From the NCBI RefSeq assembly GCF_012030425.1, contig NZ_JAAUVN010000003.1:806001-870000 (forward strand): a stretch of 64,000 nt of DNA, in the 5' to 3' direction. The notes beneath the pieces were generated by a model, which had not been told where the DNA came from, did not search any database, and was given only the letters and a program-made list of their open reading frames with translations. The stretch is from Sphingobacterium sp. B16(2022). Its GTDB lineage: Bacteria > Bacteroidota > Bacteroidia > Sphingobacteriales > Sphingobacteriaceae. Shown piece after piece: positions 1 through 64,000 of this stretch (positions are counted from its first letter, which is position 1; each line of letters begins with the position of its first letter). The position numbers and the translations under genes are program-made.

Positions 1-917
1 CCTTAAAACAGGAAAAAGTTGATGCAGTTTTGATTGATTTACGTTTCAATGGTGGTGGGTCACTTCCGGAAGCTATCGACCTGACAGGTTTATTTATTGA
101 CAAAGGACCAGTAGTACAGGTACGTGATGTCCGAAATACCATCGATGTGGAAGAAGATAGAAACGCAGGCGTTTCATGGGATGGTCCACTGGGTGTTATG
201 ATCAACCGTTTCTCCGCTTCAGCGTCTGAAATCTTTGCTGGAGCAATACAAGATTATGGCCGCGGTGTTATCTTAGGTTCTCAATCATACGGTAAAGGTA
301 CAGTACAATCTGCTGTTGATATGGCACGTGTGATCAGTCCTACAAGTAAATTATTATTAAAAGCACAAAACGAAAAAGATCCTGATACACCAAATGGTGC
401 ACCAGAATATGGTCAGATCAATATTACATTAGGAAAATTCTACCGTGTAAATGGTAGCAGCACACAACATAAAGGTGTAAGTCCCGATGTGACATTCCCA
501 ACGCAGTATTCTGCAGAAAAATTCGGTGAGAGTTCCGAGCCTTCTGCTTTACCTTGGGATCAGATCAAATCAAGTACATATAAAAAAGTAGCGGACTTAA
601 CAGCATTGAACAAAAAACTAGAACAAGAACACGAAGCGAGAATGAAAAACTCGACTGAATACAAGTTTTTACTGGAAGATATTGCAACCTTCGAAAAACG
701 CGACGAGGGAACTAAAATTCCATTACAACTCGATAAGTTTAAAAAAGAGCGTGATGATTTTCAGAAGAAAAATAGAGATCGTGTGAATGCTTTACTGAAA
801 CAAAGAGGGCTACCTTTATGGGAAGAGGGCAAGCCACAACCTAAAATGGAATTTGACTTTGTACAGGATGAAAGTGCTAAAGTGATGACAGATATGATCA
901 TCCAAGAAAAAAAATAA
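1..917 (+). CDS. prc: Prc/Tsp-type C-terminal processing peptidase (S41), 3' part
   Basis: Partial gene: the frame is open from base 3, so the N-terminus and probably the PDZ domain lie outside the window. The product is a periplasmic serine protease that cuts proteins near their C-termini. The S41 core is visible: NGGGS substrate-loop motif, then NRFSASASEIF with the nucleophile serine (middle Ser of SASASE), and YGKGTVQ with the general-base lysine 25 residues later. The last ~130 residues are charged and helical (many K/E), like the DUF3340-type tail of large Prc proteins, which favours Prc over the short CtpA form. A bidirectional terminator follows. Family assignment is secure; the substrate is unknown. 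Confidence 0.93.
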   Translation, partial: LKQEKVDAVLIDLRFNGGGSLPEAIDLTGLFIDKGPVVQVRDVRNTIDVEEDRNAGVSWDGPLGVMINRFSASASEIFAGAIQDYGRGVILGSQSYGKGTVQSAVDMARVISPTSKLLLKAQNEKDPDTPNGAPEYGQINITLGKFYRVNGSSTQHKGVSPDVTFPTQYSAEKFGESSEPSALPWDQIKSSTYKKVADLTALNKKLEQEHEARMKNSTEYKFLLEDIATFEKRDEGTKIPLQLDKFKKERDDFQKKNRDRVNALLKQRGLPLWEEGKPQPKMEFDFVQDESAKVMTDMIIQEKK

Positions 918-935
918 ATATATTTCTATCCATAA

Positions 936-972
936 CAAAGAAGGGGCTTATCAATAATAAGCCCCTTCTTTG
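936..972. terminator. Bidirectional intrinsic terminator
   Basis: Perfect 15-bp inverted repeat (936-950 with 958-972, 7-nt loop) containing the core AAGGGGCTTA. It lies between the convergent prc and GH3 genes and can serve both strands. Confidence 0.9.
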
Positions 973-992
973 TTTATAAGAATTGCTGCCAG

Positions 993-2699
993 TTATTTAC
1001 CCGCCGCGTACTTGAAATATTTATTGATGGTAACAGGTAATTTCCCTGTAGCAATATTTTGTCCTAAAATTGTTTTTGCTACAGCACGTTGCATAAAATC
1101 ATCATTTTGATAAGCAACTAAAATGGTTTTACTTTTATGGACGCCTTTAAAACCATCCAATGCATAAGGATTGGTAAAGAAAGTAACAATTGATTTCTTA
1201 GCCAATTTTTTAATCAAATGCTTTACACCATCATTTGCTGGCACTTCAGGTCTTGGACGTGAACGTGTATCATGGATCGCAAGTATAATCTGTTTGTTTC
1301 TCTTTGCTTCTTTGATGATATTTTTTAAATCAGCCTCACTGGTTTCATCCGTAACAAAATATTGCGTTTCATTGGCGAGGGCATCGTCCATTATCCGCTG
1401 GAAAGTACCTGGGGATTTTAATCCGATATTGACAATTGCCGTTTTTTCTGAATTTTTAAATGATTTTATTTTATCCGTAGATTTCAAAACCGTGACCGAT
1501 GATGCGGCTAATTGGTCTATCAGCTGCTTTGAAGAAGTTCTATTCAGATCCGCATATAGATTTCCGGTATTCACATCACGATATTGATCTAAGCCCAACC
1601 ATAGCTTTGACGCGAGTACTTTTTTAACACGTGCATCCAAATCCGCTTGATTGATTCGGCCTTCCCCGATTGCTTTCAATACAAGGTCAATAGCGCGTTT
1701 ACTATTTTCAGATACTTCCAACAAATCATGACCTGCAATAATAGCCATCACGTCAGCTTCACCATTTGGGAAAAATTTTTTCACACCATTCATATCCATT
1801 GCATCGGTTACTGTTAAACCACGAAAACCTAATTCTTCACGTAGTATCCCTGTCACAATAGGTTTTGAAATGGAAGAGGGAATATTGGGAGTAGGGTCTA
1901 AACTTGGAATATTCATATGAGCGACCATAATAGCAGGAGCACCAGCACGAATTAATTCTTTAAATGGAAACATTTCCAAAGCCTCTAGACGATCCTTAGT
2001 AAAGGTCAATTGCGGCAAGTCATGATGTGAATCAACATCTGTATCGCCATGTCCAGGAAAATGTTTTAATGATGATATAATACCACCGTTCATCATACCA
2101 TCCATATATGCTTTAGCTTTTTTTGCAACATTTTCTTTATTGTCGCCGAAAGACCGGAACCCGATAACTGGATTTTTCGGATTATTGTTAATATCAACAA
2201 CAGGAGCAAAATTAAAATGCATACCGATACGATGAAAATCTTTTGCAACTTCTTGGCCCATTTGATAAATCAATTGATCATTCTGTATAGCTCCCAAGGT
2301 CATCTGATATGGATAAGATAAAGTTGAATCGGGAAGACGCATGCCTAAACCCCATTCTCCATCAAAAGTGATCAATAAAGGCACTTTTGAAAGATGCTGA
2401 TAACGATTGAACATATCCACATGACGAACCGGCCCGCCCTGAAATACAACAAGACCGCCCAATTGCTCATCTTGAACAACCTGTGCTACAGAATCAATAT
2501 AACGCTGTCCCAGATTGGTATGGGCACGCACCAAAAAAAGTTGGGCGATACGTTCTTTAGGTGTCAAGCTGTTAAATACAGAATCAACCCAAGCATGGGG
2601 AGAATTAATATATTTCACAAAATCCTTCTTATCTTGAGCTTGTGAAAAAGAGATGGAAGATGCCAGTGCGGCAACACCCAAAGCTAGTTTTTTTAACAT
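993..2699 (-). CDS. Glycoside hydrolase family 3, NagZ-like beta-N-acetylhexosaminidase
   Basis: Secreted glycosidase of 568 aa. An N-terminal signal peptide ends near residue 21 (SFSQA). The NagZ-type signature is complete: KHFPGHGDTDVDSH at residues 212-225, where D223 and H225 form the acid/base dyad of this branch, and TVTDAMDMNG with the nucleophile D299. These motifs separate it from GH3 beta-glucosidases and point to beta-N-acetylglucosaminides such as cell-wall fragments. Residues ~390-568 form a GH3 C-terminal domain. Some relatives carry an extra C-terminal serine-hydrolase domain; this one does not. A periplasmic or surface role is inferred from the signal peptide. The TetR gene upstream is on the same strand, but no functional link is shown. 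Confidence 0.9.
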   Translation of the reverse strand: MLKKLALGVAALASSISFSQAQDKKDFVKYINSPHAWVDSVFNSLTPKERIAQLFLVRAHTNLGQRYIDSVAQVVQDEQLGGLVVFQGGPVRHVDMFNRYQHLSKVPLLITFDGEWGLGMRLPDSTLSYPYQMTLGAIQNDQLIYQMGQEVAKDFHRIGMHFNFAPVVDINNNPKNPVIGFRSFGDNKENVAKKAKAYMDGMMNGGIISSLKHFPGHGDTDVDSHHDLPQLTFTKDRLEALEMFPFKELIRAGAPAIMVAHMNIPSLDPTPNIPSSISKPIVTGILREELGFRGLTVTDAMDMNGVKKFFPNGEADVMAIIAGHDLLEVSENSKRAIDLVLKAIGEGRINQADLDARVKKVLASKLWLGLDQYRDVNTGNLYADLNRTSSKQLIDQLAASSVTVLKSTDKIKSFKNSEKTAIVNIGLKSPGTFQRIMDDALANETQYFVTDETSEADLKNIIKEAKRNKQIILAIHDTRSRPRPEVPANDGVKHLIKKLAKKSIVTFFTNPYALDGFKGVHKSKTILVAYQNDDFMQRAVAKTILGQNIATGKLPVTINKYFKYAAGK

Positions 2700-2817
2700 A
2701 ATTTTTTGTTTAAAATAGAATACGAATTACGGGTATTTTTCACACAATAAAAAACAGTTTGTGCAACAATTTTATGAAACATGCATAAACTTGCATTGTC
2801 GAACAAAAAAATATAAC

Positions 2818-3360
2818 TTATATCAAGTTATATTTCTCTTCCAATAATATGGCTAGTTCCATCGCATGATCAAGTTCACCATTAGCTTCCTTTTTCCATA
2901 AAGTATCAATAACAATTAACAAAAATTCCGTTTCCAGATCCGGATTTTTATATCCCAGTTCCTTAAAAGCCCGCACAATAATTGCCTGCACAGGTTTCAT
3001 AAATTGTTCATGCTGCTGTCTTGAAAAAGGATGATGGGAAAGACGTTCTTGTAATTTCCAGAAGATAGGCTCATCAGCGACCAGCTTACTAGGTAAATTG
3101 ATCATCTTACGTAAAAAGTCCTTCGAATCACGATAAGTCATCATACCTTTATGATGTGTCAGCACTTTCCGATAGCCCGCTTTAATAAGGTGCACCAACA
3201 AAGCATCCTTATTTCCGAAATGTTTAAAAATTAAAGCCTCAGACACACCTGCATTTTGAGCAATAGCTTTGGTAGAGGTATCTGCATAACCTTGTTCTGA
3301 GAACAAATTCAATGCCTCACGAACAATTTTCTCTTTTCTACTCAATACACTATCTTTCAT
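2818..3360 (-). CDS. TetR family transcriptional regulator
   Basis: A 180-aa regulator with an N-terminal TetR helix-turn-helix (EKIVREALNLFSEQGY, then TSTKAIAQNAGVSEALIFKHF) and a divergent C-terminal ligand domain. The frame is open 27 bases further upstream to a TTG, but that TTG lies inside the -7 promoter box (3385-3392). I therefore start at the ATG at 3360 (MKDSVLSRKEK), preceded by AAAAGGGAA. The next gene on the strand, the GH3 glycosidase, is 118 bp away. Ligand and targets cannot be read from the sequence. Confidence 0.87.
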   Translation of the reverse strand: MKDSVLSRKEKIVREALNLFSEQGYADTSTKAIAQNAGVSEALIFKHFGNKDALLVHLIKAGYRKVLTHHKGMMTYRDSKDFLRKMINLPSKLVADEPIFWKLQERLSHHPFSRQQHEQFMKPVQAIIVRAFKELGYKNPDLETEFLLIVIDTLWKKEANGELDHAMELAILLEEKYNLI

Positions 3361-3384
3361 TTTTTTATTCCCTTTTACAGCGTA

Positions 3385-3415
3385 CAAACTTAGATAAATT
3401 TGCGTTTATACCCAA
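3385..3415 (-). promoter_or_regulatory. Bacteroidota-type promoter of the TetR gene
   Basis: On the minus strand TTG, 19-20 nt, TAAGTTTG (-7 box at 3385-3392). The predicted start near 3380 gives a ~20-nt leader to the ATG at 3360. The 18 bases ending in the -7 box are identical to those upstream of pgi (see findings). Confidence 0.7.
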
Positions 3416-3619
3416 TTATAATCTTCCTAAATATAAAAGCAAATTATTTATTTCGTTCTTCATAATTGACACGCATCAATAGGGCGCAATTTTCATATCA
3501 CTCCTTTAAATATACTTATTCTTTTCTTTTCGAAAGACCATCATTTGTAACTTGAAAATAATATTATCAAGAGGTGACAAAAGTCCAGAAAACATAGCAC
3601 TTCATAGCTTTCAAATCAA

Positions 3620-4294
3620 TTACTCAACAGAAAGCATATAACCTATACCCCGTATATTGGTAATTTTGATACGTGGATCCTGATTTAAATATTTTCGGAT
3701 ACGGCTTATAAATACATCTAAGCTTCTTCCAGAAAAATATTTATCATAACTCCAGTAGGCTTTCATGATATCTTCACGAGGAATTACCTGATTCCTATTT
3801 TCATACAGGCTGCGTAACAATTCACTTTCCCGGTAAGATAACTTAATACTGTCGCCTTTATAGCTAAGTGTCTGTCTCAAGCTGTCTAAGACATAATCTC
3901 CGATCATGAGATTTTGACTAAGCTGCATTTTAGGACTGCCCTTAACCAGTGATTCGATACGAACGACCAACTCTTCAATACGAAAAGGTTTTTTTACATA
4001 ATCATTCGCCCCCAAGTGAAAGCCTTTAACAACATCTTCTGTCTGCACACGAGCAGTAAGGAAAATAATCGGCACCTGACTGTCTAAGGCTCTTATATGT
4101 GTAGCCAACGTAAAGCCATCCATCACTGGCATCATCACATCAATAAGCAAGATATCTGGCTTTTGCTTTTCAAATAAACGAAGAGCCTCCTGCCCATCAT
4201 GACAATGTCTTACCGAAAAACCGTTCATCTCCAGACTATCAGCAACAATAAGTGCCAGGCTCGCTTCATCTTCAACATATAAGATATCAATCAT
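3620..4294 (-). CDS. OmpR/PhoB-type response regulator
   Basis: A 224-aa DNA-binding response regulator. The receiver domain has the acidic pair in YVEDE, phospho-acceptor D52 in LLIDVMMP, T80 in FLTAR and K102 in the KKP motif. A winged-helix output domain spans ~125-224 (YRESELLRSLYENRNQVIPR, then the SRIRKYL recognition helix). It starts 8 bp after the sensor kinase stop, so both are one transcript and a cognate pair. The architecture resembles RprY-type regulators of Bacteroidota. Targets are unknown; the divergent DUF4270-Kelch pair is an obvious candidate by position only. Confidence 0.93.
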   Translation of the reverse strand: MIDILYVEDEASLALIVADSLEMNGFSVRHCHDGQEALRLFEKQKPDILLIDVMMPVMDGFTLATHIRALDSQVPIIFLTARVQTEDVVKGFHLGANDYVKKPFRIEELVVRIESLVKGSPKMQLSQNLMIGDYVLDSLRQTLSYKGDSIKLSYRESELLRSLYENRNQVIPREDIMKAYWSYDKYFSGRSLDVFISRIRKYLNQDPRIKITNIRGIGYMLSVE

Positions 4295-4302
4295 AAATCT
4301 GC

Positions 4303-5718
4303 TTATTTAGGTATTTTAATAGTAAAGGTACTACCTTTACCTGGACTACTTTTCACTGTAATTTTACCTCCGTGCTGCAGTATTACCTGACGAACATACG
4401 CCAAGCCGATTCCAAAGCCTTTGACTGGATGTAGATTGCCTTCAGGAACCCGAAAAAACATACCAAAAATCTCCTTCTGGTACTCCAAAGAGATGCCCTT
4501 TCCTTTGTCGGAAACACTAAACTCTATATAATCGGAATGGTCACAGACATCAATAGTGATAGTAACCACATCTCCAGAATACTTGACAGCATTTTCTAAT
4601 AAATTATTAACAACATTGCGCAGATGTGATTCGTCGGCATGTAACCTTAATGTAGGAACGGAACTGTTCACTGAAATCTTCACTTCCTTACTGACATTGA
4701 TTCGAAAGGTGTCTGCCGCATTGTTTAAAACGAGCATCAGATCAATCTCGCTTTTGTCAAGTTTAAGACCTTTTCGTTCATCAACATCCAATTGAAGAAC
4801 TCGATCAATCATATCCGAAAGGTGATCAAGCTCACGTCGGGAAATGGCCAAATAACGATCCATCTTCACCTGATCATTTTTTACCCCGTAGAGTTGAATC
4901 GCTTCGATAGCAGTCATGACAGTAGAGACAGGGGTCTTCAGCTCATGCGTCATATTATTCACAAATGCCTTTTGCATCTCAGCTAATCGATTCTGTCGAA
5001 AGATCGTTTTAAAGAGATAAAGAAATGAACCGATAAAAATACTGATCAAAAGTATAGCAATGCCCAGCTGCCATCCTAAATCAAACAAGAGATTTTTCCA
5101 TACCTGCCTAAATTTGACGATTAAAAAGCGACTGTCCGAAGCGTCTATCAATATCGGTCTTGTCCACGATAACTTTTTTGCTCTATACTCCTTACGGATA
5201 GCAAACAGACTATCCCTCGGAAAAATATCGGTCGTAACATCATATTCTGCACGGACTCCCTTAGCTTCTAAAGCGGTGGCAAATTTTTCATTTATTTCTT
5301 CGATCATCGCTGGAGTGACACCGATCTGTGAAAATAAATAAGGCGCCATCATTTCTCCTCCAGATTTCCCGTGCGGATAAGATAATCCCATCGTCTTTCC
5401 TCCTCGAGATGACCCCGCTTTTGACTGTTTGTAATAGGATCCAAAATCTTTAAATAGCGTATCAATTTCAGCATCTGTATACTTTGCTTTTAATTCTTTC
5501 CGTAATTTCCCCAATGCCCCGCCCTGATCACTTTTTAGATCATTGCTATGGGCTTGATACACATCTTGCACAACATTAAACATACTCCGCTCTGCTGAAG
5601 AAAGGAACAGATCAAGCCGGTTATTGTAACTTCCGTAGAGCCATATACCCAAGATACTAATCATCCCGATACCTGTTAATACCGAAAGTGTTATCAATAA
5701 TTTAAACTTATTTGCCAT
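4303..5718 (-). CDS. Membrane sensor histidine kinase
   Basis: A 471-aa two-component sensor. TM1 at ~6-28, a ~185-residue periplasmic region without a recognised domain, TM2 at ~216-237, then HisKA with the phospho-acceptor H258 (NNMTHELKTP). The HATPase_c domain shows the N box (NVVNNLLENAVKYS), G1 (DKGKGIS) and G2 (GFGIGLAY). The frame extends 30 codons upstream, but MANKFKLLIT at 5718 gives a proper N-terminus and lies just after a -7 box. Partner of the response regulator 8 bp downstream. The signal sensed cannot be told from the sequence. Confidence 0.92.
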   Translation of the reverse strand: MANKFKLLITLSVLTGIGMISILGIWLYGSYNNRLDLFLSSAERSMFNVVQDVYQAHSNDLKSDQGGALGKLRKELKAKYTDAEIDTLFKDFGSYYKQSKAGSSRGGKTMGLSYPHGKSGGEMMAPYLFSQIGVTPAMIEEINEKFATALEAKGVRAEYDVTTDIFPRDSLFAIRKEYRAKKLSWTRPILIDASDSRFLIVKFRQVWKNLLFDLGWQLGIAILLISIFIGSFLYLFKTIFRQNRLAEMQKAFVNNMTHELKTPVSTVMTAIEAIQLYGVKNDQVKMDRYLAISRRELDHLSDMIDRVLQLDVDERKGLKLDKSEIDLMLVLNNAADTFRINVSKEVKISVNSSVPTLRLHADESHLRNVVNNLLENAVKYSGDVVTITIDVCDHSDYIEFSVSDKGKGISLEYQKEIFGMFFRVPEGNLHPVKGFGIGLAYVRQVILQHGGKITVKSSPGKGSTFTIKIPK

Positions 5719-5727
5719 AATTAAAAA

Positions 5728-5735
5728 CAAATTTA
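5728..5735 (-). promoter_or_regulatory. -7 box (TAAATTTG) of the sensor-kinase operon
   Basis: The minus strand reads TAAATTTG 9 nt before the ATG at 5718, giving a leader of about 6 nt. No TTG at the -33 distance, so moderate support. Confidence 0.42.
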
Positions 5736-5812
5736 AATTACTAGATTTGCATTCGCCTTGGTAATTAACCATATTTAACAAAATATAACACTGATTAACA
5801 ATGCGCATTGAT

Positions 5813-5820
5813 TACATTTG
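5813..5820 (+). promoter_or_regulatory. -7 box (TACATTTG) of the lipoprotein pair
   Basis: Matches TAnnTTTG 19 nt before the ATG at 5840. It also argues against the in-frame ATG at 5801, which lies upstream of the predicted transcription start. The -33 region is poor. Confidence 0.5.
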
Positions 5821-5839
5821 CAATATTCAATTTTTAAGC

Positions 5840-7228
5840 ATGATAAGAAATTTTAAGAGACGTAGTATTCAATTTTTATTCTCAGCGTTATTACTGATAG
5901 GCATTTCAGCTTGTAATAAAGATATTTCGCTCTCTTTAGACAATTCAAGAGATGAATCCATAGGATTAGTTCCTATCGATACCTTTCAGGTGAATGCATC
6001 TACTTATCTGTTAGATGATGTACCAACGTCTGGAACAGGAATGATTCTAGCCGGAAAAATTTCGAATACTACAACAGGATCTGTTCTTTCGACGTCTTAT
6101 ATGCGCATGGCTATCGATAACATTATAGCCGGTTCAATCCCAACAGCAGCAAAATACGACTCCATTACGTTTGTATTAAAGCCGAACAAATATTTCTACG
6201 GAGATACAACGAAAACACAAACATTATCTGTTCACCAATTAACGCAGCAGATTACATTAAAAGAAGTCAGTACGGGATCCGGTACAAATGAATTACCGTA
6301 TTATGTCAATGGGGCAGCTGTTTATAATAATCAAAAATTCACTTACGAACCAACAGCTTTAGGGTCCTTGTCATTCAAACCTTTTGTCAAAAAATTAGAT
6401 TCAATCGCAATCAGACTAAATGACAACTTAGGAAACACGCTATTTTCTTATATCAAAGATGGTCATGGAAATATTGCATCCAATGACAATTTCAATGAAT
6501 ACTTCAAAGGAATAGCACTTGTTGCTGGAAATAATAACACGGCAATGATCGGTTTTAAAGATACCGTGAGTATGCAGGTGCATTATAACTATATAAACGA
6601 CGAAGGATTTAAAGTGAGTAAATCCACTTCATTTAATTTGGGTAACAAAGCCTATCAGTTTAATAATGTAGAAGCTGACCGTTCAGGTACAGCATTCAAC
6701 ACTTTAAGTGTTACAAATCCAGAATTGAAAAGCACCACGACGAACGGTGATGTATTTGTGGAAGGTAGCACAGGAGCAGTCGTTAAATTAACTTTTCCAA
6801 CATTATTGGATTTAGTTAACGATCCAACTGTAGCGATCAATAAGGTCGAACTCGTTATAGAAACAGAAAACAAATATCGTAATTCATTTTTTATCCCGCC
6901 TGCTCGCGTCGTGCTGATGATCGCAAACGCTGGTGGAAATCCGGTAAGTATTATTACTACGCCTCCCTTCTTACAGCAACAAGGACAGCAGGATCCTACG
7001 CAATATGGGATTTTAGCAGGAGGTGATGAGTTCGGTGGAAATGCAAAATATACGTTTAATATGATCGAATATGTTAATAATATAAAAAAAGATAGCTACT
7101 TTAACACATCTTTATTCTTGAGTGTGCCGCAAAGTAGTTTATTCGCAACTACAGATCGACTTATTATTGCAAAGGATGCAAATAACAAACCAAGAATAAA
7201 ATTAAACATCTTATATACTAAATTTTAA
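5840..7228 (+). CDS. DUF4270-like lipoprotein
   Basis: A 462-aa exported lipoprotein: basic N-terminus (MIRNFKRR), hydrophobic stretch and lipobox GISAC with lipidated C25. The body is rich in beta-type, polar segments, matching the Bacteroidota DUF4270 group as I remember it (family call is recognition, not a search). Function is unknown. The Kelch lipoprotein gene follows after only 6 bp, so both are one unit, divergent from the sensor-kinase operon. The ATG at 5840 is chosen because it begins the signal peptide; the upstream ATG at 5801 precedes the predicted transcription start. Confidence 0.75.
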   Translation: MIRNFKRRSIQFLFSALLLIGISACNKDISLSLDNSRDESIGLVPIDTFQVNASTYLLDDVPTSGTGMILAGKISNTTTGSVLSTSYMRMAIDNIIAGSIPTAAKYDSITFVLKPNKYFYGDTTKTQTLSVHQLTQQITLKEVSTGSGTNELPYYVNGAAVYNNQKFTYEPTALGSLSFKPFVKKLDSIAIRLNDNLGNTLFSYIKDGHGNIASNDNFNEYFKGIALVAGNNNTAMIGFKDTVSMQVHYNYINDEGFKVSKSTSFNLGNKAYQFNNVEADRSGTAFNTLSVTNPELKSTTTNGDVFVEGSTGAVVKLTFPTLLDLVNDPTVAINKVELVIETENKYRNSFFIPPARVVLMIANAGGNPVSIITTPPFLQQQGQQDPTQYGILAGGDEFGGNAKYTFNMIEYVNNIKKDSYFNTSLFLSVPQSSLFATTDRLIIAKDANNKPRIKLNILYTKF

Positions 7229-7234
7229 CAGTTT

Positions 7235-8242
7235 ATGAACAAGAAAAATTGGCTACTAATATTATTAGCGTGCGTCGTTACTTTCTCTACTTACTCTTGT
7301 AAATCAAAGGATGATGATACTACAGATGAGGTAACAGAATGGACTAAAGGTTCTGCTTTCGATGGTGGCGCAAGAAGTGGGGCAGTATCTTTCTTAATTA
7401 ACAATATCGCTTATGTAGCAACTGGTCTTGCTACAGAAGGTCAAGTATCTGTGCCTAAAAAAGATATTTGGGCATATAATGCAACCTCAGGAACTTGGTC
7501 TCAAAAGGCTGAATTCCCTGGCTCAGCTCGTTACTCAGCTGTTGCTTTTTCAATTGGAAACAATGGATATGTAGGGTCTGGTTATGATGGAGCAAATGCA
7601 TTGTCAGATTTCTATAAATATGATGTTTCAGCTAACACTTGGACTAAAATTGCTGACCTACCTGCTGACGCAGCTCGTTATGGTGCAGTTGCTTTTTCAA
7701 TTGGTGGTTTCGGTTATGTAGGTACTGGTTCTAAAGGGAACGATAATAATACTAACGTTAAATCATTCTACAAATACGATCCTACAAATAATTCATGGAC
7801 TCCTGTAGAAAGCCCATTAAAATCGAACAGAAGATATGGATTTGCTTTTGTGATCAATAACGTCGCTTACGTAGGTGGTGGTATCGACAATAGCTCATAC
7901 CCTGAAGATTTCTTTAAATTTGATGGTACCAAATGGACTCCATTAAATGATTTAGATCGTAGTGATAACTCTTACACATACAACTTAACACGTTCAAGCG
8001 CATCTACTTTTGTATTGAACAATCTAGCATATGTAGTAGGTGGTAGAAAAAACACGACAATCAACACGATCTGGGAATATAACCCAACAACTGATGTTTG
8101 GAATGCTGACAACCAAGGTTTCCAAGGTCAAGTTAGACAAGATGCTGTTGGATTTGGAATCGACAATGTAGGGTATATCACTACTGGTCAAAACGGATCA
8201 AACAAATACTACGATACTTGGAAATTTGTTCCAGTAAAATAG
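7235..8242 (+). CDS. Kelch-repeat lipoprotein
   Basis: A 335-aa lipoprotein with lipobox STYSC (C22). The residues after the cysteine (CKSKDDD) resemble the K-(D/E)2 surface-export signal described for Bacteroidota lipoproteins, so exposure on the cell surface is likely. Residues ~35-335 hold six Kelch-type repeats, each with a variant of AYV-G-G followed by a Y-W pair (such as FYKYDVSANTWTKI), consistent with one six-bladed beta-propeller. Such propellers usually bind protein or sugar; no catalytic residues are evident. Second gene of the unit with the DUF4270-like gene; a terminator follows 18 bp after the stop. Confidence 0.85.
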   Translation: MNKKNWLLILLACVVTFSTYSCKSKDDDTTDEVTEWTKGSAFDGGARSGAVSFLINNIAYVATGLATEGQVSVPKKDIWAYNATSGTWSQKAEFPGSARYSAVAFSIGNNGYVGSGYDGANALSDFYKYDVSANTWTKIADLPADAARYGAVAFSIGGFGYVGTGSKGNDNNTNVKSFYKYDPTNNSWTPVESPLKSNRRYGFAFVINNVAYVGGGIDNSSYPEDFFKFDGTKWTPLNDLDRSDNSYTYNLTRSSASTFVLNNLAYVVGGRKNTTINTIWEYNPTTDVWNADNQGFQGQVRQDAVGFGIDNVGYITTGQNGSNKYYDTWKFVPVK

Positions 8243-8260
8243 TTAAAGAAAAATACTAAA

Positions 8261-8298
8261 TAATAAAGCGGCTGTATTCTAATACAGCCGCTTTATTA
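8261..8298 (+). terminator. Intrinsic terminator after the Kelch gene
   Basis: Eighteen-base inverted repeat (8261-8278 with 8281-8298) containing AAAGCGGCTGTATT; the T-rich arm forms the tail. Confidence 0.88.
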
Positions 8299-8305
8299 TT
8301 AAAAA

Positions 8306-9166
8306 AAGCTTTCCTAAGCAAGGTAACATCGAGAAGTGAGGCGAACCATTAATCGCACTTCGTTGATTCGGCTTTATTTTACAACTTAAGACTACTTTCG
8401 TTACAAGGTTACGAGGCATCTACGCCACAATAACTCCATCTCCCGCGAAATAATTACTGTTGGTTAGATTATTCATCCTGAAGCCAAATCGATATTTCTC
8501 ACGCTCCAGAGATACGGAGGCATTCGCCAAAGAATAAGCATGAAAAGTAAACCAACCTATGAATTTAATTCAAGTATTGGAGTGTCTAACATATTATCCT
8601 AATATTTTCTATTACCACATTTTAAAAGATTGATTCGGAAGCGCATCTCTCAGATACGTCACAACCTATTCATTGACGAGAGACTCTAAGAGCAGTACCG
8701 TAAATTAAAGAATAAGAAGACAAATACAGTAGCTAGAATTAGCGCAAGTTTAACGGTAATAAAACCGAACAGCGAGAGAGCAGGTTATGACCAAATTTGT
8801 ACCATGTTATAAGTTTAACCACGGTAAGTCCATATTACATCGTGCTTTCTCTTTGGGAACACAGTTTTCACACCCTACTCACATCTATAAGTTGGGCCCT
8901 ATTTGGTTCTTAGCAGGTCCCTAGCGTAGACCTACAAGAAATCAATCCACAAAATAGCATTTGAAACACAAGCGCTAAGTGAAGAAATATTGCTTTTGAT
9001 GTGGACTCCAATCACTTTTTATGTACATAAAGCAGTAATATCGTACAAGAAAGGTTGAAAATAAGAAGGGGCTTTAGTTGTAATGAGTAAAAGAGAGAAG
9101 ATTATTTTAAAGTGGTTGATGTGCAATTAAGAGGAAATACAATGGTGGAGCAGGTCCCAAAACAAA
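8306..9166. other. Gene-free stretch between two terminators
   Basis: About 860 bp with no frame longer than ~60 codons in either direction, no clear TAnnTTTG box, no tRNA-like fold and no inverted-repeat ends. Base composition is close to that of the surroundings. The 10-mer AGCAGGTCCC occurs twice in direct orientation (8912-8921 and 9149-9158). It could be a decayed gene or element, or hold an untranslated RNA; I cannot assign it. Confidence 0.6.
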
Positions 9167-9200
9167 AAAGAGCTATATCAATGTGTTGATATAGCTCTTT
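9167..9200 (-). terminator. Intrinsic terminator of asd
   Basis: Perfect 15-bp stem (9167-9181 with 9186-9200, 4-nt loop) 18 bp after the asd stop, followed on the minus strand by a T-rich run. Confidence 0.9.
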
Positions 9201-9218
9201 ACGTATATGAAGATCAGA

Positions 9219-10211
9219 TTAAATTAATCCCTTTTCTCTTAATGTTTCTGCAATTTGAATGGTATTAGTTGCGGCACCTTTACGCAAATTATCTGCAACT
9301 ACCCACATATTTAACGTATTTGCTTGTGAATCATCACGACGAATACGGCCGACAAATACTTCATCTCTACCGTGTGCATCTTTTGGCATCGGATATTGCA
9401 AATTAGCTGGATCATCAACGACAATAACACCGCTTTGAGCGGCTAATGCTTCACGAACATCTGCTAAATCAAAATCACGCTCAAACTCAATATTTAATGA
9501 TTCAGAGTGTCCACCCATTACTGGAATACGAACGGTAGTTGCAGTCACTTTAATGGAATCATCACCCATAATCTTATTTGTTTCCAAAATCATTTTCATT
9601 TCCTCTTTTGTATAACCATTTTCTTGGAATACATCAATTTGAGGAATAACATTTAAATCGATCTCGTAAGCATAAGCTTTCTCGCCATCCTTAATACCCG
9701 CACGCTCATTCATCAATTGCTCGACAGCTTTAACCCCTGTACCAGTCACAGACTGATAAGTAGAAACGACAACTCGCTTAATTTTATACTTGTCATGCAA
9801 CGGCTTTAAAGCAACGACCATCTGTATGGTTGAACAGTTTGGATTGGCTATAATTTTATCTTCAGCAGTTAATACATCTCCATTAACTTCCGGAACAACC
9901 AATTTCTTGGTCGGGTCCATACGCCAAGCAGAAGAATTGTCAATAACTGTAATTCCAGCAGCGGCAAATAATGGCGCATACTCTAAAGAAGTACCTCCAC
10001 CAGCAGAGAACAAAGCAACATCAGGTTTTAAAGCAATAGCTTCAGATGGAGTAACCACCTTATACTTCTTTCCCTTAAAATCAATTTCCTTACCCTTACT
10101 ACGCTCTGAAGCTACTGGAATTAATTCTGAAACTGGGAAATTGCGCGCTGCTAACACTGTTAACATCTCAGTACCTACAAGGCCTGTTGCGCCGACTACT
10201 GCGACTTTCAT
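9219..10211 (-). CDS. asd: Aspartate-semialdehyde dehydrogenase
   Basis: A 330-aa enzyme that reduces aspartyl phosphate to aspartate semialdehyde with NADPH, the branch point to lysine/diaminopimelate, threonine and methionine. The N-terminal Rossmann motif is GATGLVG (7-13). The catalytic cysteine is C126 in NPNCST, with Q153 in TYQSVTGTG and the general base H235 in GGHSES. Length is normal for the short Asd type. It stands alone with its own terminator and a long upstream region shared with the divergent threonine dehydrogenase gene. Confidence 0.97.
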   Translation of the reverse strand: MKVAVVGATGLVGTEMLTVLAARNFPVSELIPVASERSKGKEIDFKGKKYKVVTPSEAIALKPDVALFSAGGGTSLEYAPLFAAAGITVIDNSSAWRMDPTKKLVVPEVNGDVLTAEDKIIANPNCSTIQMVVALKPLHDKYKIKRVVVSTYQSVTGTGVKAVEQLMNERAGIKDGEKAYAYEIDLNVIPQIDVFQENGYTKEEMKMILETNKIMGDDSIKVTATTVRIPVMGGHSESLNIEFERDFDLADVREALAAQSGVIVVDDPANLQYPMPKDAHGRDEVFVGRIRRDDSQANTLNMWVVADNLRKGAATNTIQIAETLREKGLI

Positions 10212-10280
10212 CTTGCTACTTTTTCTTTAATTTGTTATAAAATGTATTACGAATGTACAAATGAGAACATTCTTATTTCT

Positions 10281-10288
10281 CAAACTTA
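10281..10288 (-). promoter_or_regulatory. -7 box (TAAGTTTG) upstream of asd
   Basis: Minus-strand TAAGTTTG 69 nt before the asd ATG; no TTG at the -33 distance. Confidence 0.4.
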
Positions 10289-10652
10289 CGAAATTAAGGG
10301 CTAATATTTAATGATTATTGCAAAAAAATAGATTAATCAATAGTAATATCAATAGCCTAATGCTATTTTTAATAAAATATCTTAAAATAATATCCCGCTG
10401 AACTATTCTAAAATTACAACTTTTCATAATAAAATAAATCAACACATGTCACGTTACACAATGCAAAAATAAGCAATCGATTGCTCTCCTAGAAAAGCGT
10501 CATAAATGAAAAATAAACACTAAAAAAAAGAGCTAAAAAAAGCTCAAAAAAAAGCTAAAACGAAACAGCAAATGATCCGAATATCGTGACAGTAAAGACT
10601 TTATGAGACTAAAAAAAGAATATTCGACAGTCATTTCAATGGTTTCAAAGCA

Positions 10653-10682
10653 TTGGTTAGGATAATAAAAATACTATATTTG
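10653..10682 (+). promoter_or_regulatory. Promoter of the threonine dehydrogenase gene, near-leaderless
   Basis: TTG (10653-10655), 19 nt, TATATTTG (10675-10682). The box ends 5 nt before the ATG at 10688, so transcription should begin within a base or two of the start codon. Confidence 0.72.
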
Positions 10683-10687
10683 CATCG

Positions 10688-11638
10688 ATGAAAGAAAGCA
10701 TTATTATAATCGGTGCAAATGGTCAAATCGGAACTGAATTGGCTACAGCTTTAAGAGAAAAATTTGGTATTGAAAATGTCGTTACTTCCGACATTAGAGA
10801 ACCTCAAAATTTAAAGGACGGGGAAATCTTTGAAACCCTTAATGTACTTGACAAAAGTGCAATAGAATCCCTTTTCCAAAAATATAAACCAACACAAGTA
10901 TATTTATTAGCGGCCATGTTATCGGCGACTGGTGAAATATATCCACAAAAAGCTTGGGACCTTAACATGAACGGTCTGCTCAATGTGCTTGATCTTGCAG
11001 TTGAATATAAGGTGTCAAAAATATTTTGGCCGAGCTCAATCGCAGTATTTGGACCTCATTCGCCTAAAACGAATACAGACCAATACTGTGTGATGGATCC
11101 AAATACCATTTATGGAATCAGCAAACTTGCCGGCGAACGACTAGTTGAATGGTATCAAGAAAACCGTGGATTAGATATCCGTAGCATTCGCTACCCGGGT
11201 ATTATATCATGGAAAGCTGAACCAGGAGGAGGTACAACAGATTATGCTGTTCATATTTTCTATGACGCACTGAAGAAAGGAACGTATGAGTGTTTCTTAT
11301 CTGAAGATACAGCACTACCGATGTTATATATGGACGATGCTATCCGCGGTACTTTACAGTTGATGGATGCACCAAAAGAAAGTTTAACGATTCGCTCAAG
11401 CTATAATTTAACAGGTGTAAGTTTTACGCCAAAAGAACTAGCTGAAGAAATTAAAAAAATTCTTCCTAATTTTACAATCACTTACTCGGAGAATGATCCT
11501 AGACAAGCCATTGCAGATTCTTGGCCAGCTAGTATTGAGGACTCTCCAGCAAGAGCAGATTGGAACTGGAAGCCTGCTTTTGATTTAGCAAAGCTTACTG
11601 TCGAAATGATAGAGAATCTTAAAACAAACAAAATATAA
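10688..11638 (+). CDS. tdh: SDR-type L-threonine 3-dehydrogenase
   Basis: A 316-aa NAD-dependent short-chain dehydrogenase. The nucleotide-binding motif is GANGQIG (9-15); the catalytic set is the SS of FWPSSIAVFG (S116/S117) and YGISK (Y142, K146). RYPGIISW, PGGGTTDYAV and DSWPASIEDSPAR match the cold-adapted Flavobacterium-type threonine dehydrogenase, which belongs to the epimerase-like family and is unrelated to zinc-dependent E. coli Tdh. It oxidises threonine to 2-amino-3-ketobutyrate. The start must be at or next to 10688 because the Rossmann strand follows at once. yebC begins 1 nt after its stop. Confidence 0.9.
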   Translation: MKESIIIIGANGQIGTELATALREKFGIENVVTSDIREPQNLKDGEIFETLNVLDKSAIESLFQKYKPTQVYLLAAMLSATGEIYPQKAWDLNMNGLLNVLDLAVEYKVSKIFWPSSIAVFGPHSPKTNTDQYCVMDPNTIYGISKLAGERLVEWYQENRGLDIRSIRYPGIISWKAEPGGGTTDYAVHIFYDALKKGTYECFLSEDTALPMLYMDDAIRGTLQLMDAPKESLTIRSSYNLTGVSFTPKELAEEIKKILPNFTITYSENDPRQAIADSWPASIEDSPARADWNWKPAFDLAKLTVEMIENLKTNKI

Positions 11639-11639
11639 C

Positions 11640-12365
11640 ATGGGAAGAGCTTTCGAATTTAGAAAGGAACGTAAGTTTAAACGCTGGGCCAAAATGGCAA
11701 TCCAATTTACGCGTTTAGGAAAAGAAATTGCAATTGCGGTGAAGGAAGGTGGTCCTCATCCAGAATCAAATTCTAGATTACGTACAGCGATAAACAATGC
11801 GAAAGCTGTAAATATGCCTAAAGATCGTGTAGAAGCAGCTATCAAAAGAGCTTCTGAAAAAGATTCCAAAGGCTATGAAGAATATGTATATGAAGGATAC
11901 GGCCCTCACGGAGTGCCTATCTTAATTGAAACAGCAACTGACAACACGAATAGAACTGTAGCCAATATACGCAGCTATTTCACCAAAGCTGGTGGAACAT
12001 TGGGTAAAACAGGATCTCTAGACTTTATTTTCAACCGTAAATCTCTTTTTAGATTTCCTGCAACAGAAGATCTGGATGTAGAGGAATTAGAATTAGAACT
12101 CATTGACGGCGGTCTCGAAGAATTGTACGTCGAATCTGATGAAGAGGGAAATGATGTAGTTGTTGTCCAAACTTCATTTGAAGATTTTGGAAATATGCAA
12201 CGTCTACTTGAGGAAAAAGGTATAGCAGTTTCTTCTGCAAAACTAGAACGTATTGCTTTATCACATTCTGATATCTCGGAAGAGGATGCTGCAGATGTAC
12301 TAAAACTAATCGACAAAATTGAAGAAGATGATGATGTTCAAGCTGTATACCACAACATGGCTTAA
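11640..12365 (+). CDS. yebC: YebC/PmpR (TACO1) family protein
   Basis: A 241-aa protein with the family hallmarks: MGRAFEFRK start, the lysine/arginine-rich N-terminal domain with WAKMA, and GGPHPESNSRLR, AKAVNMPKDRVEAAIKRA, YEGYGPHGVP and the TDNTNRT motif. Domains 2 and 3 are the acidic C-terminal half. Older annotations call it a transcriptional regulator; members have also been linked to translation of difficult sequences. It is fused to the preceding transcription unit (1-nt gap) and ends in a terminator. The local role is not deducible. Confidence 0.94.
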   Translation: MGRAFEFRKERKFKRWAKMAIQFTRLGKEIAIAVKEGGPHPESNSRLRTAINNAKAVNMPKDRVEAAIKRASEKDSKGYEEYVYEGYGPHGVPILIETATDNTNRTVANIRSYFTKAGGTLGKTGSLDFIFNRKSLFRFPATEDLDVEELELELIDGGLEELYVESDEEGNDVVVVQTSFEDFGNMQRLLEEKGIAVSSAKLERIALSHSDISEEDAADVLKLIDKIEEDDDVQAVYHNMA

Positions 12366-12383
12366 TATTTTTCTGACAACATA

Positions 12384-12412
12384 AAAAAAAGAGCGCTTGT
12401 CGCTCTTTTTTT
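12384..12412 (+). terminator. Intrinsic terminator after yebC
   Basis: A stem with core GAGCG/CGCTC (loop CTTGT) flanked by A and T runs. Confidence 0.85.
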
Positions 12413-12468
12413 ATACCCAAAATTATTCCAAAATAGCACCCAAGCTATTAAAGCTTAATAAAATAGTA

Positions 12469-12476
12469 TACATTTG
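12469..12476 (+). promoter_or_regulatory. -7 box (TACATTTG) of the repeat-protein gene
   Basis: TACATTTG 22 nt before the ATG at 12499; weak -33 region. Confidence 0.5.
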
Positions 12477-12498
12477 TAATAGACTAAATACTTTCAGG

Positions 12499-13776
12499 AT
12501 GACTTTTGAAGAATTTTTCGCTAAAAAAAAGATTGATTTAACTGCTTTAGAAAAAGCGGACAACTCACTTTATGAAGAATTTAAAAAGCACTATGTGGCC
12601 ATGGGAGCAAAAAGTTTTGACCATACCAAGAAATTTTGGTTCAATAGACTCCGAAAAAGTTATCGATTAGAGGAGGTAATAGTTGACAAGAAAGAAATAC
12701 AACAACCTGCTCCAATTGTAAAAGAACAACAAGTTGTTGCGGCTGAAACGGCTACTCCATCTAAAGGTTTTAAACCACGCTTTAAAACAATGGTAAAACC
12801 TGCCATAGTTCCTGCTACTGAAACAGAATTGAAAAATGAGGATGTCGAAAAAACGCAGAATGCTGCCATATCACAAGAAGTAACAGCAAAACCGGCCGGA
12901 TTCAAACCTAGATTTAAGGCCGGAGTAACATCGTCACCTGTATCCGAGCCCGCTTCCGGTACAGAAAACACCGACGATAAAAAAGAACAAGTTGATCTTC
13001 CAGCAGATATTACGACTAAACCTGCTGGATTTAAACCCAGATTTAAGGCCGGTGTAACAAAACCGGTGACTGTAGTAGAACCGACAGATACGGAACAAAA
13101 AGTAGATGCACAGCTTGATCAAACGGATCAACAGAACACACCTGCTGAAACGGCAAACAAACCTGCTGGATTTAAACCCAGATTTAAGGCTGGAGTAACA
13201 AAACCGGCGACTACAGTGAAACCGGCAGATGCGGAACAAAAAGTAGATGCACAGCTTGATCAAACGGATCAACAGAAAACGCCTGCTGAAACAGCAAACA
13301 AACCTGCCGGATTTAAACCCAGATTTAAGGCTGGAGTAATAAAACCGGCGACTACAGTGGAACCGGCAGATGCGGAACAAAAAGTAGATGCACAGCTTGA
13401 TCAAACGGATCAACAGAACACGCCTGCTGAAACAGCAAAAAAGCCTGCTGGATTTAAACCTAGATTTAAGGCTGGAGTAACAAAACCGGCGACTGCAGCA
13501 GAACCTACAGATGCGGAACAAAAAGTAGATGCACAGCTTGATAAAACGGACCAACAGAACACGCCTGCTGAAGCAGCAAACAAACCTGCTGGATTTAAAC
13601 CTAGATTTAAAGCAGGACTAACAAAACAAGCTACTACAGCAGAACCGATAAATACGGAACATAAAACAGAAGAGCAAAAGGATCAAACTGTTAAAGAGGA
13701 TCCCATTGAACCTGCTAGCAAACCGACTGGTTTTAAACCGCGATTAACGCAGATAAAAAATAAAGATAACGGTTAA
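12499..13776 (+). CDS. GFKPRF-repeat protein of unknown function
   Basis: A 425-aa protein I cannot assign. Residues 1-60 look like a small folded domain (MTFEEFFAKKKIDL, then FDHTKKFWFNRLRKSY). The rest lacks hydrophobic segments and is rich in K, T, P, A, Q and E, so it is probably disordered. It carries eight copies of a basic-aromatic motif, GFKPRFK or close variants, seven preceded by K-P-(A/T) or S-K. The linkers are acidic (such as EQKVDAQLDQTDQQ), giving alternating charge blocks. No signal peptide, so cytoplasmic. I start at 12499 because the promoter lies at 12469-12476, inside the upstream frame extension. Neighbours (yebC, DeoR-type regulator) give no clue. Confidence 0.8.
   Translation: MTFEEFFAKKKIDLTALEKADNSLYEEFKKHYVAMGAKSFDHTKKFWFNRLRKSYRLEEVIVDKKEIQQPAPIVKEQQVVAAETATPSKGFKPRFKTMVKPAIVPATETELKNEDVEKTQNAAISQEVTAKPAGFKPRFKAGVTSSPVSEPASGTENTDDKKEQVDLPADITTKPAGFKPRFKAGVTKPVTVVEPTDTEQKVDAQLDQTDQQNTPAETANKPAGFKPRFKAGVTKPATTVKPADAEQKVDAQLDQTDQQKTPAETANKPAGFKPRFKAGVIKPATTVEPADAEQKVDAQLDQTDQQNTPAETAKKPAGFKPRFKAGVTKPATAAEPTDAEQKVDAQLDKTDQQNTPAEAANKPAGFKPRFKAGLTKQATTAEPINTEHKTEEQKDQTVKEDPIEPASKPTGFKPRLTQIKNKDNG
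13021..13584 (+). repeat. Four exact-length 141-bp tandem repeats inside the repeat-protein gene
   Basis: The unit beginning CCTGCTGGATTTAAACC recurs at 13021, 13162, 13303, 13444 and 13585, always 141 bp (47 codons) apart. Diverged copies lie at 12757, 12892 and 13723 with spacings of 135, 129 and 138 bp. The inner units are nearly identical in DNA, so they are recent duplications prone to copy-number change. Confidence 0.93.
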
Positions 13777-13807
13777 AATACTTTTATTTTTTATACCTTC
13801 ATTTAAT

Positions 13808-13815
13808 TACATTTG
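13808..13815 (+). promoter_or_regulatory. -7 box (TACATTTG) of the DeoR-type gene
   Basis: TACATTTG 35 nt before the ATG at 13851; no good TTG at -33. Confidence 0.45.
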
Positions 13816-13850
13816 TATATAAATTATTTCGACTATATAAACTATCTGTC

Positions 13851-14594
13851 ATGTTAAAAGAGGAAAGACAAGCTTTTATTATACACCAAATAAATCTGCA
13901 CAATAAAGTATTATCTTCAGATTTAAGCATTCAGCTCAATGTTTCTGAAGACACCATACGTCGTGATTTAAATGAATTAGCGGAAAATGGCAAAGTACTA
14001 AAGGTTTACGGTGGAGCCTTATCCAAATCTTTTCAATTTCCTTTTCAAGATGGAAATGTTTATGCGAAAGAAGCTAAAAAGGAAATCGCTAAAAAAGCAA
14101 TTACTTTACTTCAAAATGGCATGACCATTCTTGCTGGGGGAGGTACAACGATGATTGAACTTGCTCGACTAGTACCGGACAGTCTTCAATGTACCATATT
14201 TACAATCAGCCCCCTTGTTGCATTAGAATTAGCTGAAAAACCAAATTTAGAGGTTATTTTAATTGGTGGAAAACTTTCCAGGAATACAAATATCGTATCG
14301 GGATCTCAAGTAACCAATGAGCTCTCTGATATCAAAGTAGATCTTTGTTTATTAGGGACAAACAGTCTTTCCACTCAAGATGGCGTTACAGATTCTGATT
14401 GGGAAGTTGTCCAAATTAAAAAAGCCATGATTAAATGTTCAAGCAAACTAGTTATCTTAAGCATTGCCGAAAAATTAAACTCGGTTCAGAAAATGAAAGT
14501 TGTTCCAATTCATGATGTCAATTACCTTGTAACAGACCTTAATCCAACACACCCGAGCTTAATCGAATTCTCCAATACGATTAATGTATTGTAA
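13851..14594 (+). CDS. DeoR/GlpR family transcriptional regulator
   Basis: A 247-aa sugar-pathway type regulator. The N-terminal winged helix (LSSDLSIQLNVSEDTIRRDLNEL) ends with the family's KVYGGAL motif. The C-terminal DeoRC sensor domain has the phosphosugar-isomerase-like fold signatures GGGTTMIELA and ILIGGKLSRNTNIVSG, and the conserved D in DLCLLGTNS. Such proteins respond to phosphorylated sugars. No sugar catabolic gene is adjacent, so the target is unknown; the flippase gene begins 55 bp downstream with its own promoter. Confidence 0.92.
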   Translation: MLKEERQAFIIHQINLHNKVLSSDLSIQLNVSEDTIRRDLNELAENGKVLKVYGGALSKSFQFPFQDGNVYAKEAKKEIAKKAITLLQNGMTILAGGGTTMIELARLVPDSLQCTIFTISPLVALELAEKPNLEVILIGGKLSRNTNIVSGSQVTNELSDIKVDLCLLGTNSLSTQDGVTDSDWEVVQIKKAMIKCSSKLVILSIAEKLNSVQKMKVVPIHDVNYLVTDLNPTHPSLIEFSNTINVL

Positions 14595-14613
14595 TAATAC
14601 GGTGGGATTCTCA

Positions 14614-14644
14614 TGCAAACCTCTAAAAAATCAGTAGGTTTGCA
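14614..14644. repeat. Perfect 9-bp inverted repeat over the flippase promoter
   Basis: TGCAAACCT (14614-14622) and AGGTTTGCA (14636-14644), 13 nt apart. The right arm covers most of the -7 box. Either an operator or a weak terminator of the DeoR-type gene (no T run follows). Confidence 0.6.
14635..14642 (+). promoter_or_regulatory. -7 box (TAGGTTTG) of the glycan cluster
   Basis: Ends 7 nt before the flippase ATG, so the leader would be ~3-4 nt. The -33 region is poor. Embedded in the inverted repeat 14614-14644. Confidence 0.5.
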
Positions 14645-14649
14645 TCATA

Positions 14650-16002
14650 ATGAAAATACCGGCATTACCAGGATTTAATCCAGAGGCATTCGAAAAATAT
14701 TTCAAAAACACGGGTTGGCTTTTAATGGCCCGTGTAGGATCCCTGTTTATCAAGATGTTGGTCACAACTGTTGCATTACCTTCCTACTTAGGGAGTGCAA
14801 ATTTCGGTACTTACAGTTATCCATTAGTTTTGCTTGCTTTCTTTACAGGCATTTCCACAATGGGTACCGATGGCCTCATCACCCGACAAATCATTCAGCA
14901 TCCTGAAAAGGAAAATGAGCTTTTAGGTTCGGCATTACGCATTCGTATCATAACGGGTTTACTCGTCTTGCCGCTTATTTACATCACTTACTTTTTCATC
15001 GCTCAGTACGCACCAGAAGCCCCAGCTGCTACTTTTAAACAGATTGTACTTGTCTCCTTTATATGCATCATACAGGCCGTTCAGATCATCGATAGCTTCT
15101 TTCAAGCGAAGGTGAAGGGTAAGATGATTATGATCGTACAGGTAGGAGGAAACATTCTTTCTGCTGCTATAAAACTGATATTAATTCTGTTAAAAGCCCC
15201 ATTAGATGCTTTCATCTGGACTTTAGTTATTGATGTTCTTATTTTACAAATCGGATATTTAGCACTCTACCGTAAATTGGGACATCATATTTCCAAATGG
15301 AAATATGATGCCACTACCGCTAAAGAATTGATCAAACAAGGCTGGCCATTAGCCTTCTCTTCTTTGTTTATTACCTTTTACATGAAGATCGACCAATTGA
15401 TGATCGACGCGATATTGGGTAAATCAGCATTAGGAGTTTATACGGTTGTGGTAAATTTTAGCGAAAGTTGGTATTTTATACCTGTTGCTATTTCCACATC
15501 ATTATTTCCCGCCATAATGAATGCCCGAAAAGGGAGTCCTGAGTTATATCAAAAAAGACTAGGAAACTTATATGAGCTTATGGTTTTTGTTAGCGTATCT
15601 GTTGCTTTGGTTGTTACATTTCTCGCCCCTTTTATTTTTAAATATTATAAGCCAGAATATGCACCAGGACTGCATACGCTTCAAGTGCATATTTGGGCAG
15701 GTGTATTTACTTTCTTAGGAACAGCGAGTGCACAATATCTCATTGCTGAGGGACTTACAAAGATCACCTTATACCGAACAGCTTTTGGTGCAATTGTTAA
15801 TGTCGTGCTGAATTATTTCTTCATACCAAAATTTGGAATTATTGGAGCTGCTTATGCAACCCTGATCGCCTATTTTGCTTCGACTTTTTTCCTTCTTTTC
15901 ATTAAAAGGACTCGTCCGAATGCTATTTTAATGATAAAATCCCTCTTCCTGTTGGGGCTTTTATCTACGATAAAAGAAAGATTTTCGAAAATAAATCGTT
16001 AA
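14650..16002 (+). CDS. Wzx-like polysaccharide flippase
   Basis: A 450-aa integral membrane protein with about 12-14 hydrophobic helices and the layout of the MOP/polysaccharide-synthase superfamily: N-terminal NTGWLLMARVGSLF, and the mid-protein signature PLAFSSLFITFYMKIDQLMI, where the lone charged residues in helix 7 are typical. It should flip lipid-linked glycan units across the inner membrane. It heads a run of four glycan genes in the same direction (next ATG 28 bp after the stop). Substrate unknown. Confidence 0.87.
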   Translation: MKIPALPGFNPEAFEKYFKNTGWLLMARVGSLFIKMLVTTVALPSYLGSANFGTYSYPLVLLAFFTGISTMGTDGLITRQIIQHPEKENELLGSALRIRIITGLLVLPLIYITYFFIAQYAPEAPAATFKQIVLVSFICIIQAVQIIDSFFQAKVKGKMIMIVQVGGNILSAAIKLILILLKAPLDAFIWTLVIDVLILQIGYLALYRKLGHHISKWKYDATTAKELIKQGWPLAFSSLFITFYMKIDQLMIDAILGKSALGVYTVVVNFSESWYFIPVAISTSLFPAIMNARKGSPELYQKRLGNLYELMVFVSVSVALVVTFLAPFIFKYYKPEYAPGLHTLQVHIWAGVFTFLGTASAQYLIAEGLTKITLYRTAFGAIVNVVLNYFFIPKFGIIGAAYATLIAYFASTFFLLFIKRTRPNAILMIKSLFLLGLLSTIKERFSKINR

Positions 16003-16030
16003 GTTTATTTCCACTAATAAAATCTAAAAA

Positions 16031-16672
16031 ATGGAAAAAACAGGTAGCTACCAATCATTATTCAATAGCAAATTAATTAAGGGGTTATTATCCTTGGCCT
16101 TTAAGGGATATTTCGTTCAGACAGGCTGGATCAACTCCTATTTAAACAAAGAATCATTAGATCCGAATGGAAATCCAATCCCTTGGCTCACTTACTCCTT
16201 TTTAGATTTTATTGATGGTCGCTTAAATAAAGATTTATTACTTTTTGAATACGGAGCAGGCAATTCAACCTTATTCTATGCAAAACATGTCAAAAAAGTA
16301 ACTGCTGTAGAACATGATAAAAATTGGTTTGAACGTATCAAAAATCAAATGCCTGCCAATGTCGATATTAAGAACATTTCTTTAGAAAATGACGACTATA
16401 TCAACGCAATAAATCAGGAAGACCAGCTTTTTGATATTGTTATTGTTGATGGCAGAAAGCGCGTTGCCTGCTGTAAAAGTGCCATTGAAAAATTGAGCAC
16501 TGGCGGTGTATTGATATTGGACGATTCAGAAAGGGCACACTACCAACCTGCTATTGACTTTCTTTTACAACAAGGATTTAAACATATCCCTTTTTCAGGA
16601 ATAGCAATCGGTGCAATACATAGAAAAGCGACATCTCTATTTTACAAAGAAAATAACTGCTTAGGAATATAA
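16031..16672 (+). CDS. SAM-dependent methyltransferase-like protein
   Basis: A 213-aa class I methyltransferase fold. Motif I is FEYGAGNST (~residues 75-83), followed by the acidic end of strand 2 in VTAVEHDKNW, and motif IV as FDIVIVDGRKR. ILDDSERAHY lies where nucleotidyl/sugar methyltransferases of glycan clusters have their active site. Because it sits between the flippase and two glycosyltransferases, methylation of a sugar is the likely role (inference). The gap to the next gene is 5 bp. Confidence 0.78.
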   Translation: MEKTGSYQSLFNSKLIKGLLSLAFKGYFVQTGWINSYLNKESLDPNGNPIPWLTYSFLDFIDGRLNKDLLLFEYGAGNSTLFYAKHVKKVTAVEHDKNWFERIKNQMPANVDIKNISLENDDYINAINQEDQLFDIVIVDGRKRVACCKSAIEKLSTGGVLILDDSERAHYQPAIDFLLQQGFKHIPFSGIAIGAIHRKATSLFYKENNCLGI

Positions 16673-16677
16673 CCATA

Positions 16678-17589
16678 ATGTCAAAAGCTCCCATTATCTT
16701 ATTCGTTTACAATCGACCAGATCACACTTTACGTACGTTAAAGGCACTGGAAAATAATAATCTGGCTTCCGAGTCTGAATTATTTATTTACGCGGATGCT
16801 GCTAAAAATGAGCAATCAAAGGCTGCAGTAGAACAAGTACGGGAAATTATCAGTAGAAATTGGAGATTTAAAGCTGTAACTCTTACTTTAAGGGAGTCAA
16901 ATTGCGGATTAGCAGCAAATGTCATCGACGGTGTAACTAAAATTGTAAAACAATATGGTCAAGTGATCGTTCTAGAAGATGATTTAGTAACTTCCCCATT
17001 TGCTTTGCAATACTTTAATGATGCTCTAGAACTTTACCGACATCAAGATCAGGTCATGCAGATATCTGGCTATGGTTATCCCGTAAAAGATATTGAAACT
17101 CTACCTGAAACGTTTTTCTTTAGAGTAGCAAATAGTTGGGGCTGGGCAACATGGGATCGCGCTTGGAATCGTTTTAATAGCGATATTAATACCTTAACAG
17201 ATGATTTTACTGCTGAGCAAATTCACCAATTTAGTATAGAGGGCAAAGAGAATTTTTGGAAGCAGGTGAAAGAATTTAAAGCTGGAAAAATCAACTCTTG
17301 GGCTATCCGCTGGTATGCATCTGTTTTTAAAAACAACGGATTAGTGCTCTATCCGCGAAATTCATTGACACAGAATATCGGTAATGATGGATCCGGAACA
17401 CATACAGCAGCAGAGACGACCTATCAAGTTGTACTTGCGAATAAAAAAATAACACAATTTCCGCAAGAAATTCAAGAGCATGCCCAAGCTTATCAATCAA
17501 TTAAGTATTTTTATGCCCATAGAAAAGGTTCGCTTTTACAAAGAGGAATCCGTTTTGCAAAAAAGAAACTCAACGAATTAAAAAAATAA
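16678..17589 (+). CDS. Glycosyltransferase, GT-A fold
   Basis: A 303-aa protein starting with the GT-A strand PIILFVYNRPDHTLRTLKAL. A metal-binding acidic motif, VIVLEDDLVTS, stands at ~105, and an SWGWATWDRAWNRF stretch follows, typical of nucleotide-sugar transferases related to GT2. The C-terminus is basic and amphipathic, suggesting peripheral membrane attachment. The acceptor and sugar are unknown. The next transferase begins 1 nt after its stop. Confidence 0.82.
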   Translation: MSKAPIILFVYNRPDHTLRTLKALENNNLASESELFIYADAAKNEQSKAAVEQVREIISRNWRFKAVTLTLRESNCGLAANVIDGVTKIVKQYGQVIVLEDDLVTSPFALQYFNDALELYRHQDQVMQISGYGYPVKDIETLPETFFFRVANSWGWATWDRAWNRFNSDINTLTDDFTAEQIHQFSIEGKENFWKQVKEFKAGKINSWAIRWYASVFKNNGLVLYPRNSLTQNIGNDGSGTHTAAETTYQVVLANKKITQFPQEIQEHAQAYQSIKYFYAHRKGSLLQRGIRFAKKKLNELKK

Positions 17590-17590
17590 C

Positions 17591-18346
17591 ATGTATAATA
17601 ACCCCACATTTTCCATCATTACAGTCGTTTACAATAATGTGCGGGATATTGAACATACCCTAAAATCTGTTGTGAGTCAAACCTATAAACATGTAGAATA
17701 CATTGTTATTGACGGCTTATCTACAGATGGAACTTTGGATGTGATCGAAAAATATAGATCACAGGTATCCGTTATTTTATCCGAAAAAGATAAAGGGATT
17801 TACGATGCAATGAATAAAGGTCTAGCGCTGGCCACAGGTGATTATGTTTTATTTCTGAATTCTGGAGATGAGTTGTACAGTAAAGAAACATTAGCAAACC
17901 TTGCTGAAGTAAGTGAAGGAGCTGATATTATTTACGGTGAAACTTTCTTAATAAACGAACAGCGAGAAATAATTGGTGAACGTCGACATAAAGTTCCCGC
18001 ATATTTTAACTGGAAAAGCTTTCGCTATGGCATGAATATCTGTCACCAGGCAATCTATATCAAACGCACTATTGCCGAGCCTTATGACTTACATTACAAA
18101 TTGTGTGCAGATATAGATTGGGTCATCAAAGCTGCAAAAAAGGCATCTATAGCAGTAAATGCCCATCAGCATGTTGCACGTTATTTAGTTGGTGGAATGT
18201 CCAAACAAAGGCACCGCGAATCCTTGAAAGAGCGTTATGACATATTTCAAAAATATTACGGCACAATTCCCAATCTGTTCAACCATTTTATAATTGGACT
18301 GAAAATGATTGTTTACCGTATCAAAAATGGTAATCCCGAAGACTAA
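17591..18346 (+). CDS. Family 2 glycosyltransferase
   Basis: A 251-aa GT2 enzyme. PTFSIITVVYNNVRDIEHTL opens the nucleotide-binding half, YIVIDGLSTDGTLDVI holds the first acidic motif, and ALATGDYVLFLNSGDE the metal-binding acidic motif (usually DDD/DAD; here NSGDE, as in the WcaE/AmsE-like branch). DIDWVIKAA is the catalytic-region ED-like motif. It probably adds one sugar during surface polysaccharide synthesis. Its stop overlaps the ATG of the next gene (TAATG). Confidence 0.88.
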   Translation: MYNNPTFSIITVVYNNVRDIEHTLKSVVSQTYKHVEYIVIDGLSTDGTLDVIEKYRSQVSVILSEKDKGIYDAMNKGLALATGDYVLFLNSGDELYSKETLANLAEVSEGADIIYGETFLINEQREIIGERRHKVPAYFNWKSFRYGMNICHQAIYIKRTIAEPYDLHYKLCADIDWVIKAAKKASIAVNAHQHVARYLVGGMSKQRHRESLKERYDIFQKYYGTIPNLFNHFIIGLKMIVYRIKNGNPED

Positions 18347-18561
18347 TGATGAATCCAGAAATACTTACTGAACTTGTAACCGTTAAAATGCCTTTTGGAA
18401 AATACCAAGGCTATACGCTCTGTAACTTACCCGAACCTTATCTGGTATGGTTCCACCAAAAAGGTTTCCCTCCAGGAAAGCTAGGTATTCAATTGGGTAC
18501 ATTATATGAGATAAAATTAAATGGACTCGAGTACCTACTAGAGCCATTAAAGAAAAAGTGA
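18346..18561 (+). CDS. DUF3820 family protein
   Basis: A 71-aa protein. MPFGKYQGYTLCNLPEPYL, then WFHQKGFPPGKLG and IKLNGLEYLLEPLK, are the conserved parts of DUF3820. The start is one of two adjacent ATGs (18346 or 18349); the first overlaps the preceding stop, so the gene is translationally coupled to the glycosyltransferase. Function unknown. Its coupling to glycan genes may be accidental, since the family occurs in other contexts. Confidence 0.85.
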   Translation: MMNPEILTELVTVKMPFGKYQGYTLCNLPEPYLVWFHQKGFPPGKLGIQLGTLYEIKLNGLEYLLEPLKKK

Positions 18562-18644
18562 CGAATATTATTTATTTCACCGTTTTATTTTTATGTTTCA
18601 TCATGATATTTGTTCTTCAAAGGTCGATGAGAAAACGTTAAAAA

Positions 18645-18675
18645 TTGTATAATTTCCAATTTTTAACTAAATTTG
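18645..18675 (+). promoter_or_regulatory. Promoter of trhO
   Basis: TTG (18645-18647), 20 nt, TAAATTTG (18668-18675). Leader of ~40 nt. Confidence 0.75.
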
Positions 18676-18718
18676 CCCTATAATTCATTTGCATTAAACG
18701 CCGTTTGCAGCGGTATCA

Positions 18719-19714
18719 ATGAAAACTATGGCACAATATCAAACTTTACTGTACTATTGCTACAGTCCTATCGCTGACGCTGAAAAATTTGCGGCAGATC
18801 ATTTAGAATTTTGTAAATCATTAAATTTAGTTGGACGTATTATCGTTGCAGACGAAGGTCTTAACGGAACGGTTTCGGGTTCACCAGAGTCTTGCCAAGC
18901 GTATATGGATGCCCTTTATGCCGATGGAAGATTTAATCATACCGAGTTTAAAATAGACGATGTTACGGAACCATCTTTTATTAAGATGCACTGCCGTTAC
19001 AAAACCGAAATTGTTCACTCGGGTTTACGGGATCCAAAAATTATTGACCCCACTCAGAAAACAGGAATACATCTTGAACCTAAAGACTTCATGGAAATGA
19101 AAGACCGAGATGATGTTGTTGTTCTTGATGTACGCTCTAATTATGAACATAATGTTGGTCATTTTAGAAATGCAGTTACTTTAGACATTGAAAATTTCAG
19201 AGAATTCCCTGAAAAAGTTAAAGAACTCGAAAAATATAAAGGCAAAAAAATCTTAACCTACTGTACTGGCGGTATCAAATGTGAAAAGGCATCAGCGCTA
19301 TTACTTGCAGAAGGTTTCGAAGATGTCTATCAACTACATGGTGGTATTATCAAATATGGTAAAGAGGCCGGAGGTAAAGACTTCGATGGTAAATGTTATG
19401 TCTTTGATAACAGGGTTACTGTTGATGTCAACTCTGTAAATCCTGTTGTAGTTTCAAAATGTAAGAACTGCAGAAAAGAAACACCGAAGATGATTAACTG
19501 TGCCAGCCCAATCTGCAATGAGCATTTCACACAATGTGATGAATGTGGTGAAAAACTTGAAGGCTGTTGCTCAACAGCTTGCCAAGAAGATCCGTTGAAA
19601 CGCACCTATGATGGTACAGGCTACTATGTTAAGATACCTCAACCGGTCAACATCGAAAAAATAAGCAAAAGAAAACATAAAAACTTTCCTCCTAAAGCGC
19701 AAGTTGAAGCATAA
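18719..19714 (+). CDS. trhO: tRNA uridine(34) hydroxylase, rhodanese type
   Basis: A 331-aa TrhO (YceA) homologue. It makes 5-hydroxyuridine at the wobble position of tRNA, needing oxygen but no iron. The N-terminal ferredoxin-like domain (VGRIIVADEGLNGTVSG) precedes a rhodanese domain with the active cysteine C182 in YCTGGIKCEKAS. A cysteine-rich C-terminal domain follows (CKNC, then CNEHFTQCDECG and CCSTAC), probably zinc binding. Start at 18719; a second ATG at 18728 is possible. Single-gene unit with a clear promoter and terminator. Confidence 0.93.
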   Translation: MKTMAQYQTLLYYCYSPIADAEKFAADHLEFCKSLNLVGRIIVADEGLNGTVSGSPESCQAYMDALYADGRFNHTEFKIDDVTEPSFIKMHCRYKTEIVHSGLRDPKIIDPTQKTGIHLEPKDFMEMKDRDDVVVLDVRSNYEHNVGHFRNAVTLDIENFREFPEKVKELEKYKGKKILTYCTGGIKCEKASALLLAEGFEDVYQLHGGIIKYGKEAGGKDFDGKCYVFDNRVTVDVNSVNPVVVSKCKNCRKETPKMINCASPICNEHFTQCDECGEKLEGCCSTACQEDPLKRTYDGTGYYVKIPQPVNIEKISKRKHKNFPPKAQVEA

Positions 19715-19755
19715 ATAAGAAGGCTCCATCCTAACCGGATGGAGCCTTCTTATTT
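19713..19755. terminator. Bidirectional terminator between trhO and trmB
   Basis: Perfect 19-bp stem (19713-19731 with 19737-19755, loop TAACC) between convergent genes, core AGAAGGCTCCATCC. Confidence 0.93.
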
Positions 19756-19778
19756 ATGAAATGCATTTCAGAAAAGAA

Positions 19779-20435
19779 TTATATCTGATCAAATGACCAT
19801 TTAACATAGTTTATATTTTTATCAACAGCCAAATATTTCTTCTCATAATATGTTTTAATAGACAGAACCTCATCTACTAAATCAGAATGATACAAATCTG
19901 CTGTTTCGACATGTTTAGGCAATCCTAAGATTTCAATCTGTTCTAAAGTATAATTATAAAAACCATCATTGTCAGTTTTCAGGTTCATAAATCCACCATC
20001 ATTTAAAACAAACTTATAACGGCCTAGGAAAGTTGGATTGGTCAGTCTTTTTTTCTCACGGCTATCCTGCGGTTGTGGGTCTGGGAATGTAATCCAGATT
20101 TCGGAAACTTCATTTTCTGCAAAATATTCTAAAATCGTTTCAATCTGAATACGTAGAAATCCAACATTAGTAATACCTTCTTCAATAGCAGTTTTTGCTC
20201 CTCTCCAAATCCGGTTACCCTTATAGTCAACACCAATAAAATTCTTTTCAGGGAAAAGCTTCGCCAAATTGACAGTATATTCACCTTTTCCACAAGCCAA
20301 CTCTACAACAATTGGATTATCATTTTTAAAATGCGTTTTAGCCCATTGACCTTTAAGCGCTTTACCTGCATCAAGTTCTACGACGTTGTCAAAAGTACCA
20401 ATTTCTGCAAATTTTCTAAGTTTGTCTTTACCCAT
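19779..20435 (-). CDS. trmB: tRNA (guanine-N7)-methyltransferase
   Basis: A 218-aa TrmB enzyme methylating G46 of tRNAs with SAM. Motif I is VELACGKGEYTVNLA, followed by FIGVDYKGNRIWRGAK. The TrmB hallmark WITFPDPQPQ is in place, followed by basic residues (REKKRLTNPTFL) that contact tRNA. Length is normal. The promoter lies ~14 nt upstream. It ends at the terminator shared with trhO; both genes modify tRNA but are convergent and not co-transcribed. Confidence 0.95.
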   Translation of the reverse strand: MGKDKLRKFAEIGTFDNVVELDAGKALKGQWAKTHFKNDNPIVVELACGKGEYTVNLAKLFPEKNFIGVDYKGNRIWRGAKTAIEEGITNVGFLRIQIETILEYFAENEVSEIWITFPDPQPQDSREKKRLTNPTFLGRYKFVLNDGGFMNLKTDNDGFYNYTLEQIEILGLPKHVETADLYHSDLVDEVLSIKTYYEKKYLAVDKNINYVKWSFDQI

Positions 20436-20452
20436 TATAATAAAATATCCTG

Positions 20453-20482
20453 CAAAAATAATCTTATTCTTGCAGTAATCAA
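20453..20482 (-). promoter_or_regulatory. Promoter of trmB
   Basis: Minus strand TTG (20480-20482), 19 nt, TATTTTTG (20453-20460). Predicted leader ~14 nt. Confidence 0.7.
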
Positions 20483-20725
20483 TAGTATAGTAAAATTAAG
20501 TGGGGAGTATGACCGATCAAAGTTTAGCCAGGAGGTCATGAAATCGTAAATGTCATTGCAACATTCAAAAATTCATCTTATAAAATAAGTAGGGATAGCT
20601 TTTATGAAACAGCTAAATATTATTAGCAATAGAATGACAAAAGAAAAATAGCTATCGCCAGCAATTCATTAATAAAGCCAACATCTGGCTTTGGTCAATA
20701 GTACTGAAGGAAACAGTTATCCTCA

Positions 20726-21235
20726 TTAATAAGTTTCACTATAGGAAGGTATACCATATTCATTCACCTGATCTTCTACTACTGGAAGCTTCTCCATATC
20801 AACCTTTTTTTTCTTATTCTTTTTTGGTTTAATAAAATCTGTTACTTTCTCGATAATACTTGAAATTTTATCTTGATTAACCTGACCAAGAGCTTTTTCC
20901 GAAGCTAACAGAAGAAGAGCCTTTTTCAAAACACCAGCTTTTTTAAAGAAAAATCTGTTCATAACAAAAGGCACACCAATGCGCAGGGCTTTAGTTACCC
21001 AGTCTGAGTTAGTGCCACCGCTATTTTTTGTCGAAGCAAAAAGGCCTGATATGATATTTGCACCCGGAATATTAGATTTAAGCGCATTAAAAATACGTAC
21101 AGGTGTCTCTATTTTATGATTCAATAATTTAACTTGAGACTTTAAATACGCTTCCTGTTCGTTCTTCAAAATCTTGAGACGCGCGATTTCTGCCTTAAGC
21201 TCTGCGAGGTTATGAATTTTGCTTTTTTTCGTCAT
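20726..21235 (-). CDS. Conserved-type hypothetical protein, third gene of YtxH operon
   Basis: A 169-aa protein, not recognised. The N-terminus is a predicted coiled coil (AELKAEIARLKILKNEQEAY), the middle is small-residue rich with a possible membrane-associated segment (ITKALRIGVPF-like), and the C-terminus has a strongly basic run (KPKKNKKKKVD). It overlaps the end of the holin-superfamily gene by 26 bp, so they are translated together. Position suggests an envelope or stress role, but nothing in the sequence proves it. Confidence 0.7.
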   Translation of the reverse strand: MTKKSKIHNLAELKAEIARLKILKNEQEAYLKSQVKLLNHKIETPVRIFNALKSNIPGANIISGLFASTKNSGGTNSDWVTKALRIGVPFVMNRFFFKKAGVLKKALLLLASEKALGQVNQDKISSIIEKVTDFIKPKKNKKKKVDMEKLPVVEDQVNEYGIPSYSETY

Positions 21236-21629
21236 CTTCTAAGTTTTCTTGTTTCAAATTATTTTCTTCTTCATCTGATTCATCATCCCATTTTGCAGAG
21301 AATCTGCGGATAGATAAATCCATAAATTTGGTCTCTAATTTTGGCTCTAATACACAAATCAGTAACAGTATCACCAAAAATATTACGGCTGTAGCTAAAA
21401 ATCCTAAAGAATTACTACCTAATACTTCTCCCAAATAAAAACCAAGGGCAAGACAAAGGAAAAATATAATAAATAAGGTTAAAATAATTTTTGCTCCATC
21501 GACAATTAAGCTTGCGATCAAACGGGAAGATCGCTCAACGGTCTTTAGCCGAATTAAATTTAATTGCGAATCTAAATATTCCTTGGTCTTTTGGAATGTT
21601 CCACTAAGCGAGAATTTTTCTTCTTCCAT
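21210..21629 (-). CDS. Phage-holin superfamily (Holin-X type) membrane protein
   Basis: A 139-aa protein: amphipathic helix (KTKEYLDSQLNLIRLK), then two transmembrane helices (~48-70 and ~75-95), and a charged, acidic C-terminal tail. This is the layout of the putative actinobacterial Holin-X family (PF07332), which despite its name is a chromosomal family often paired with YtxH proteins. No lysis genes are near, so a prophage origin is not supported. Middle gene of a three-gene operon. Confidence 0.75.
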   Translation of the reverse strand: MEEEKFSLSGTFQKTKEYLDSQLNLIRLKTVERSSRLIASLIVDGAKIILTLFIIFFLCLALGFYLGEVLGSNSLGFLATAVIFLVILLLICVLEPKLETKFMDLSIRRFSAKWDDESDEEENNLKQENLEDDEKKQNS

Positions 21630-21647
21630 TTATTTTTATTTTAACAA

Positions 21648-21670
21648 TCAGAGGCTTTTTTAGCCTCTGA
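21648..21670 (-). terminator. Hairpin between YtxH and holin-type genes
   Basis: Perfect 9-bp stem (21648-21656 with 21662-21670, 5-nt loop). On the minus strand it is followed by TTGTTAAAA, a weak T tract. It probably attenuates rather than stops the operon, giving more YtxH message. Confidence 0.6.
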
Positions 21671-21715
21671 TAATATGATCTATAATATTTTTTTAAGCTC
21701 TAAAACAACAGCCAC

Positions 21716-21985
21716 TTACGCGTGTTCTGTTATTTCGTCTTCGAAGATTTCTTCCCCTTTATTGATTTTTGTTTTAAGGGTTGAAACTATTTTTTCCTTG
21801 AAGTCATTTAGCTGATCAAACTGCTCTTCTGCGCGTTCACGGATAGCATCTCCCAAATCTGCTAATGATTCATTTAACTTGTCTCTTGTCTCTGTTCCTT
21901 TATCAGGTGCGAATAAAATTCCTAAAGCGGTTCCTGCAGCTAACCCTGCCAATAATGCCACTACTACTTTACTAGTATCATTCAT
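21716..21985 (-). CDS. YtxH domain protein
   Basis: An 89-aa protein. One N-terminal transmembrane glycine/alanine-rich helix (VVALLAGLAAGTALGILFAP, ~8-27) ends in the family's FAPDKG motif. An amphipathic helical tail follows, with many charged residues. YtxH proteins are general-stress associated in several bacteria. First gene of the operon with the holin-superfamily and coiled-coil proteins. No consensus -7 box upstream could be identified. Confidence 0.88.
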   Translation of the reverse strand: MNDTSKVVVALLAGLAAGTALGILFAPDKGTETRDKLNESLADLGDAIRERAEEQFDQLNDFKEKIVSTLKTKINKGEEIFEDEITEHA

Positions 21986-22224
21986 ATTCTTAAACTTTAA
22001 ATGTTAATTCTTTGCAATCCGTTCTATTCATTAATAATACAAATAGAGTAGCAAATCGTTTGCCAAAACCAATTATTTTTTGACATATGATAAATATCAA
22101 TTACTACAATATAATGTATCTTATCTAAAACCACAACTTCATGCTGTTCTTCAAAGGAAAAAAATAATTCTCAAGAAATAGTTAAACCTTTTTATTAACT
22201 TTAATGATCAGTTAGACCAATTAT

Positions 22225-23763
22225 ATGTTAACAAAAACCTATAGTAGTGCAGTATATGGCATTGAAGCCACGAGTGTAGCTGTTGAAGTAAATATCACAG
22301 CAGGAACAAGATATTATATTGTTGGATTGCCCGATAATGCTGTCAAAGAAAGTTTACAGCGCATAGAAAGTGCCATTGTGTCTTGCGGTCTTCGCATGCC
22401 CAGACAAAAAATCGTTGTCAATCTTGCCCCAGCAGATATTCGCAAAGAAGGCTCAGCTTATGATCTTGCAATTGCGACAGCAATACTGGCTTCGTCTAAT
22501 CAAATTAATGCGGACAAATTAACGGATTATCTGATATTGGGAGAGCTATCACTAGATGGTAAGATTCAAGCTATAAAGGGAGTGTTACCAATCGCTATTC
22601 AGGCGCTTAAGGATAATTTTAAAGGAATTATTCTTCCGAATACAAATGCAAGAGAAGCCGCAATTGTATCAAATCTTAAAATATTCGGAGTTGATAATCT
22701 GACGGAAGTAGTGGATTTTTTTAACGACAAGTATGACCTTAAGCCAACTGCTATCAATATTGAAGAAGAGTTTTTAAACAAAATCGATCATGCTGAAACT
22801 GATTTTGGTGATGTTAGAGGTCAGGAAAACATTAAAAGAGCTTTAGAAATTGCGGCATCCGGCGGTCACAACGTTATTTTAATAGGTCCGCCAGGAGCAG
22901 GTAAAACAATGCTGGCAAAGCGATTAGCGACGATCTTACCACCATTAACAATAGAAGAATCATTAGAGACCACCAAAATTCACTCTGTTGCAGGACAGCT
23001 TTTAGCCAAGGAATCGTTGATGACAACTAGGCCCTTTCGGTCTCCCCATCACACCATTTCTGATGTTGCTCTGGTCGGGGGCGGCGCAACTCCTCAACCT
23101 GGAGAGATCTCATTATCACATAATGGTGTTTTATTTCTGGATGAACTTCCTGAGTTTAAAAGAACTGTACTTGAAGTGATGCGACAACCATTGGAGTCTC
23201 GGAATATTACAATCTCAAGAGCAAAATTTTCGGTCGATTATCCAGCAAGCTTTATGTTAATTGCTGCCATGAATCCATGCCCATGTGGGTATTACAATCA
23301 TCCCGAAAAAGAATGCATATGTGGAAGCAATACCGTGCAACGTTATTTAAGCAAGATATCAGGACCACTACTGGATCGGATCGATCTCCACGTGGAAGTT
23401 ACACCGGTAGCATTTAAAGAGCTTGTATCTAATGAAACATCAGAAAAAAGCATCGTGGTTCGACAACGTGTCATTGCTGCCAGAAAAATTCAAAACGAAC
23501 GTTTTAAACAGTATAGTGAAATCCATAATAATGCTCAAATGAGCAGTACTCAGGTTCGTGAACGCTGTCAGATAGATCAGCAGGGAACACAGCTCCTTAA
23601 AGTTGCCATGGAGAAATTAGGTTTATCAGCAAGAGCATATGACCGCATCTTAAAAGTAGCTAGAACAATCGCCGACATGGAACAAGAAACCAACATCCAG
23701 AATCATCATCTCGCTGAAGCAATACAATATAGAAGCTTAGACCGCGAGAACTGGGCAGGATAA
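22225..23763 (+). CDS. comM: ComM/YifB family Mg-chelatase-like AAA+ ATPase
   Basis: A 512-aa protein. N-terminal Lon-protease-like domain (ChlI type, ~20-165), then AAA+ with Walker A GPPGAGKT (221-228), Walker [11 protein letters not shown], and [19 protein letters not shown], a cysteine cluster typical of the family. Mg_chelatase_C domain at the end. In Vibrio the homologue ComM is a hexameric helicase that extends branch migration during natural transformation; the same role here is inference. Convergent with the rhomboid gene, only 2 bp apart, with no terminator between. Confidence 0.94.
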
Positions 23764-23765
23764 TG

Positions 23766-24389
23766 CTAAAATTGACTTATAAAATGTTTAAAAATCCATG
23801 GATAGAGCAACAAGGTAATAATCACTCCAGAGATTGCTCCAAATAAATGCGCATCGTGGTTGACACCGTCTTTTGAATTTTTAGATGCCCAAATACAGTA
23901 ACCAAGAAAAAGTACGGCAAATATATAAGCTGGCATTGGAATGATCATAAAGATACCGAGCATCATTTTAGGATCAAACATGATATAGCTAAATAAAACG
24001 GCACAGATTGCTCCCGAAGCACCTAAACTATAATAGCCCAGATTATTTTTGTGCTGGAAAATGGTAGGAATATCACTCAGTATTAAACTGGAAATATAAA
24101 TGATTGCAAATTGAAGGTGCCCCCAATCACTGACCTGGATCAATATTTTTTCTAAGCCAAATCCGAAATAATAAAATGTGATCATATTAAAAAGGAGATG
24201 CCCCCAATCTTTATGAACCATGCCACTGGTTAAAATAGTATAAATGCGTTTTTTACGATATATACTATAAGGATGTAACATCATCTCTCCCAATACTTGA
24301 GGATTTGAAAAACTATAGATACTTGAAGCCACTGTCAAAGCAAAGATAATACTCGCAACTGGAGTTAAAAAAAGGTATTCCTGTATCAT
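23766..24389 (-). CDS. Rhomboid family intramembrane serine protease
   Basis: A 207-aa protein with six hydrophobic helices. The catalytic dyad is present: S125 in GASGAI and H181 in DAHLFGAISG, and the HLLFNM motif (64-69) supplies the oxyanion region. It cleaves within membrane helices; the substrate is unknown. It follows the LUD gene by 4 bp, so it is probably the last gene of the rsfS-ftsH-LUD-rhomboid run, subject to the hairpin after ftsH. Confidence 0.92.
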   Translation of the reverse strand: MIQEYLFLTPVASIIFALTVASSIYSFSNPQVLGEMMLHPYSIYRKKRIYTILTSGMVHKDWGHLLFNMITFYYFGFGLEKILIQVSDWGHLQFAIIYISSLILSDIPTIFQHKNNLGYYSLGASGAICAVLFSYIMFDPKMMLGIFMIIPMPAYIFAVLFLGYCIWASKNSKDGVNHDAHLFGAISGVIITLLLYPWIFKHFISQF

Positions 24390-24393
24390 ATAA

Positions 24394-25041
24394 TTAAAAA
24401 CGATCCTCTAATAATAAAACATATAATTCTTTTGGTCCATGAGCCCCCAGGACCAGGCGTTTTTCGATATCTGCTGTACGGGAAGGTCCAGTGACTGTCG
24501 AAACCATTGTGGGCATTTCATTACCGTAGCGACGCTGCATATAGGATAATGCATCTTTAATATCCCAGACCATCTGCGAGGCTTTTGCAATAACAATATG
24601 GATGGGCGGATAGATTCCCAATCTACGTCCTGATGCATTAGCATTGCTGACCATGATACTACCGTTACGCGCAATCATAACTTCACAAGAAGTTATCCCT
24701 GCATCGGCTGCATCAAATTCAATTTCATCCGTATGTATAGGAAAACCGTAAGGGTTTAAAAGGTCTTGAACTCCTTTTTCCCAGGTAAATATCTTTTTAA
24801 TATTATTTTCCTCCGTCAGATTAATCAAATTCTCAATCAGTTCAATCTCGCCATCACAATACAAAAACTTCCCCCCTACTGCTGTTAATTCGCGTGCAAA
24901 GGTCACATCCACAAGCTCATCTTCCTCCTGATATAAAGGTGTCTTCTGAAATTTGGGATGTGGATTTTCTGTCTTTTCTAACAGAGCTTTTCTTATTTTG
25001 CTAAGCATCTGCTCTTTGCTGCTGCTATTTTTAACATTCAT
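24394..25041 (-). CDS. LUD domain protein (LutC/YkgG type)
   Basis: A 215-aa protein of the LutC/DUF162 type: CEVMIARNGSIMVSN, GRRLGIYPPIHIVIA and the final GPSRTADIEKRLVLGAHGPKEL (here in parts: TGPSRTADIE, LGAHGPKEL) are the family's conserved blocks. LutC belongs to the lactate-oxidising LutABC complex, but lutA and lutB are not in this window, so the name is a family label only. The gene starts 60 bp after ftsH with a strong hairpin between, and is 4 bp from the rhomboid gene. Confidence 0.88.
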   Translation of the reverse strand: MNVKNSSSKEQMLSKIRKALLEKTENPHPKFQKTPLYQEEDELVDVTFARELTAVGGKFLYCDGEIELIENLINLTEENNIKKIFTWEKGVQDLLNPYGFPIHTDEIEFDAADAGITSCEVMIARNGSIMVSNANASGRRLGIYPPIHIVIAKASQMVWDIKDALSYMQRRYGNEMPTMVSTVTGPSRTADIEKRLVLGAHGPKELYVLLLEDRF

Positions 25042-25061
25042 TCGGTGGAATTGATAAAAAA

Positions 25062-25089
25062 TACAGCGCTTCTTTTCAGAAGCGCTGTA
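25062..25089 (-). terminator. Hairpin terminator between ftsH and LUD genes
   Basis: Perfect 12-bp stem (25062-25073 with 25078-25089, 4-nt loop) with core CAGCGCTTCT; a T run follows on the minus strand. It sits 20 bp before the LUD start codon, so it probably lowers downstream expression. Confidence 0.85.
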
Positions 25090-25100
25090 GAATTAAAAAT

Positions 25101-27173
25101 TTATGTGTTTGGATTATCCTCTTCTTTAATACCTACTTTTGGTTCTGCGCTGCTCGCCTCTTCAGGTAACACATCTAATGGAAGATCTGTTTGCGGAACA
25201 CCGCCACCATCTCCACTATTCACAAACTCATCATACGTTGTTTTTGTATCAAAAGGGCGTTTTCCCAATATTTCTTCCAGATCACTTTGAAATAAGATTT
25301 CCTTCTCTAATAGTTTTTCGGCAATCGCAACTAAACCTTCTTGTTTATCTAACAATAACTGTTTTGTTCTTGCATAAACGTCAGTAATTAAATTACGTAC
25401 CTCAGAATCAATTAACTCTGCCGTTTTGTCAGAATAAGGTTTATGAAATTGTTCAGATCCGTCACGGAATGAAACATTACCAACCTTATCATTCATACCA
25501 TAGATAGCAACCATAGCATATGCTAATTTTGTGATTCTTTCCAAATCATTTTGTGCACCAGTAGATATACGTCCAAATGTAATATCTTCAGCTACACGGC
25601 CACCCATCGTCATACACAAACTATCAACTAACTGCTCAGTAGTATATAAAAACTGTTCCCTTGGTAAATACTGCGCATATCCCAGTGCAGCAACTCCACG
25701 AGGCACGATAGACACTTTCACCAATGGATCAGCATGCTCTAAGAACCAACCTGCAATCGCATGGCCGGCCTCATGGTAAGCAACAATTTTCTTCTCTTCT
25801 GGTGAAATGATTTTATTTTTTTTCTCAAGACCTCCAATAACACGATCTACCGCATCTTGAAAATCTTGCATATCAATCTCTGTCTTATTCTTACGTGCTG
25901 CAATTAAAGCCGCCTCATTACAAACATTGGCAATCTCTGCACCAGCAAATCCCGGAGTTTGTGCAGACAGTTTTTTAGCATCAACTTCTTCCGATAACTT
26001 TAATGGTTTCAAGTGAACTTTAAAAATATGCTCACGACCGATTAAATCGGGTTTATCAATAGAAACCTGTCTATCAAAACGTCCTGGACGCAACAATGCA
26101 CTATCTAATACATCAATACGGTTGGTCGCTGCTAAAATAATAACACCTGAATCCGTTCCAAAACCATCCATCTCAACAAGAAGCTGATTTAGAGTGTTTT
26201 CGCGTTCATCATTACCGCCCATCATGGAGTTTTTACCACGCGCACGGCCTATAGCATCAATCTCATCGATAAAGATGATACATGGTGCTTTTTCTTTTGC
26301 CTGCTTAAACAAATCACGGACACGAGAAGCACCAACACCCACAAACATCTCAACAAAATCAGAACCTGATAATGAGAAGAAAGGAACTTGTGCTTCACCT
26401 GCCACAGCTTTTGCAAGTAACGTTTTACCGGTTCCTGGAGGGCCAACTAATAATGCTCCTTTAGGAATTTTACCCCCTAAATTTGTGTATTTGCGCGGGT
26501 TTTTCAAGAAATCCACAATTTCCATTACTTCTTGTTTGGCTTCTTCTAAACCTGCAACATCATTAAAAGTAATATTAATGGAAGACTCTTTATCAAACAG
26601 CTGTGCTTTAGATTTACCAATATTAAATATCTGACCGCCACCACCAGCGCCACCACCATTCATACGACGCATCAAGAATAACCATAATAATACCATCACA
26701 ACAAGTGGTAAAATAAAGGTCACAAAATAATTAGCCCATGGGTTAGAACGATCTTCATAACTTACACTTAATCGCGGCGTACCTGCAGGAAGATTTTCTT
26801 GCGCCGCTTTTAAGTTTGAAGCTAAAATATCAGCCGAAGCTTCAGTAAAGTAATATTGAGGGCCTACTTCAGGGTTCAATGACAATGCATTTGCTCCTGG
26901 AGCCACATTTTTATATTTTTCATCTTTTAAACGATCTTTCTTGATATAAACATCAATATGTACAAGATCATTTTTCTTAGTACCTTCTAATCTTTCTACA
27001 TCACCTGTTGGTAAAATGGTAGATTCAAATTCACTGTACGTGATTTTTTTAGCCGAATTATCACTAAAAACGTATTGTAGGGCAAAAAAAACCAATATCA
27101 AAGCAAAACTAAGCCACATGACATTAAACTTGGGCGGTTTTGGGGTTATTTTACCAGTTGGTATTTTCTTCAT
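25101..27173 (-). CDS. ftsH: ATP-dependent zinc metalloprotease FtsH
   Basis: A 690-aa membrane protease that extracts and degrades membrane and regulatory proteins. TM1 ~18-37, a periplasmic domain, TM2 ~149-169. AAA+ module: Walker A GPPGTGKT (244-251), Walker B IIFIDEID (299-306), and the arginine-finger region RPGRFDRQV. The zinc site is HEAGH (467-471) with a downstream Asp. The acidic, Gly/Pro-rich C-terminal tail (~650-690) is longer than the core. rsfS lies 44 bp upstream in the same direction. Confidence 0.98.
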
Positions 27174-27217
27174 TCTTTCTTATTTATATCGTTTTAATTC
27201 TATTTTTTCTATCTTAA

Positions 27218-27592
27218 TTAAGCACTTTGAAAGTCTTGAATTTGAGCGTCGCCCCATAGATCCTCGATCGCATACAGTGCCCTTTTTTCTTTCTTGAAGA
27301 TATGAACAACTACATCTACAAAGTCAAGTATCAACCATTCGCCAAGACTCTGGCCTTCTTTATATTGTGGATCTTGACCAAATGTTTTATAGACTTCATC
27401 TTCTACACTTTTCGCGATTGCTTGCGCTTGAATATGGGAGTCTGCATGACAAATTACAAAATAATCGGAAACAGAACTGTTAATATTTCTCAAATCCAAT
27501 CGCACTATTTCATTTGCTTTCTTCTCTTGCATTCCATATACCACCACCTCTGACAGTCGCGTTGACAATTCTGAACTTTTATTTTTATCCAT
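27218..27592 (-). CDS. rsfS: Ribosome silencing factor
   Basis: A 124-aa RsfS (Iojap/RsfA) protein. It binds L14 on the 50S subunit and blocks joining of subunits in starvation. The family blocks are visible: VRLDLRNINSSVSDYFVICHADSH, VEDEVYK, and the C-terminal GEWLILDFVDVVVHIF and YAIEDLWGDA. Length is typical. It precedes ftsH by 44 bp in the same direction and is divergent from birA (50 bp). Confidence 0.95.
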   Translation of the reverse strand: MDKNKSSELSTRLSEVVVYGMQEKKANEIVRLDLRNINSSVSDYFVICHADSHIQAQAIAKSVEDEVYKTFGQDPQYKEGQSLGEWLILDFVDVVVHIFKKEKRALYAIEDLWGDAQIQDFQSA

Positions 27593-27604
27593 TAAAAAAA
27601 ATTA

Positions 27605-27612
27605 TAGTTTTG
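27605..27612 (+). promoter_or_regulatory. -7 box (TAGTTTTG) of birA
   Basis: Matches TAnnTTTG; 30 nt before the proposed TTG start. No TTG at -33. Confidence 0.4.
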
Positions 27613-27642
27613 ACTATTGTATACAATTAAAAAATTATCACC

Positions 27643-28413
27643 TTGCAAAATAACACATTTTCAGGACTTATTATCGGTCAAAATGTAATTACTGTCGATC
27701 GAGTGGCATCCACAAATGATTATTTTAAAGAAAACTTGTCAAAATTCAAGCCACAGGACGAAGGTTCTGCCATTTTAGCAGTAGAACAATTCGCGGGGAA
27801 AGGTCAGAGGGGTAATATTTGGAAAAGCGAACCTGGTAAAAATATCATTACATCAATCCTCATTTACCCGCATTTTTTAAGAATAGATCAGCAATTTACC
27901 TTATCGTGCGCCATATGTCTCGGAATATTTAACTGGTTAAAAACAAAAACCAACCAAAAAGTGCAAATCAAATGGCCAAACGATATTTATGTTAATGACC
28001 AAAAAATAGTAGGTGTACTAATTGAGAACACGATAAAAGGAAATAAAATCGCAACAAGTATTATTGGGATCGGTATTAATATAAATCAGACGTCATTTGG
28101 CGATACCCAACATATTACCTCACTAAAATCGATCACCAAACAAGAAAAACCCTATCACATACGATCGCTAGCGACAGAACTTTATCAATTTTTAGATATA
28201 GAGTACAAACGGTTAAAAAACCAGGATCAAGATCAACAACTATTAGCATTCAATCAAAATCTTTTTAGAAGAAATGAGATGAAAAGATATATAGTCAATA
28301 AAACAAAAATTGAAGGGAAAATAATACAAGTACTTTCAAATGGCCTATTACAGATTCAAATCGCAAATGATATAAAAGAGTTCAATCTCCAAGAGATTAA
28401 ATATGTCCTTTAA
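27643..28413 (+). CDS. birA: Biotin-[acetyl-CoA-carboxylase] ligase
   Basis: A 256-aa biotin protein ligase that attaches biotin to carboxylase carrier domains. The biotinoyl-AMP loop is AGKGQRGNIW (GRGRRG-type), followed by KWPNDIYV and VGVLIENT. The short C-terminal SH3-like domain is present. There is no N-terminal helix-turn-helix, so it is a pure enzyme, not a repressor. The start is a TTG at 27643: the next Met is far downstream, and VDRVASTNDYF must be included. Divergent from rsfS. Confidence 0.92.
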   Translation: MQNNTFSGLIIGQNVITVDRVASTNDYFKENLSKFKPQDEGSAILAVEQFAGKGQRGNIWKSEPGKNIITSILIYPHFLRIDQQFTLSCAICLGIFNWLKTKTNQKVQIKWPNDIYVNDQKIVGVLIENTIKGNKIATSIIGIGININQTSFGDTQHITSLKSITKQEKPYHIRSLATELYQFLDIEYKRLKNQDQDQQLLAFNQNLFRRNEMKRYIVNKTKIEGKIIQVLSNGLLQIQIANDIKEFNLQEIKYVL

Positions 28414-28607
28414 GCAACAAAATATTTACCCTGCTCCGATAAATATATTGGACCAAAAAAGTAAATTTGCTAAAAGAAATTAAACTTTAGCTATTTCCTA
28501 AGGTCTTATAGCAAGAGCATGATTTGTATAGAAAGTTTTTAATATTAAATATGCTGATGAAACCATCAATGCCTATCGTTTACTAAAAACAATAAATATG
28601 CTAATGA

Positions 28608-28615
28608 TAGCTTTG
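28608..28615 (+). promoter_or_regulatory. Possible -7 box (TAGCTTTG) of the DsbD-alpha gene
   Basis: Matches TAnnTTTG 27 nt before the ATG at 28643; no -33 TTG, so weak. Confidence 0.35.
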
Positions 28616-28642
28616 TAACAATACAAAAAACAAATATATTCC

Positions 28643-29092
28643 ATGAAAAAATTAACATTACTAATAGCAGTACTATTTTTTGCTATTTCAGGAGCAGTAG
28701 CTCAAATCCACGATCCTGTTAAATGGACTGTTGCTTCAAAAAAATTAAATGATAAGGAAGCAGTTATCTTTATCAAAGCCACTATTCAGGACGGTTGGCA
28801 CATTTATTCTCAAAATGTCGGTGAAAATGGTCCTATACCAACCTCATTTACGTTCCCTGCATCTAAAGATTACGCGCTAAACGGTAAAACAGCTGAACCT
28901 AAAGCAGCAACAAAATACGAAGAAGTCTTTAAAATGAATGTAGGCTACTTTAAAAAAGAGGTAATTTTTCAGCAAAAAGTAAAATTAAATAAAGGAACAA
29001 CAACTGTAAAAGGAAGTGTAGAATACCAAGCTTGCGATAAAACACAATGTCTTCCACCAACAGATTATGCATTTTCTGTAGCAATCAAGTAA
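28643..29092 (+). CDS. DsbD N-terminal (alpha) domain protein, stand-alone
   Basis: A 149-aa secreted protein with a signal peptide cut after ~20 residues (ISGAVAQ). The body matches the immunoglobulin-like nDsbD domain: DGWHIYSQNVGENGPIPTS, then YQACDKTQCLPP, carrying the redox cysteine pair (spacing of four residues). It should pass electrons to periplasmic thiol proteins. In most DsbD proteins this domain is fused to the membrane part; here it is a separate gene with its own terminator just before the membrane gene. Confidence 0.85.
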   Translation: MKKLTLLIAVLFFAISGAVAQIHDPVKWTVASKKLNDKEAVIFIKATIQDGWHIYSQNVGENGPIPTSFTFPASKDYALNGKTAEPKAATKYEEVFKMNVGYFKKEVIFQQKVKLNKGTTTVKGSVEYQACDKTQCLPPTDYAFSVAIK

Positions 29093-29115
29093 AAATTAGC
29101 AACATATATTTGAAC

Positions 29116-29166
29116 AAAACGCTATTCAGCTAATTCATTATGGTTAGTTGAATAGCGTTTTCTTAT
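29116..29166 (+). terminator. Intrinsic terminator after the DsbD-alpha gene
   Basis: Arms 29116-29133 and 29144-29161 (one mismatch) with core AAAACGCTATTCA, followed by T-rich DNA. Confidence 0.82.
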
Positions 29167-29313
29167 TAGCGTGCGAATTCAAAATCACTTCATGAAATGT
29201 TAATTTTCTGCGATTTATTATAATTACCCTTGTAATGAAGTATAAACGCCTGTAAGATTGCCTTTAGAAAGTAAAATTGACTTTACAACTACTAAACAAT
29301 AAGGTGATTCTCA

Positions 29314-31050
29314 ATGTCTTTTTTTAATTTTACAAATTATCTTAGAACTCTATATATAATGGCTAAAAAGAAACTATTTTTAATCTACTTCGTTATTTTC
29401 AGTTTATTTATTCCTGTTCTTTCTTTTGCAACAGCACAAGACTCTTTACTTAGTGTGGAAGGAATCGAATTTTCAGAATCTGCTGATACAACATCCCCTG
29501 TTGAAGTGACAGAGGATTTGGTTTTCTCTGAAAGTCCTGATACCCTCAGTCAGGATACAACTAAAGCCATGACGCAAACAGCAATTGATCAAGCTCCCGA
29601 AGAAAAAAAATCACTTTGGGGTATTTTCATCGCAGGTTTAGTGGGAGGTTTTATGGCATTATTGATGCCTTGTATCTTTCCAATGTTACCGTTGACTGTC
29701 AGTTTCTTTACGAAACAATCAGGATCAAGAGCCAGTGGAATAAGTAAAGCTTTACTATATGGATTATTTATCATCATCATCTATGTTGCGTTGGGCATGA
29801 TCATTACCATTTTATTTGGTTCTGACGCACTTAATGCACTTTCTACAAATGGTATCTTTAACTTTTTATTCTTCCTATTACTAGTCGTTTTTGCAGCGTC
29901 ATTTTTTGGTGCATTTGAAATTACACTACCAAGTTCATTTGTCAATAAAATGGATGCCAAATCGGACAAAGGTGGTTTGGTTGGTCTATTCTTTATGGCA
30001 TTTAGCCTTTCTTTAGTTTCCTTTTCCTGTACAGGACCTATTATAGGTACGTTGTTGGTGGAAGCAGCATCTAAAGGCGAGCGCTTAGGGCCAGCAATCG
30101 GTATGCTTGGTTTTTCTATTTCTTTAGCAATTCCTTTTGCATTATTCGCAATGTTCCCTTCATTATTAAAATCCCTTCCAAAATCAGGAGGCTGGTTAAA
30201 TAGTGTAAAAGTAGTCCTAGGATTTCTGGAGTTAGCCTTAGCATTAAAATTCCTATCAAATGTTGATCTTGCCTACCATTGGAATTGGTTTGATCGTGAA
30301 GTATTTCTTTCCTTATGGATCGTTATTTTCGGTTTAATGGGTCTCTACCTTATTGGTAAAATTAAGTTTTCTCATGATAGTGAGCTAAAATTCTTATCCG
30401 TACCACGTACATTTTTAGCGATAACAGTCTTTGCTTTTGTGATGTACATGATACCAGGACTATGGGGGGCTCCTTTGAAATCCATATCCGCATTTTTACC
30501 ACCATCAGCAACTCAGGATTTTGATTTATCTGCTGGAATAGCAAGTGCACCGGTATACTCGGATGGCAAAGTAAAAAAATATGCAGAGATATTCCACGAA
30601 CGTGGTACTCCAAAAGGATTTGATCCTTACTATGACTACGACCAAGCCTTAGAAACTGCTAAAGAATTGAACAAGCCTGTTCTAATCGATTTTACAGGCT
30701 GGAACTGTGTAAACTGCCGTAAAATGGAAGCAAACGTATGGACAGATCCTAACGTAGCCAAATTATTGAAAGAAGGTTTCGTAATGGCTGAACTTTTTGT
30801 CGATGACCGTACGGAGTTACCTGAAGAAGAGCAGATTATTTCAACTTATTCAAAAAAGAAAATCAAGAATATTGGAAACAAAAATTCAGATTTTCAAGCG
30901 TCGAAATTTAACAGTAATTCACAGCCTCTTTATGTGATTGTCGATACGCAAGGAAACGTGTTGGTTCCACCTTCAGGAGCAAATTACGATCCTATTGCCT
31001 ATGCGCAATACTTACAAAGTGGAATTGACGCCTTCAATGCTAAAAAGTAA
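29314..31050 (+). CDS. dsbD: DsbD-type thiol:disulfide interchange protein (membrane and thioredoxin parts)
   Basis: Up to 578 aa. After a signal segment and an acidic linker (~45-95) comes an eight-helix CcdA/DsbD transmembrane core with the two redox cysteines C120 (LMPCIFPMLP) and the one in SFSCTGPIIG. The periplasmic thioredoxin-like domain has the active site WNCVNCRKME (C465, C468). It carries reducing power from cytoplasmic thioredoxin outward. The start is unsure: ATG 29314 has AAGGTGA 8 nt upstream, but ATG 29359 (MAKKKLFLIYF) gives a classical signal peptide. The DsbD-alpha partner gene lies just upstream. Confidence 0.88.
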   Translation: MSFFNFTNYLRTLYIMAKKKLFLIYFVIFSLFIPVLSFATAQDSLLSVEGIEFSESADTTSPVEVTEDLVFSESPDTLSQDTTKAMTQTAIDQAPEEKKSLWGIFIAGLVGGFMALLMPCIFPMLPLTVSFFTKQSGSRASGISKALLYGLFIIIIYVALGMIITILFGSDALNALSTNGIFNFLFFLLLVVFAASFFGAFEITLPSSFVNKMDAKSDKGGLVGLFFMAFSLSLVSFSCTGPIIGTLLVEAASKGERLGPAIGMLGFSISLAIPFALFAMFPSLLKSLPKSGGWLNSVKVVLGFLELALALKFLSNVDLAYHWNWFDREVFLSLWIVIFGLMGLYLIGKIKFSHDSELKFLSVPRTFLAITVFAFVMYMIPGLWGAPLKSISAFLPPSATQDFDLSAGIASAPVYSDGKVKKYAEIFHERGTPKGFDPYYDYDQALETAKELNKPVLIDFTGWNCVNCRKMEANVWTDPNVAKLLKEGFVMAELFVDDRTELPEEEQIISTYSKKKIKNIGNKNSDFQASKFNSNSQPLYVIVDTQGNVLVPPSGANYDPIAYAQYLQSGIDAFNAKK

Positions 31051-31114
31051 CGGCTTCACGGGCCGTAGATTTTGTTGAATCGATCCCGATTCGAGCAAAG
31101 AATAAAAGCAATCG

Positions 31115-31170
31115 CAACTTATTTGGGTGATCAATTTACAAATAGATAACCCAAATAAGTTGTTTTTTTC
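31115..31170 (+). terminator. Intrinsic terminator after dsbD
   Basis: Perfect 14-bp arms (31115-31128 and 31149-31162, core CAACTTATTTGGGT) followed by a run of Ts. Confidence 0.88.
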
Positions 31171-31186
31171 ATTCAACTGGTTTATA

Positions 31187-31217
31187 TTGCAAACCGAAAT
31201 ACGATTTATTAAGTTTG
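31187..31217 (+). promoter_or_regulatory. Promoter of pfkA, leaderless
   Basis: TTG (31187-31189), 20 nt, TAAGTTTG (31210-31217). The box ends 4 nt before the ATG at 31222, so the message should start at or within a base of the start codon. Confidence 0.8.
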
Positions 31218-31221
31218 AATT

Positions 31222-32196
31222 ATGAGTAATATTAAAAATATAGCAGTATTAACTTCTGGAGGAGATGCTCCAGGAATGAATGCTGCCATTCGCGCGGTAG
31301 TTAGAGCAGGTATATATAATGGTTTAAATGTTTTTGGTGTTAAAAGAGGATATGACGGCTTGGTCAGTGGCGATATGTATGCTATGGACGTTAAATCTGT
31401 CGCTAACATCATACAACGTGGTGGCACCATTTTAAAAACAGCAAGAAGTGATGAATTCAGAACTATTGAAGGACGCCAAAAAGCTTATGAAAATGTAAAA
31501 GCGGCAGGTATCGATGCTTTAGTCGTAATTGGTGGCGATGGAACTTTTACAGGTGCATCCAAATTTCTAGAGGAATTTGATATTCCTATCATCGGTCTTC
31601 CTGGTACAATTGACAATGATCTTGCTGGGACTGACTTTACAATAGGTTATGATACGGCTATCAATACAGTTATACAGGCTGTTGATAAAATTAGAGATAC
31701 AGCAGAATCTCATGACCGTCTTTTTGTAATTGAAGTGATGGGTAGAGATTCGGGATTGATTGCGCTAAGATCGGGTATCAGTACAGGTGCTGAAGCCGTT
31801 TTAATCCCTGAATTTAATGTGGATTACGATGCCATCATGAAACGCTTAGATAAAACGCGTAAAAGCAAATCATCACGTATCATCATCGTTGCCGAAGGTG
31901 ATTCGGAAGGTGGAATGGTTGTGTCAGAAAGAATCAAAGCAAACTTTCCTAAGTATGATGTTCGATTATCGATATTAGGTCATATACAGCGCGGTGGAAG
32001 CCCGACTTGTATGGATAGAGTATTGGCCAGCAGATTAGGTGTTGCCGCTGTAGAGGCTCTACTAGAGGGTCGCAAAGGTGAAATGGTGGGTTTAGTTCAT
32101 GGCGAAATACAATTTATATCGTTCAAAAAAGCAATTAAACACATTGATTCAATCAATCAGGATTTATTAAGAATAGTTGAAATTCTATCCTTATAA
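31222..32196 (+). CDS. pfkA: ATP-dependent 6-phosphofructokinase
   Basis: A 324-aa enzyme phosphorylating fructose 6-phosphate with ATP, the committed step of glycolysis. TSGGDAPGMNAAIRAVV holds the nucleotide loop, GGDGTFTGA (104-112) the Mg-ATP site, and PGTIDNDLAGTD the catalytic base D131. MGRDSGLIAL and LGHIQRGGSP are the substrate and allosteric parts. GGDG with Gly at both key positions fits the ATP-dependent rather than pyrophosphate-dependent type. Convergent with pgi across a shared terminator. Confidence 0.97.
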   Translation: MSNIKNIAVLTSGGDAPGMNAAIRAVVRAGIYNGLNVFGVKRGYDGLVSGDMYAMDVKSVANIIQRGGTILKTARSDEFRTIEGRQKAYENVKAAGIDALVVIGGDGTFTGASKFLEEFDIPIIGLPGTIDNDLAGTDFTIGYDTAINTVIQAVDKIRDTAESHDRLFVIEVMGRDSGLIALRSGISTGAEAVLIPEFNVDYDAIMKRLDKTRKSKSSRIIIVAEGDSEGGMVVSERIKANFPKYDVRLSILGHIQRGGSPTCMDRVLASRLGVAAVEALLEGRKGEMVGLVHGEIQFISFKKAIKHIDSINQDLLRIVEILSL

Positions 32197-32208
32197 AAAA
32201 TAACAACA

Positions 32209-32248
32209 TAAAAAAACCGGGATTAAAACATTAACCCCGGTTTTTTTA
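32209..32248. terminator. Bidirectional terminator between pfkA and pgi
   Basis: Eleven-bp stem (32211-32221 with 32236-32246) of AAAAAACCGGG type; T run on either strand. Confidence 0.88.
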
Positions 32249-32260
32249 TTTCCTTAACAC

Positions 32261-33910
32261 TTATAAACGCCAAGCTTTATATTGATTTATCAAACCATTT
32301 GTCGACGAATCATGCGTCGTAATGATATCTTCTGACTCTAATTCTGGTAAAATTTGACCCGCAAGCTGCTTCCCTAATTCTACCCCCCATTGATCAAAAC
32401 TGAAGACATTCCAGATAATGCCCTGTACAAATATTTTATGCTCATAAAGTGCAACCAAAGTACCCAAAGAACGTGGTGTTACTTTTTTAAGCAAAATAGA
32501 GTTACTCGGTCTATTTCCTTCAAACACCTTAAATGCTTTCAGCTTTTCAATTTCTTCTTCCGATTTACCCGCTGCCTTTAGTTCAGCAACAACAACTTCC
32601 TCAGATTTTCCATTCATCAATGCTTCTGTTTGCGCAAAAAAATTAGAAAGTAACATCTGATGATGCTTGCCTATAGGGTTTAAGCTAATGGCAGGTGCAA
32701 TAAAATCACAAGGGATTAATTTAGTTCCTTGATGTATCAGTTGATAAAAAGCGTGCTGTCCATTTGTACCAGGCTCACCCCAGATAATTGGACCTGTTTG
32801 ATAATCCACAGCTTTACCGTTACGATCCACACACTTACCATTACTCTCCATATCTCCCTGTTGGAAATACGCCGCGAAACGATGTAAATATTGATCATAT
32901 GGTAAGATCGCGTGACTTTCTGCTTCAAAAAAGTTATTATACCAAATACCCAACAAAGCTAGAGTAACCGGAATATTCTCTTCAAAAGCTGCTGTTCTAA
33001 AATGCTCATCGGCCTCAAATGCGCCCGTTAATAATTCTTTGAAATGATCAAAACCAACAGCTAAGCTGATCGATAAACCGATCGCAGACCATAGGGAGTA
33101 ACGTCCACCAACCCAATCCCAGAATTGAAACATATTTTTAGTGTCGATACCAAATGCGGCAACAGCAGCGGTATTCGTGCTCAAAGCAGCAAAATGCTTC
33201 GCAACATCGGTCTGTTGTGCTCCACTTGTCAAGAACCAATCTCGAGCAGTATTCGCATTTGCCATCGTTTCCTGTGTTGTAAAAGTTTTTGATGCAATCA
33301 GGAATAAGGTTGTCTCTGGATCAAGGTTTTTAATAGCCTCGGCAATATGTGTTCCATCCACATTAGATACAAAATGCATATTTAAATGTGTGCGATAAGC
33401 CTTTAAAGCCTCCGTCACCATTACTGGACCTAAATCAGATCCTCCGATACCAACATTCACCACATCGGTAATGGTTTTTCCAGTATAGCCTTTCCATTCA
33501 CCAGATAGAATGCGGTTTGTGAATGACTCCATCTGTGCCAAAACAGCATTTACATCTTTCATGACGTCTTGACCATCAACAAATATTGCTTTTCCAGATT
33601 GATTGCGCAAAGCCGTATGCAATACCTGACGGCCTTCTGTTTCATTGATTTTCTCACCCTGAAACATTGCTTCTATGGCTTCGCTTAATTGGCACTCTTT
33701 TGCCAACTGGCGTAACAAAGCTAACGTCTCATCGTTCACTCTATTTTTTGAATAATCTAAGAGCAAATCATTAAATTCAATACTATATTTCTCAAATCTA
33801 AAATCATCTGCAGCAAATAAATCTTTCAAGCTATGCTCGTTTATACTAATATAATGATCGGCTAAATAGCGGTAAGCCGCTGTCTGAGTAAAATCTATTT
33901 TTGGTAACAT
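32261..33910 (-). CDS. pgi: Glucose-6-phosphate isomerase
   Basis: A 549-aa enzyme interconverting glucose 6-phosphate and fructose 6-phosphate. The sugar-phosphate loop is [13 protein letters not shown], and the two family signatures are [13 protein letters not shown] and [27 protein letters not shown] ends the active site. Length fits the large bacterial type. It lies convergent to pfkA, the next step of glycolysis, and has a promoter with the 18-bp core shared with the TetR gene. Confidence 0.98.
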
Positions 33911-33926
33911 ATTTTTCTATTTTAAT

Positions 33927-33956
33927 CAAACTTAGATAAATTTGTTTTATTTACAA
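33927..33956 (-). promoter_or_regulatory. Promoter of pgi
   Basis: Minus strand TTG (33954-33956), 19 nt, TAAGTTTG (33927-33934). Leader ~12 nt. Confidence 0.78.
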
Positions 33957-34072
33957 TGTTAATTGTACCATATCTATAAACAAAGTTATCGATTTCTCCT
34001 CTTCCATTAAAAACTGTACTATTGAGGAAATATAAAAATTTATCCCGATCACTGAAGTTCATATCGCAGCTT

Positions 34073-34105
34073 TTTGGGCATTTCCTATAGAAAGCCGTAT
34101 CTTTG
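34073..34105 (+). promoter_or_regulatory. Promoter of prfB, near-leaderless
   Basis: TTTG (34073-34076), 21 nt, TATCTTTG (34098-34105). The ATG follows 5 nt later at 34111. Confidence 0.65.
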
Positions 34106-34110
34106 TTATT

Positions 34111-35194
34111 ATGACCAAAGAACAAATTCAAGATTTGAGGGATCGTGTAACTTCCCTGAGGAGGCATCTTTGACATCGATGTCAAAAAAGAACTGCTAGA
34201 AAAAGACCAAGAAATTACCTTACAACCTAATTTTTGGGACGATTCAAAAGCTGCAGAAAAAATATTACAGTCTATCAAAGTACAGAAGGTATGGACGGAT
34301 CACTTTGATTCGGTCGCGGCAGCTGTCGATGATACGGGTGTATTATATGAATTCTATCAAGCCGGCGACGCTACGGAAGCGGAGCTCAATGAACAGTATC
34401 ATATTGCTTTAGAAGCGGTGGAAGAATTAGAATTCAAGAACATGCTAAGCGCCGAAGAAGATCAGCTGGACGCCATTCTGCAGATTACTGCTGGAGCCGG
34501 CGGAACAGAAAGTTGTGACTGGGCGGCCATGTTGATGCGTATGTATATCATGTGGGGTGAGAAAAATGGTTATAAAGTAACTGAACAGGATTCGCAAGAG
34601 GGAGAAGTTGCAGGAATAAAAACTGTCACGCTCCAAATTTCCGGAGATTTTGCATATGGTTATCTAAAGGGTGAAAATGGTGTCCACCGTTTAGTTCGTA
34701 TTTCACCCTTTGATTCAAACGGCAAGCGTCATACTTCATTTGCCTCTGTATACGTCTATCCATTAATTGATAACAACATTGAAATCGAGGTCAAAGATTC
34801 TGAAATTGAGTGGGATACTTTCCGTGCAGGTGGTGCTGGAGGTCAAAACGTAAATAAAGTAGAAACTGCAGTACGATTACACCATAAGCCAACTGGTATT
34901 ATCATTAAAAATCAGGAATCTAGATCACAATTACAAAATAAAGAAAATGCCTTTCGACTCTTGAAATCACAACTGTATGAAATCGAAATGCGGAAACGCC
35001 AAGAGGCAACCGACGCAATCGAGGGTAATAAAAAGAAAATCGAGTGGGGATCTCAAATAAGAAACTATGTATTACACCCCTATAAATTAATTAAAGATTT
35101 AAGAACCAATTACGAAACCTCTAATACACAATCTGTGCTAGACGGTGACTTGGACGAATTCTTAAAAGCCTATTTAATGGAATTTGGAGGTTAA
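34111..35194 (+). CDS. prfB: Peptide chain release factor 2 with programmed +1 frameshift
   Basis: RF2 recognises UGA and UAA stop codons. The gene is read in two frames: ATG at 34111 gives 20 codons ending RRHL, then an in-frame TGA at 34171-34173. The classical slippery site CTT TGA C is present, with AGGAGG 3 nt before CTT to promote the +1 shift. Reading resumes at GAC (34172) and continues to 35194, giving 360 aa. SPF (198-200) reads the stop codon; GGQ (243-245, in [12 protein letters not shown]) catalyses peptide release. Low RF2 makes the ribosome shift, so the gene regulates itself. A naive call begins at 34418 and misses the front. Confidence 0.97.
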
Positions 35195-35208
35195 GCAGAT
35201 TTCAAACG

Positions 35209-35244
35209 AAAAGAGCAAAGATTTTAAAATCTTTGCTCTTTTTT
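35209..35244. terminator. Bidirectional terminator between prfB and dcd
   Basis: Stem with core AGAGCAAAGATTTT/AAAATCTTTGCTCT and T runs on both sides. Confidence 0.9.
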
Positions 35245-35247
35245 ATT

Positions 35248-35784
35248 TTAAAATGAGTTTTTCCACATCATAGACTCCACAGGCTTGGTCGTCTTGATAT
35301 TATATTTTGCATTACCCTTTGTATTATAAAGAGTTTCCACCTCTCCTTCAACTACGAAATAAATAAGTTGTCCTATTGGCATTCCTGCATAGATGCGAAC
35401 AGGCTGTGCACATGAAATCTCCAATGTCCACGTATTACAAAATCCAACATCACCCTTTCCAGCAGTAGCATGAATATCGATACCTAAACGACCCGTACTC
35501 GATTTTCCTTCTAAGAAGGGAACATGTTTATGCGTTTCGGTATATTCTAACGTGACCCCGAGGTATAATGTATTAGGCTCTAAAACAAATCCCTCTTCCG
35601 GAATTTCAAAATGATCAATCTCATTATGATGTTTCGCATCTAAAACACGGTTTTTATAGGTCGCCAGATGTTTACCTAAGTGAACATCGTACGAGTTTGT
35701 CCCCAAGCATTTACGATCATATGGTTCAATAACGATATTGCCATTTTCAATTTCTTCTAGTATACGTTTATCCGATAAAATCAT
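35248..35784 (-). CDS. dcd: dCTP deaminase
   Basis: A 178-aa trimeric enzyme turning dCTP into dUTP for thymidylate synthesis. The core motifs are EGKSSTGRLG (92-101, phosphate binding) and HATAGKGDVGF, then TWTLEIS with the catalytic glutamate E122. A bifunctional DCD-DUT cannot be excluded by sequence alone, but the length fits the monofunctional type. It is convergent with prfB and divergent from the phosphopantetheinyl transferase; the intergenic region upstream holds a perfect hairpin. Confidence 0.95.
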   Translation of the reverse strand: MILSDKRILEEIENGNIVIEPYDRKCLGTNSYDVHLGKHLATYKNRVLDAKHHNEIDHFEIPEEGFVLEPNTLYLGVTLEYTETHKHVPFLEGKSSTGRLGIDIHATAGKGDVGFCNTWTLEISCAQPVRIYAGMPIGQLIYFVVEGEVETLYNTKGNAKYNIKTTKPVESMMWKNSF

Positions 35785-35892
35785 GATTATTCAATATTTA
35801 TATAGGTTAAAGTTGACTCTCAATCGTTTAGAAAAGTGAACAGCAACCATTTTTTTCAAAAATACGGTAATCGTTGATATTTTACAGCATTT

Positions 35893-35919
35893 CCTAATAT
35901 TTCTTCTGGAAATATTAGG
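35893..35919. repeat. Perfect 11-bp inverted repeat in the dcd/PPTase divergent region
   Basis: CCTAATATTTC (35893-35903) and GAAATATTAGG (35909-35919), loop TTCTG. On the plus strand TATTAATTTTT follows, terminator-like, but no gene precedes it. Confidence 0.75.
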
Positions 35920-36030
35920 TATTAATTTTTATCATGCTTCATCAGGTCCTAGTAAGTTCATATCAAAAAATAAAGCTGAAAAACCGCTTATTTACAGACG
36001 AAGCTCCTTTTAAATGAAAACAAATTTAAC

Positions 36031-36038
36031 TAAGTTTG
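36031..36038 (+). promoter_or_regulatory. -7 box (TAAGTTTG) of the PPTase gene, leaderless
   Basis: Ends 3 nt before the ATG at 36042. The -33 position reads TTT instead of TTG. It excludes the in-frame TTG at 36036, which lies inside the box. Confidence 0.6.
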
Positions 36039-36041
36039 ATT

Positions 36042-36683
36042 ATGAGCTTAGTATATCTACGAGAATTGGATCAGCATACCAAATTTGCAATTTGGCGTAT
36101 TGAAGAAGATGAACAAACATTGTCTAATCAACTGCAATTAGACGCATTAGAAGAACAGAAACTCATCAGCCTATCCAATGGCAAACGTCGTTTACATTGG
36201 CTCGCCACACGCGTCCTTTTACGCACGTTATTAAACACGACTGCTTATATTGATTGTCCTTCTGATGCAAATGGAAAACCATACCTAGCTAATTTTCCGC
36301 AAAAAATATCACTCACTCATTCTTTTGATTATGCGGGAGCGATCATCAGTTCGGTGGGCGAGGTAGGTATTGATATGGAGCTTATCAAATCTAAAGTGGA
36401 GCGCATTGTACATAAATTCTTAAAAGAAGAAGAACTGGACTTTATCACCTCGGGCGAAAACCGTATAGCGCAGCTCTATGCTTGTTGGAGTGCTAAAGAG
36501 GCTGTGTATAAATTGCAGGGTAATAGTGGCGTCTCCTTTCTACATAATATGACCATTGCTCCTTTTCAATATCAGGATGAAGGAATTTTGAAATTACATT
36601 TAAAAAGTGAATATCACGATTGTCACTTCGATGTTCATTATGAGAAGTTCAATGCGTATTTACTAGCTTATGTGGTCGAATAA
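36042..36683 (+). CDS. 4'-phosphopantetheinyl transferase (Sfp-like)
   Basis: A 213-aa enzyme that attaches the phosphopantetheine arm of CoA to carrier proteins. The catalytic set is intact: VGIDMEL with D111 and E113, and WSAKEAVYK with E153 and K157. The size and pseudo-dimeric layout fit the Sfp/Gsp group rather than AcpS. No carrier-protein gene lies nearby, so its target (acyl carrier protein or a secondary-metabolite synthase) is open. The ATG at 36042 is chosen over the upstream TTG because of the promoter. Confidence 0.92.
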   Translation: MSLVYLRELDQHTKFAIWRIEEDEQTLSNQLQLDALEEQKLISLSNGKRRLHWLATRVLLRTLLNTTAYIDCPSDANGKPYLANFPQKISLTHSFDYAGAIISSVGEVGIDMELIKSKVERIVHKFLKEEELDFITSGENRIAQLYACWSAKEAVYKLQGNSGVSFLHNMTIAPFQYQDEGILKLHLKSEYHDCHFDVHYEKFNAYLLAYVVE

Positions 36684-36768
36684 GCTTGATTTACCCTCAA
36701 ATAAAGACCTTGTAAAAAAATAATTTTATTCAAATTCAAAGAGTTACGTAAAAGAGAGTACATTTATT

Positions 36769-36798
36769 TTGCAAGAGTAAAAAATGCGCTTATCTTTG
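36769..36798 (+). promoter_or_regulatory. Promoter of tRNA-Glu
   Basis: TTG (36769-36771), 19 nt, TATCTTTG (36791-36798), 20 nt before the mature tRNA. Confidence 0.75.
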
Positions 36799-36818
36799 CA
36801 TCACATTAATAAACAAAT

Positions 36819-36890
36819 GGCCCGTTCGTCTAGGGGTTAGGACGTTAGATTTTCATTCTAGAAACAGGGGTTCGATTCCCCTACGGGCTA
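36819..36890 (+). tRNA. tRNA-Glu (anticodon TTC)
   Basis: A full cloverleaf: acceptor arms GGCCCGT/ACGGGCT with a G-U first pair, D loop with AGGGGTTAGGA, anticodon loop TTTTCAT (anticodon TTC) on the stem TTAGA/TCTAG, and the T arm AGGGG-TTCGATT-CCCCT. The CCA end is not encoded. It is a single tRNA with its own promoter and terminator. Confidence 0.96.
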
Positions 36891-36892
36891 CG

Positions 36893-36922
36893 AAAAGCGA
36901 CTTCAAAAGAGTCGCTTTTTTT
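36893..36922 (+). terminator. Intrinsic terminator of tRNA-Glu
   Basis: Ten-bp stem AAAAGCGACT/AGTCGCTTTT (7-nt loop) and T run right after the tRNA. Confidence 0.9.
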
Positions 36923-37028
36923 ATTGATCAAAATTTGAGATGCAAATAATGCCACACCTTCCTCGTAATAAGATTGCGTAAAACATCTTATCTTTATGCA
37001 GTTTCTTAAATAATATTTCTTCAAATTA

Positions 37029-38945
37029 ATGAACATAAAATCTTTCCTAACCCTATTTTGTCTCATCATCTGTTATAGAGCCGTTGCTCAAAAGCCAGCG
37101 ATAAGCCACATTGTTACGCATAACCGTGCGACTATTATTTGCGATCCCATTAAAGGAGAAAAGCCATACCCTGCATGGGGTCTATTTCCTAAAACAGATG
37201 CTTCCATCAGAAAAATAACCATGCACGTTACCTTGGGAAGCCCCGATAGTCTCCATACTGCCCACTGGGATTATTTGGATCATATTATATTGCGTCGCAA
37301 AGGCGGTACAAATGGTTCTGAACTTAACTATGAACTGGGTAGGATGCTTACACCATATGGCAGTATTTACAACAAAGGATGGAACTGGAAATGGCAGGTT
37401 GATGTCACAGACTTCGCCCCGTTTCTCCGAGATAGTGTGGAAATTGTATATGTGCATTCAGGCTTTGAAGATAAAACAGTCGGTTGGGCGCTTACGATAG
37501 ATTTTGAGATCTTATCCGGTCCTCCTGTTGTTACACCACTTGGTATAAAACCTTTATGGAATAAGGCCTATAAATATGGAGATCCCAACGAGAAGATTGA
37601 GGATAACCTTTTACCGGTAAATTATGAGTCTACAGCTGGAACGGCATTAAGCAGAATACGCATACAGCATACCGGTCATGGAATGGACAAACCACGTGGC
37701 TGCAGTGAGTTTTGCAGCCGCTGGCGCGAAATTTCTGTAGACGGAAAAATCGTTGATAAACGTGATATGTGGAAAAAATGTGGCGACAACCCACTTTACC
37801 CACAAGGTGGTACCTGGATATTTGACCGGGCGTACTGGTGTCCGGGCGACCTACAACAACCTGATGTGATCGATGTATGGACAAAGCCAGGCAGTCATCA
37901 AGTATCTTTATTAATGGAGCCTTATACAGCCACCGACAACATACAGGCTGCTGAAAATATAGCCGCGTATTTGTTTGAGTACACCGCCCCGAATCAAAAA
38001 ACAGATGTCTCTGTGGAAGCTATAATGGTTCCCAATGATGAACAACGATTTTCCCGTTTAAATCCGGCTAGCTCAGGCCCTCGGATAATGTTTAGAAACT
38101 TAGGTTCAGACCCTGTTCGTTCACTCACTATTGTATATGGAACACAGGGTTTTCCGACTAAAACATTCCATTGGAAAGGAAATCTTCCTTTCAATCAAGT
38201 TGCCGAAGTGATACTCCCCGGGGAGATTCAGGAAAAAGATGGCGAAAATGTATTTCTTGTCACGCTTAATCAACCCAACGGAAAGAAAGATGCTTGGTCC
38301 GGAGACAATAACATGCAAGCCACCTTTACTGCTGCACAGAAATTTCCAGCAACTTTTGTTCTACAGTTTTTAACGAATAATAAGCCTAAAGACAACAGCA
38401 TTTTCCTTTTAAATGCTAAACAAGATACAATCTTTCAAAAAACCGCAACGCAATTAGAACCTGTGACCTTATACACAGATACGATACACCTCTCGGAAGG
38501 TAAACATTCACTACGTCTCATCGATACTGCAAGCAATGGATTACAATTCTGGGCACAGCCGGCAAATGGAGATGGTCATCTTCGCATATTTGATCTAAAA
38601 GGAAATTTGATCCATGCATTCGAAAGCGATTGCGGGATCGGTGAAATGTTCAGTTTCAATGCTGTGAAGGGGTTAGAATTCAATACCACAACAGGCAGAT
38701 ACGCCTTTTCTCTCTATCCAAGATCAGTGGTCGACAATACGCAATTAAATGTCGTATCCAATAAACCAAGCGATATGACCGTGCAGATCACTGTTGATGG
38801 CACCGTATGGCAGAAACATGAGTATAAAGCTATTAAAAATGCTACATTCGACTATGATCTTAAACACCTCCCTTCAGGAAGAATAATTTTAGAAGCCTTT
38901 ATGGATGGTATTAGCCAATTTAAAGGCCGCATCAACAAAAGATAA
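37029..38945 (+). CDS. Secreted PNGase F-like protein with C-terminal extension
   Basis: A 638-aa protein with a signal peptide (cut near AVAQ, residue 21). Residues ~45-320 follow the two-domain order of peptide-N-glycosidase F, which removes N-glycans from glycoproteins: HWDYLDHI (counterpart of the catalytic Asp60 region), NWKWQVDVTDFAPFL, GHGMDKPRGCSEFCSRW (the CAEWC motif with Glu206) and FDRAYWCPGD. The counterpart of Glu118 is not obvious, so activity is uncertain. Residues ~330-550 are extra beta-rich domains; the last ~75 (from FSLYPRSVVDN to the basic KGRINKR end) resemble a type IX secretion sorting domain. Single gene with its own terminator. Confidence 0.83.
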   Translation: MNIKSFLTLFCLIICYRAVAQKPAISHIVTHNRATIICDPIKGEKPYPAWGLFPKTDASIRKITMHVTLGSPDSLHTAHWDYLDHIILRRKGGTNGSELNYELGRMLTPYGSIYNKGWNWKWQVDVTDFAPFLRDSVEIVYVHSGFEDKTVGWALTIDFEILSGPPVVTPLGIKPLWNKAYKYGDPNEKIEDNLLPVNYESTAGTALSRIRIQHTGHGMDKPRGCSEFCSRWREISVDGKIVDKRDMWKKCGDNPLYPQGGTWIFDRAYWCPGDLQQPDVIDVWTKPGSHQVSLLMEPYTATDNIQAAENIAAYLFEYTAPNQKTDVSVEAIMVPNDEQRFSRLNPASSGPRIMFRNLGSDPVRSLTIVYGTQGFPTKTFHWKGNLPFNQVAEVILPGEIQEKDGENVFLVTLNQPNGKKDAWSGDNNMQATFTAAQKFPATFVLQFLTNNKPKDNSIFLLNAKQDTIFQKTATQLEPVTLYTDTIHLSEGKHSLRLIDTASNGLQFWAQPANGDGHLRIFDLKGNLIHAFESDCGIGEMFSFNAVKGLEFNTTTGRYAFSLYPRSVVDNTQLNVVSNKPSDMTVQITVDGTVWQKHEYKAIKNATFDYDLKHLPSGRIILEAFMDGISQFKGRINKR

Positions 38946-38977
38946 TAGTAGGAAAGAAGTTACAATCTTCAACTTGC

Positions 38978-39019
38978 CCATCTAAAAAAAGCGACCTAGC
39001 CGTCGCTTTTTTTAGATGG
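38978..39019. terminator. Bidirectional terminator between PNGase-like and oxidoreductase genes
   Basis: Perfect 18-bp stem (38978-38995 with 39002-39019), one of the longest in the window, with A7/T7 tracts. Confidence 0.93.
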
Positions 39020-39070
39020 TATATACTTTCATAACATCTTGTATTACTCTTTGCTAGGTCAAATAGTCGC

Positions 39071-40180
39071 TCACAACTTTAAATATGCAATTAACTCTCT
39101 TGCAGCTGCCCCTCCAGCACGATTAGCTCCAATTGTAGAAGCTGACGGACCGTAGCCCGTTAAGTGAATGCGTGGATCTTTTGTAACCTGCGTGGCCAAT
39201 CTTCCTGATAGCTCGATACCACCCTTATCGTTGATCAAACCCAGTGGAGCAAGGTGATCCAGAGAGTGTTTAAAACCGGTATTCCAAAAAATAACAGCAG
39301 CATCCAAAGTCGTTCCATCTTCCCACCTGACACCTGTTTCAGTGATCTCTTTAAACATCGGCTTACGATCCAGAACACCATCACGTAACATTTTTTCAAT
39401 AGCTGGTGTAAGAGGCAAGCCTGTGACCGATACAACCGAGTTTGGAGGTAAACCTTCACGCACTCTTTTTTCTACCAGAGCAACAGCCTCCCTTCCCACA
39501 TCGGGAGTGAATTCATCTTTTCTAAAATCTACAGGTTTACGGGTTACCCATGTGGTCTGGGTAACTTGAGAAATTTCACCCAGCAGTTGAATGGCTGAGA
39601 TTCCGCCACCTACAACGATAACATGCTTTCCAATAAACTCATCCGCATTTATATATTCTCCAGTGTGCAGCTGTCTGCCTTTAAACTTTTCCCAGCCCGG
39701 ATACTTGGGGCAATTGGGAGTTTTCCAAGTTCCGGTTGCATTTATCAATCCGCGAGCACTAAATTGAATACCATTTGTATGTATCATAAATCGTCCATTA
39801 CGCGCTGTTACTTCACTCACCCTTATAGGACGAATAATCGGAAGTTCAAACTTTTTTTCATACAGCTCGTAATATTTCGGAATAGCGGTATTCGCTTGCA
39901 GTGTAGTATCCATGGTATCTACAGCATCTGAAAATCCCATTCCTGGAAGATCATTAATCCCATTAACATTATCAAGCGTTAATGAATCCCAGCGATGTTG
40001 CCAAGCGCCACCTGCAGCAAACTCATCATCCAAAACGACAAAACCTTTTCCAGGTTCGATTCCTGCTTTTTTCAGATAATAGGCCGCAGATAAACCCGCC
40101 TGCCCTGCACCAATAACAACAATATCTACCTTGTAGAAAAAATCCGGACGCGTATTTTTTAGTGTTTTATGAGCTTCCAT
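39071..40180 (-). CDS. FAD/NAD(P)-dependent oxidoreductase, flavin-monooxygenase-like
   Basis: A 369-aa flavoprotein. The FAD Rossmann motif is VVIGAGQAGLSAAYYLKKAG (~21-40) and a second nucleotide motif, VIVVGGGISAIQ (~185), is expected to bind NAD(P)H. Layout fits the Pyr_redox_3 / putative flavoprotein class near group B monooxygenases; the canonical FxGxxxHxxxW fingerprint is only loosely present (FKGRQLHTGEY). Oxygenation of a small substrate is possible but not shown. Separate unit between enoyl-CoA hydratase and the convergent PNGase-like gene. Confidence 0.82.
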   Translation of the reverse strand: MEAHKTLKNTRPDFFYKVDIVVIGAGQAGLSAAYYLKKAGIEPGKGFVVLDDEFAAGGAWQHRWDSLTLDNVNGINDLPGMGFSDAVDTMDTTLQANTAIPKYYELYEKKFELPIIRPIRVSEVTARNGRFMIHTNGIQFSARGLINATGTWKTPNCPKYPGWEKFKGRQLHTGEYINADEFIGKHVIVVGGGISAIQLLGEISQVTQTTWVTRKPVDFRKDEFTPDVGREAVALVEKRVREGLPPNSVVSVTGLPLTPAIEKMLRDGVLDRKPMFKEITETGVRWEDGTTLDAAVIFWNTGFKHSLDHLAPLGLINDKGGIELSGRLATQVTKDPRIHLTGYGPSASTIGANRAGGAAARELIAYLKL

Positions 40181-40364
40181 TCTGATTATTTTTGATACAA
40201 TTTGGGCACTTTAGACATTTCAAGGCTTAGTACAATTTCTCCTCTCTACAATATACAGCATATAAATAGGAAATTAATTTTTTTTGGACAAATTTTATCG
40301 CTACTGTTCTACCGTAAAACCATGTTACCATTCGTAGAGAAGAGGCTATAAGTACAAATAATAA

Positions 40365-41138
40365 CTAGAAGTTTGGCTTTCTCTTGGTTAAAAAGGCATC
40401 AACACCTTCTTTAAAATCACTCGTTACAAAAAGTTCAGCAAAATGATTAATCTCCACCTGATAGCCATCTCTTGTTTGTTCATTTGATGCATTTACCGCA
40501 TCTATAGCTGCTGCCACAGCCGTACCTGACCGAGAGAATATGCGTTCCAAAACCTCCACTACCCGATCCATCAAATCAGCAGCATCCAGCACCTCATTGA
40601 TCAGTCCTATTCTCAGTCCCTCTTCAGCACTGATCATATCGGCTGTCAGGATCATCTGTAATGCACGTCCGCGTCCTACCAATTGTGTCAATCTTTGTGT
40701 GCCGCCATAACCTGGTAGAAGACCTAAAGAAACCTCTGGAAGACCTAGTTTTGCATTTGCTGAAGCAAAGCGCATATGACAGGCAAGCGCTAATTCTAAA
40801 CCACCTCCTAGCGCAAATCCATTTATTGCGGCGATGACAGGTTTCGGTGATTGTTCGATCAATTCCGTAAAAATATAATGACCCTTTTGTGAAAGAAGTT
40901 TAGCTTCGGCCTCACTTAAATCTACAAATTCTTTAATATCAGCCCCTGCTACAAATGCTTTCTCACCTGCGCCGGTAATAATAATTCCTTTGACATCATG
41001 ATCCTTCTTTGCTTCGAGAAGCGTTGCCTCTAGCTCTGTCAATGTTTGTTGGTTCAAAGCATTCAATGCCGATGCTCTGTTGATTGTAATGTAAGCAATA
41101 TGCTTATCCACTTGATATAAGAGATGTTGATATTCCAT
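40365..41138 (-). CDS. Enoyl-CoA hydratase/isomerase family protein
   Basis: A 257-aa crotonase-fold enzyme. The oxyanion hole residues are in AFVAGADIKEF and NGFALGGGLELA; both catalytic glutamates of hydratases are present (E115 in GGLELAL and E135 in LPEVSLGLLPG), so it should hydrate 2-enoyl-CoA rather than only isomerise. Role could be fatty-acid or amino-acid breakdown. It begins 5 bp after the DUF5686 gene and is probably co-transcribed with it, without a clear functional link. Confidence 0.92.
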   Translation of the reverse strand: MEYQHLLYQVDKHIAYITINRASALNALNQQTLTELEATLLEAKKDHDVKGIIITGAGEKAFVAGADIKEFVDLSEAEAKLLSQKGHYIFTELIEQSPKPVIAAINGFALGGGLELALACHMRFASANAKLGLPEVSLGLLPGYGGTQRLTQLVGRGRALQMILTADMISAEEGLRIGLINEVLDAADLMDRVVEVLERIFSRSGTAVAAAIDAVNASNEQTRDGYQVEINHFAELFVTSDFKEGVDAFLTKRKPNF

Positions 41139-41143
41139 AAATT

Positions 41144-43681
41144 CTAAAAATTTAAATGAAGTGATACACCATAGGTATCACGGGATACATTTGGATAATT
41201 TAAATACGTTAATCTTCTTTTATATTCAACTCGAAAAATTTTAAAAATATTGTCAATACCTACTATTCCCTCCATGTAAGGTTGATTGCCCATAACCCGA
41301 GTTTTAACAAGACCATCGTCATCACGGTCAAACTGAATCTGATTCTTATTAAATTCCGGATTATTTCGATCACTGATTTGTCCATAGTAAAACTTGAAAC
41401 CTGTCACCTCGCGCCACTTTAACCGTTGCAATAATGGGATCCTGTTGAATATGTAGCCATCCCAATGGTGATAATAAGCAAGCTTCACAAAACGATCTGC
41501 AACAAATTCCATATTTGATATCAAATCAAAATTTTGTAAAGGACCCGATTTATCCGTTTGAATATCTGGCATCTCTAACAATGGATAATAAATAGAGCCC
41601 CATATCTTACCAGCACTAAATTCGATATCAGCTGTTCCTGCGGGAGACATAAATATCTTTTTAAAGATCTTAAACCTCAAAGCATCATAGCGTTGATTTG
41701 CATTCCAGAAACCATCTAATCCTTTGTTATATTGCAAAGTCAGAATCGGAAATTTATTCCGGATCTGCGTCCGCTCTAAATTTCTATAATAGAACTGTTC
41801 TCCCGGTGCCCATCGTAATTTGATCTGTATATCATTTGTATTAATCGCTGCAATCGTATCTGGCGAAGCATTTCCTGTCACAAAAGACAATGTCCCAGCG
41901 GCCTGTCTTTCATGTCTTGTCAACATGGTACTCACACTAAAATGATTTCCAAATTCAATTAAATGTTCAAGACGGTAAATATCATTCCACAACCATTTGG
42001 TAGGTTTATTCTTTCGAAAGGACTGAAAAAAACCATCGCCCTTCAGGTAGCTTAAACCCCTACCAGGTTCCATCACATCATGTTGAATCGTTGCCGACAG
42101 ATAGTGGGCAGGAAACTGTACGATAGATTTTCCATTTAAAGACTGTGCTACGTTGAGGTAATATTTAAATTCCTGATCTCGGGTACCATAGGCGACATAG
42201 CCCTCAAAAAAGAATTTATTCGAAAGCAATTCAGTTGTTCTACCCCCTAATCGAATTCTGCTTCCTTCTATTTCATTAAAACTATAGGTATATTCTAAAG
42301 GACCAAACTCAAATTTTCCAACATTATAATAACTTCTTACTAAAAAATATCCAATTGAGATTAATCGATTAATCGATTTCATTTCTGAAAGAGAATCAAT
42401 ATTGACGTAAGTCTTAGCTTCAGTTTCTGTAAGCGGCACTACTCTAACCCGATCCCATTGTACAGAATCTTTTTGTTCAAGATAACGCTTCTCAATCGGA
42501 ATACCTTTAAATAGGTCATCACTTATCGTTTCATCTTTATATTTCGAAAAATAAGTTTCCTTTTTCCCGTACAGCGCATTCCCCTTATCTGTTCCAAATA
42601 AAATCTGTAGGTTAGCGCGTTTAGGCAACATTTGTCCCGCAGGATGCTTTTCAAACTCAAGACCTATATTAATTCCATTAACCCAATTAATATTGGCCTC
42701 TTCACCAAGTTCCATTTCTGCGTAATAAACGGCATAACGGTCATCATCGGAGACCCATATTGATCCCTTAAACAGCACGTCCATCTTTGATTTTGCTTCA
42801 AAATGCAATTCGATATAGCGTACACCATCTTTAACTAACGTATCCCTAATTGTATACTTATAATAAGAAGGAGCATTACCGGCTATCGGACTTAAAAAGG
42901 CTTTACTTATCAGCTGGATATTATTCTCGTAGAGATCAATATTTCGAAATTGATCTTGAAAATAACTTTGGATATTGGCATTATTGATATAACGCTTGTT
43001 TAATTCTGTGACCTTATGTCCTGTAATAATCTTTTTCTTCCGCGAAGGTTTAAAGGTAGAATAGACTTCTGAGACACTTTCTTCTAAGAAAAAAGGTAAA
43101 ATAGAACTCCCGGGTATGCTAACTGTATCTTTATTTTCAAACAGAAATCTTAATTTACCTGGCAATCTTCCTGGCTTTACTTTAAAATCTACAGTACCAA
43201 ATTGTGATTTTTCATATTCCTCATATTGAATATGATTTAATCTGGAGATATGATTTGCATCCTTATGAGAAATGACGTTTTCAATCAGTGCTAAGGCAGG
43301 GTCTTTATATTTTCGCCCTTTAGCATTGACCACAACCTCCCCGATTTTATTGTCTTTGCCAAATAGTAATACATTTAATACCGAATCTTGAACCTCATTA
43401 AGATCAATTAATTTAATCTCATAACCAACTGCCCGAAAGGCAATCTGGTCATATTCATTCCGGAGCACAATATTGAAATTACCAAGTGTATCTGCCGAAG
43501 TGCCTCCACTATGACCGCTCCAGGAGATACTAGCTAAAGGGATTCCTTTTCCAGTTTTACCGTCAATGACACGACCTTTAACATTTCGCTGCGCAAATCC
43601 TAGGCTTGTTAAAATACCCAGCACAACAGCAATAATAAAAAGTCTTTTTATTATAGTTATAATCGGTATTAAAAACTTCAT
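41144..43681 (-). CDS. DUF5686 / carboxypeptidase-regulatory-like outer-membrane protein
   Basis: An 845-aa envelope protein. A signal peptide precedes a CarboxypepD_reg-like beta domain (~30-115: VKGRVIDGKTGKGIPLASIS, then GNFNIVL), common at the periplasmic N-terminus of Bacteroidota outer-membrane proteins. The rest matches DUF5686, with many beta strands and a final aromatic residue (HLNF) typical of an outer-membrane barrel. Function unknown. The ATG at 43681 (MKFLIPII) is preferred over the one 12 nt upstream as the better signal-peptide start. It heads a two-gene unit with enoyl-CoA hydratase. Confidence 0.82.
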   Translation of the reverse strand: MKFLIPIITIIKRLFIIAVVLGILTSLGFAQRNVKGRVIDGKTGKGIPLASISWSGHSGGTSADTLGNFNIVLRNEYDQIAFRAVGYEIKLIDLNEVQDSVLNVLLFGKDNKIGEVVVNAKGRKYKDPALALIENVISHKDANHISRLNHIQYEEYEKSQFGTVDFKVKPGRLPGKLRFLFENKDTVSIPGSSILPFFLEESVSEVYSTFKPSRKKKIITGHKVTELNKRYINNANIQSYFQDQFRNIDLYENNIQLISKAFLSPIAGNAPSYYKYTIRDTLVKDGVRYIELHFEAKSKMDVLFKGSIWVSDDDRYAVYYAEMELGEEANINWVNGINIGLEFEKHPAGQMLPKRANLQILFGTDKGNALYGKKETYFSKYKDETISDDLFKGIPIEKRYLEQKDSVQWDRVRVVPLTETEAKTYVNIDSLSEMKSINRLISIGYFLVRSYYNVGKFEFGPLEYTYSFNEIEGSRIRLGGRTTELLSNKFFFEGYVAYGTRDQEFKYYLNVAQSLNGKSIVQFPAHYLSATIQHDVMEPGRGLSYLKGDGFFQSFRKNKPTKWLWNDIYRLEHLIEFGNHFSVSTMLTRHERQAAGTLSFVTGNASPDTIAAINTNDIQIKLRWAPGEQFYYRNLERTQIRNKFPILTLQYNKGLDGFWNANQRYDALRFKIFKKIFMSPAGTADIEFSAGKIWGSIYYPLLEMPDIQTDKSGPLQNFDLISNMEFVADRFVKLAYYHHWDGYIFNRIPLLQRLKWREVTGFKFYYGQISDRNNPEFNKNQIQFDRDDDGLVKTRVMGNQPYMEGIVGIDNIFKIFRVEYKRRLTYLNYPNVSRDTYGVSLHLNF

Positions 43682-43758
43682 GAATATCAGCAATTACTTA
43701 TTCCTACTGACAATATACAATTTGTCTTTAAATTATAAGGCATGAAATCAAAATAAAA

Positions 43759-43786
43759 AATGCATAGTTTTTACAAACTATGCATT
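43759..43786 (-). terminator. Terminator of the nuo operon
   Basis: Perfect 12-bp stem AATGCATAGTTT/AAACTATGCATT (4-nt loop) 22 bp after the nuoN stop, followed by T6 on the minus strand. Confidence 0.9.
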
Positions 43787-43808
43787 AAGTATATTAATTA
43801 ACCTCCCT

Positions 43809-45188
43809 TTAAATTAACTCCATAAAGCAATTCGGATAGACTCCGATTAAAATCGTTAAAACAGTAGTAACAATAAATAGAATAACGTAATTGGCATTTA
43901 TTAGTATAGTTTTCCCCTCTGCAGTCCTGAAATACATCGCTACAACCACTTTTAAATAATAATACACCGCAATCGCAGCATTTAAAACCGCAATTAGTAG
44001 TAATACAATATGGTATTGAGCCATCACTGAACTGAACATCATAAATTTGCCGATGAAACCTGCTGTTAACGGAATACCGGCTAAAGACAACATGGCAATA
44101 GTGAGGATTGCTGCTAAATAAGGATTCTTTTTCGCCAACCCATTGAATGATTCGAAATGATCTGAGCCAACAGCTCGTTTTACTAAAATCAAAGCTGCAA
44201 AGGCAGTAACAGTAGCCAAAGAATAAGAAGCTCCATAAACAAAAATTGAATTCGCAGAGCTAGCTCCAATACCAATCACCGCAAAAAGCATATAACCAGC
44301 ATGTGAAATACTTGAGTAAGCTAACATCCTCTTAAATGAGGATTGCATTAAAGCTGAAAGATTACCAATAAATAATGTAAGCACGACAATTCCTAAAAAT
44401 ATAGGTGTCCAAAAATCTTGCAGTGGCAAAAGCGAAAAGGTAAATAATCTTAATAGGCCCGCGAAGGATGCTACTTTAACCACTGTGCTCATAAAGCTCG
44501 TAATTAAGATCGGTGCCCCATCATATACATCTGCCGTCCAGAAGTGAAAGGGAGCTGCACCAACTTTAAAAGTCAGACCGATAATCATCAACAACACTCC
44601 TCCGTAAAATAAAGGTGATATGGCACCCGGATGCGCTGTTACATAGTCTCTGATCATCATCAGATCAAAAGATCCGGATGCGCCATACAAGAGGGTTATT
44701 CCCAATAATAAAAATCCCGTAGAGAATGCCCCCATGATAAAATATTTGATCGCCGCTTCATTGGAAGCTGGATCTTTCTTACGTATTCCGACCAAGATAT
44801 AAAGCGCAACAGACATGATCTCTATCCCTAGAAACAATAAGGCTAAATTGTGATAACTACTAACCAGAACAGCCCCAAGCAATGAGAACAACAATAAAGT
44901 ATAATATTCAGCCACATGATCACTTGAAGACGTGAAATATCCTTTAGATAGTATAAAAACCAATATTGTCACGAAAGTACATAATATTGAAAAAGCAATA
45001 GCATAGTGATCAAATAAGATCATCCCATTGTATAATGGAGATGCATCTATTTTCCAATCTTTAATTAATAGTCCAATGACAACAAGCAGGCCCACTAAAC
45101 CTACCGGTAATAATGATTTATTTGCCTTAAATAATCCTAAGTAAAGTACCAATAATGCTAATATTGATAATGTAATAATCGCCCCCAT
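43809..45188 (-). CDS. nuoN: NADH-quinone oxidoreductase subunit N
   Basis: A 459-aa antiporter-like membrane subunit of complex I with ~13-14 helices. The conserved proton-channel residues include the Glu in LFLGIEIMSVALYIL and lysines in FKVGAAPFHFWTADVYDGAP and SSFKRMLAYSSISHAGYML. Last gene of the operon, directly before the terminator. Length is typical. Confidence 0.97.
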   Translation of the reverse strand: MGAIITLSILALLVLYLGLFKANKSLLPVGLVGLLVVIGLLIKDWKIDASPLYNGMILFDHYAIAFSILCTFVTILVFILSKGYFTSSSDHVAEYYTLLLFSLLGAVLVSSYHNLALLFLGIEIMSVALYILVGIRKKDPASNEAAIKYFIMGAFSTGFLLLGITLLYGASGSFDLMMIRDYVTAHPGAISPLFYGGVLLMIIGLTFKVGAAPFHFWTADVYDGAPILITSFMSTVVKVASFAGLLRLFTFSLLPLQDFWTPIFLGIVVLTLFIGNLSALMQSSFKRMLAYSSISHAGYMLFAVIGIGASSANSIFVYGASYSLATVTAFAALILVKRAVGSDHFESFNGLAKKNPYLAAILTIAMLSLAGIPLTAGFIGKFMMFSSVMAQYHIVLLLIAVLNAAIAVYYYLKVVVAMYFRTAEGKTILINANYVILFIVTTVLTILIGVYPNCFMELI

Positions 45189-45224
45189 AATCGAATCTAT
45201 TATTCGTAAAGTTTAAGTCTAAAA

Positions 45225-46670
45225 TTATCTCCCTAGAAACGTAGCCAAAACGGATACAGACGCTGAAGAAATATGCAATAAGCTGTTTGGAAAAATTCCT
45301 AAATAAATAATCACTGCTGAAATGATGATCAAAGTATACAATTCGACACCAGAAATATCAACAAAATGCGCTGTTCTTTCGGACGTGGTGCCAAGCATTG
45401 TTTTTTGATATAAACGAAGCATGTAAACAGCTCCAAGAATTAGTGTCAATCCACCAAAAACAGCAAACCAAACACTATATTCATAGATCCCCTTCAAAAG
45501 CAAAAACTCTCCAATAAAACCATTTGTCAATGGTAAACCGATAGCTCCCATGATAATAATTAAAAATACGATGGCTAAGCGCGGCGCTTTCTTAGCTATA
45601 CCGCCCAATTCTCGTAAATCTCTTGATCCGGTACGATCCTGAATAATATCCAGTACAAAAAATAATCCGACAACAGAAACTCCATGGTTGATCATTTGGA
45701 TCATGGCACCACTCATTCCGGTGACATTCCAAGTAAATACCCCAGCACTAATTAGTCCAACGTGAGCAATAGAAGAATAAGCAATAAGTCGTTTCGAATC
45801 TTGTTGCTGTATCGCAATAATCGACGCGTACACAACTGCAAAAACACATAAAATCATAGCAAGCTGACCGTATATAGCAACCGCTTCAGGTACAACAGGC
45901 AAAAGCCAGCGCATAAAACCATAGACACCCATTTTTAACATAATTCCGGCCAAAAGCATCGTTCCCGCCGCAGGAGCATGTGTATACGTTGATGGTTGCC
46001 ATGTATGAAAAGGGAAAATTGGAATTTTTATTGCAAAAGCAATAAAGAAAGCCCAAAATATCCACCGTTGTGTAGATGCTTCTAAATCTAGGGAAACAAA
46101 TGAATGCCATTCAAAATCATTAGTCGCGACTTGCTGGTGTAGATATAAAATCGCAACCAGCATCAATAAACTGCCAAAGAAAGTATAGATAAAGAATTTC
46201 AAATTGACCCGGATACGGTCACCGTCTCCCCAAAGAGCACATATAAAATAGATCGGAATCAATGCAACTTCCCAGCCCACATAAAATGTGAAAGCATCCA
46301 TAGCAGAAAAAACCAACATCAAACCACTTTGCATAAAAAACATTAAAGCATAGAAATTGCCTTTAAAGGCTTTCTTAAAAGTTGTGAGAACAATGAGTGG
46401 CACTAAAAAATTAGTCAGGACTAACAAAGGCAAGCTAATACCATCAACCCCAATATGGAAGTTAACACCAAAAGCAGTTATCCAAGGATAAGACTGTTCA
46501 TAATTAAAGTCGCCTTCAGGATTGAATTGACAGATAAAAGGAATAGTCAGACCCAGCGTAATCAAAGACAGTACCAGTGCCCCTCTTTTCGCTAGTGTAT
46601 GTTCACATACAAAGGACAAAAAAATAGCACCGATAATAGGAGTTAGAATAAGTAAAAATAGGTTATCCAT
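45225..46670 (-). CDS. nuoM: NADH-quinone oxidoreductase subunit M
   Basis: A 481-aa antiporter-like proton pump subunit, ~14 helices. GVDGISLPLLVLTNFL, YVGWEVALIPIYFICALW (conserved Glu), IKIPIFPFHTWQPSTYTHAP and QQQDSKRLIAYSSIAHVGLI are the family's core segments, with the broken-helix lysine. Between nuoL and nuoN as in standard operons, 36 bp before nuoN. Confidence 0.97.
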   Translation of the reverse strand: MDNLFLLILTPIIGAIFLSFVCEHTLAKRGALVLSLITLGLTIPFICQFNPEGDFNYEQSYPWITAFGVNFHIGVDGISLPLLVLTNFLVPLIVLTTFKKAFKGNFYALMFFMQSGLMLVFSAMDAFTFYVGWEVALIPIYFICALWGDGDRIRVNLKFFIYTFFGSLLMLVAILYLHQQVATNDFEWHSFVSLDLEASTQRWIFWAFFIAFAIKIPIFPFHTWQPSTYTHAPAAGTMLLAGIMLKMGVYGFMRWLLPVVPEAVAIYGQLAMILCVFAVVYASIIAIQQQDSKRLIAYSSIAHVGLISAGVFTWNVTGMSGAMIQMINHGVSVVGLFFVLDIIQDRTGSRDLRELGGIAKKAPRLAIVFLIIIMGAIGLPLTNGFIGEFLLLKGIYEYSVWFAVFGGLTLILGAVYMLRLYQKTMLGTTSERTAHFVDISGVELYTLIIISAVIIYLGIFPNSLLHISSASVSVLATFLGR

Positions 46671-46695
46671 TGATGATCAAATAGCTATTACAATG

Positions 46696-48615
46696 TTAAA
46701 AACTCAATAAACCGTATAAAAAGATGGCTATCGCTCCAACGACCATCAGTAAAAGATAGAAACCTACATTTCCACTTTGTAAAAGGCGAACTCCTTTTCC
46801 AGTCATAAAGGACGATTTACCAATTCCATTGACTAAACCGTCTATTCCTAAGCCATCAACTATTCTTGCTAGAAATACGGAAAGCCAATTAATCGGTTTT
46901 ATAATTAATAATTCATAAATCTCATCCACATAAAACTTATGGTAAGAAAGTTTTGCAAGACCTGTTCTGGTCACCTGGTTATGTTCAGGCACCGATCCCT
47001 GTTTCACATATTTGTTATAGGCAACAAATGCCATGACCAAAACCCCCACAACAGAAACTCCCATCAACATATATTCAGTACTGTGAGTTATTGTATGAAT
47101 ATGTTGCAAACTTGCTCCATCAGCAAAGACAGGAGACAGAAATGTTGCTAGCCAAGTTTGACCTCCTAATACCTCAGGAAGATTAAGCACACCACCGAAG
47201 ATAGCTAATATGGCTAAAACAATTAATGGCAAAGTCATTGATTTAGGGGATTCGTGGAGATGGTGCTTTTGCTCTTCTGTTCCTCTAAAAGAGCCAAAGA
47301 AAGTCAAATAAATCAACCTAAACATATAAAAAGATGTCATCAAAGCACCGATAAACCCTAGTACCCAGTAAACTGGATTAGCAGCAAAAGCATGTGCTAA
47401 AATTTCATCTTTAGAGAAAAAACCTGAAAATGGAGGTATACCTGAAATGGCAATGGTACCGATCAGCATGGTCATATACGTGATGGGTAAAGCCTTTTTA
47501 AGACCTCCCATTTTTCGCATGTCTTGCTCATCACTCATGCCATGTATCACCGAGCCTGCACCCAAGAAGAGTAAAGCCTTAAAAAAGGCATGTGTTAAAA
47601 CATGAAAGAAAGCACCTGAAAATGCACCAACTCCTAATCCCAAGAACATATAACCCAATTGGGAAACTGTAGAATAGGCTAACACTTTTTTAATATCGTT
47701 CTGTGTCAGTGCAGTTGCTGCAGCAAATAGAGCGGTACAAACGCCTATTATCGCAATGATCTGAAGCGTCAAAGGTGATACTACAAATAAGATATTTGAA
47801 CGGGCAATCATGTAAATCCCTGCGGTGACCATCGTTGCTGCGTGTATTAAAGCAGAAACGGGAGTTGGACCAGCCATCGCATCGGGCAACCAGGTAAATA
47901 AAGGAATCTGAGCCGATTTACCGGTTGCTGCTACAAAGAGTAATAGCGTAATGGTTAAGATCGTCAGATCTCCTACAGGAAAGCTTTTTGCAGACTCAAA
48001 CACGGTGGAAAATTCCAAGGATCCAAAAGTATTTAAGATAAAAAAGATCGCAATTAGGAAACCTAAATCTCCGATACGATTCATCACAAAGGCTTTCTTA
48101 GCCGCTGCACCATAATCACTGTTTTTATACCAAAACCCGATCAGTAAATAAGAACAAAGTCCAACACCTTCCCAACCAATAAACATGACCAAATAATTGG
48201 ATCCCATGACTAAGACCAACATGAAAAAGATAAAGAGATTTAAATAAGCGAAGTACTTTGCAAATCCTCCATCATGTTGCATATAACCTATCGAATAGAT
48301 ATGTATCAAAAAGCCAATACCTGTTACTACCAATAACATAATCGCACTTAGAGGATCCACTAAAAAGGAAAGTGAGACTTCCAAATTCCCGATTTTAATC
48401 CAATCAAATATATGTTGGCTAATCCTACCTGTTTCACCAAGTGCACGCGCCTCATAAATGGATACAAAAAGAGTACAGCTCAATAAAAACGAAATAAATA
48501 CGGTACCGCTACCGATAAATCCAACTAAACTTTTTGAAAGCACCTGTCGTCCTATTCCATTGATGACAAAACCAATCAACGGCAATAAAGGAATTAACCA
48601 AATTAAATCACGCAT
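46696..48615 (-). CDS. nuoL: NADH-quinone oxidoreductase subunit L
   Basis: A 639-aa proton-pump subunit. VDPLSAIMLLVVTGIGFLIH, FIGWEGVGLCSYLLIGFW and QIPLFTWLPDAMAGPTPVSA are clear family blocks, followed by NDIKKVLAYSTVSQLGYMF. The C-terminal part (~540-639) should form the long lateral helix that braces the antiporter subunits, ending in the anchoring helix. Slightly longer than E. coli NuoL (613 aa). Confidence 0.97.
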   Translation of the reverse strand: MRDLIWLIPLLPLIGFVINGIGRQVLSKSLVGFIGSGTVFISFLLSCTLFVSIYEARALGETGRISQHIFDWIKIGNLEVSLSFLVDPLSAIMLLVVTGIGFLIHIYSIGYMQHDGGFAKYFAYLNLFIFFMLVLVMGSNYLVMFIGWEGVGLCSYLLIGFWYKNSDYGAAAKKAFVMNRIGDLGFLIAIFFILNTFGSLEFSTVFESAKSFPVGDLTILTITLLLFVAATGKSAQIPLFTWLPDAMAGPTPVSALIHAATMVTAGIYMIARSNILFVVSPLTLQIIAIIGVCTALFAAATALTQNDIKKVLAYSTVSQLGYMFLGLGVGAFSGAFFHVLTHAFFKALLFLGAGSVIHGMSDEQDMRKMGGLKKALPITYMTMLIGTIAISGIPPFSGFFSKDEILAHAFAANPVYWVLGFIGALMTSFYMFRLIYLTFFGSFRGTEEQKHHLHESPKSMTLPLIVLAILAIFGGVLNLPEVLGGQTWLATFLSPVFADGASLQHIHTITHSTEYMLMGVSVVGVLVMAFVAYNKYVKQGSVPEHNQVTRTGLAKLSYHKFYVDEIYELLIIKPINWLSVFLARIVDGLGIDGLVNGIGKSSFMTGKGVRLLQSGNVGFYLLLMVVGAIAIFLYGLLSF

Positions 48616-48647
48616 AGCTAATATCTTTCTTTTTTTAATGCTTTAAA

Positions 48648-48977
48648 TTACCAACGAAGTTTATGTAGTGATTCAATGTCTATCGACTTCGTATTGCGAT
48701 ACACCATAATAATAATAGCTAGACCCACCGCCACTTCGGCTGCTGCCAGAGCCATAATAAAAAATACAAAAACCTGTCCCGAAGCATCACCATGATGAAC
48801 AGAGAATGCCGCTAATAAGAGATTTACTGCATTTAACATCAATTCAATTGACATCATCATAATGATAACATTACGACGTATCAATACTCCGATCACGCCA
48901 ATGGCGAAAATCAATCCACAAAAAATCAAATAATGATTTATAGGAACACCTTGTAATTGTTGAACTGCTGTTTCCAT
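48648..48977 (-). CDS. nuoK: NADH-quinone oxidoreductase subunit K
   Basis: A 109-aa three-helix membrane subunit. The essential glutamates lie in MMMSIELMLNAVNLLL and in AAAEVAVGLAIII. Its first base overlaps the nuoJ stop, so translation is coupled. Confidence 0.97.
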   Translation of the reverse strand: METAVQQLQGVPINHYLIFCGLIFAIGVIGVLIRRNVIIMMMSIELMLNAVNLLLAAFSVHHGDASGQVFVFFIMALAAAEVAVGLAIIIMVYRNTKSIDIESLHKLRW

Positions 48978-49474
48978 TATATTTTTTTTGGTTCTTTTTT
49001 CCCCAATAATACTGCTCCAATAATAGCCGTTAACAAAAGAATTGAAGACAATTCAAACGGGAGCAAAAACTCTTTAAATAATACTTTTCCCAAATTTTTC
49101 ACTAGCCCAATATCAGGATCTTTAGCGACCAATGGATTGGAGATGTCAAAAACTCGTAATGCACCAAAAAGAACAACAACAAGACAACAACCTGCAATAA
49201 CACCCATCATTTTTACAAGATTTGATTTCATGGGTTCCGTATCCTTATTCAGATTCAGTAACATCAACACGAATAGAAAGAGAACCATAATAGCCCCCAT
49301 ATAGACGATAAAATTAACCGCAGCAAGGAATTGTGCATTAAGTAAAATATAATGAATGGTAAACGTGAAAAACGTAATCACAAGATATAAAACACTATGC
49401 ACAGGATTTTTCGTGAAGATGGTCATCAGCGCGAAAAAAATCGATAAGAAAGCAACTAAATAAAAAACAGTCAT
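48977..49474 (-). CDS. nuoJ: NADH-quinone oxidoreductase subunit J
   Basis: A 165-aa membrane subunit with five helices. NPVHSVLYLVITFFT and AAVNFIVYMGAIMVLFLFVLM (third helix with the pi-bulge seen in complex I structures) identify it. The hydrophilic stretch between helices 3 and 4 is normal. Translationally coupled to nuoK; 10 bp from nuoI. Confidence 0.96.
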   Translation of the reverse strand: MTVFYLVAFLSIFFALMTIFTKNPVHSVLYLVITFFTFTIHYILLNAQFLAAVNFIVYMGAIMVLFLFVLMLLNLNKDTEPMKSNLVKMMGVIAGCCLVVVLFGALRVFDISNPLVAKDPDIGLVKNLGKVLFKEFLLPFELSSILLLTAIIGAVLLGKKEPKKI

Positions 49475-49484
49475 AGGTTTGTGG

Positions 49485-49997
49485 TTAACTATTCAATTTT
49501 GTAATATCAAATTTTGGCTCTACCAGTTTATCCTTACCATAGATAAAATCTTTACGAAGATAATCGGCAGTAACATGTGGACCATCTAAATAAATGGCTT
49601 CTTTAGGACATGCCTCTTCACATAGACCACAAAAAATACAGCGCAACATATTAATCTCATACACGGCGGCGTATTTTTCTTCACGGTACAAATCCTTTTC
49701 TTCGTTAGTTCTCTCGGCGGCAGTCATAGTAATGGCCTCCGCAGGACAAGATAGGGCACATAAACCACATGCTGTACATCTTTCACGTCCCTCTTCATCT
49801 CGCTTTAAAGAATGTTGCCCTCGAAAGTTCTTCGAATAAGGACGCTGTTCCTCTGGATATTTAACAGTTGGTATTTTCTTAAAAAAATGCTTTAGAGTAA
49901 TGGACAAACCTTTTATAATAGCTGGAAAATAGATCCGCTCCATAAAATTCATTGGTTGTTGTGCCAAAACTTTTTTTCTATTACTTAATGGTTGCAT
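49485..49997 (-). CDS. nuoI: NADH-quinone oxidoreductase subunit I
   Basis: A 170-aa ferredoxin-like subunit carrying clusters N6a and N6b. Two CxxCxxCxxxC motifs are visible: C74-C77-C80-C84 and C120-C123-C126-C130 (each with the distal Cys-Pro). The N-terminal amphipathic helices (~15-40) anchor it to NuoH. 12 bp after nuoH. Confidence 0.97.
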   Translation of the reverse strand: MQPLSNRKKVLAQQPMNFMERIYFPAIIKGLSITLKHFFKKIPTVKYPEEQRPYSKNFRGQHSLKRDEEGRERCTACGLCALSCPAEAITMTAAERTNEEKDLYREEKYAAVYEINMLRCIFCGLCEEACPKEAIYLDGPHVTADYLRKDFIYGKDKLVEPKFDITKLNS

Positions 49998-50009
49998 AAC
50001 GGTTCCTTT

Positions 50010-51050
50010 CTATGAAAAATATGTATCCTTAATCAATGTAATTATTCCCGTCAACACAATATTTGCAATTGCTAAAGGAATCAACATTTTCCACCCTAAA
50101 TTCATCAGTTGATCATATCGGAATCGTGGCAAAGTCCAACGCACCCACATAAAGAAGAAGATAAATGCAAATATTTTGACGAAAAATGCGAGAACGCCTA
50201 TAATCGTTATCCAATTTTCAGACAGTCCTAAGTCGTGCATGAAAGGGAAGTTATATCCTCCGAAATATAACGAGGCCATCAATGCTGAAGACACAAACAT
50301 ATTGATATATTCTGAAAACATGTACAGTCCCAGTTTCATGGAAGAATATTCGGTATGATAACCTCCGACCAATTCGGTCTCACATTCTGGTAAATCAAAG
50401 GGAACACGGTTACATTCAGCAAAAGCACAAACCATAAAAATGATAAATCCTAAAGGTTGCGCCCAAATGTTCCAATTTAAAAAACCTGATTGCTGGGCAA
50501 CGATATCTCTTAAAGATAGCGATTGCGTCACCATCAAAAGTGCTATAATTGAAAGCCCCATAGCAATCTCATAACTGATACTTTGTGAAGCCGCTCTAAC
50601 AGCTCCCATAAGCGAAAACTTATTATTCGAAGCCCAGCCACCTAACATAATACCATACACACCAAGTGCAATAACACCAAACATATAAAGAATGCCCACA
50701 TTGACATCGGCAACCTGCAGTGAAATAACGCGATCACCAATCGTTAACGATTGCCCCCAAGGTATCACCGCAGAACTAATGCAGGCAGTAATAATAGCGA
50801 TCGTGGGCCCAAGAATAAACAAGGCTTTGTGCGCTCCGGCGGGTATTATTTCCTCTTTAAAGAAAAACTTACCACCATCACATAAAGGTTGTAATAAACC
50901 AAATATTCCCGCTCGATCAGGACCATAACGATCCTGCATAAAGCCGGCGATCTTACGTTCTGCCAATGTTGAGTACATCGCAATCACAAGCGTGATCACA
51001 AAAACCAAAGTAACAAGGACGAATTTTTCTATGACAAATGACAACTCCAT
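50010..51050 (-). CDS. nuoH: NADH-quinone oxidoreductase subunit H
   Basis: A 346-aa membrane subunit with eight helices that forms part of the quinone chamber. GFMQDRYGPDRAGIFGLLQP near the N-terminus, AECNRVPFDLPECETELVGG (acidic quinone-site loop), and WVRWTLPRFRYDQLM near the C-terminus are diagnostic. Starts 1 nt after nuoG. Confidence 0.98.
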   Translation of the reverse strand: MELSFVIEKFVLVTLVFVITLVIAMYSTLAERKIAGFMQDRYGPDRAGIFGLLQPLCDGGKFFFKEEIIPAGAHKALFILGPTIAIITACISSAVIPWGQSLTIGDRVISLQVADVNVGILYMFGVIALGVYGIMLGGWASNNKFSLMGAVRAASQSISYEIAMGLSIIALLMVTQSLSLRDIVAQQSGFLNWNIWAQPLGFIIFMVCAFAECNRVPFDLPECETELVGGYHTEYSSMKLGLYMFSEYINMFVSSALMASLYFGGYNFPFMHDLGLSENWITIIGVLAFFVKIFAFIFFFMWVRWTLPRFRYDQLMNLGWKMLIPLAIANIVLTGIITLIKDTYFS

Positions 51051-51051
51051 A

Positions 51052-52065
51052 TTATTTCAATTTTTCTGTTCTAGCCAACTGTTCTAAATTTTGTTCCTGC
51101 AGTACAGGATCTATTTTGATAACAGCTGGTGGATTAAAGCGTGTATAATGATTAGATGCAATCACAGACTGGTCACTAATTGGAGTAGGTTCCTCTAGCT
51201 TCCAGTCGATGGTTTCTTTTTTATCATACCGACAGGTATTACAAATAAATTCTTCTACCTCTCCAAACTCATCTTTGCGTGCAGTGACACGTATCACGTC
51301 AGGTCCTTTGTACCATAAAGTCACCTTGCCCGAACAAGTTGGGCAATCGCGATGAGCATCTACCGGTTTTGTAAACCAAACCCTATTTTTAAAGCGGAAT
51401 GTTTTATCAGTTAAAGCCCCTACAGGACAAACGTCAATTACATTTCCTGAAAAATCATTCTCTACAACATTTTGAATATAAGTTGAGATTTCGGAATGAT
51501 CTCCGCGACCAATGATACCGTGCACGCGTTTATCAGTAATCTGATCTGCAACAAACACACATCGATAGCACAAAATGCATCGATTCATATGCAGTTGAAT
51601 TTTATCTCCTATATCAATACGTTCAAATGTTCTTCGATCAAACTCATATCGCGTCTGCGCAGAGCCGTGCTCAAAACCTAAATCTTGCAATTTACATTCT
51701 CCAGCCTGATCACAAACAGGACAATCTAGAGGGTGATTAATCAGCAACATCTCCACAATCGCTTTTCTTGCTTCCACAACATCTGGAGAAGTGATGTTCT
51801 CTACTTCCATTCCATCCATCACAGTCGTACGGCAGGAGGCGACCAACTTAGGCATGGGACGTGGATCTTTTTCAGATCCCTTCGAAACTTTCACTAAGCA
51901 GGTACGGCATTTACCACCTGTACCTTCCAACTTAGAATAATAGCACATTGCTGGGGGAACGATATCGCCACCAATTTCACGTGCTGCATTCAAAATTGTT
52001 GTTCCTGGCGCAACTTCTACAGGAATACCATCTATAATAACTTTCAATTTAACCTCTTCTGCCAT
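51052..52065 (-). CDS. nuoG: NADH-quinone oxidoreductase subunit G, short form
   Basis: A 337-aa iron-sulfur subunit; E. coli NuoG has ~900 residues. The N-terminal 2Fe-2S ferredoxin (CYYSKLEGTGGKCRTC and later C), the HxxxCxxC N5-type motif (NHPLDCPVCDQAGEC), and the two-cluster segment (MNRCILCYRCVFVADQI, then VIDVCPVGALTDK) are complete. It continues into the DCPTCSGKVTLWYKG and CNTCRYDKKE cysteines and then stops. The molybdopterin-enzyme-like domain is missing. No sign of frameshift: nuoH follows 1 nt later. Short NuoG is known in Bacteroidota. Confidence 0.93.
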   Translation of the reverse strand: MAEEVKLKVIIDGIPVEVAPGTTILNAAREIGGDIVPPAMCYYSKLEGTGGKCRTCLVKVSKGSEKDPRPMPKLVASCRTTVMDGMEVENITSPDVVEARKAIVEMLLINHPLDCPVCDQAGECKLQDLGFEHGSAQTRYEFDRRTFERIDIGDKIQLHMNRCILCYRCVFVADQITDKRVHGIIGRGDHSEISTYIQNVVENDFSGNVIDVCPVGALTDKTFRFKNRVWFTKPVDAHRDCPTCSGKVTLWYKGPDVIRVTARKDEFGEVEEFICNTCRYDKKETIDWKLEEPTPISDQSVIASNHYTRFNPPAVIKIDPVLQEQNLEQLARTEKLK

Positions 52066-52092
52066 CTTCGTATCGCGTTTATCACAATCTAA

Positions 52093-53445
52093 TTAAGAAA
52101 CAATCGGTAAAGGATCTGCATAATGCGCCAATCCAAAATTACGAGTCAATGCATCCTCCGGATGATTGATATGCCATTCAAACTCATCTCTAAAATGCCG
52201 TATGGCCGCAGCCACTGGCCATGCCGCAGCATCACCTAACGGACAGATCGTATTTCCTTCAATACGTCTCTGTATATCCCAAAGCAATTCAATATCAGAT
52301 AAATTGCCATGTCCCATCTCGATCTTGTGCAACACTTTCTCCATCCATCCTGTTCCCTCTCTACAAGGAGAGCACTGTCCACAACTCTCGTGATGATAAA
52401 AACGACTAAAATTCCACGTATTGCGCACAATACACTGATCCTCATCGAAAGCAATAAAACCGCCCGATCCCATGGAACTTCCTGTTTGGAAACCTCCATC
52501 AGCCAATGATTCATAAGTCATTAAGCGGTTATTGCCATTTGCTGTTTTTAAAATTAAATTCGTTGGTAAAATAGGAACTGATGAACCGCCGGGGACTACC
52601 GCCTTTAACTTTTTCCCGTTTGCGATACCACCACAATACTCATCTGAATAAATAAATTCTTCTACAGATAAGCCTAAATCAATCTCATATACACCTGGCT
52701 TTACTAAATTTCCACTGGCTGAAATTAATTTTGTTCCTGTACTCCGCTCAATACCAATCTTCGCATATTCTTCTCCACCATCATTAATAATCGGAACAGT
52801 AGCGGCAATCGATTCAACATTATTGACTACTGTAGGACAGCCGTATAATCCTGCTATAGCAGGAAAAGGGGGCTTTATCCTCGGATTTCCTCTTTTACCT
52901 TCCAAAGACTCCAATAAAGCAGTCTCTTCACCACAGATATAAGCTCCAGCTCCAGGCTGTACATAAATCTCTAAATCATAACCTGACCCCAAAATATTCT
53001 TACCCAAAAACCCTGCAGCTTTCGCCTGCTCAATGGCACGTTCAAGAATCCGGATCTGAGGCATCATTTCACCTCGAACATAGATATAAGAAGTCTTAGC
53101 TCCCAAAGCATAGCTAGAGACGATCATTCCCTCCAACAAAGCGTGAGGAATATGTGTCATTAAATAACGGTCCTTGAAAGTACCTGGCTCAGATTCATCT
53201 CCGTTACACACTAAATAACGAGGAACACCCTCCGGTTTTGCTAAGAAACTCCACTTCATCCCAGTAGGAAAACCAGCTCCACCTCTTCCACGAAGACCTG
53301 ATTTCTTAACTTCTTCAACAACATCATCTGGGGACATCGTTTTAAGTGATTTTTCGACCGCCCGATATCCACCATGTTGACGATAAACATCAAAAGTTTG
53401 AATCCCTGGAACATCAATATGTGTTAACAAAAGTTTACGCGCCAT
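52093..53445 (-). CDS. nuoF: NADH-quinone oxidoreductase subunit F
   Basis: A 450-aa subunit that binds NADH, FMN and cluster N3. GLRGRGGAGFPTGMKWSF and CNGDESEPGTFKDR form the FMN/NADH site, GAGAYICGEETALLESLEG follows, and the N3 cysteines are in SCGQCSPCREGTGW plus a later Cys (NTICPLGD). So the NADH-dehydrogenase module is present, unlike the F420 or ferredoxin variants of complex I. Confidence 0.98.
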   Translation of the reverse strand: MARKLLLTHIDVPGIQTFDVYRQHGGYRAVEKSLKTMSPDDVVEEVKKSGLRGRGGAGFPTGMKWSFLAKPEGVPRYLVCNGDESEPGTFKDRYLMTHIPHALLEGMIVSSYALGAKTSYIYVRGEMMPQIRILERAIEQAKAAGFLGKNILGSGYDLEIYVQPGAGAYICGEETALLESLEGKRGNPRIKPPFPAIAGLYGCPTVVNNVESIAATVPIINDGGEEYAKIGIERSTGTKLISASGNLVKPGVYEIDLGLSVEEFIYSDEYCGGIANGKKLKAVVPGGSSVPILPTNLILKTANGNNRLMTYESLADGGFQTGSSMGSGGFIAFDEDQCIVRNTWNFSRFYHHESCGQCSPCREGTGWMEKVLHKIEMGHGNLSDIELLWDIQRRIEGNTICPLGDAAAWPVAAAIRHFRDEFEWHINHPEDALTRNFGLAHYADPLPIVS

Positions 53446-53446
53446 A

Positions 53447-53965
53447 TTATTTAGTTTTTGAGCTTAAATCATCTATTAATTGATCAACACGATCTTCGGT
53501 TAAGTTTTCGTAGAAAGTGTATTCAGGTCCGATCTGTAAGACAGGCCCATAGCCACAGGCGGCTAAACACTCGACTCCTCTCCATGAAAACAATCCATCG
53601 GCCGTCACTTCTCCTTCTTTAACACCCAATTTATGTTCAAGATGGCTCATAATACGTTCCGCTCCGACTAGACAACAGGGACCAGTTCTGCATATTTCCA
53701 AAACATACTTCCCCTGTGGTTGCAAAAGATACATCGTATAAAAAGAAGCAACCTCATAAACTTCAATCGGCTCTATACTTAAATAATAAGCGACCTTATC
53801 CATAGTATCAGGACTTAACCACCCGAACTCTGCTTGTACTAAATGCAGTATAGGAAGCAATGCCGATTTCTGTCTCCCTTCCGGAAAACGTCCCACTACT
53901 TCAGCAAATTGATTTAGCAATGTTGAAGAAAATTCAACATATTCATTATTTTTTATACTAAGCAT
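53447..53965 (-). CDS. nuoE: NADH-quinone oxidoreductase subunit E
   Basis: A 172-aa thioredoxin-fold subunit with 2Fe-2S cluster N1a: CRTGPCCLVG and ECLAACGYGPVLQI give the four ligands. It overlaps the nuoD end by 8 bp and lies 1 nt before nuoF, its partner in the NADH module. Confidence 0.97.
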   Translation of the reverse strand: MLSIKNNEYVEFSSTLLNQFAEVVGRFPEGRQKSALLPILHLVQAEFGWLSPDTMDKVAYYLSIEPIEVYEVASFYTMYLLQPQGKYVLEICRTGPCCLVGAERIMSHLEHKLGVKEGEVTADGLFSWRGVECLAACGYGPVLQIGPEYTFYENLTEDRVDQLIDDLSSKTK

Positions 53966-55193
53966 CTAATTCTCCTGCAATAACGTTAAGACTACTCATA
54001 TTAAGAATCGCATCCGAAAGTAACATTCCTGCACTCATCGGAGCAAACATTTGGTAATTGACAAAGGAAGGCCTTCTGAAATGTAAACGATAAGGGGTAC
54101 GTCCACCATCGTGTACCAGATAAAATCCCAATTCTCCATTGGCACCTTCGACAGCGTGGTAAACTTCAGCCTTTGGGGTATCAACTTCTCCCATCACAAT
54201 CTTAAAATGATAAATTAATGCTTCCATATTGGTGTACACCTGTTCTTTTGGAGGTAAATAAAACTCCGGTACATCAGCATGAAAAACTCCCTTAGGTTCT
54301 TTCTCTATTTTAGCTAAAGCCTGTTCAATAATGCGTAAAGATTGCCACATTTCTTCATTACGCACCATATAGCGATCATAAACATCTCCTTTTGTACCTA
54401 CAGGGATATCAAAATCAAATTCATCATAGGAACAATAGGGGTTTTGAACCCGAATATCATAATCCACACCTGTAGCACGTAAAATAGGACCAGACCAGCT
54501 ATAATCCAAAGCTTCTTCCGGCGTAACGGCCGCAATTCCAGATGTTCGCTCTATAAAAATTCGGTTTCGGTCAAATAGCTCCATAAATTCTGTCAGAACC
54601 GGAGGAAATCTTTTTAAAAATTCTTCAATCTTTGCAAATGCAATAGCATTAAAGTCTCTTTCAAAACCACCGATACGACCAATGTTGGTCGTTAAACGGG
54701 CTCCACATATTTCTTCAAAAATTTCATATATAAACTCCCGCTCCTGCATAACATACAAAAAGCCTGAAAATGCCCCCGTATCAACACCGAGAATACCGTT
54801 ACAGATAATATGGTCAGCAATACGAGCCAATTCCATTACGATAACCCGCATATACTGGACACGCTTTGGAATTTCTATTTTTAATAACTTCTCAACGGTC
54901 ATATGCCAGCCCATATTATTAATGGGGGCAGAACAATAATTCAATCTATCGGTGAGCGGGGTAATCTGATAAAATGGTCGATGTTCAGCAATTTTTTCAA
55001 ACGCCCGATGGATATAACCGATTGTTGAAACACCGCTAACAATACGTTCACCATCAATTTGGACTACGTTTTGAAATACACCATGAGTCGCAGGATGTGT
55101 AGGACCAATATTTAAGGTTATCAACTCATCCTGGGGATCATTATCATCGTAAACAGGTTTATTTGGGGATATCTTGGTAATATAATCGTTCAT
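53958..55193 (-). CDS. nuoD: NADH-quinone oxidoreductase subunit D
   Basis: A 411-aa 49-kDa-type subunit lining the quinone pocket. NIGPTHPATHGVFQN carries the quinone-head His, and ICGARLTTNIGRIGG plus the C-terminal RPSFVNYQMFA are the family blocks. NuoC and NuoD are separate, as in most bacteria (fused in E. coli). Confidence 0.98.
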   Translation of the reverse strand: MNDYITKISPNKPVYDDNDPQDELITLNIGPTHPATHGVFQNVVQIDGERIVSGVSTIGYIHRAFEKIAEHRPFYQITPLTDRLNYCSAPINNMGWHMTVEKLLKIEIPKRVQYMRVIVMELARIADHIICNGILGVDTGAFSGFLYVMQEREFIYEIFEEICGARLTTNIGRIGGFERDFNAIAFAKIEEFLKRFPPVLTEFMELFDRNRIFIERTSGIAAVTPEEALDYSWSGPILRATGVDYDIRVQNPYCSYDEFDFDIPVGTKGDVYDRYMVRNEEMWQSLRIIEQALAKIEKEPKGVFHADVPEFYLPPKEQVYTNMEALIYHFKIVMGEVDTPKAEVYHAVEGANGELGFYLVHDGGRTPYRLHFRRPSFVNYQMFAPMSAGMLLSDAILNMSSLNVIAGELDA

Positions 55194-55213
55194 AACTGGT
55201 TTCCTTTCTAACG

Positions 55214-55717
55214 TTAACGTCCAAAATAGAGATCTTTCTTGTCTACACGGTTGGGGTCTTCTAAAGGGTATTCCTTCCGCATAGGATAAACCTCCATCTC
55301 ATCTACATTTAATATCCTCCTTAAATCTGGATGCCCTAAAAACTGTATACCATAAAAATCATACGTTTCTCGCTCCATCCAATTTGCACCTTTCCAAATG
55401 GTAGTAGCCGTAGGAATTTCCGGATTTTGTCCGTCTATCGTCACTTTAATCCGAATCCGAATATTATGCACGAGGCTATTCAGATGATATACCACTTCAA
55501 ATGACTGTTTCTGCTGCGGATAGTGAACTGCCGTAATATCTGTCAAGTGAATAAACTGCAATTCCGCATCATGTTTCAAAAAAGTCAACACAGCATGAAT
55601 AGCATCAATATGTACATTCACTGTTAATAGATCATAGTCATCAGCCAATTGTGACACATCAGCACCGAATTTAGACCCTAACTTCTCCCACAAATAGGTA
55701 TTATCTATCTTATTCAT
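55214..55717 (-). CDS. nuoC: NADH-quinone oxidoreductase subunit C
   Basis: A 167-aa 30-kDa-type subunit. [22 protein letters not shown] and [12 protein letters not shown] are diagnostic. The ATG at 55717 overlaps the end of nuoB by 8 bp (coupled translation); an in-frame TTG 9 nt upstream is less likely. Confidence 0.96.
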
Positions 55718-56261
55718 AAGTTTCAATTCCGTATTTTTCTAATAAAGCGCGGTATTCAGGTGTATTTCTCCTATTCAATGATTCATTTTTAACAATATCC
55801 TGCAAGCGTAAGACGCCGTCTAATATTGCTTCTGGCCTCGGCGGACATCCAGGCACATATACATCAACAGGAATAATTTCATCGATTCCCTGTAAGACAG
55901 AATACGTATCAAAAATCCCTCCGCTTGAGGCGCATGCACCAACCGCAATCACCCAACGAGGTTCAGCCATTTGCATATACACCTGCTTTAAAACAGGAGC
56001 CATCTTTTTAGCAATGGTTCCCATTACCAATAACATATCGGCTTGGCGAGGAGAAAAACTTGGTCTTTCTGCGCCAAAACGAGCAAGATCATATGTTGAA
56101 CCCATTGTAGCCATAAATTCGATCCCACAACAAGAAGTAGCAAAAGGCAAAGGCCATAAAGAATTTGAACGCGCCAAACCAATCGCTTTATCCAAACTCG
56201 TGGCAAAAAAACCAGCGCCCTCAACTCCCGGAGGTGCTTTGGCCAACTTAATATCGCTCAT
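55710..56261 (-). CDS. nuoB: NADH-quinone oxidoreductase subunit B
   Basis: A 183-aa PSST-type subunit holding terminal cluster N2. Ligands: tandem C44-C45 ([10 protein letters not shown]), C110 ([10 protein letters not shown]) and C139 (VPGCPPRPE). The first gene after the intergenic promoter (see 56309-56338). Confidence 0.98.
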
Positions 56262-56308
56262 GGAAATATAATTTAAAGTGGTTTACAGTTGTGTGCTATC
56301 GCACATAT

Positions 56309-56338
56309 CAAAACTAACATTTTCTAGATAAAAATCAA
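56309..56338 (-). promoter_or_regulatory. Internal promoter between nuoA and nuoB
   Basis: Minus strand TTG (56336-56338), 19 nt, TAGTTTTG (56309-56316). The ~45-nt leader of nuoB also contains a small hairpin, TGTGC-TATC-GCACA. Confidence 0.62.
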
Positions 56339-56363
56339 GCTGTTAGCGCAATTTAGAACTATT

Positions 56364-56741
56364 CTAATCCCAGCTCAAAGCTTTCTTTTTAATGACATAA
56401 ATGAAGCCTAAAAGCAACATGGCCATAAAAATAAACATCTGGATCAAACCTTCAAATCCAAATTCTCGAAAATTAACTGCCCACGGATACATAAAGATAA
56501 CTTCGACATCAAAAATGACAAACAGAATAGCAACAAGAAAATACTTAATCGAGAAGGGCTGTCTTGCATTTCCAACAACTTCAATACCCGACTCAAATGA
56601 ACTAAGCTTATTTGCAGTTCTTACTTTTGGGCCAATGAGATGTGTGATGATGATCGTTCCAATACCAAATCCAGCAGCAACAATAAGCTGAAATAAAATT
56701 GGCAGATAGTCAATAGGTGCATTCGCACTAAATTGCTCCAT
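56364..56741 (-). CDS. nuoA: NADH-quinone oxidoreductase subunit A
   Basis: A 125-aa three-helix membrane subunit. The conserved SSFESGIEVVGNARQPFSIKYF loop (here YFLVAILFVIFDVEVIFMYPW follows in helix 2, with the key Asp/Glu) is clear. The frame continues 24 codons upstream, but that part lies in the terminator hairpin of the TPR gene, so I start at ATG 56741 (MEQFSANAP). First gene of the 14-gene operon. Confidence 0.95.
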   Translation of the reverse strand: MEQFSANAPIDYLPILFQLIVAAGFGIGTIIITHLIGPKVRTANKLSSFESGIEVVGNARQPFSIKYFLVAILFVIFDVEVIFMYPWAVNFREFGFEGLIQMFIFMAMLLLGFIYVIKKKALSWD

Positions 56742-56796
56742 ATCAAAAATGTTTATATTGGTAAAACCTAAATTTAAGAAAAAATAGCCTAAAATC

Positions 56797-56829
56797 AAAA
56801 AAGGGGAGAACATTTGTTCTCCCCTTTTT
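56797..56829 (-). terminator. Terminator after the TPR gene
   Basis: Fourteen-bp stem of AAAAGGGGAGAAC type with A/T tracts, 18 bp after the TPR stop; it separates the TonB operon from nuo. Confidence 0.9.
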
Positions 56830-56846
56830 ATTTTAAAATACTAAGT

Positions 56847-58565
56847 CTATTTAATACCTTCTAAATAAGATTTAGCATTCTCATTTTCAGGATCTAATTT
56901 CAATACTTCTTGGAAACTAGCTTTTGCTTTAGCCATTTCATTTTTACTGTATTGGAAGAAACCAATATAAGTGTAAGCATCGATTAAATATGCTTTATTT
57001 TTCTCTTGTGTGCCTCTTTCGTTGATAACTTTAATTAATTTTTCGAAAGGAGCCACAAAATCACCTTTTGGAGTTTCCAAATTATCCGTACCTAAAGCAG
57101 AGAAAGCTTTGTAGTATAGCGCTGGAACCAAGTATTTTTCTAATACCTCAGGTTTATTCGCATTTTCGATAACGGTTAACTGTGCTTGCGATTTTACAAA
57201 AGCGGCAACAGCTTGATCTTTTAAAGCTTGATCGGTTACATTACCTTCCTCATCCTTACTTTCCTGATCTTTTTTAAAGCCAATTTGGTAATTACCTTCT
57301 CCAGCATAATAATTAGAATCGAAGTAATAATCAGTATCAGGATATTTAGCAATAATCTCAAATAATGCTACTGCAGTTGCAGTCTCTTGATCTTGATATT
57401 TTGCAAATGCTGTTTCAGCAACTTCTGCTAACAATTCTTTATCTTGATCAATTGCTTTTTGAATAAATACAATACCCGATTCAACTTTATTATTAGCGAC
57501 ATCAGATAAACCTGCATACATATTATCCAAAGGAATTACACGTAGAGGATCCATTTTTGCAAACATCTTTTGTATATTCTCAGATGCTTTAGCGTAGTCT
57601 TTATTTCTAAATGCATTGTATGCTAAATAACGATAAATCTTAGGATCTACATCTGGATTTTTCGCTAATTCTTCAGAAACTGCTCCTAACTCATCGTATT
57701 GTCTAGCATAAACCAAGAAATCGGCATAACGGATCTTTGCTTCCAAAGAGTTATCACCATTAACTTCTAAATACTTTTTATATTGCTCAACACCTTTTTT
57801 ATTTAATTCCACATACTTCTCGTCAGATGTACCAGGTGCTTTTGACCACATATTGTAAGTCTCCGCCAGTTCACGGTAAGTCGGAGCATAAGTAGGTGAC
57901 GCTGTAGTAATCTCTGTCAATTGAGCAACTGCCTCATCAAAAGCTTGTGCACCACGAACAATTACTGCAAGTCCAATTTTAGCGCGAGTTGAATTCGGAT
58001 CCAAATCAGTTGCTTCACTATAACTTGAGTAAGCGCTACTTGCTTCCTTCAATCCTCTGTAAGCATCTCCCAATGCTAAAGGAATAGCAGCATCTTTAGC
58101 ATTCTTTGCTTTAGCTTGTGTTAAATAATCCAAGGCTTTTGCATAGTCTGGCTCTGGCGCCTTAATATAAGCACGACCAATTTCCAACAATTCTTCGTAA
58201 TCTTTTTTCTTTAAGTTTGCACTAGCTGCAGAAAATTTAGCTTCAGCCGAAGCCTTATCTTTTTTCAACAAATCAATGTAGCCTAAACCAACGTTATTAA
58301 TCTGTGATTTTGGATCAGCAGTCAAACCTTGATTGAAGAAAATTGCCGCAGAATCAGGCTTATCATTGACTAAATAAATCTGACCTAAATAGAAGTAATT
58401 ATCACCAACCTTAGCTTGTTTACTTACTAATTGTTGCAAAATTGTTTTTGCTTTACCGTAGTTTTCTGTTTCAATAGCCGCTCTAGCATCCTTTAAACTT
58501 TGTGCACTTGCTGTGCCAACAGAACCTGCTAATAACAGACTAAATAATAATTTACTGTTTGTCAT
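56847..58565 (-). CDS. Exported tetratricopeptide-repeat protein
   Basis: A 572-aa protein with a signal peptide (GSVGTASAQ, cut near 22). Many TPR helices follow: KAKTILQQLVSKQAKVGDNY, then YFYLGQIYLVNDKPDSAAIF, and the last clear repeat AYTYIGFFQYSKNEMAKAKA. TPR scaffolds in the periplasm hold protein complexes. It is the last gene of the exbB-tonB operon, 26 bp after the PstS-like gene, a gene order I recognise from other Bacteroidota; a role in the TonB/energy-transduction complex is inference. Confidence 0.85.
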   Translation of the reverse strand: MTNSKLLFSLLLAGSVGTASAQSLKDARAAIETENYGKAKTILQQLVSKQAKVGDNYFYLGQIYLVNDKPDSAAIFFNQGLTADPKSQINNVGLGYIDLLKKDKASAEAKFSAASANLKKKDYEELLEIGRAYIKAPEPDYAKALDYLTQAKAKNAKDAAIPLALGDAYRGLKEASSAYSSYSEATDLDPNSTRAKIGLAVIVRGAQAFDEAVAQLTEITTASPTYAPTYRELAETYNMWSKAPGTSDEKYVELNKKGVEQYKKYLEVNGDNSLEAKIRYADFLVYARQYDELGAVSEELAKNPDVDPKIYRYLAYNAFRNKDYAKASENIQKMFAKMDPLRVIPLDNMYAGLSDVANNKVESGIVFIQKAIDQDKELLAEVAETAFAKYQDQETATAVALFEIIAKYPDTDYYFDSNYYAGEGNYQIGFKKDQESKDEEGNVTDQALKDQAVAAFVKSQAQLTVIENANKPEVLEKYLVPALYYKAFSALGTDNLETPKGDFVAPFEKLIKVINERGTQEKNKAYLIDAYTYIGFFQYSKNEMAKAKASFQEVLKLDPENENAKSYLEGIK

Positions 58566-58591
58566 AATCTATTGTTGTACTATTTTATACT

Positions 58592-59527
58592 CTAATTTAA
58601 ACTGTTTTCTTCTCTAATAATAATATCACGTCCTGGCATTGTTGCAGGTAAAAGTCCAGCTTTTAAAAAAATACGCTGACCTCTATCTCCTGTCAAAAAG
58701 GCACTAAAGCCCAGGCCTAAGCCCATGTTCGGCTGATAATTCAATACATATATAGGTCTTGTAAAAGGATATACACCTAAAGATATATTGGATTGCGAAG
58801 GTTTGTAGAACAAACCGTCTTTCTTAGCTCCTAAAGCATTTTCTACGCTCAATGTACGAATTTTATTCAATAATTCAGATTTTTTTTGAGTCATATCCAA
58901 TATCCAGTTGAAACCTACAATTCCGATACTTCCTTTATTCTCACTCACATATTTGATGACATCAGTATTATTCTCTAAGGCAGAAATCGCTGTTGGATCA
59001 ATTTTATCAATAGATAGATATTCCTTTAAAAATCGTAAAGTACTTGAGTTTGCATTATCAAAAACTACTTTGTACTTACCTTTAAGTGTGCCGTTTAACA
59101 ATGATTTAACGTCAGAAAGTGTGATGATAGTATCTGCATCACTAACATTATTTATCAAAGCGATTGCATCACTCCCTATTTGATATTCCTTTGGAACAAT
59201 TTTTCGGTCCTTAAAATTTTTCCCCTCAGCAGCTGTCAACTTACGTGTTAAAATAATCACATTTGAAGTATCCGCCAATAACGCATTTATGGCTTTAATT
59301 TCAGGTTTGGCCAACAATTGTATGGTAGCATCTGAGTATGAACTTTGAAATACATCAACCTGTTCTTTAATGATTGGATACAAGGTCTCATCAACAAGTA
59401 CATTTACTTTACCTCGTAGAATATCCTCACTGGGAGCTGTTGGAGCTTGCTTGCCATTACGATTACAACTCATCAACATAAAAACTCCAGAAATTGAAAA
59501 TAAAATTATTTTTAAGCTGTTTTTCAT
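58592..59527 (-). CDS. PstS-like substrate-binding lipoprotein
   Basis: A 311-aa lipoprotein: lipobox LMSC at ~18-21. The fold is that of phosphate-binding PstS proteins: GKVNVLVDETLYPIIKEQVD, PKEYQIGSDAIALINN and SDVKSLLNGTLKGKY. No pstCAB transporter genes are nearby; instead it sits in the TonB operon between the small membrane protein and the TPR gene. Ligand unknown, and calling it a phosphate transporter part would over-read the sequence. Confidence 0.82.
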   Translation of the reverse strand: MKNSLKIILFSISGVFMLMSCNRNGKQAPTAPSEDILRGKVNVLVDETLYPIIKEQVDVFQSSYSDATIQLLAKPEIKAINALLADTSNVIILTRKLTAAEGKNFKDRKIVPKEYQIGSDAIALINNVSDADTIITLSDVKSLLNGTLKGKYKVVFDNANSSTLRFLKEYLSIDKIDPTAISALENNTDVIKYVSENKGSIGIVGFNWILDMTQKKSELLNKIRTLSVENALGAKKDGLFYKPSQSNISLGVYPFTRPIYVLNYQPNMGLGLGFSAFLTGDRGQRIFLKAGLLPATMPGRDIIIREENSLN

Positions 59528-59587
59528 AGGGCAATCATTTAATAAATAGGTTGCAAAAATTAAGGCAAATCTAATTTCGTAACGAGG

Positions 59588-59824
59588 CTAATTAAAATTA
59601 CTTTGCCACAATCTGACGAAACGAAGGAAAGAATAAACAATCAGAACAACTCCAAACAATGTTCTATACGTTGGGTTGATGTCCAAGGGTAAATCTTTCC
59701 AAAAAATAACCAGTAAGCCCAGCCCAAAATACAAGCCAAACATAAATAGTCCTAAAATAGACAGAAATCGCTTTATAGGCGATTTCTGTCTGTAATTTGT
59801 ATTATTCGAATTAAAGTTCGCCAC
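59588..59824 (-). CDS. Small two-helix membrane protein
   Basis: A 78-aa protein with polar N-terminus (asparagine-rich, ~1-18) and two hydrophobic helices (~20-42 and ~50-70). Not recognised. It starts 3 bp after tonB and precedes the PstS-like gene, so it belongs to the operon and may be an accessory of the ExbB/ExbD/TonB complex (inference from context). A perfect 13-bp inverted repeat (59759-59791) lies within its early codons. Confidence 0.75.
   Translation of the reverse strand: MANFNSNNTNYRQKSPIKRFLSILGLFMFGLYFGLGLLVIFWKDLPLDINPTYRTLFGVVLIVYSFLRFVRLWQSNFN
59759..59791. repeat. Perfect 13-bp inverted repeat in the small-protein gene
   Basis: Arms 59759-59771 and 59779-59791 with a 7-nt loop, containing ACAGAAATCGC. 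It would form a strong RNA hairpin ~40 nt into the coding region; no T run follows on either strand. Confidence 0.8.
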
Positions 59825-59827
59825 TAA

Positions 59828-60715
59828 TTACTGATTTTGTGTGTTTAAGCGAATAGGTAATGTATAAGCTACACGAACAGGACGACCATTTTGAATACCT
59901 GGTTTCCATTTCTTAGCTTTTTTCAACATTCTAACTGCAGCATCACCAGTTCCGTATTTAAGATCGCGTTTTACAGAAATATCTGTTAAACTACCATCTT
60001 TTTCAACAACGAAAGATACCTCAACTACACCCATGATACCATTTTCTAAAGCGCCAGAAGGATATTCATAAGTTTCTCCTACCCACTTCATAAAAGCAGC
60101 CATACCTCCAGGAGGCAATGGTTGAACCTCTACAGCATTGAAGGAAATTAATCCATCTGGATCACCATTTGGATCACCTTTCTTAACACCTGTAATAGCA
60201 CCATCTTGTTTTTTAGTACCGAACTCACCACGAGCTACTGAAGAACCTGTTGCGCTACCTTTTAAAGTTAAACGAGCAGGAGTTTTTTTATCATCCTTAA
60301 ACTCTTCTTGAGCAGCGACTTCTTCTTTCACTTGTGCAGCCGGAGCTACTTTTGGTTCTGGAAAACGTACCAAATCTTCTTTTGGTATGTCCATCGCCAC
60401 TTGCTGAGGCTTCTCCTCCTCAATCGGAAGTGGCTCTTCTTCTTCTGGTTCAGGTGGTTTAATTTCCTCCAAATCCTCTAAAGTCACTTCAGTAACAACT
60501 GGAGGGGCTTCAACAGGTTTATCAGGAAATAAGCTACCTCCAAATAATTTCAGAAGACTCAATAGTACCACGGCAACAACTACAGCCAACAAACCTACGT
60601 TGGTAGCTTTAGGAGCAAGCTTACGAAGCTCGTAAGCACCATACTCCTTGTTTCTGCCTTGAAATACTACATCAAGCCATTCCTTTTTAAAAATATCTAA
60701 TTTTGACCCAATCAT
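59828..60715 (-). CDS. tonB: TonB family energy-transducing protein
   Basis: A 295-aa protein. A cytoplasmic part (~1-36, DIFKKEWLDVVFQGRNKEYG), one transmembrane helix (~38-57), an acidic, proline-rich periplasmic spacer (~70-105: EIKPPEPEEEEPLPIEEEK) and a TonB C-terminal domain (~205-295: YPSGALENGIMGVVEVSFVV, WKPGIQNGRPVRVAYTLPI). It transmits proton-motive force to outer-membrane TonB-dependent transporters. Last of the exbB-exbD-exbD-tonB order, with 36 bp to the second exbD. Confidence 0.95.
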   Translation of the reverse strand: MIGSKLDIFKKEWLDVVFQGRNKEYGAYELRKLAPKATNVGLLAVVVAVVLLSLLKLFGGSLFPDKPVEAPPVVTEVTLEDLEEIKPPEPEEEEPLPIEEEKPQQVAMDIPKEDLVRFPEPKVAPAAQVKEEVAAQEEFKDDKKTPARLTLKGSATGSSVARGEFGTKKQDGAITGVKKGDPNGDPDGLISFNAVEVQPLPPGGMAAFMKWVGETYEYPSGALENGIMGVVEVSFVVEKDGSLTDISVKRDLKYGTGDAAVRMLKKAKKWKPGIQNGRPVRVAYTLPIRLNTQNQ

Positions 60716-60751
60716 ATTTCTATAGTTTTCGTGATTTCTATAATAACTAAC

Positions 60752-61306
60752 TTAGTCATTATAAATATTATCACGTTTTAAAACATCTATTTCTTCAGGA
60801 CTAATCTTCGCAATCATATAACGCTTAATATCTACAATCTTCATCTCATCAAGAATATCAACAAGATCTTTTTGTGTAGACATATCGCTAGGTCTGATAA
60901 TCACGATTACATCTTTTCCGCCAGAAACACGAGGAACGTAAGCTTTTTTCTCAATTAAAACCTTGCGTATTCCATCTGCTCCGAACCCTGTAACCGTTGG
61001 ACCTTCAATAGGTGCTTTTACCTGTCCATAATACCAAGAAACTTTGTTGTCAGATCCTAATAAAATCGTTACGGAACGGTTATCTGCTGTTAGTACTTCA
61101 GATTGTTCATCCTTAATTTTATTTTTATCAGGCATCGCAACGTCCATTGCTTGTGGTTTATTTAAAGACGTAGTTAACATGAAGAAGGTAATTAATAAGA
61201 ATGCTAAATCTACCATGGCTGTCAAATCGACTTTACCACCGTTTTTCTTAGATCTTACTTTTCCGCCTTTGCCACCCTTACCACTGTCTTGATTTAATTC
61301 TGCCAT
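60752..61306 (-). CDS. exbD: ExbD/TolR family protein (second copy)
   Basis: A 184-aa proton-channel subunit. One N-terminal helix carries the essential aspartate D33 in LTAMVDLAFLLITFFML; a periplasmic TolR-like domain follows. The N-terminus is Gly/Lys-rich (GKGGKGGKVRSKKNGG). It differs from the copy upstream, so both may form a hetero-dimer. 24 bp from the first copy. Confidence 0.93.
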   Translation of the reverse strand: MAELNQDSGKGGKGGKVRSKKNGGKVDLTAMVDLAFLLITFFMLTTSLNKPQAMDVAMPDKNKIKDEQSEVLTADNRSVTILLGSDNKVSWYYGQVKAPIEGPTVTGFGADGIRKVLIEKKAYVPRVSGGKDVIVIIRPSDMSTQKDLVDILDEMKIVDIKRYMIAKISPEEIDVLKRDNIYND

Positions 61307-61330
61307 TTATGTCTTTTTATTAAATCAACA

Positions 61331-61990
61331 TTATTTATCTTCAGCACGTAAACCAGTAATGAAACTGAATTTATTTTGCTTTTGATTACGTAATGTTTCG
61401 ATTACCGCATTAATTGAAGGATACTTTTCCGTTGCGTCAGCTCTGATAGCAATTTTCAATGGTCCTGGATAAACAAAATCCTTTTCCCCTTCTTTTGCCT
61501 TATTTACCTCTTCTGCAGCTAAACGTGCTGTTTGTATCCATTGGTATAATTCATTAGATAATGTTTCTGTACTATCGACAGGAATACCATTCTGAACACC
61601 AGGCTCAAGACGTTTGCTTGGCTCCATTGCCAACACTTGCTTGATCGCTTTCATAGGAGTACCGACATTTTCCATCAACGCAAACTGGTCGTAATCTTGT
61701 TGAGAAAAGTTAACGCCATATCTTGATGACATTTTCTCTAAAGTTTTAACCCTAACATCGCGGTCTGTCGCACCAAAAAATATTTTACCTTTATCCCCAA
61801 CCGTAATAATACCTACGTTTGAATCTGGTAATTTATCTTTCGTGGTAGACGCCGGCGTATCAACCTCGAATGCTTCCGGTTGTTTCGCTGTAGATGTCAT
61901 TACGAAGAATGAAAGAAGCAAGAATGATACGTCACACATCGCGGTCATATCAATGGATGTACTGGCTCTTTTTATTTTTGCTTTACCCAT
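61331..61990 (-). CDS. exbD: ExbD/TolR family protein (first copy)
   Basis: A 219-aa subunit of the TonB motor. The helix carries D20 in MTAMCDVSFLLLSFFVM, the protonated residue of the channel. The periplasmic domain is longer than in E. coli ExbD (141 aa). Tandem exbD genes after exbB are common in Bacteroidota. Confidence 0.93.
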   Translation of the reverse strand: MGKAKIKRASTSIDMTAMCDVSFLLLSFFVMTSTAKQPEAFEVDTPASTTKDKLPDSNVGIITVGDKGKIFFGATDRDVRVKTLEKMSSRYGVNFSQQDYDQFALMENVGTPMKAIKQVLAMEPSKRLEPGVQNGIPVDSTETLSNELYQWIQTARLAAEEVNKAKEGEKDFVYPGPLKIAIRADATEKYPSINAVIETLRNQKQNKFSFITGLRAEDK

Positions 61991-62088
61991 TTTAAACTTC
62001 TTTATAAATTAATTATTCAATCTCTTTCTATATGATGCTAATGAAACAATTATTCCATAAAATAATTTTCAAAAACATCATATAATTA

Positions 62089-62919
62089 CTATTTGTGGTT
62101 CGCAGCGTATGTTTGTACGATTGAGAATCCAGCTTCGTCGATTGAATAAGTTAATTTATCAATTTTAGCTGTTAAGATATTGTACATTACAATCGCAATT
62201 GTTGAAGTACCGATACCTGTCGCTGTATTGATTAGGGCCTCAGAAATACCGTTTGCTAATTTAGCTGAATCAGGAGTACCACCTGTTGCTAACGCACTGA
62301 AGGCCTTGATCATACCTGTTACTGTACCTAATAAACCTGTTAATGTACCGATAGAAACTAATGTAGCGATTACGTTTAAGTTTTTCTCTAACATCGGCAT
62401 TTCTAATGCTGTTGTTTCTTCGATCTCTTTTTGAATTGCAATTGTTGCTTTCTCAGTATCTACAGCAGTATCAGCAGAAACTGATTTGTATTTTACTAAA
62501 CCAGCTTTGATTACGTTTGCAACAGAACCTTTTTGTTTGTCACACTCAGCAATAGCTGAATCTAAATTACCGCCATTAATTAATACTTGTACTTTTCTTA
62601 CGAAATTACCAACATTTCCTGTTCCAGAAGCTTTTCCAATTACAATGAAACGCTCAATAGAGAATACCCATACCATGAAGAATAAACCTAATAAAACCGG
62701 TACTACAGCACCTGCGTGATAAACCATTCCTAAATAGTTACCTGGTAAAGGTTGGTTCTCTGGATTATTATCAAGAAAGTTTGAAGGACTACCCATCACA
62801 AATTTCCATAAAAGGTAACCGAGAATGAAACAAATGATAATTGCAGCTTGTGCAAAGAAAGAACCTGAATTATTGCTCTCTTGTTTTGCAGCAGGACTTG
62901 TTTTAGGTGCGTTTGCCAT
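62089..62919 (-). CDS. exbB: MotA/TolQ/ExbB family proton channel protein
   Basis: A 276-aa inner-membrane protein with helices at ~25-45, ~70-90, ~185-210 and ~225-250. The family core TVTGMIKAFSALA with preceding LVSIGTLTGLLG, and NGISEALINTATGIGTSTIAI, are clear. It forms the pentamer around ExbD. First gene of the operon (98 bp before exbD). Confidence 0.96.
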   Translation of the reverse strand: MANAPKTSPAAKQESNNSGSFFAQAAIIICFILGYLLWKFVMGSPSNFLDNNPENQPLPGNYLGMVYHAGAVVPVLLGLFFMVWVFSIERFIVIGKASGTGNVGNFVRKVQVLINGGNLDSAIAECDKQKGSVANVIKAGLVKYKSVSADTAVDTEKATIAIQKEIEETTALEMPMLEKNLNVIATLVSIGTLTGLLGTVTGMIKAFSALATGGTPDSAKLANGISEALINTATGIGTSTIAIVMYNILTAKIDKLTYSIDEAGFSIVQTYAANHK

Positions 62920-63013
62920 TTTTCTAATTTTTTAGTTTTTTACTGTTGTTAAATATAATATGTTTTTTTTAATTATATGCTTGTTATATGTATTCGTTTT
63001 AAAATTTGTCAAG

Positions 63014-63021
63014 CAAATATA
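63014..63021 (-). promoter_or_regulatory. -7 box (TATATTTG) of the exbB-tonB operon
   Basis: Minus-strand TATATTTG; predicted leader ~90 nt. The -33 position is TTT, not TTG. Confidence 0.48.
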
Positions 63022-63189
63022 GTCTTTTATGCCATATTTAAAATCTTAAAGCGAAATATATTAGAAATATAAAAGAGACTTTAAATTCCCTTTACAATTC
63101 CTTAATATTAAGTTATCACCTCAGCGGTTCCGACTTTGAATCTATACGACTAATCCCTTTTATCAGGAGAAAGCAATAAATTTTTTACA

Positions 63190-63390
63190 ATGAAAACCAT
63201 TTTTTTTTTGATATGCAAGAAAACAAACGATTTAATTGCAAATTCAAGTAACCGCTCACTCACCTATCTACGTCTATCAAAAAACTTTCCATCTATGTTT
63301 AAACGAATATTACTTATTAATTTTCAGTCATTTACAAAGATTACCCCTGATCAATATGACCTTTTTAAGGCTAAAATAATGGAATACTAA
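63190..63390 (+). CDS. Doubtful 66-aa open frame
   Basis: Open frame without promoter box. Its last half (MFKRILLINFQSFTKITPDQ...) vaguely resembles the start of cNMP-binding regulators, so it may be a gene remnant. It overlaps the end of yciH by 4 bp. Low confidence that it is expressed. Confidence 0.22.
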   Translation: MKTIFFLICKKTNDLIANSSNRSLTYLRLSKNFPSMFKRILLINFQSFTKITPDQYDLFKAKIMEY

Positions 63391-63737
63391 CCTCCCACCA
63401 ATTTTACTTTGTATCCCTCAGAAAGTAACAGATCAGCAACTTTCTGTTTAAAATCTCCCTGTACAACTATTTCAGCATCTTTAGCACTTCCTCCAACACC
63501 GCATTTCTGTTTTAAAAACTTACATAACGCTTCAAGGTCTTCTTGTTTACCTTTAAATCCGGTAACGAGTGTGACAACTTTCCCTTTTCGCATCTTACGA
63601 TCCAATTGAACTTTGAGCTGTTGCTTTTGATTAGGAAGTGTTTCTAGGTCCTCTAATAACTCTGAAAATTGATATTCAAAACTGTTATCTGTTGAATATA
63701 CAACGCCCTCATACTGCTGTTTCTTATTTTTACTCAT
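63387..63737 (-). CDS. yciH: YciH/SUI1 (eIF1-like) translation factor
   Basis: A 116-aa protein with the SUI1 fold: LKVQLDRKMRKGKVVTLVTG, LCKFLKQKCGVGGSAKD (core KxxxGxGGS-type motif), and the final GYKVKLVGG. The bacterial homologue affects start-codon fidelity. I start at ATG 63737 (MSKNKKQQ); the frame continues to a TTG at 63752 that overlaps the upstream gene's stop. 8 bp after the lipid-kinase gene, likely co-transcribed. Confidence 0.93.
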   Translation of the reverse strand: MSKNKKQQYEGVVYSTDNSFEYQFSELLEDLETLPNQKQQLKVQLDRKMRKGKVVTLVTGFKGKQEDLEALCKFLKQKCGVGGSAKDAEIVVQGDFKQKVADLLLSEGYKVKLVGG

Positions 63738-63745
63738 AACTTTTT

Positions 63746-64000
63746 TTAACAAATAACTTTCAATGCCTTAGGAATAATACCAATATCAAGACTCGACCCC
63801 AAGTCAACTGGCTCACCATCAATGTGAACAACCGATTTTACAATCGCTTCAATCTTAATATTTCTTCCCGGAATTATTTCGACGTAGTCGGACTGATCCG
63901 CTGACTTATTAAACAAATGAAACAACATTTTTGGTAAGATGTACATTGGAAATTGATGAACAATACACACATCTAATATCCCGTCGTTGACTGATGCCTG
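63746..64000 (-). CDS. YegS/DAGK-type lipid kinase, C-terminal part
   Basis: Partial gene: the frame is open to the right edge (QASVNDGILDV at the border). The visible 84 residues are the C-terminal beta domain of the diacylglycerol-kinase/YegS/sphingosine-kinase family: the SVNDGILDV motif, IEAIVKSVVHIDGEPVDLG (HxDGE, typical) and IIPKALKVI. The N-terminal catalytic domain with GGDGT lies outside. Next gene: yciH, 8 bp downstream. Confidence 0.88.
   Translation of the reverse strand, partial: QASVNDGILDVCIVHQFPMYILPKMLFHLFNKSADQSDYVEIIPGRNIKIEAIVKSVVHIDGEPVDLGSSLDIGIIPKALKVIC

Follow-up and report, generated by a model that had tools for sequence, protein, structure and literature searches.

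The 18-bp near-palindrome that precedes three unlinked genes in the window, the 64,000-nucleotide stretch of Sphingobacterium DNA analysed here, is, judging from sequence comparison, the gene-side end of a dispersed element of about 150 bp of the Sphingobacteriaceae. Probably this is a mobile element that inserts into −7 boxes, so that the gene behind it keeps its start site and receives a new promoter; we regard it as a MITE-like mobile promoter whose insertion site, the −7 box, is unusual. The dispersed element itself and its −7-box junctions are well supported by the alignments described below.

The 18-mer occurs exactly at 3385-3402 and 33927-33944 (both minus strand) and with one mismatch at 36021-36038 (plus strand), and 14 of its 18 positions match its own reverse complement when read directly, all as a previous sequence-only reading of this DNA had stated; the genes behind the three sites, TetR_N, PGI and ACPS/4'-PPTase, are also those it had named. 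With up to three mismatches allowed, exactly these three matches were present in the window, against 0.20 expected, and none of 100 shuffles reached three. The 6.02-Mb genome (6,019,801 bases) contains 17 exact copies plus 11, 12, and 38 copies at one, two, and three mismatches, respectively, or 78 in total, a few near-palindromic places entering the counts on both strands; the reversed control gives 22. At up to one mismatch the numbers are 28 and 0, respectively, and for 25 of these 28 sites a sense ATG ORF of 60 aa or more begins 3-65 nt downstream, the three without such an ORF nearby being L009, L013, and L019. Based on this position at gene starts and the excess over the reversed control, the motif is neither scattered without regard to start sites nor as frequent as base composition predicts, the two outcomes that the sequence-only reading had set against its own proposal.

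Conservation upstream of the 18-mer was first seen when the genome's own copies were aligned. Copies from several species reveal a unit of about 150 nt of the form TTTCCTCTATAAAA ... AATTATAATTG...CAAATTTATCTAAG, bounded on the gene side by TTTG, with TTTCCTCTATAAAATAATTC as the left end and CAAATTTATCTAAG, adjoining TTTG, as the right end; many copies are internally shortened. The median pairwise identity of whole copies is about 65%, and 16-17 end columns are nearly invariant, an invariance that is biased, as many of the compared loci were picked by an exact 18-mer match. Two copies upstream of different genes of genome G051 (L280 and L304) are 88% identical over 148 nt, while their flanks are at random level. 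A search of ten loci with Rfam gave no family in the element, the sole gathering-level match being a tRNA elsewhere in L012, and no conserved RNA fold was found in the element beyond a short terminal hairpin at the right end. Of the orthologous loci in named species, those of pheT (L066, L125, and L138) and serS (L076, L111, L115, and L131) differ strongly between species groups in what precedes the 18-mer, which would suit turnover of the left part and retention of the end, a picture that is biased by selection on the exact match. Since the pheT, serS, and DUF151 orthologue loci were fetched in this way, the invariance of the 18-mer there is no proof of selection.

To locate copies we used R1, a model built from the sequences of 18 copies. 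The copy upstream of the TetR-family regulator gene (2818-3360, minus strand, 180 aa, PF00440) spans 3385-3510 on the minus strand and is matched by R1 at 3385-3508 (model positions 28-149, E 3.4e-10), its left edge at 3510 being set by eye between TATA and TTTA, with AAGTATA as the left flank. The 18-mer at 3385-3402 forms its gene-side end, in which TAAG would come from the element and TTTG from the host promoter, and a putative −33 TTG is present in the sequence at 3413-3415 (minus), 20 nt from TAAGTTTG. The copy upstream of pgi (32261-33910, minus strand), which codes for a glucose-6-phosphate isomerase of 549 aa (PF00342), is located at 33927-34030 on the same strand, with the 18-mer (33927-33944) again at the gene-side end. 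It measures 104 nt including TTTG and is internally shortened, which is reflected in two R1 matches, at 33927-33979 (positions 97-149, E 3.3e-10) and 33982-34030 (positions 1-49, E 0.0013). Its left edge lies between TTTTTATA and TTTCCTC, both flanks match the empty orthologue in the relative G067, TATCTTTG, and the putative −33 TTG, likewise read from sequence, is found at 33954-33956 (minus), 19 nt from TAAGTTTG. The third copy, on the plus strand at 35907-36038, is degraded and matched by R1 only at 35953-36038 (positions 60-149, E 1.9e-4); the one-mismatch 18-mer at 36021-36038 is its gene-side end. Its left edge at approximately 35907 follows from comparison with the empty G067 orthologue (TAAATTTG). 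A start at 35890, where TTTCC gives exactly 149 nt, was considered and rejected, as the same comparison showed this stretch to be host flank. This copy precedes a 4'-phosphopantetheinyl transferase-like gene (36042-36683, plus strand, PF01648), the ATG of which is located only 3 nt past the motif, which predicts a leaderless mRNA. At 35857-35864 (minus), the window carries an empty −7 box, TATTTTTG, in front of the divergent dCTP-deaminase-like gene. After these three copies, the next R1 match in the window has an E value of 0.031.

The insertion site emerged from a comparison of 17 upstream loci, i.e., 13 loci together with those of pgi, serS, the PPTase, and the dCTP-deaminase-like gene. In G067, five of these were filled as in the other species (L001, L004, L012, L015, and L017), and L011 was unreadable. 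At 11 of the 17 loci, an element in one species faces a plain −7 box, TAHHTTTG, in a relative: in ten cases G000 carries the element and G067 the plain box, and the dCTP-deaminase-like locus, empty in both of these as seen in the window, holds an element in G054, G023, and G051. The 11 empty boxes start with TATA, TACA, TATA, TATC, TACA, TATA, TATC, TATC, TATC, TAAA, and TATT, respectively, and each empty TAHHTTTG corresponds to TAAGTTTG in the filled orthologue. At the ten loci that differ between G000 and G067, empty and filled orthologues have the ATG equally far from the box to within one base, and homology of the left flank reaches the junction at pgi, L014, the PPTase locus and, in G051, at L003; at L008 only about ten bases of the left flank agree by eye. 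The flanks thus indicate that TAHH stays on the left and TTTG on the right, with about 100-150 nt in between. In line with this, 25 of 36 copies, some of which are orthologues, have TA at positions −4 and −3 relative to the left end, compared to a background of 7.7%. Right-end 14-mers that lack a following NNNG continue with TTTA in 33 of 34 cases and with GCTC in one (eight genomes).

For serS and pgi, the upstream regions of 20 genomes of our choice were inspected in each case, serS matches being present in 91 genomes. Five serS upstreams were filled (G054, G023, G051, G065, and G073), 14 had TATCTTTG or TATATTTG, and one had neither, and for pgi three were filled, 13 had TATC/TATATTTG, three had TAAGTTTG without the 18-mer, and one had none of these. 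From this distribution, the direction of change at both genes was likely from empty to filled. The filled serS promoters of G065 and G073 have an upstream part unlike that of the group of G000, and perhaps the serS box was entered twice. The three pgi upstreams with TAAGTTTG and no 18-mer (G089, G012, and G015) are possibly decayed or divergent element copies. Several empty serS promoters share TTCTTATCTTTG before the −7 box, a stretch that lies outside the element. In G017 (G017:C1:1161021-1162290), the genome of which is called 99% complete, serS comes out as two pieces, the first of which contains four stop codons; this might stem from faulty sequencing or assembly or mark a decayed second copy.

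These comparisons bear on a simpler explanation, namely that point mutation, without any mobile element, has brought ordinary strong sigma-A promoters to one consensus. The right end indeed fits the TANNTTTG consensus, with TTG located 20 nt upstream of the box in 60 of the 74 named Sphingobacteriaceae sites, this class of box is enriched at gene starts, and a conserved stretch before the box is also shared by the element-free serS promoters. However, the copies have about 150 nt in common with a definite left end, at several loci the filled orthologue has some 100-150 nt more than the empty one, flanked by homology on both sides, and the 17, 11, 12, and 38 matches at zero to three mismatches, against 22 in all for the control, lack the rise that a degenerate consensus would give. 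Convergence is therefore very unlikely.

The junction found by these comparisons is consistent with the proposal of the sequence-only reading that the 18-mer is an extended promoter, which its position, its orientation, the TAAGTTTG −7 box, and the upstream TTG support, promoter function being what we infer from them. The 53 best-scoring R1 loci, orthologues included, comprised 45 with a sense ATG ORF within 70 nt, compared to 31/184 and 1126/6360 control loci (17-18%), and the remaining eight have an ORF of at least 40 aa within 190 nt by a looser test run without a control. In 264 kb of this species, TANNTTTG occurs 4.0 times per kb upstream of ORF starts versus 0.61 in the background, a 6.7-fold difference. 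Among the 28 own sites, 20 have a TTG 19-20 nt upstream of the box, and in six the 16 nt that precede the motif contain no TTG. In Flavobacterium johnsoniae, transcription starts 4 or 5 nt past the −7 box, according to the accessible text of PMC6847099. Six of the 28 own copies lie 3-6 nt before an ATG (window 36038-36044, L002, L008, L010, L012, and L014), the genes including those for the PPTase, a DUF4254 protein, and a PrmC-like protein. In G067, five of these six sites were found without the element, their spacing agreeing to within one base, and as the spacing is inherited from the host box, such genes should make leaderless or nearly leaderless mRNAs.

Every exact copy of the 18-mer ends in TAAGTTTG, which carries a G at −9. 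This goes against the rule for the F. johnsoniae −7 box, in which G is virtually absent at −9 and −10, as far as the available part of PMC6847099 describes it, and TAAGTTTG might consequently be a poor sigma-A box or one that needs a helper. The corresponding avoidance expected in the species studied here was looked for and not seen in a small sample, where 5 of 41 upstream boxes had a G at −9 versus 54 of 321 background boxes, so that the F. johnsoniae rule is not demonstrated in Sphingobacterium. Three of these five boxes are the window copies, the fourth ends in TTTATTAAGTTTG, and the fifth is unrelated. The hybrid box would thus be either tolerated or in need of help, and the sequence context suggests that it is likely an active promoter.

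A helper would fit a reading in which the 18-mer is recognised by a factor of its own, be it an activator, a repressor, or an alternative sigma factor, the element then being a mobile operator-promoter and the near palindrome CAAAYTTA-TAARTTTG a dimer site. The near-invariance of the 16-17 end columns compared to the approximately 65% median identity of whole copies would agree with this, as would the G at −9, unlike the sigma-A boxes of F. johnsoniae in the accessible portion of PMC6847099, and the patchy occurrence of the element among species with a near-bimodal copy number. On the other hand, the downstream genes are of diverse function (pheT, serS, pgi, ribH, LpxB, an aminotransferase, as well as regulators of the TetR, MerR, GntR, Rrf2, and ECF-sigma types), other genera show a drifting left half-site, and the invariance may reflect recognition of the end by a recombinase, in addition to many loci having been chosen by exact match. 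Such a regulon is, in our view, improbable, yet less so than convergence. The more specific suggestion that the window's own TetR protein binds the 18-mer, prompted by the copy in front of the TetR gene and by the near palindrome, hardly deserves any credence: an orthologue is present in all 93 Sphingobacterium genomes, including 33 with no detected element, and in G067 the promoter of the TetR orthologue is empty, with a plain TATATTTG.

The symmetry of the 18-mer had also led to the suggestion of a bidirectional promoter core, since the reverse strand carries TAAATTTG. In related genera, however, the left half carries changes that destroy the reverse −7 box (CAAT, CAAC, CAAG, and CGAA) and leave TAAGTTTG intact; of the 12 one-mismatch sites listed for G183, 10 show this. 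At 25 of the 28 own copies the gene start lies in the direction of TAAGTTTG. With the reverse box so often lost in relatives, a bidirectional core is scarcely plausible.

Under the preferred reading of a mobile promoter, the element would enter the −7 box of housekeeping promoters of the sigma-A-Bfr type between TAHH and TTTG. The inserted copy would bring a −33 TTG, a fixed spacer, and TAAG, and the host would contribute TTTG, the transcription start, and the leader; with the host TTTG and leader kept, the start site would be retained under the new promoter. A recombinase presumably moved the copies. More tentatively, the integration machinery may recognise the −7 box or an opened promoter, each jump exchanging the promoter and keeping the start. 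In one species after another, dozens of unrelated housekeeping and regulatory genes may in this way have come under a single shared module, perhaps read by a dedicated factor; we consider this possible rather than probable.

In several respects the element resembles a MITE. It is short (approximately 150 nt), multi-copy, and dispersed, with 10 to 49 R1 matches at E ≤ 0.01 in eight chosen genomes (24 in the genome of the window, 49 in G051, and 10-37 in the six others), and it has no transposase gene of its own: stop-free runs in 18 copies do not exceed 50 codons, and an element so short and rich in stops has too little room for one. The terminal inverted repeats are poor, CCTCTATAAAATAATT matching CTTAGATAAATTTGTT at about 10 of 16 positions by eye, and the junction, which reads TAHH, TTTC...CTAAG, and TTTG, is compatible with a TTT target duplication or with none. 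No left/right pair at kilobase distance, as expected for an autonomous relative, was found by eye among the listed R1 matches. The insertion between TAHH and TTTG without a clear duplication, together with the short hairpin possible at the right end, would also suit a non-autonomous relative of IS200/IS605 or REP elements that a Y1 transposase moves into single-stranded DNA, and the carriers G003, G062, G067, and G072 have one PF01797 match each. Yet PF01797 was found in just 21 of the 93 genomes, with none in the element-rich G000, G004, G023, G032, G038, G042, G051, G054, and G074, and the terminal structure is the sole conserved one, which makes a Y1 origin very improbable.

The literature searches made gave no description of this Sphingobacterium element. 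The Correia elements of Neisseria are, according to the available part of PMC10969869, similarly short, dispersed, promoter-bearing repeats that are mostly located immediately upstream of genes; they belong to another phylum and are set apart here by description, without sequence comparison. That part of PMC10969869 describes no insertion within a −10/−7 box in which half of the host's own box is used again; a closer parallel may nonetheless exist. BrickBuilt of Porphyromonas gingivalis is a MITE from the same phylum that is intergenic and contains promoter elements, but it consists of 23-nt tandem repeats, is located 49-591 nt from the nearest genes, and has promoters in both directions, as stated in the accessible text of PMC4596501. 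Compared by description, the Sphingobacterium element differs in that one end fuses to a −7 box and one gene is served. As promoter-bearing MITEs are thus known, the distinguishing point is the insertion inside a core promoter box. Compared to sigma-A-Bfr promoters (−33 TTTG/TTG and −7 TANNTTTG), the filled sites have the same boxes with similar spacing, and the empty sites are ordinary members of this class, but the filled sites differ by TAAG, with the G at −9 that is virtually absent in F. johnsoniae in the available text of PMC6847099, and by the fixed spacer part CAAATTTATC. If the mobile-promoter reading is true, the promoters of genes such as serS, pheT, and pgi have been replaced repeatedly by one element with single-base precision and with the start site unmoved. 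Such swapping would be a natural experiment on promoters and would be a means of rewiring networks in Bacteroidota, and it would perhaps also offer ready portable promoters for genera with few genetic tools.

The distribution of the element is uneven. With R1 at E ≤ 0.001 and stricter filters, it was found in 60 of 93 Sphingobacterium genomes and none was detected in 33, and the 18-mer with up to one mismatch was present in 61 of the 93, with counts from 0 to 38 that are close to bimodal. In a sample of the family, a match at this tolerance was present in 122 of 301 genomes, which belong to 13 of the 25 genera sampled, several genera being almost empty, and a full element copy was found in another genus (L043, genus g20). 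Among the matches listed from named records, the exact 18-mer occurs in Sphingobacterium and in some records of Pedobacter, Parapedobacter, Olivibacter, and Nubsella. Of the 74 exact Sphingobacteriaceae sites in 80 named stretches, 59 have a sense ATG ORF within 70 nt, compared to two of the seven exact sites in other records (L113 and L118, with one shared context), and these seven are taken for chance occurrences. One copy used as a query against phage and plasmid collections gave no match. A phage origin was considered and rejected, as 12 of the 18 exact hits in viral contigs share one recurring coding-like context and no viral-contig hit matches beyond the last 28 positions of the element.

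Motifs such as matS and parS are of a positional kind. A comparable function was considered, as exact copies cluster on some contigs, and rejected, since the sites sit at gene starts. On the complete chromosome of the same species (G004:C1), 12 to 16 of the 17 exact copies are located in the origin-proximal half, with chance probabilities from 0.07 to 0.0001, the count varying with the estimate of the origin (the GC-skew switch lies between about 3.57 and 3.88 Mb). With the sites at gene starts, the location of core genes is the simpler reading of this bias.
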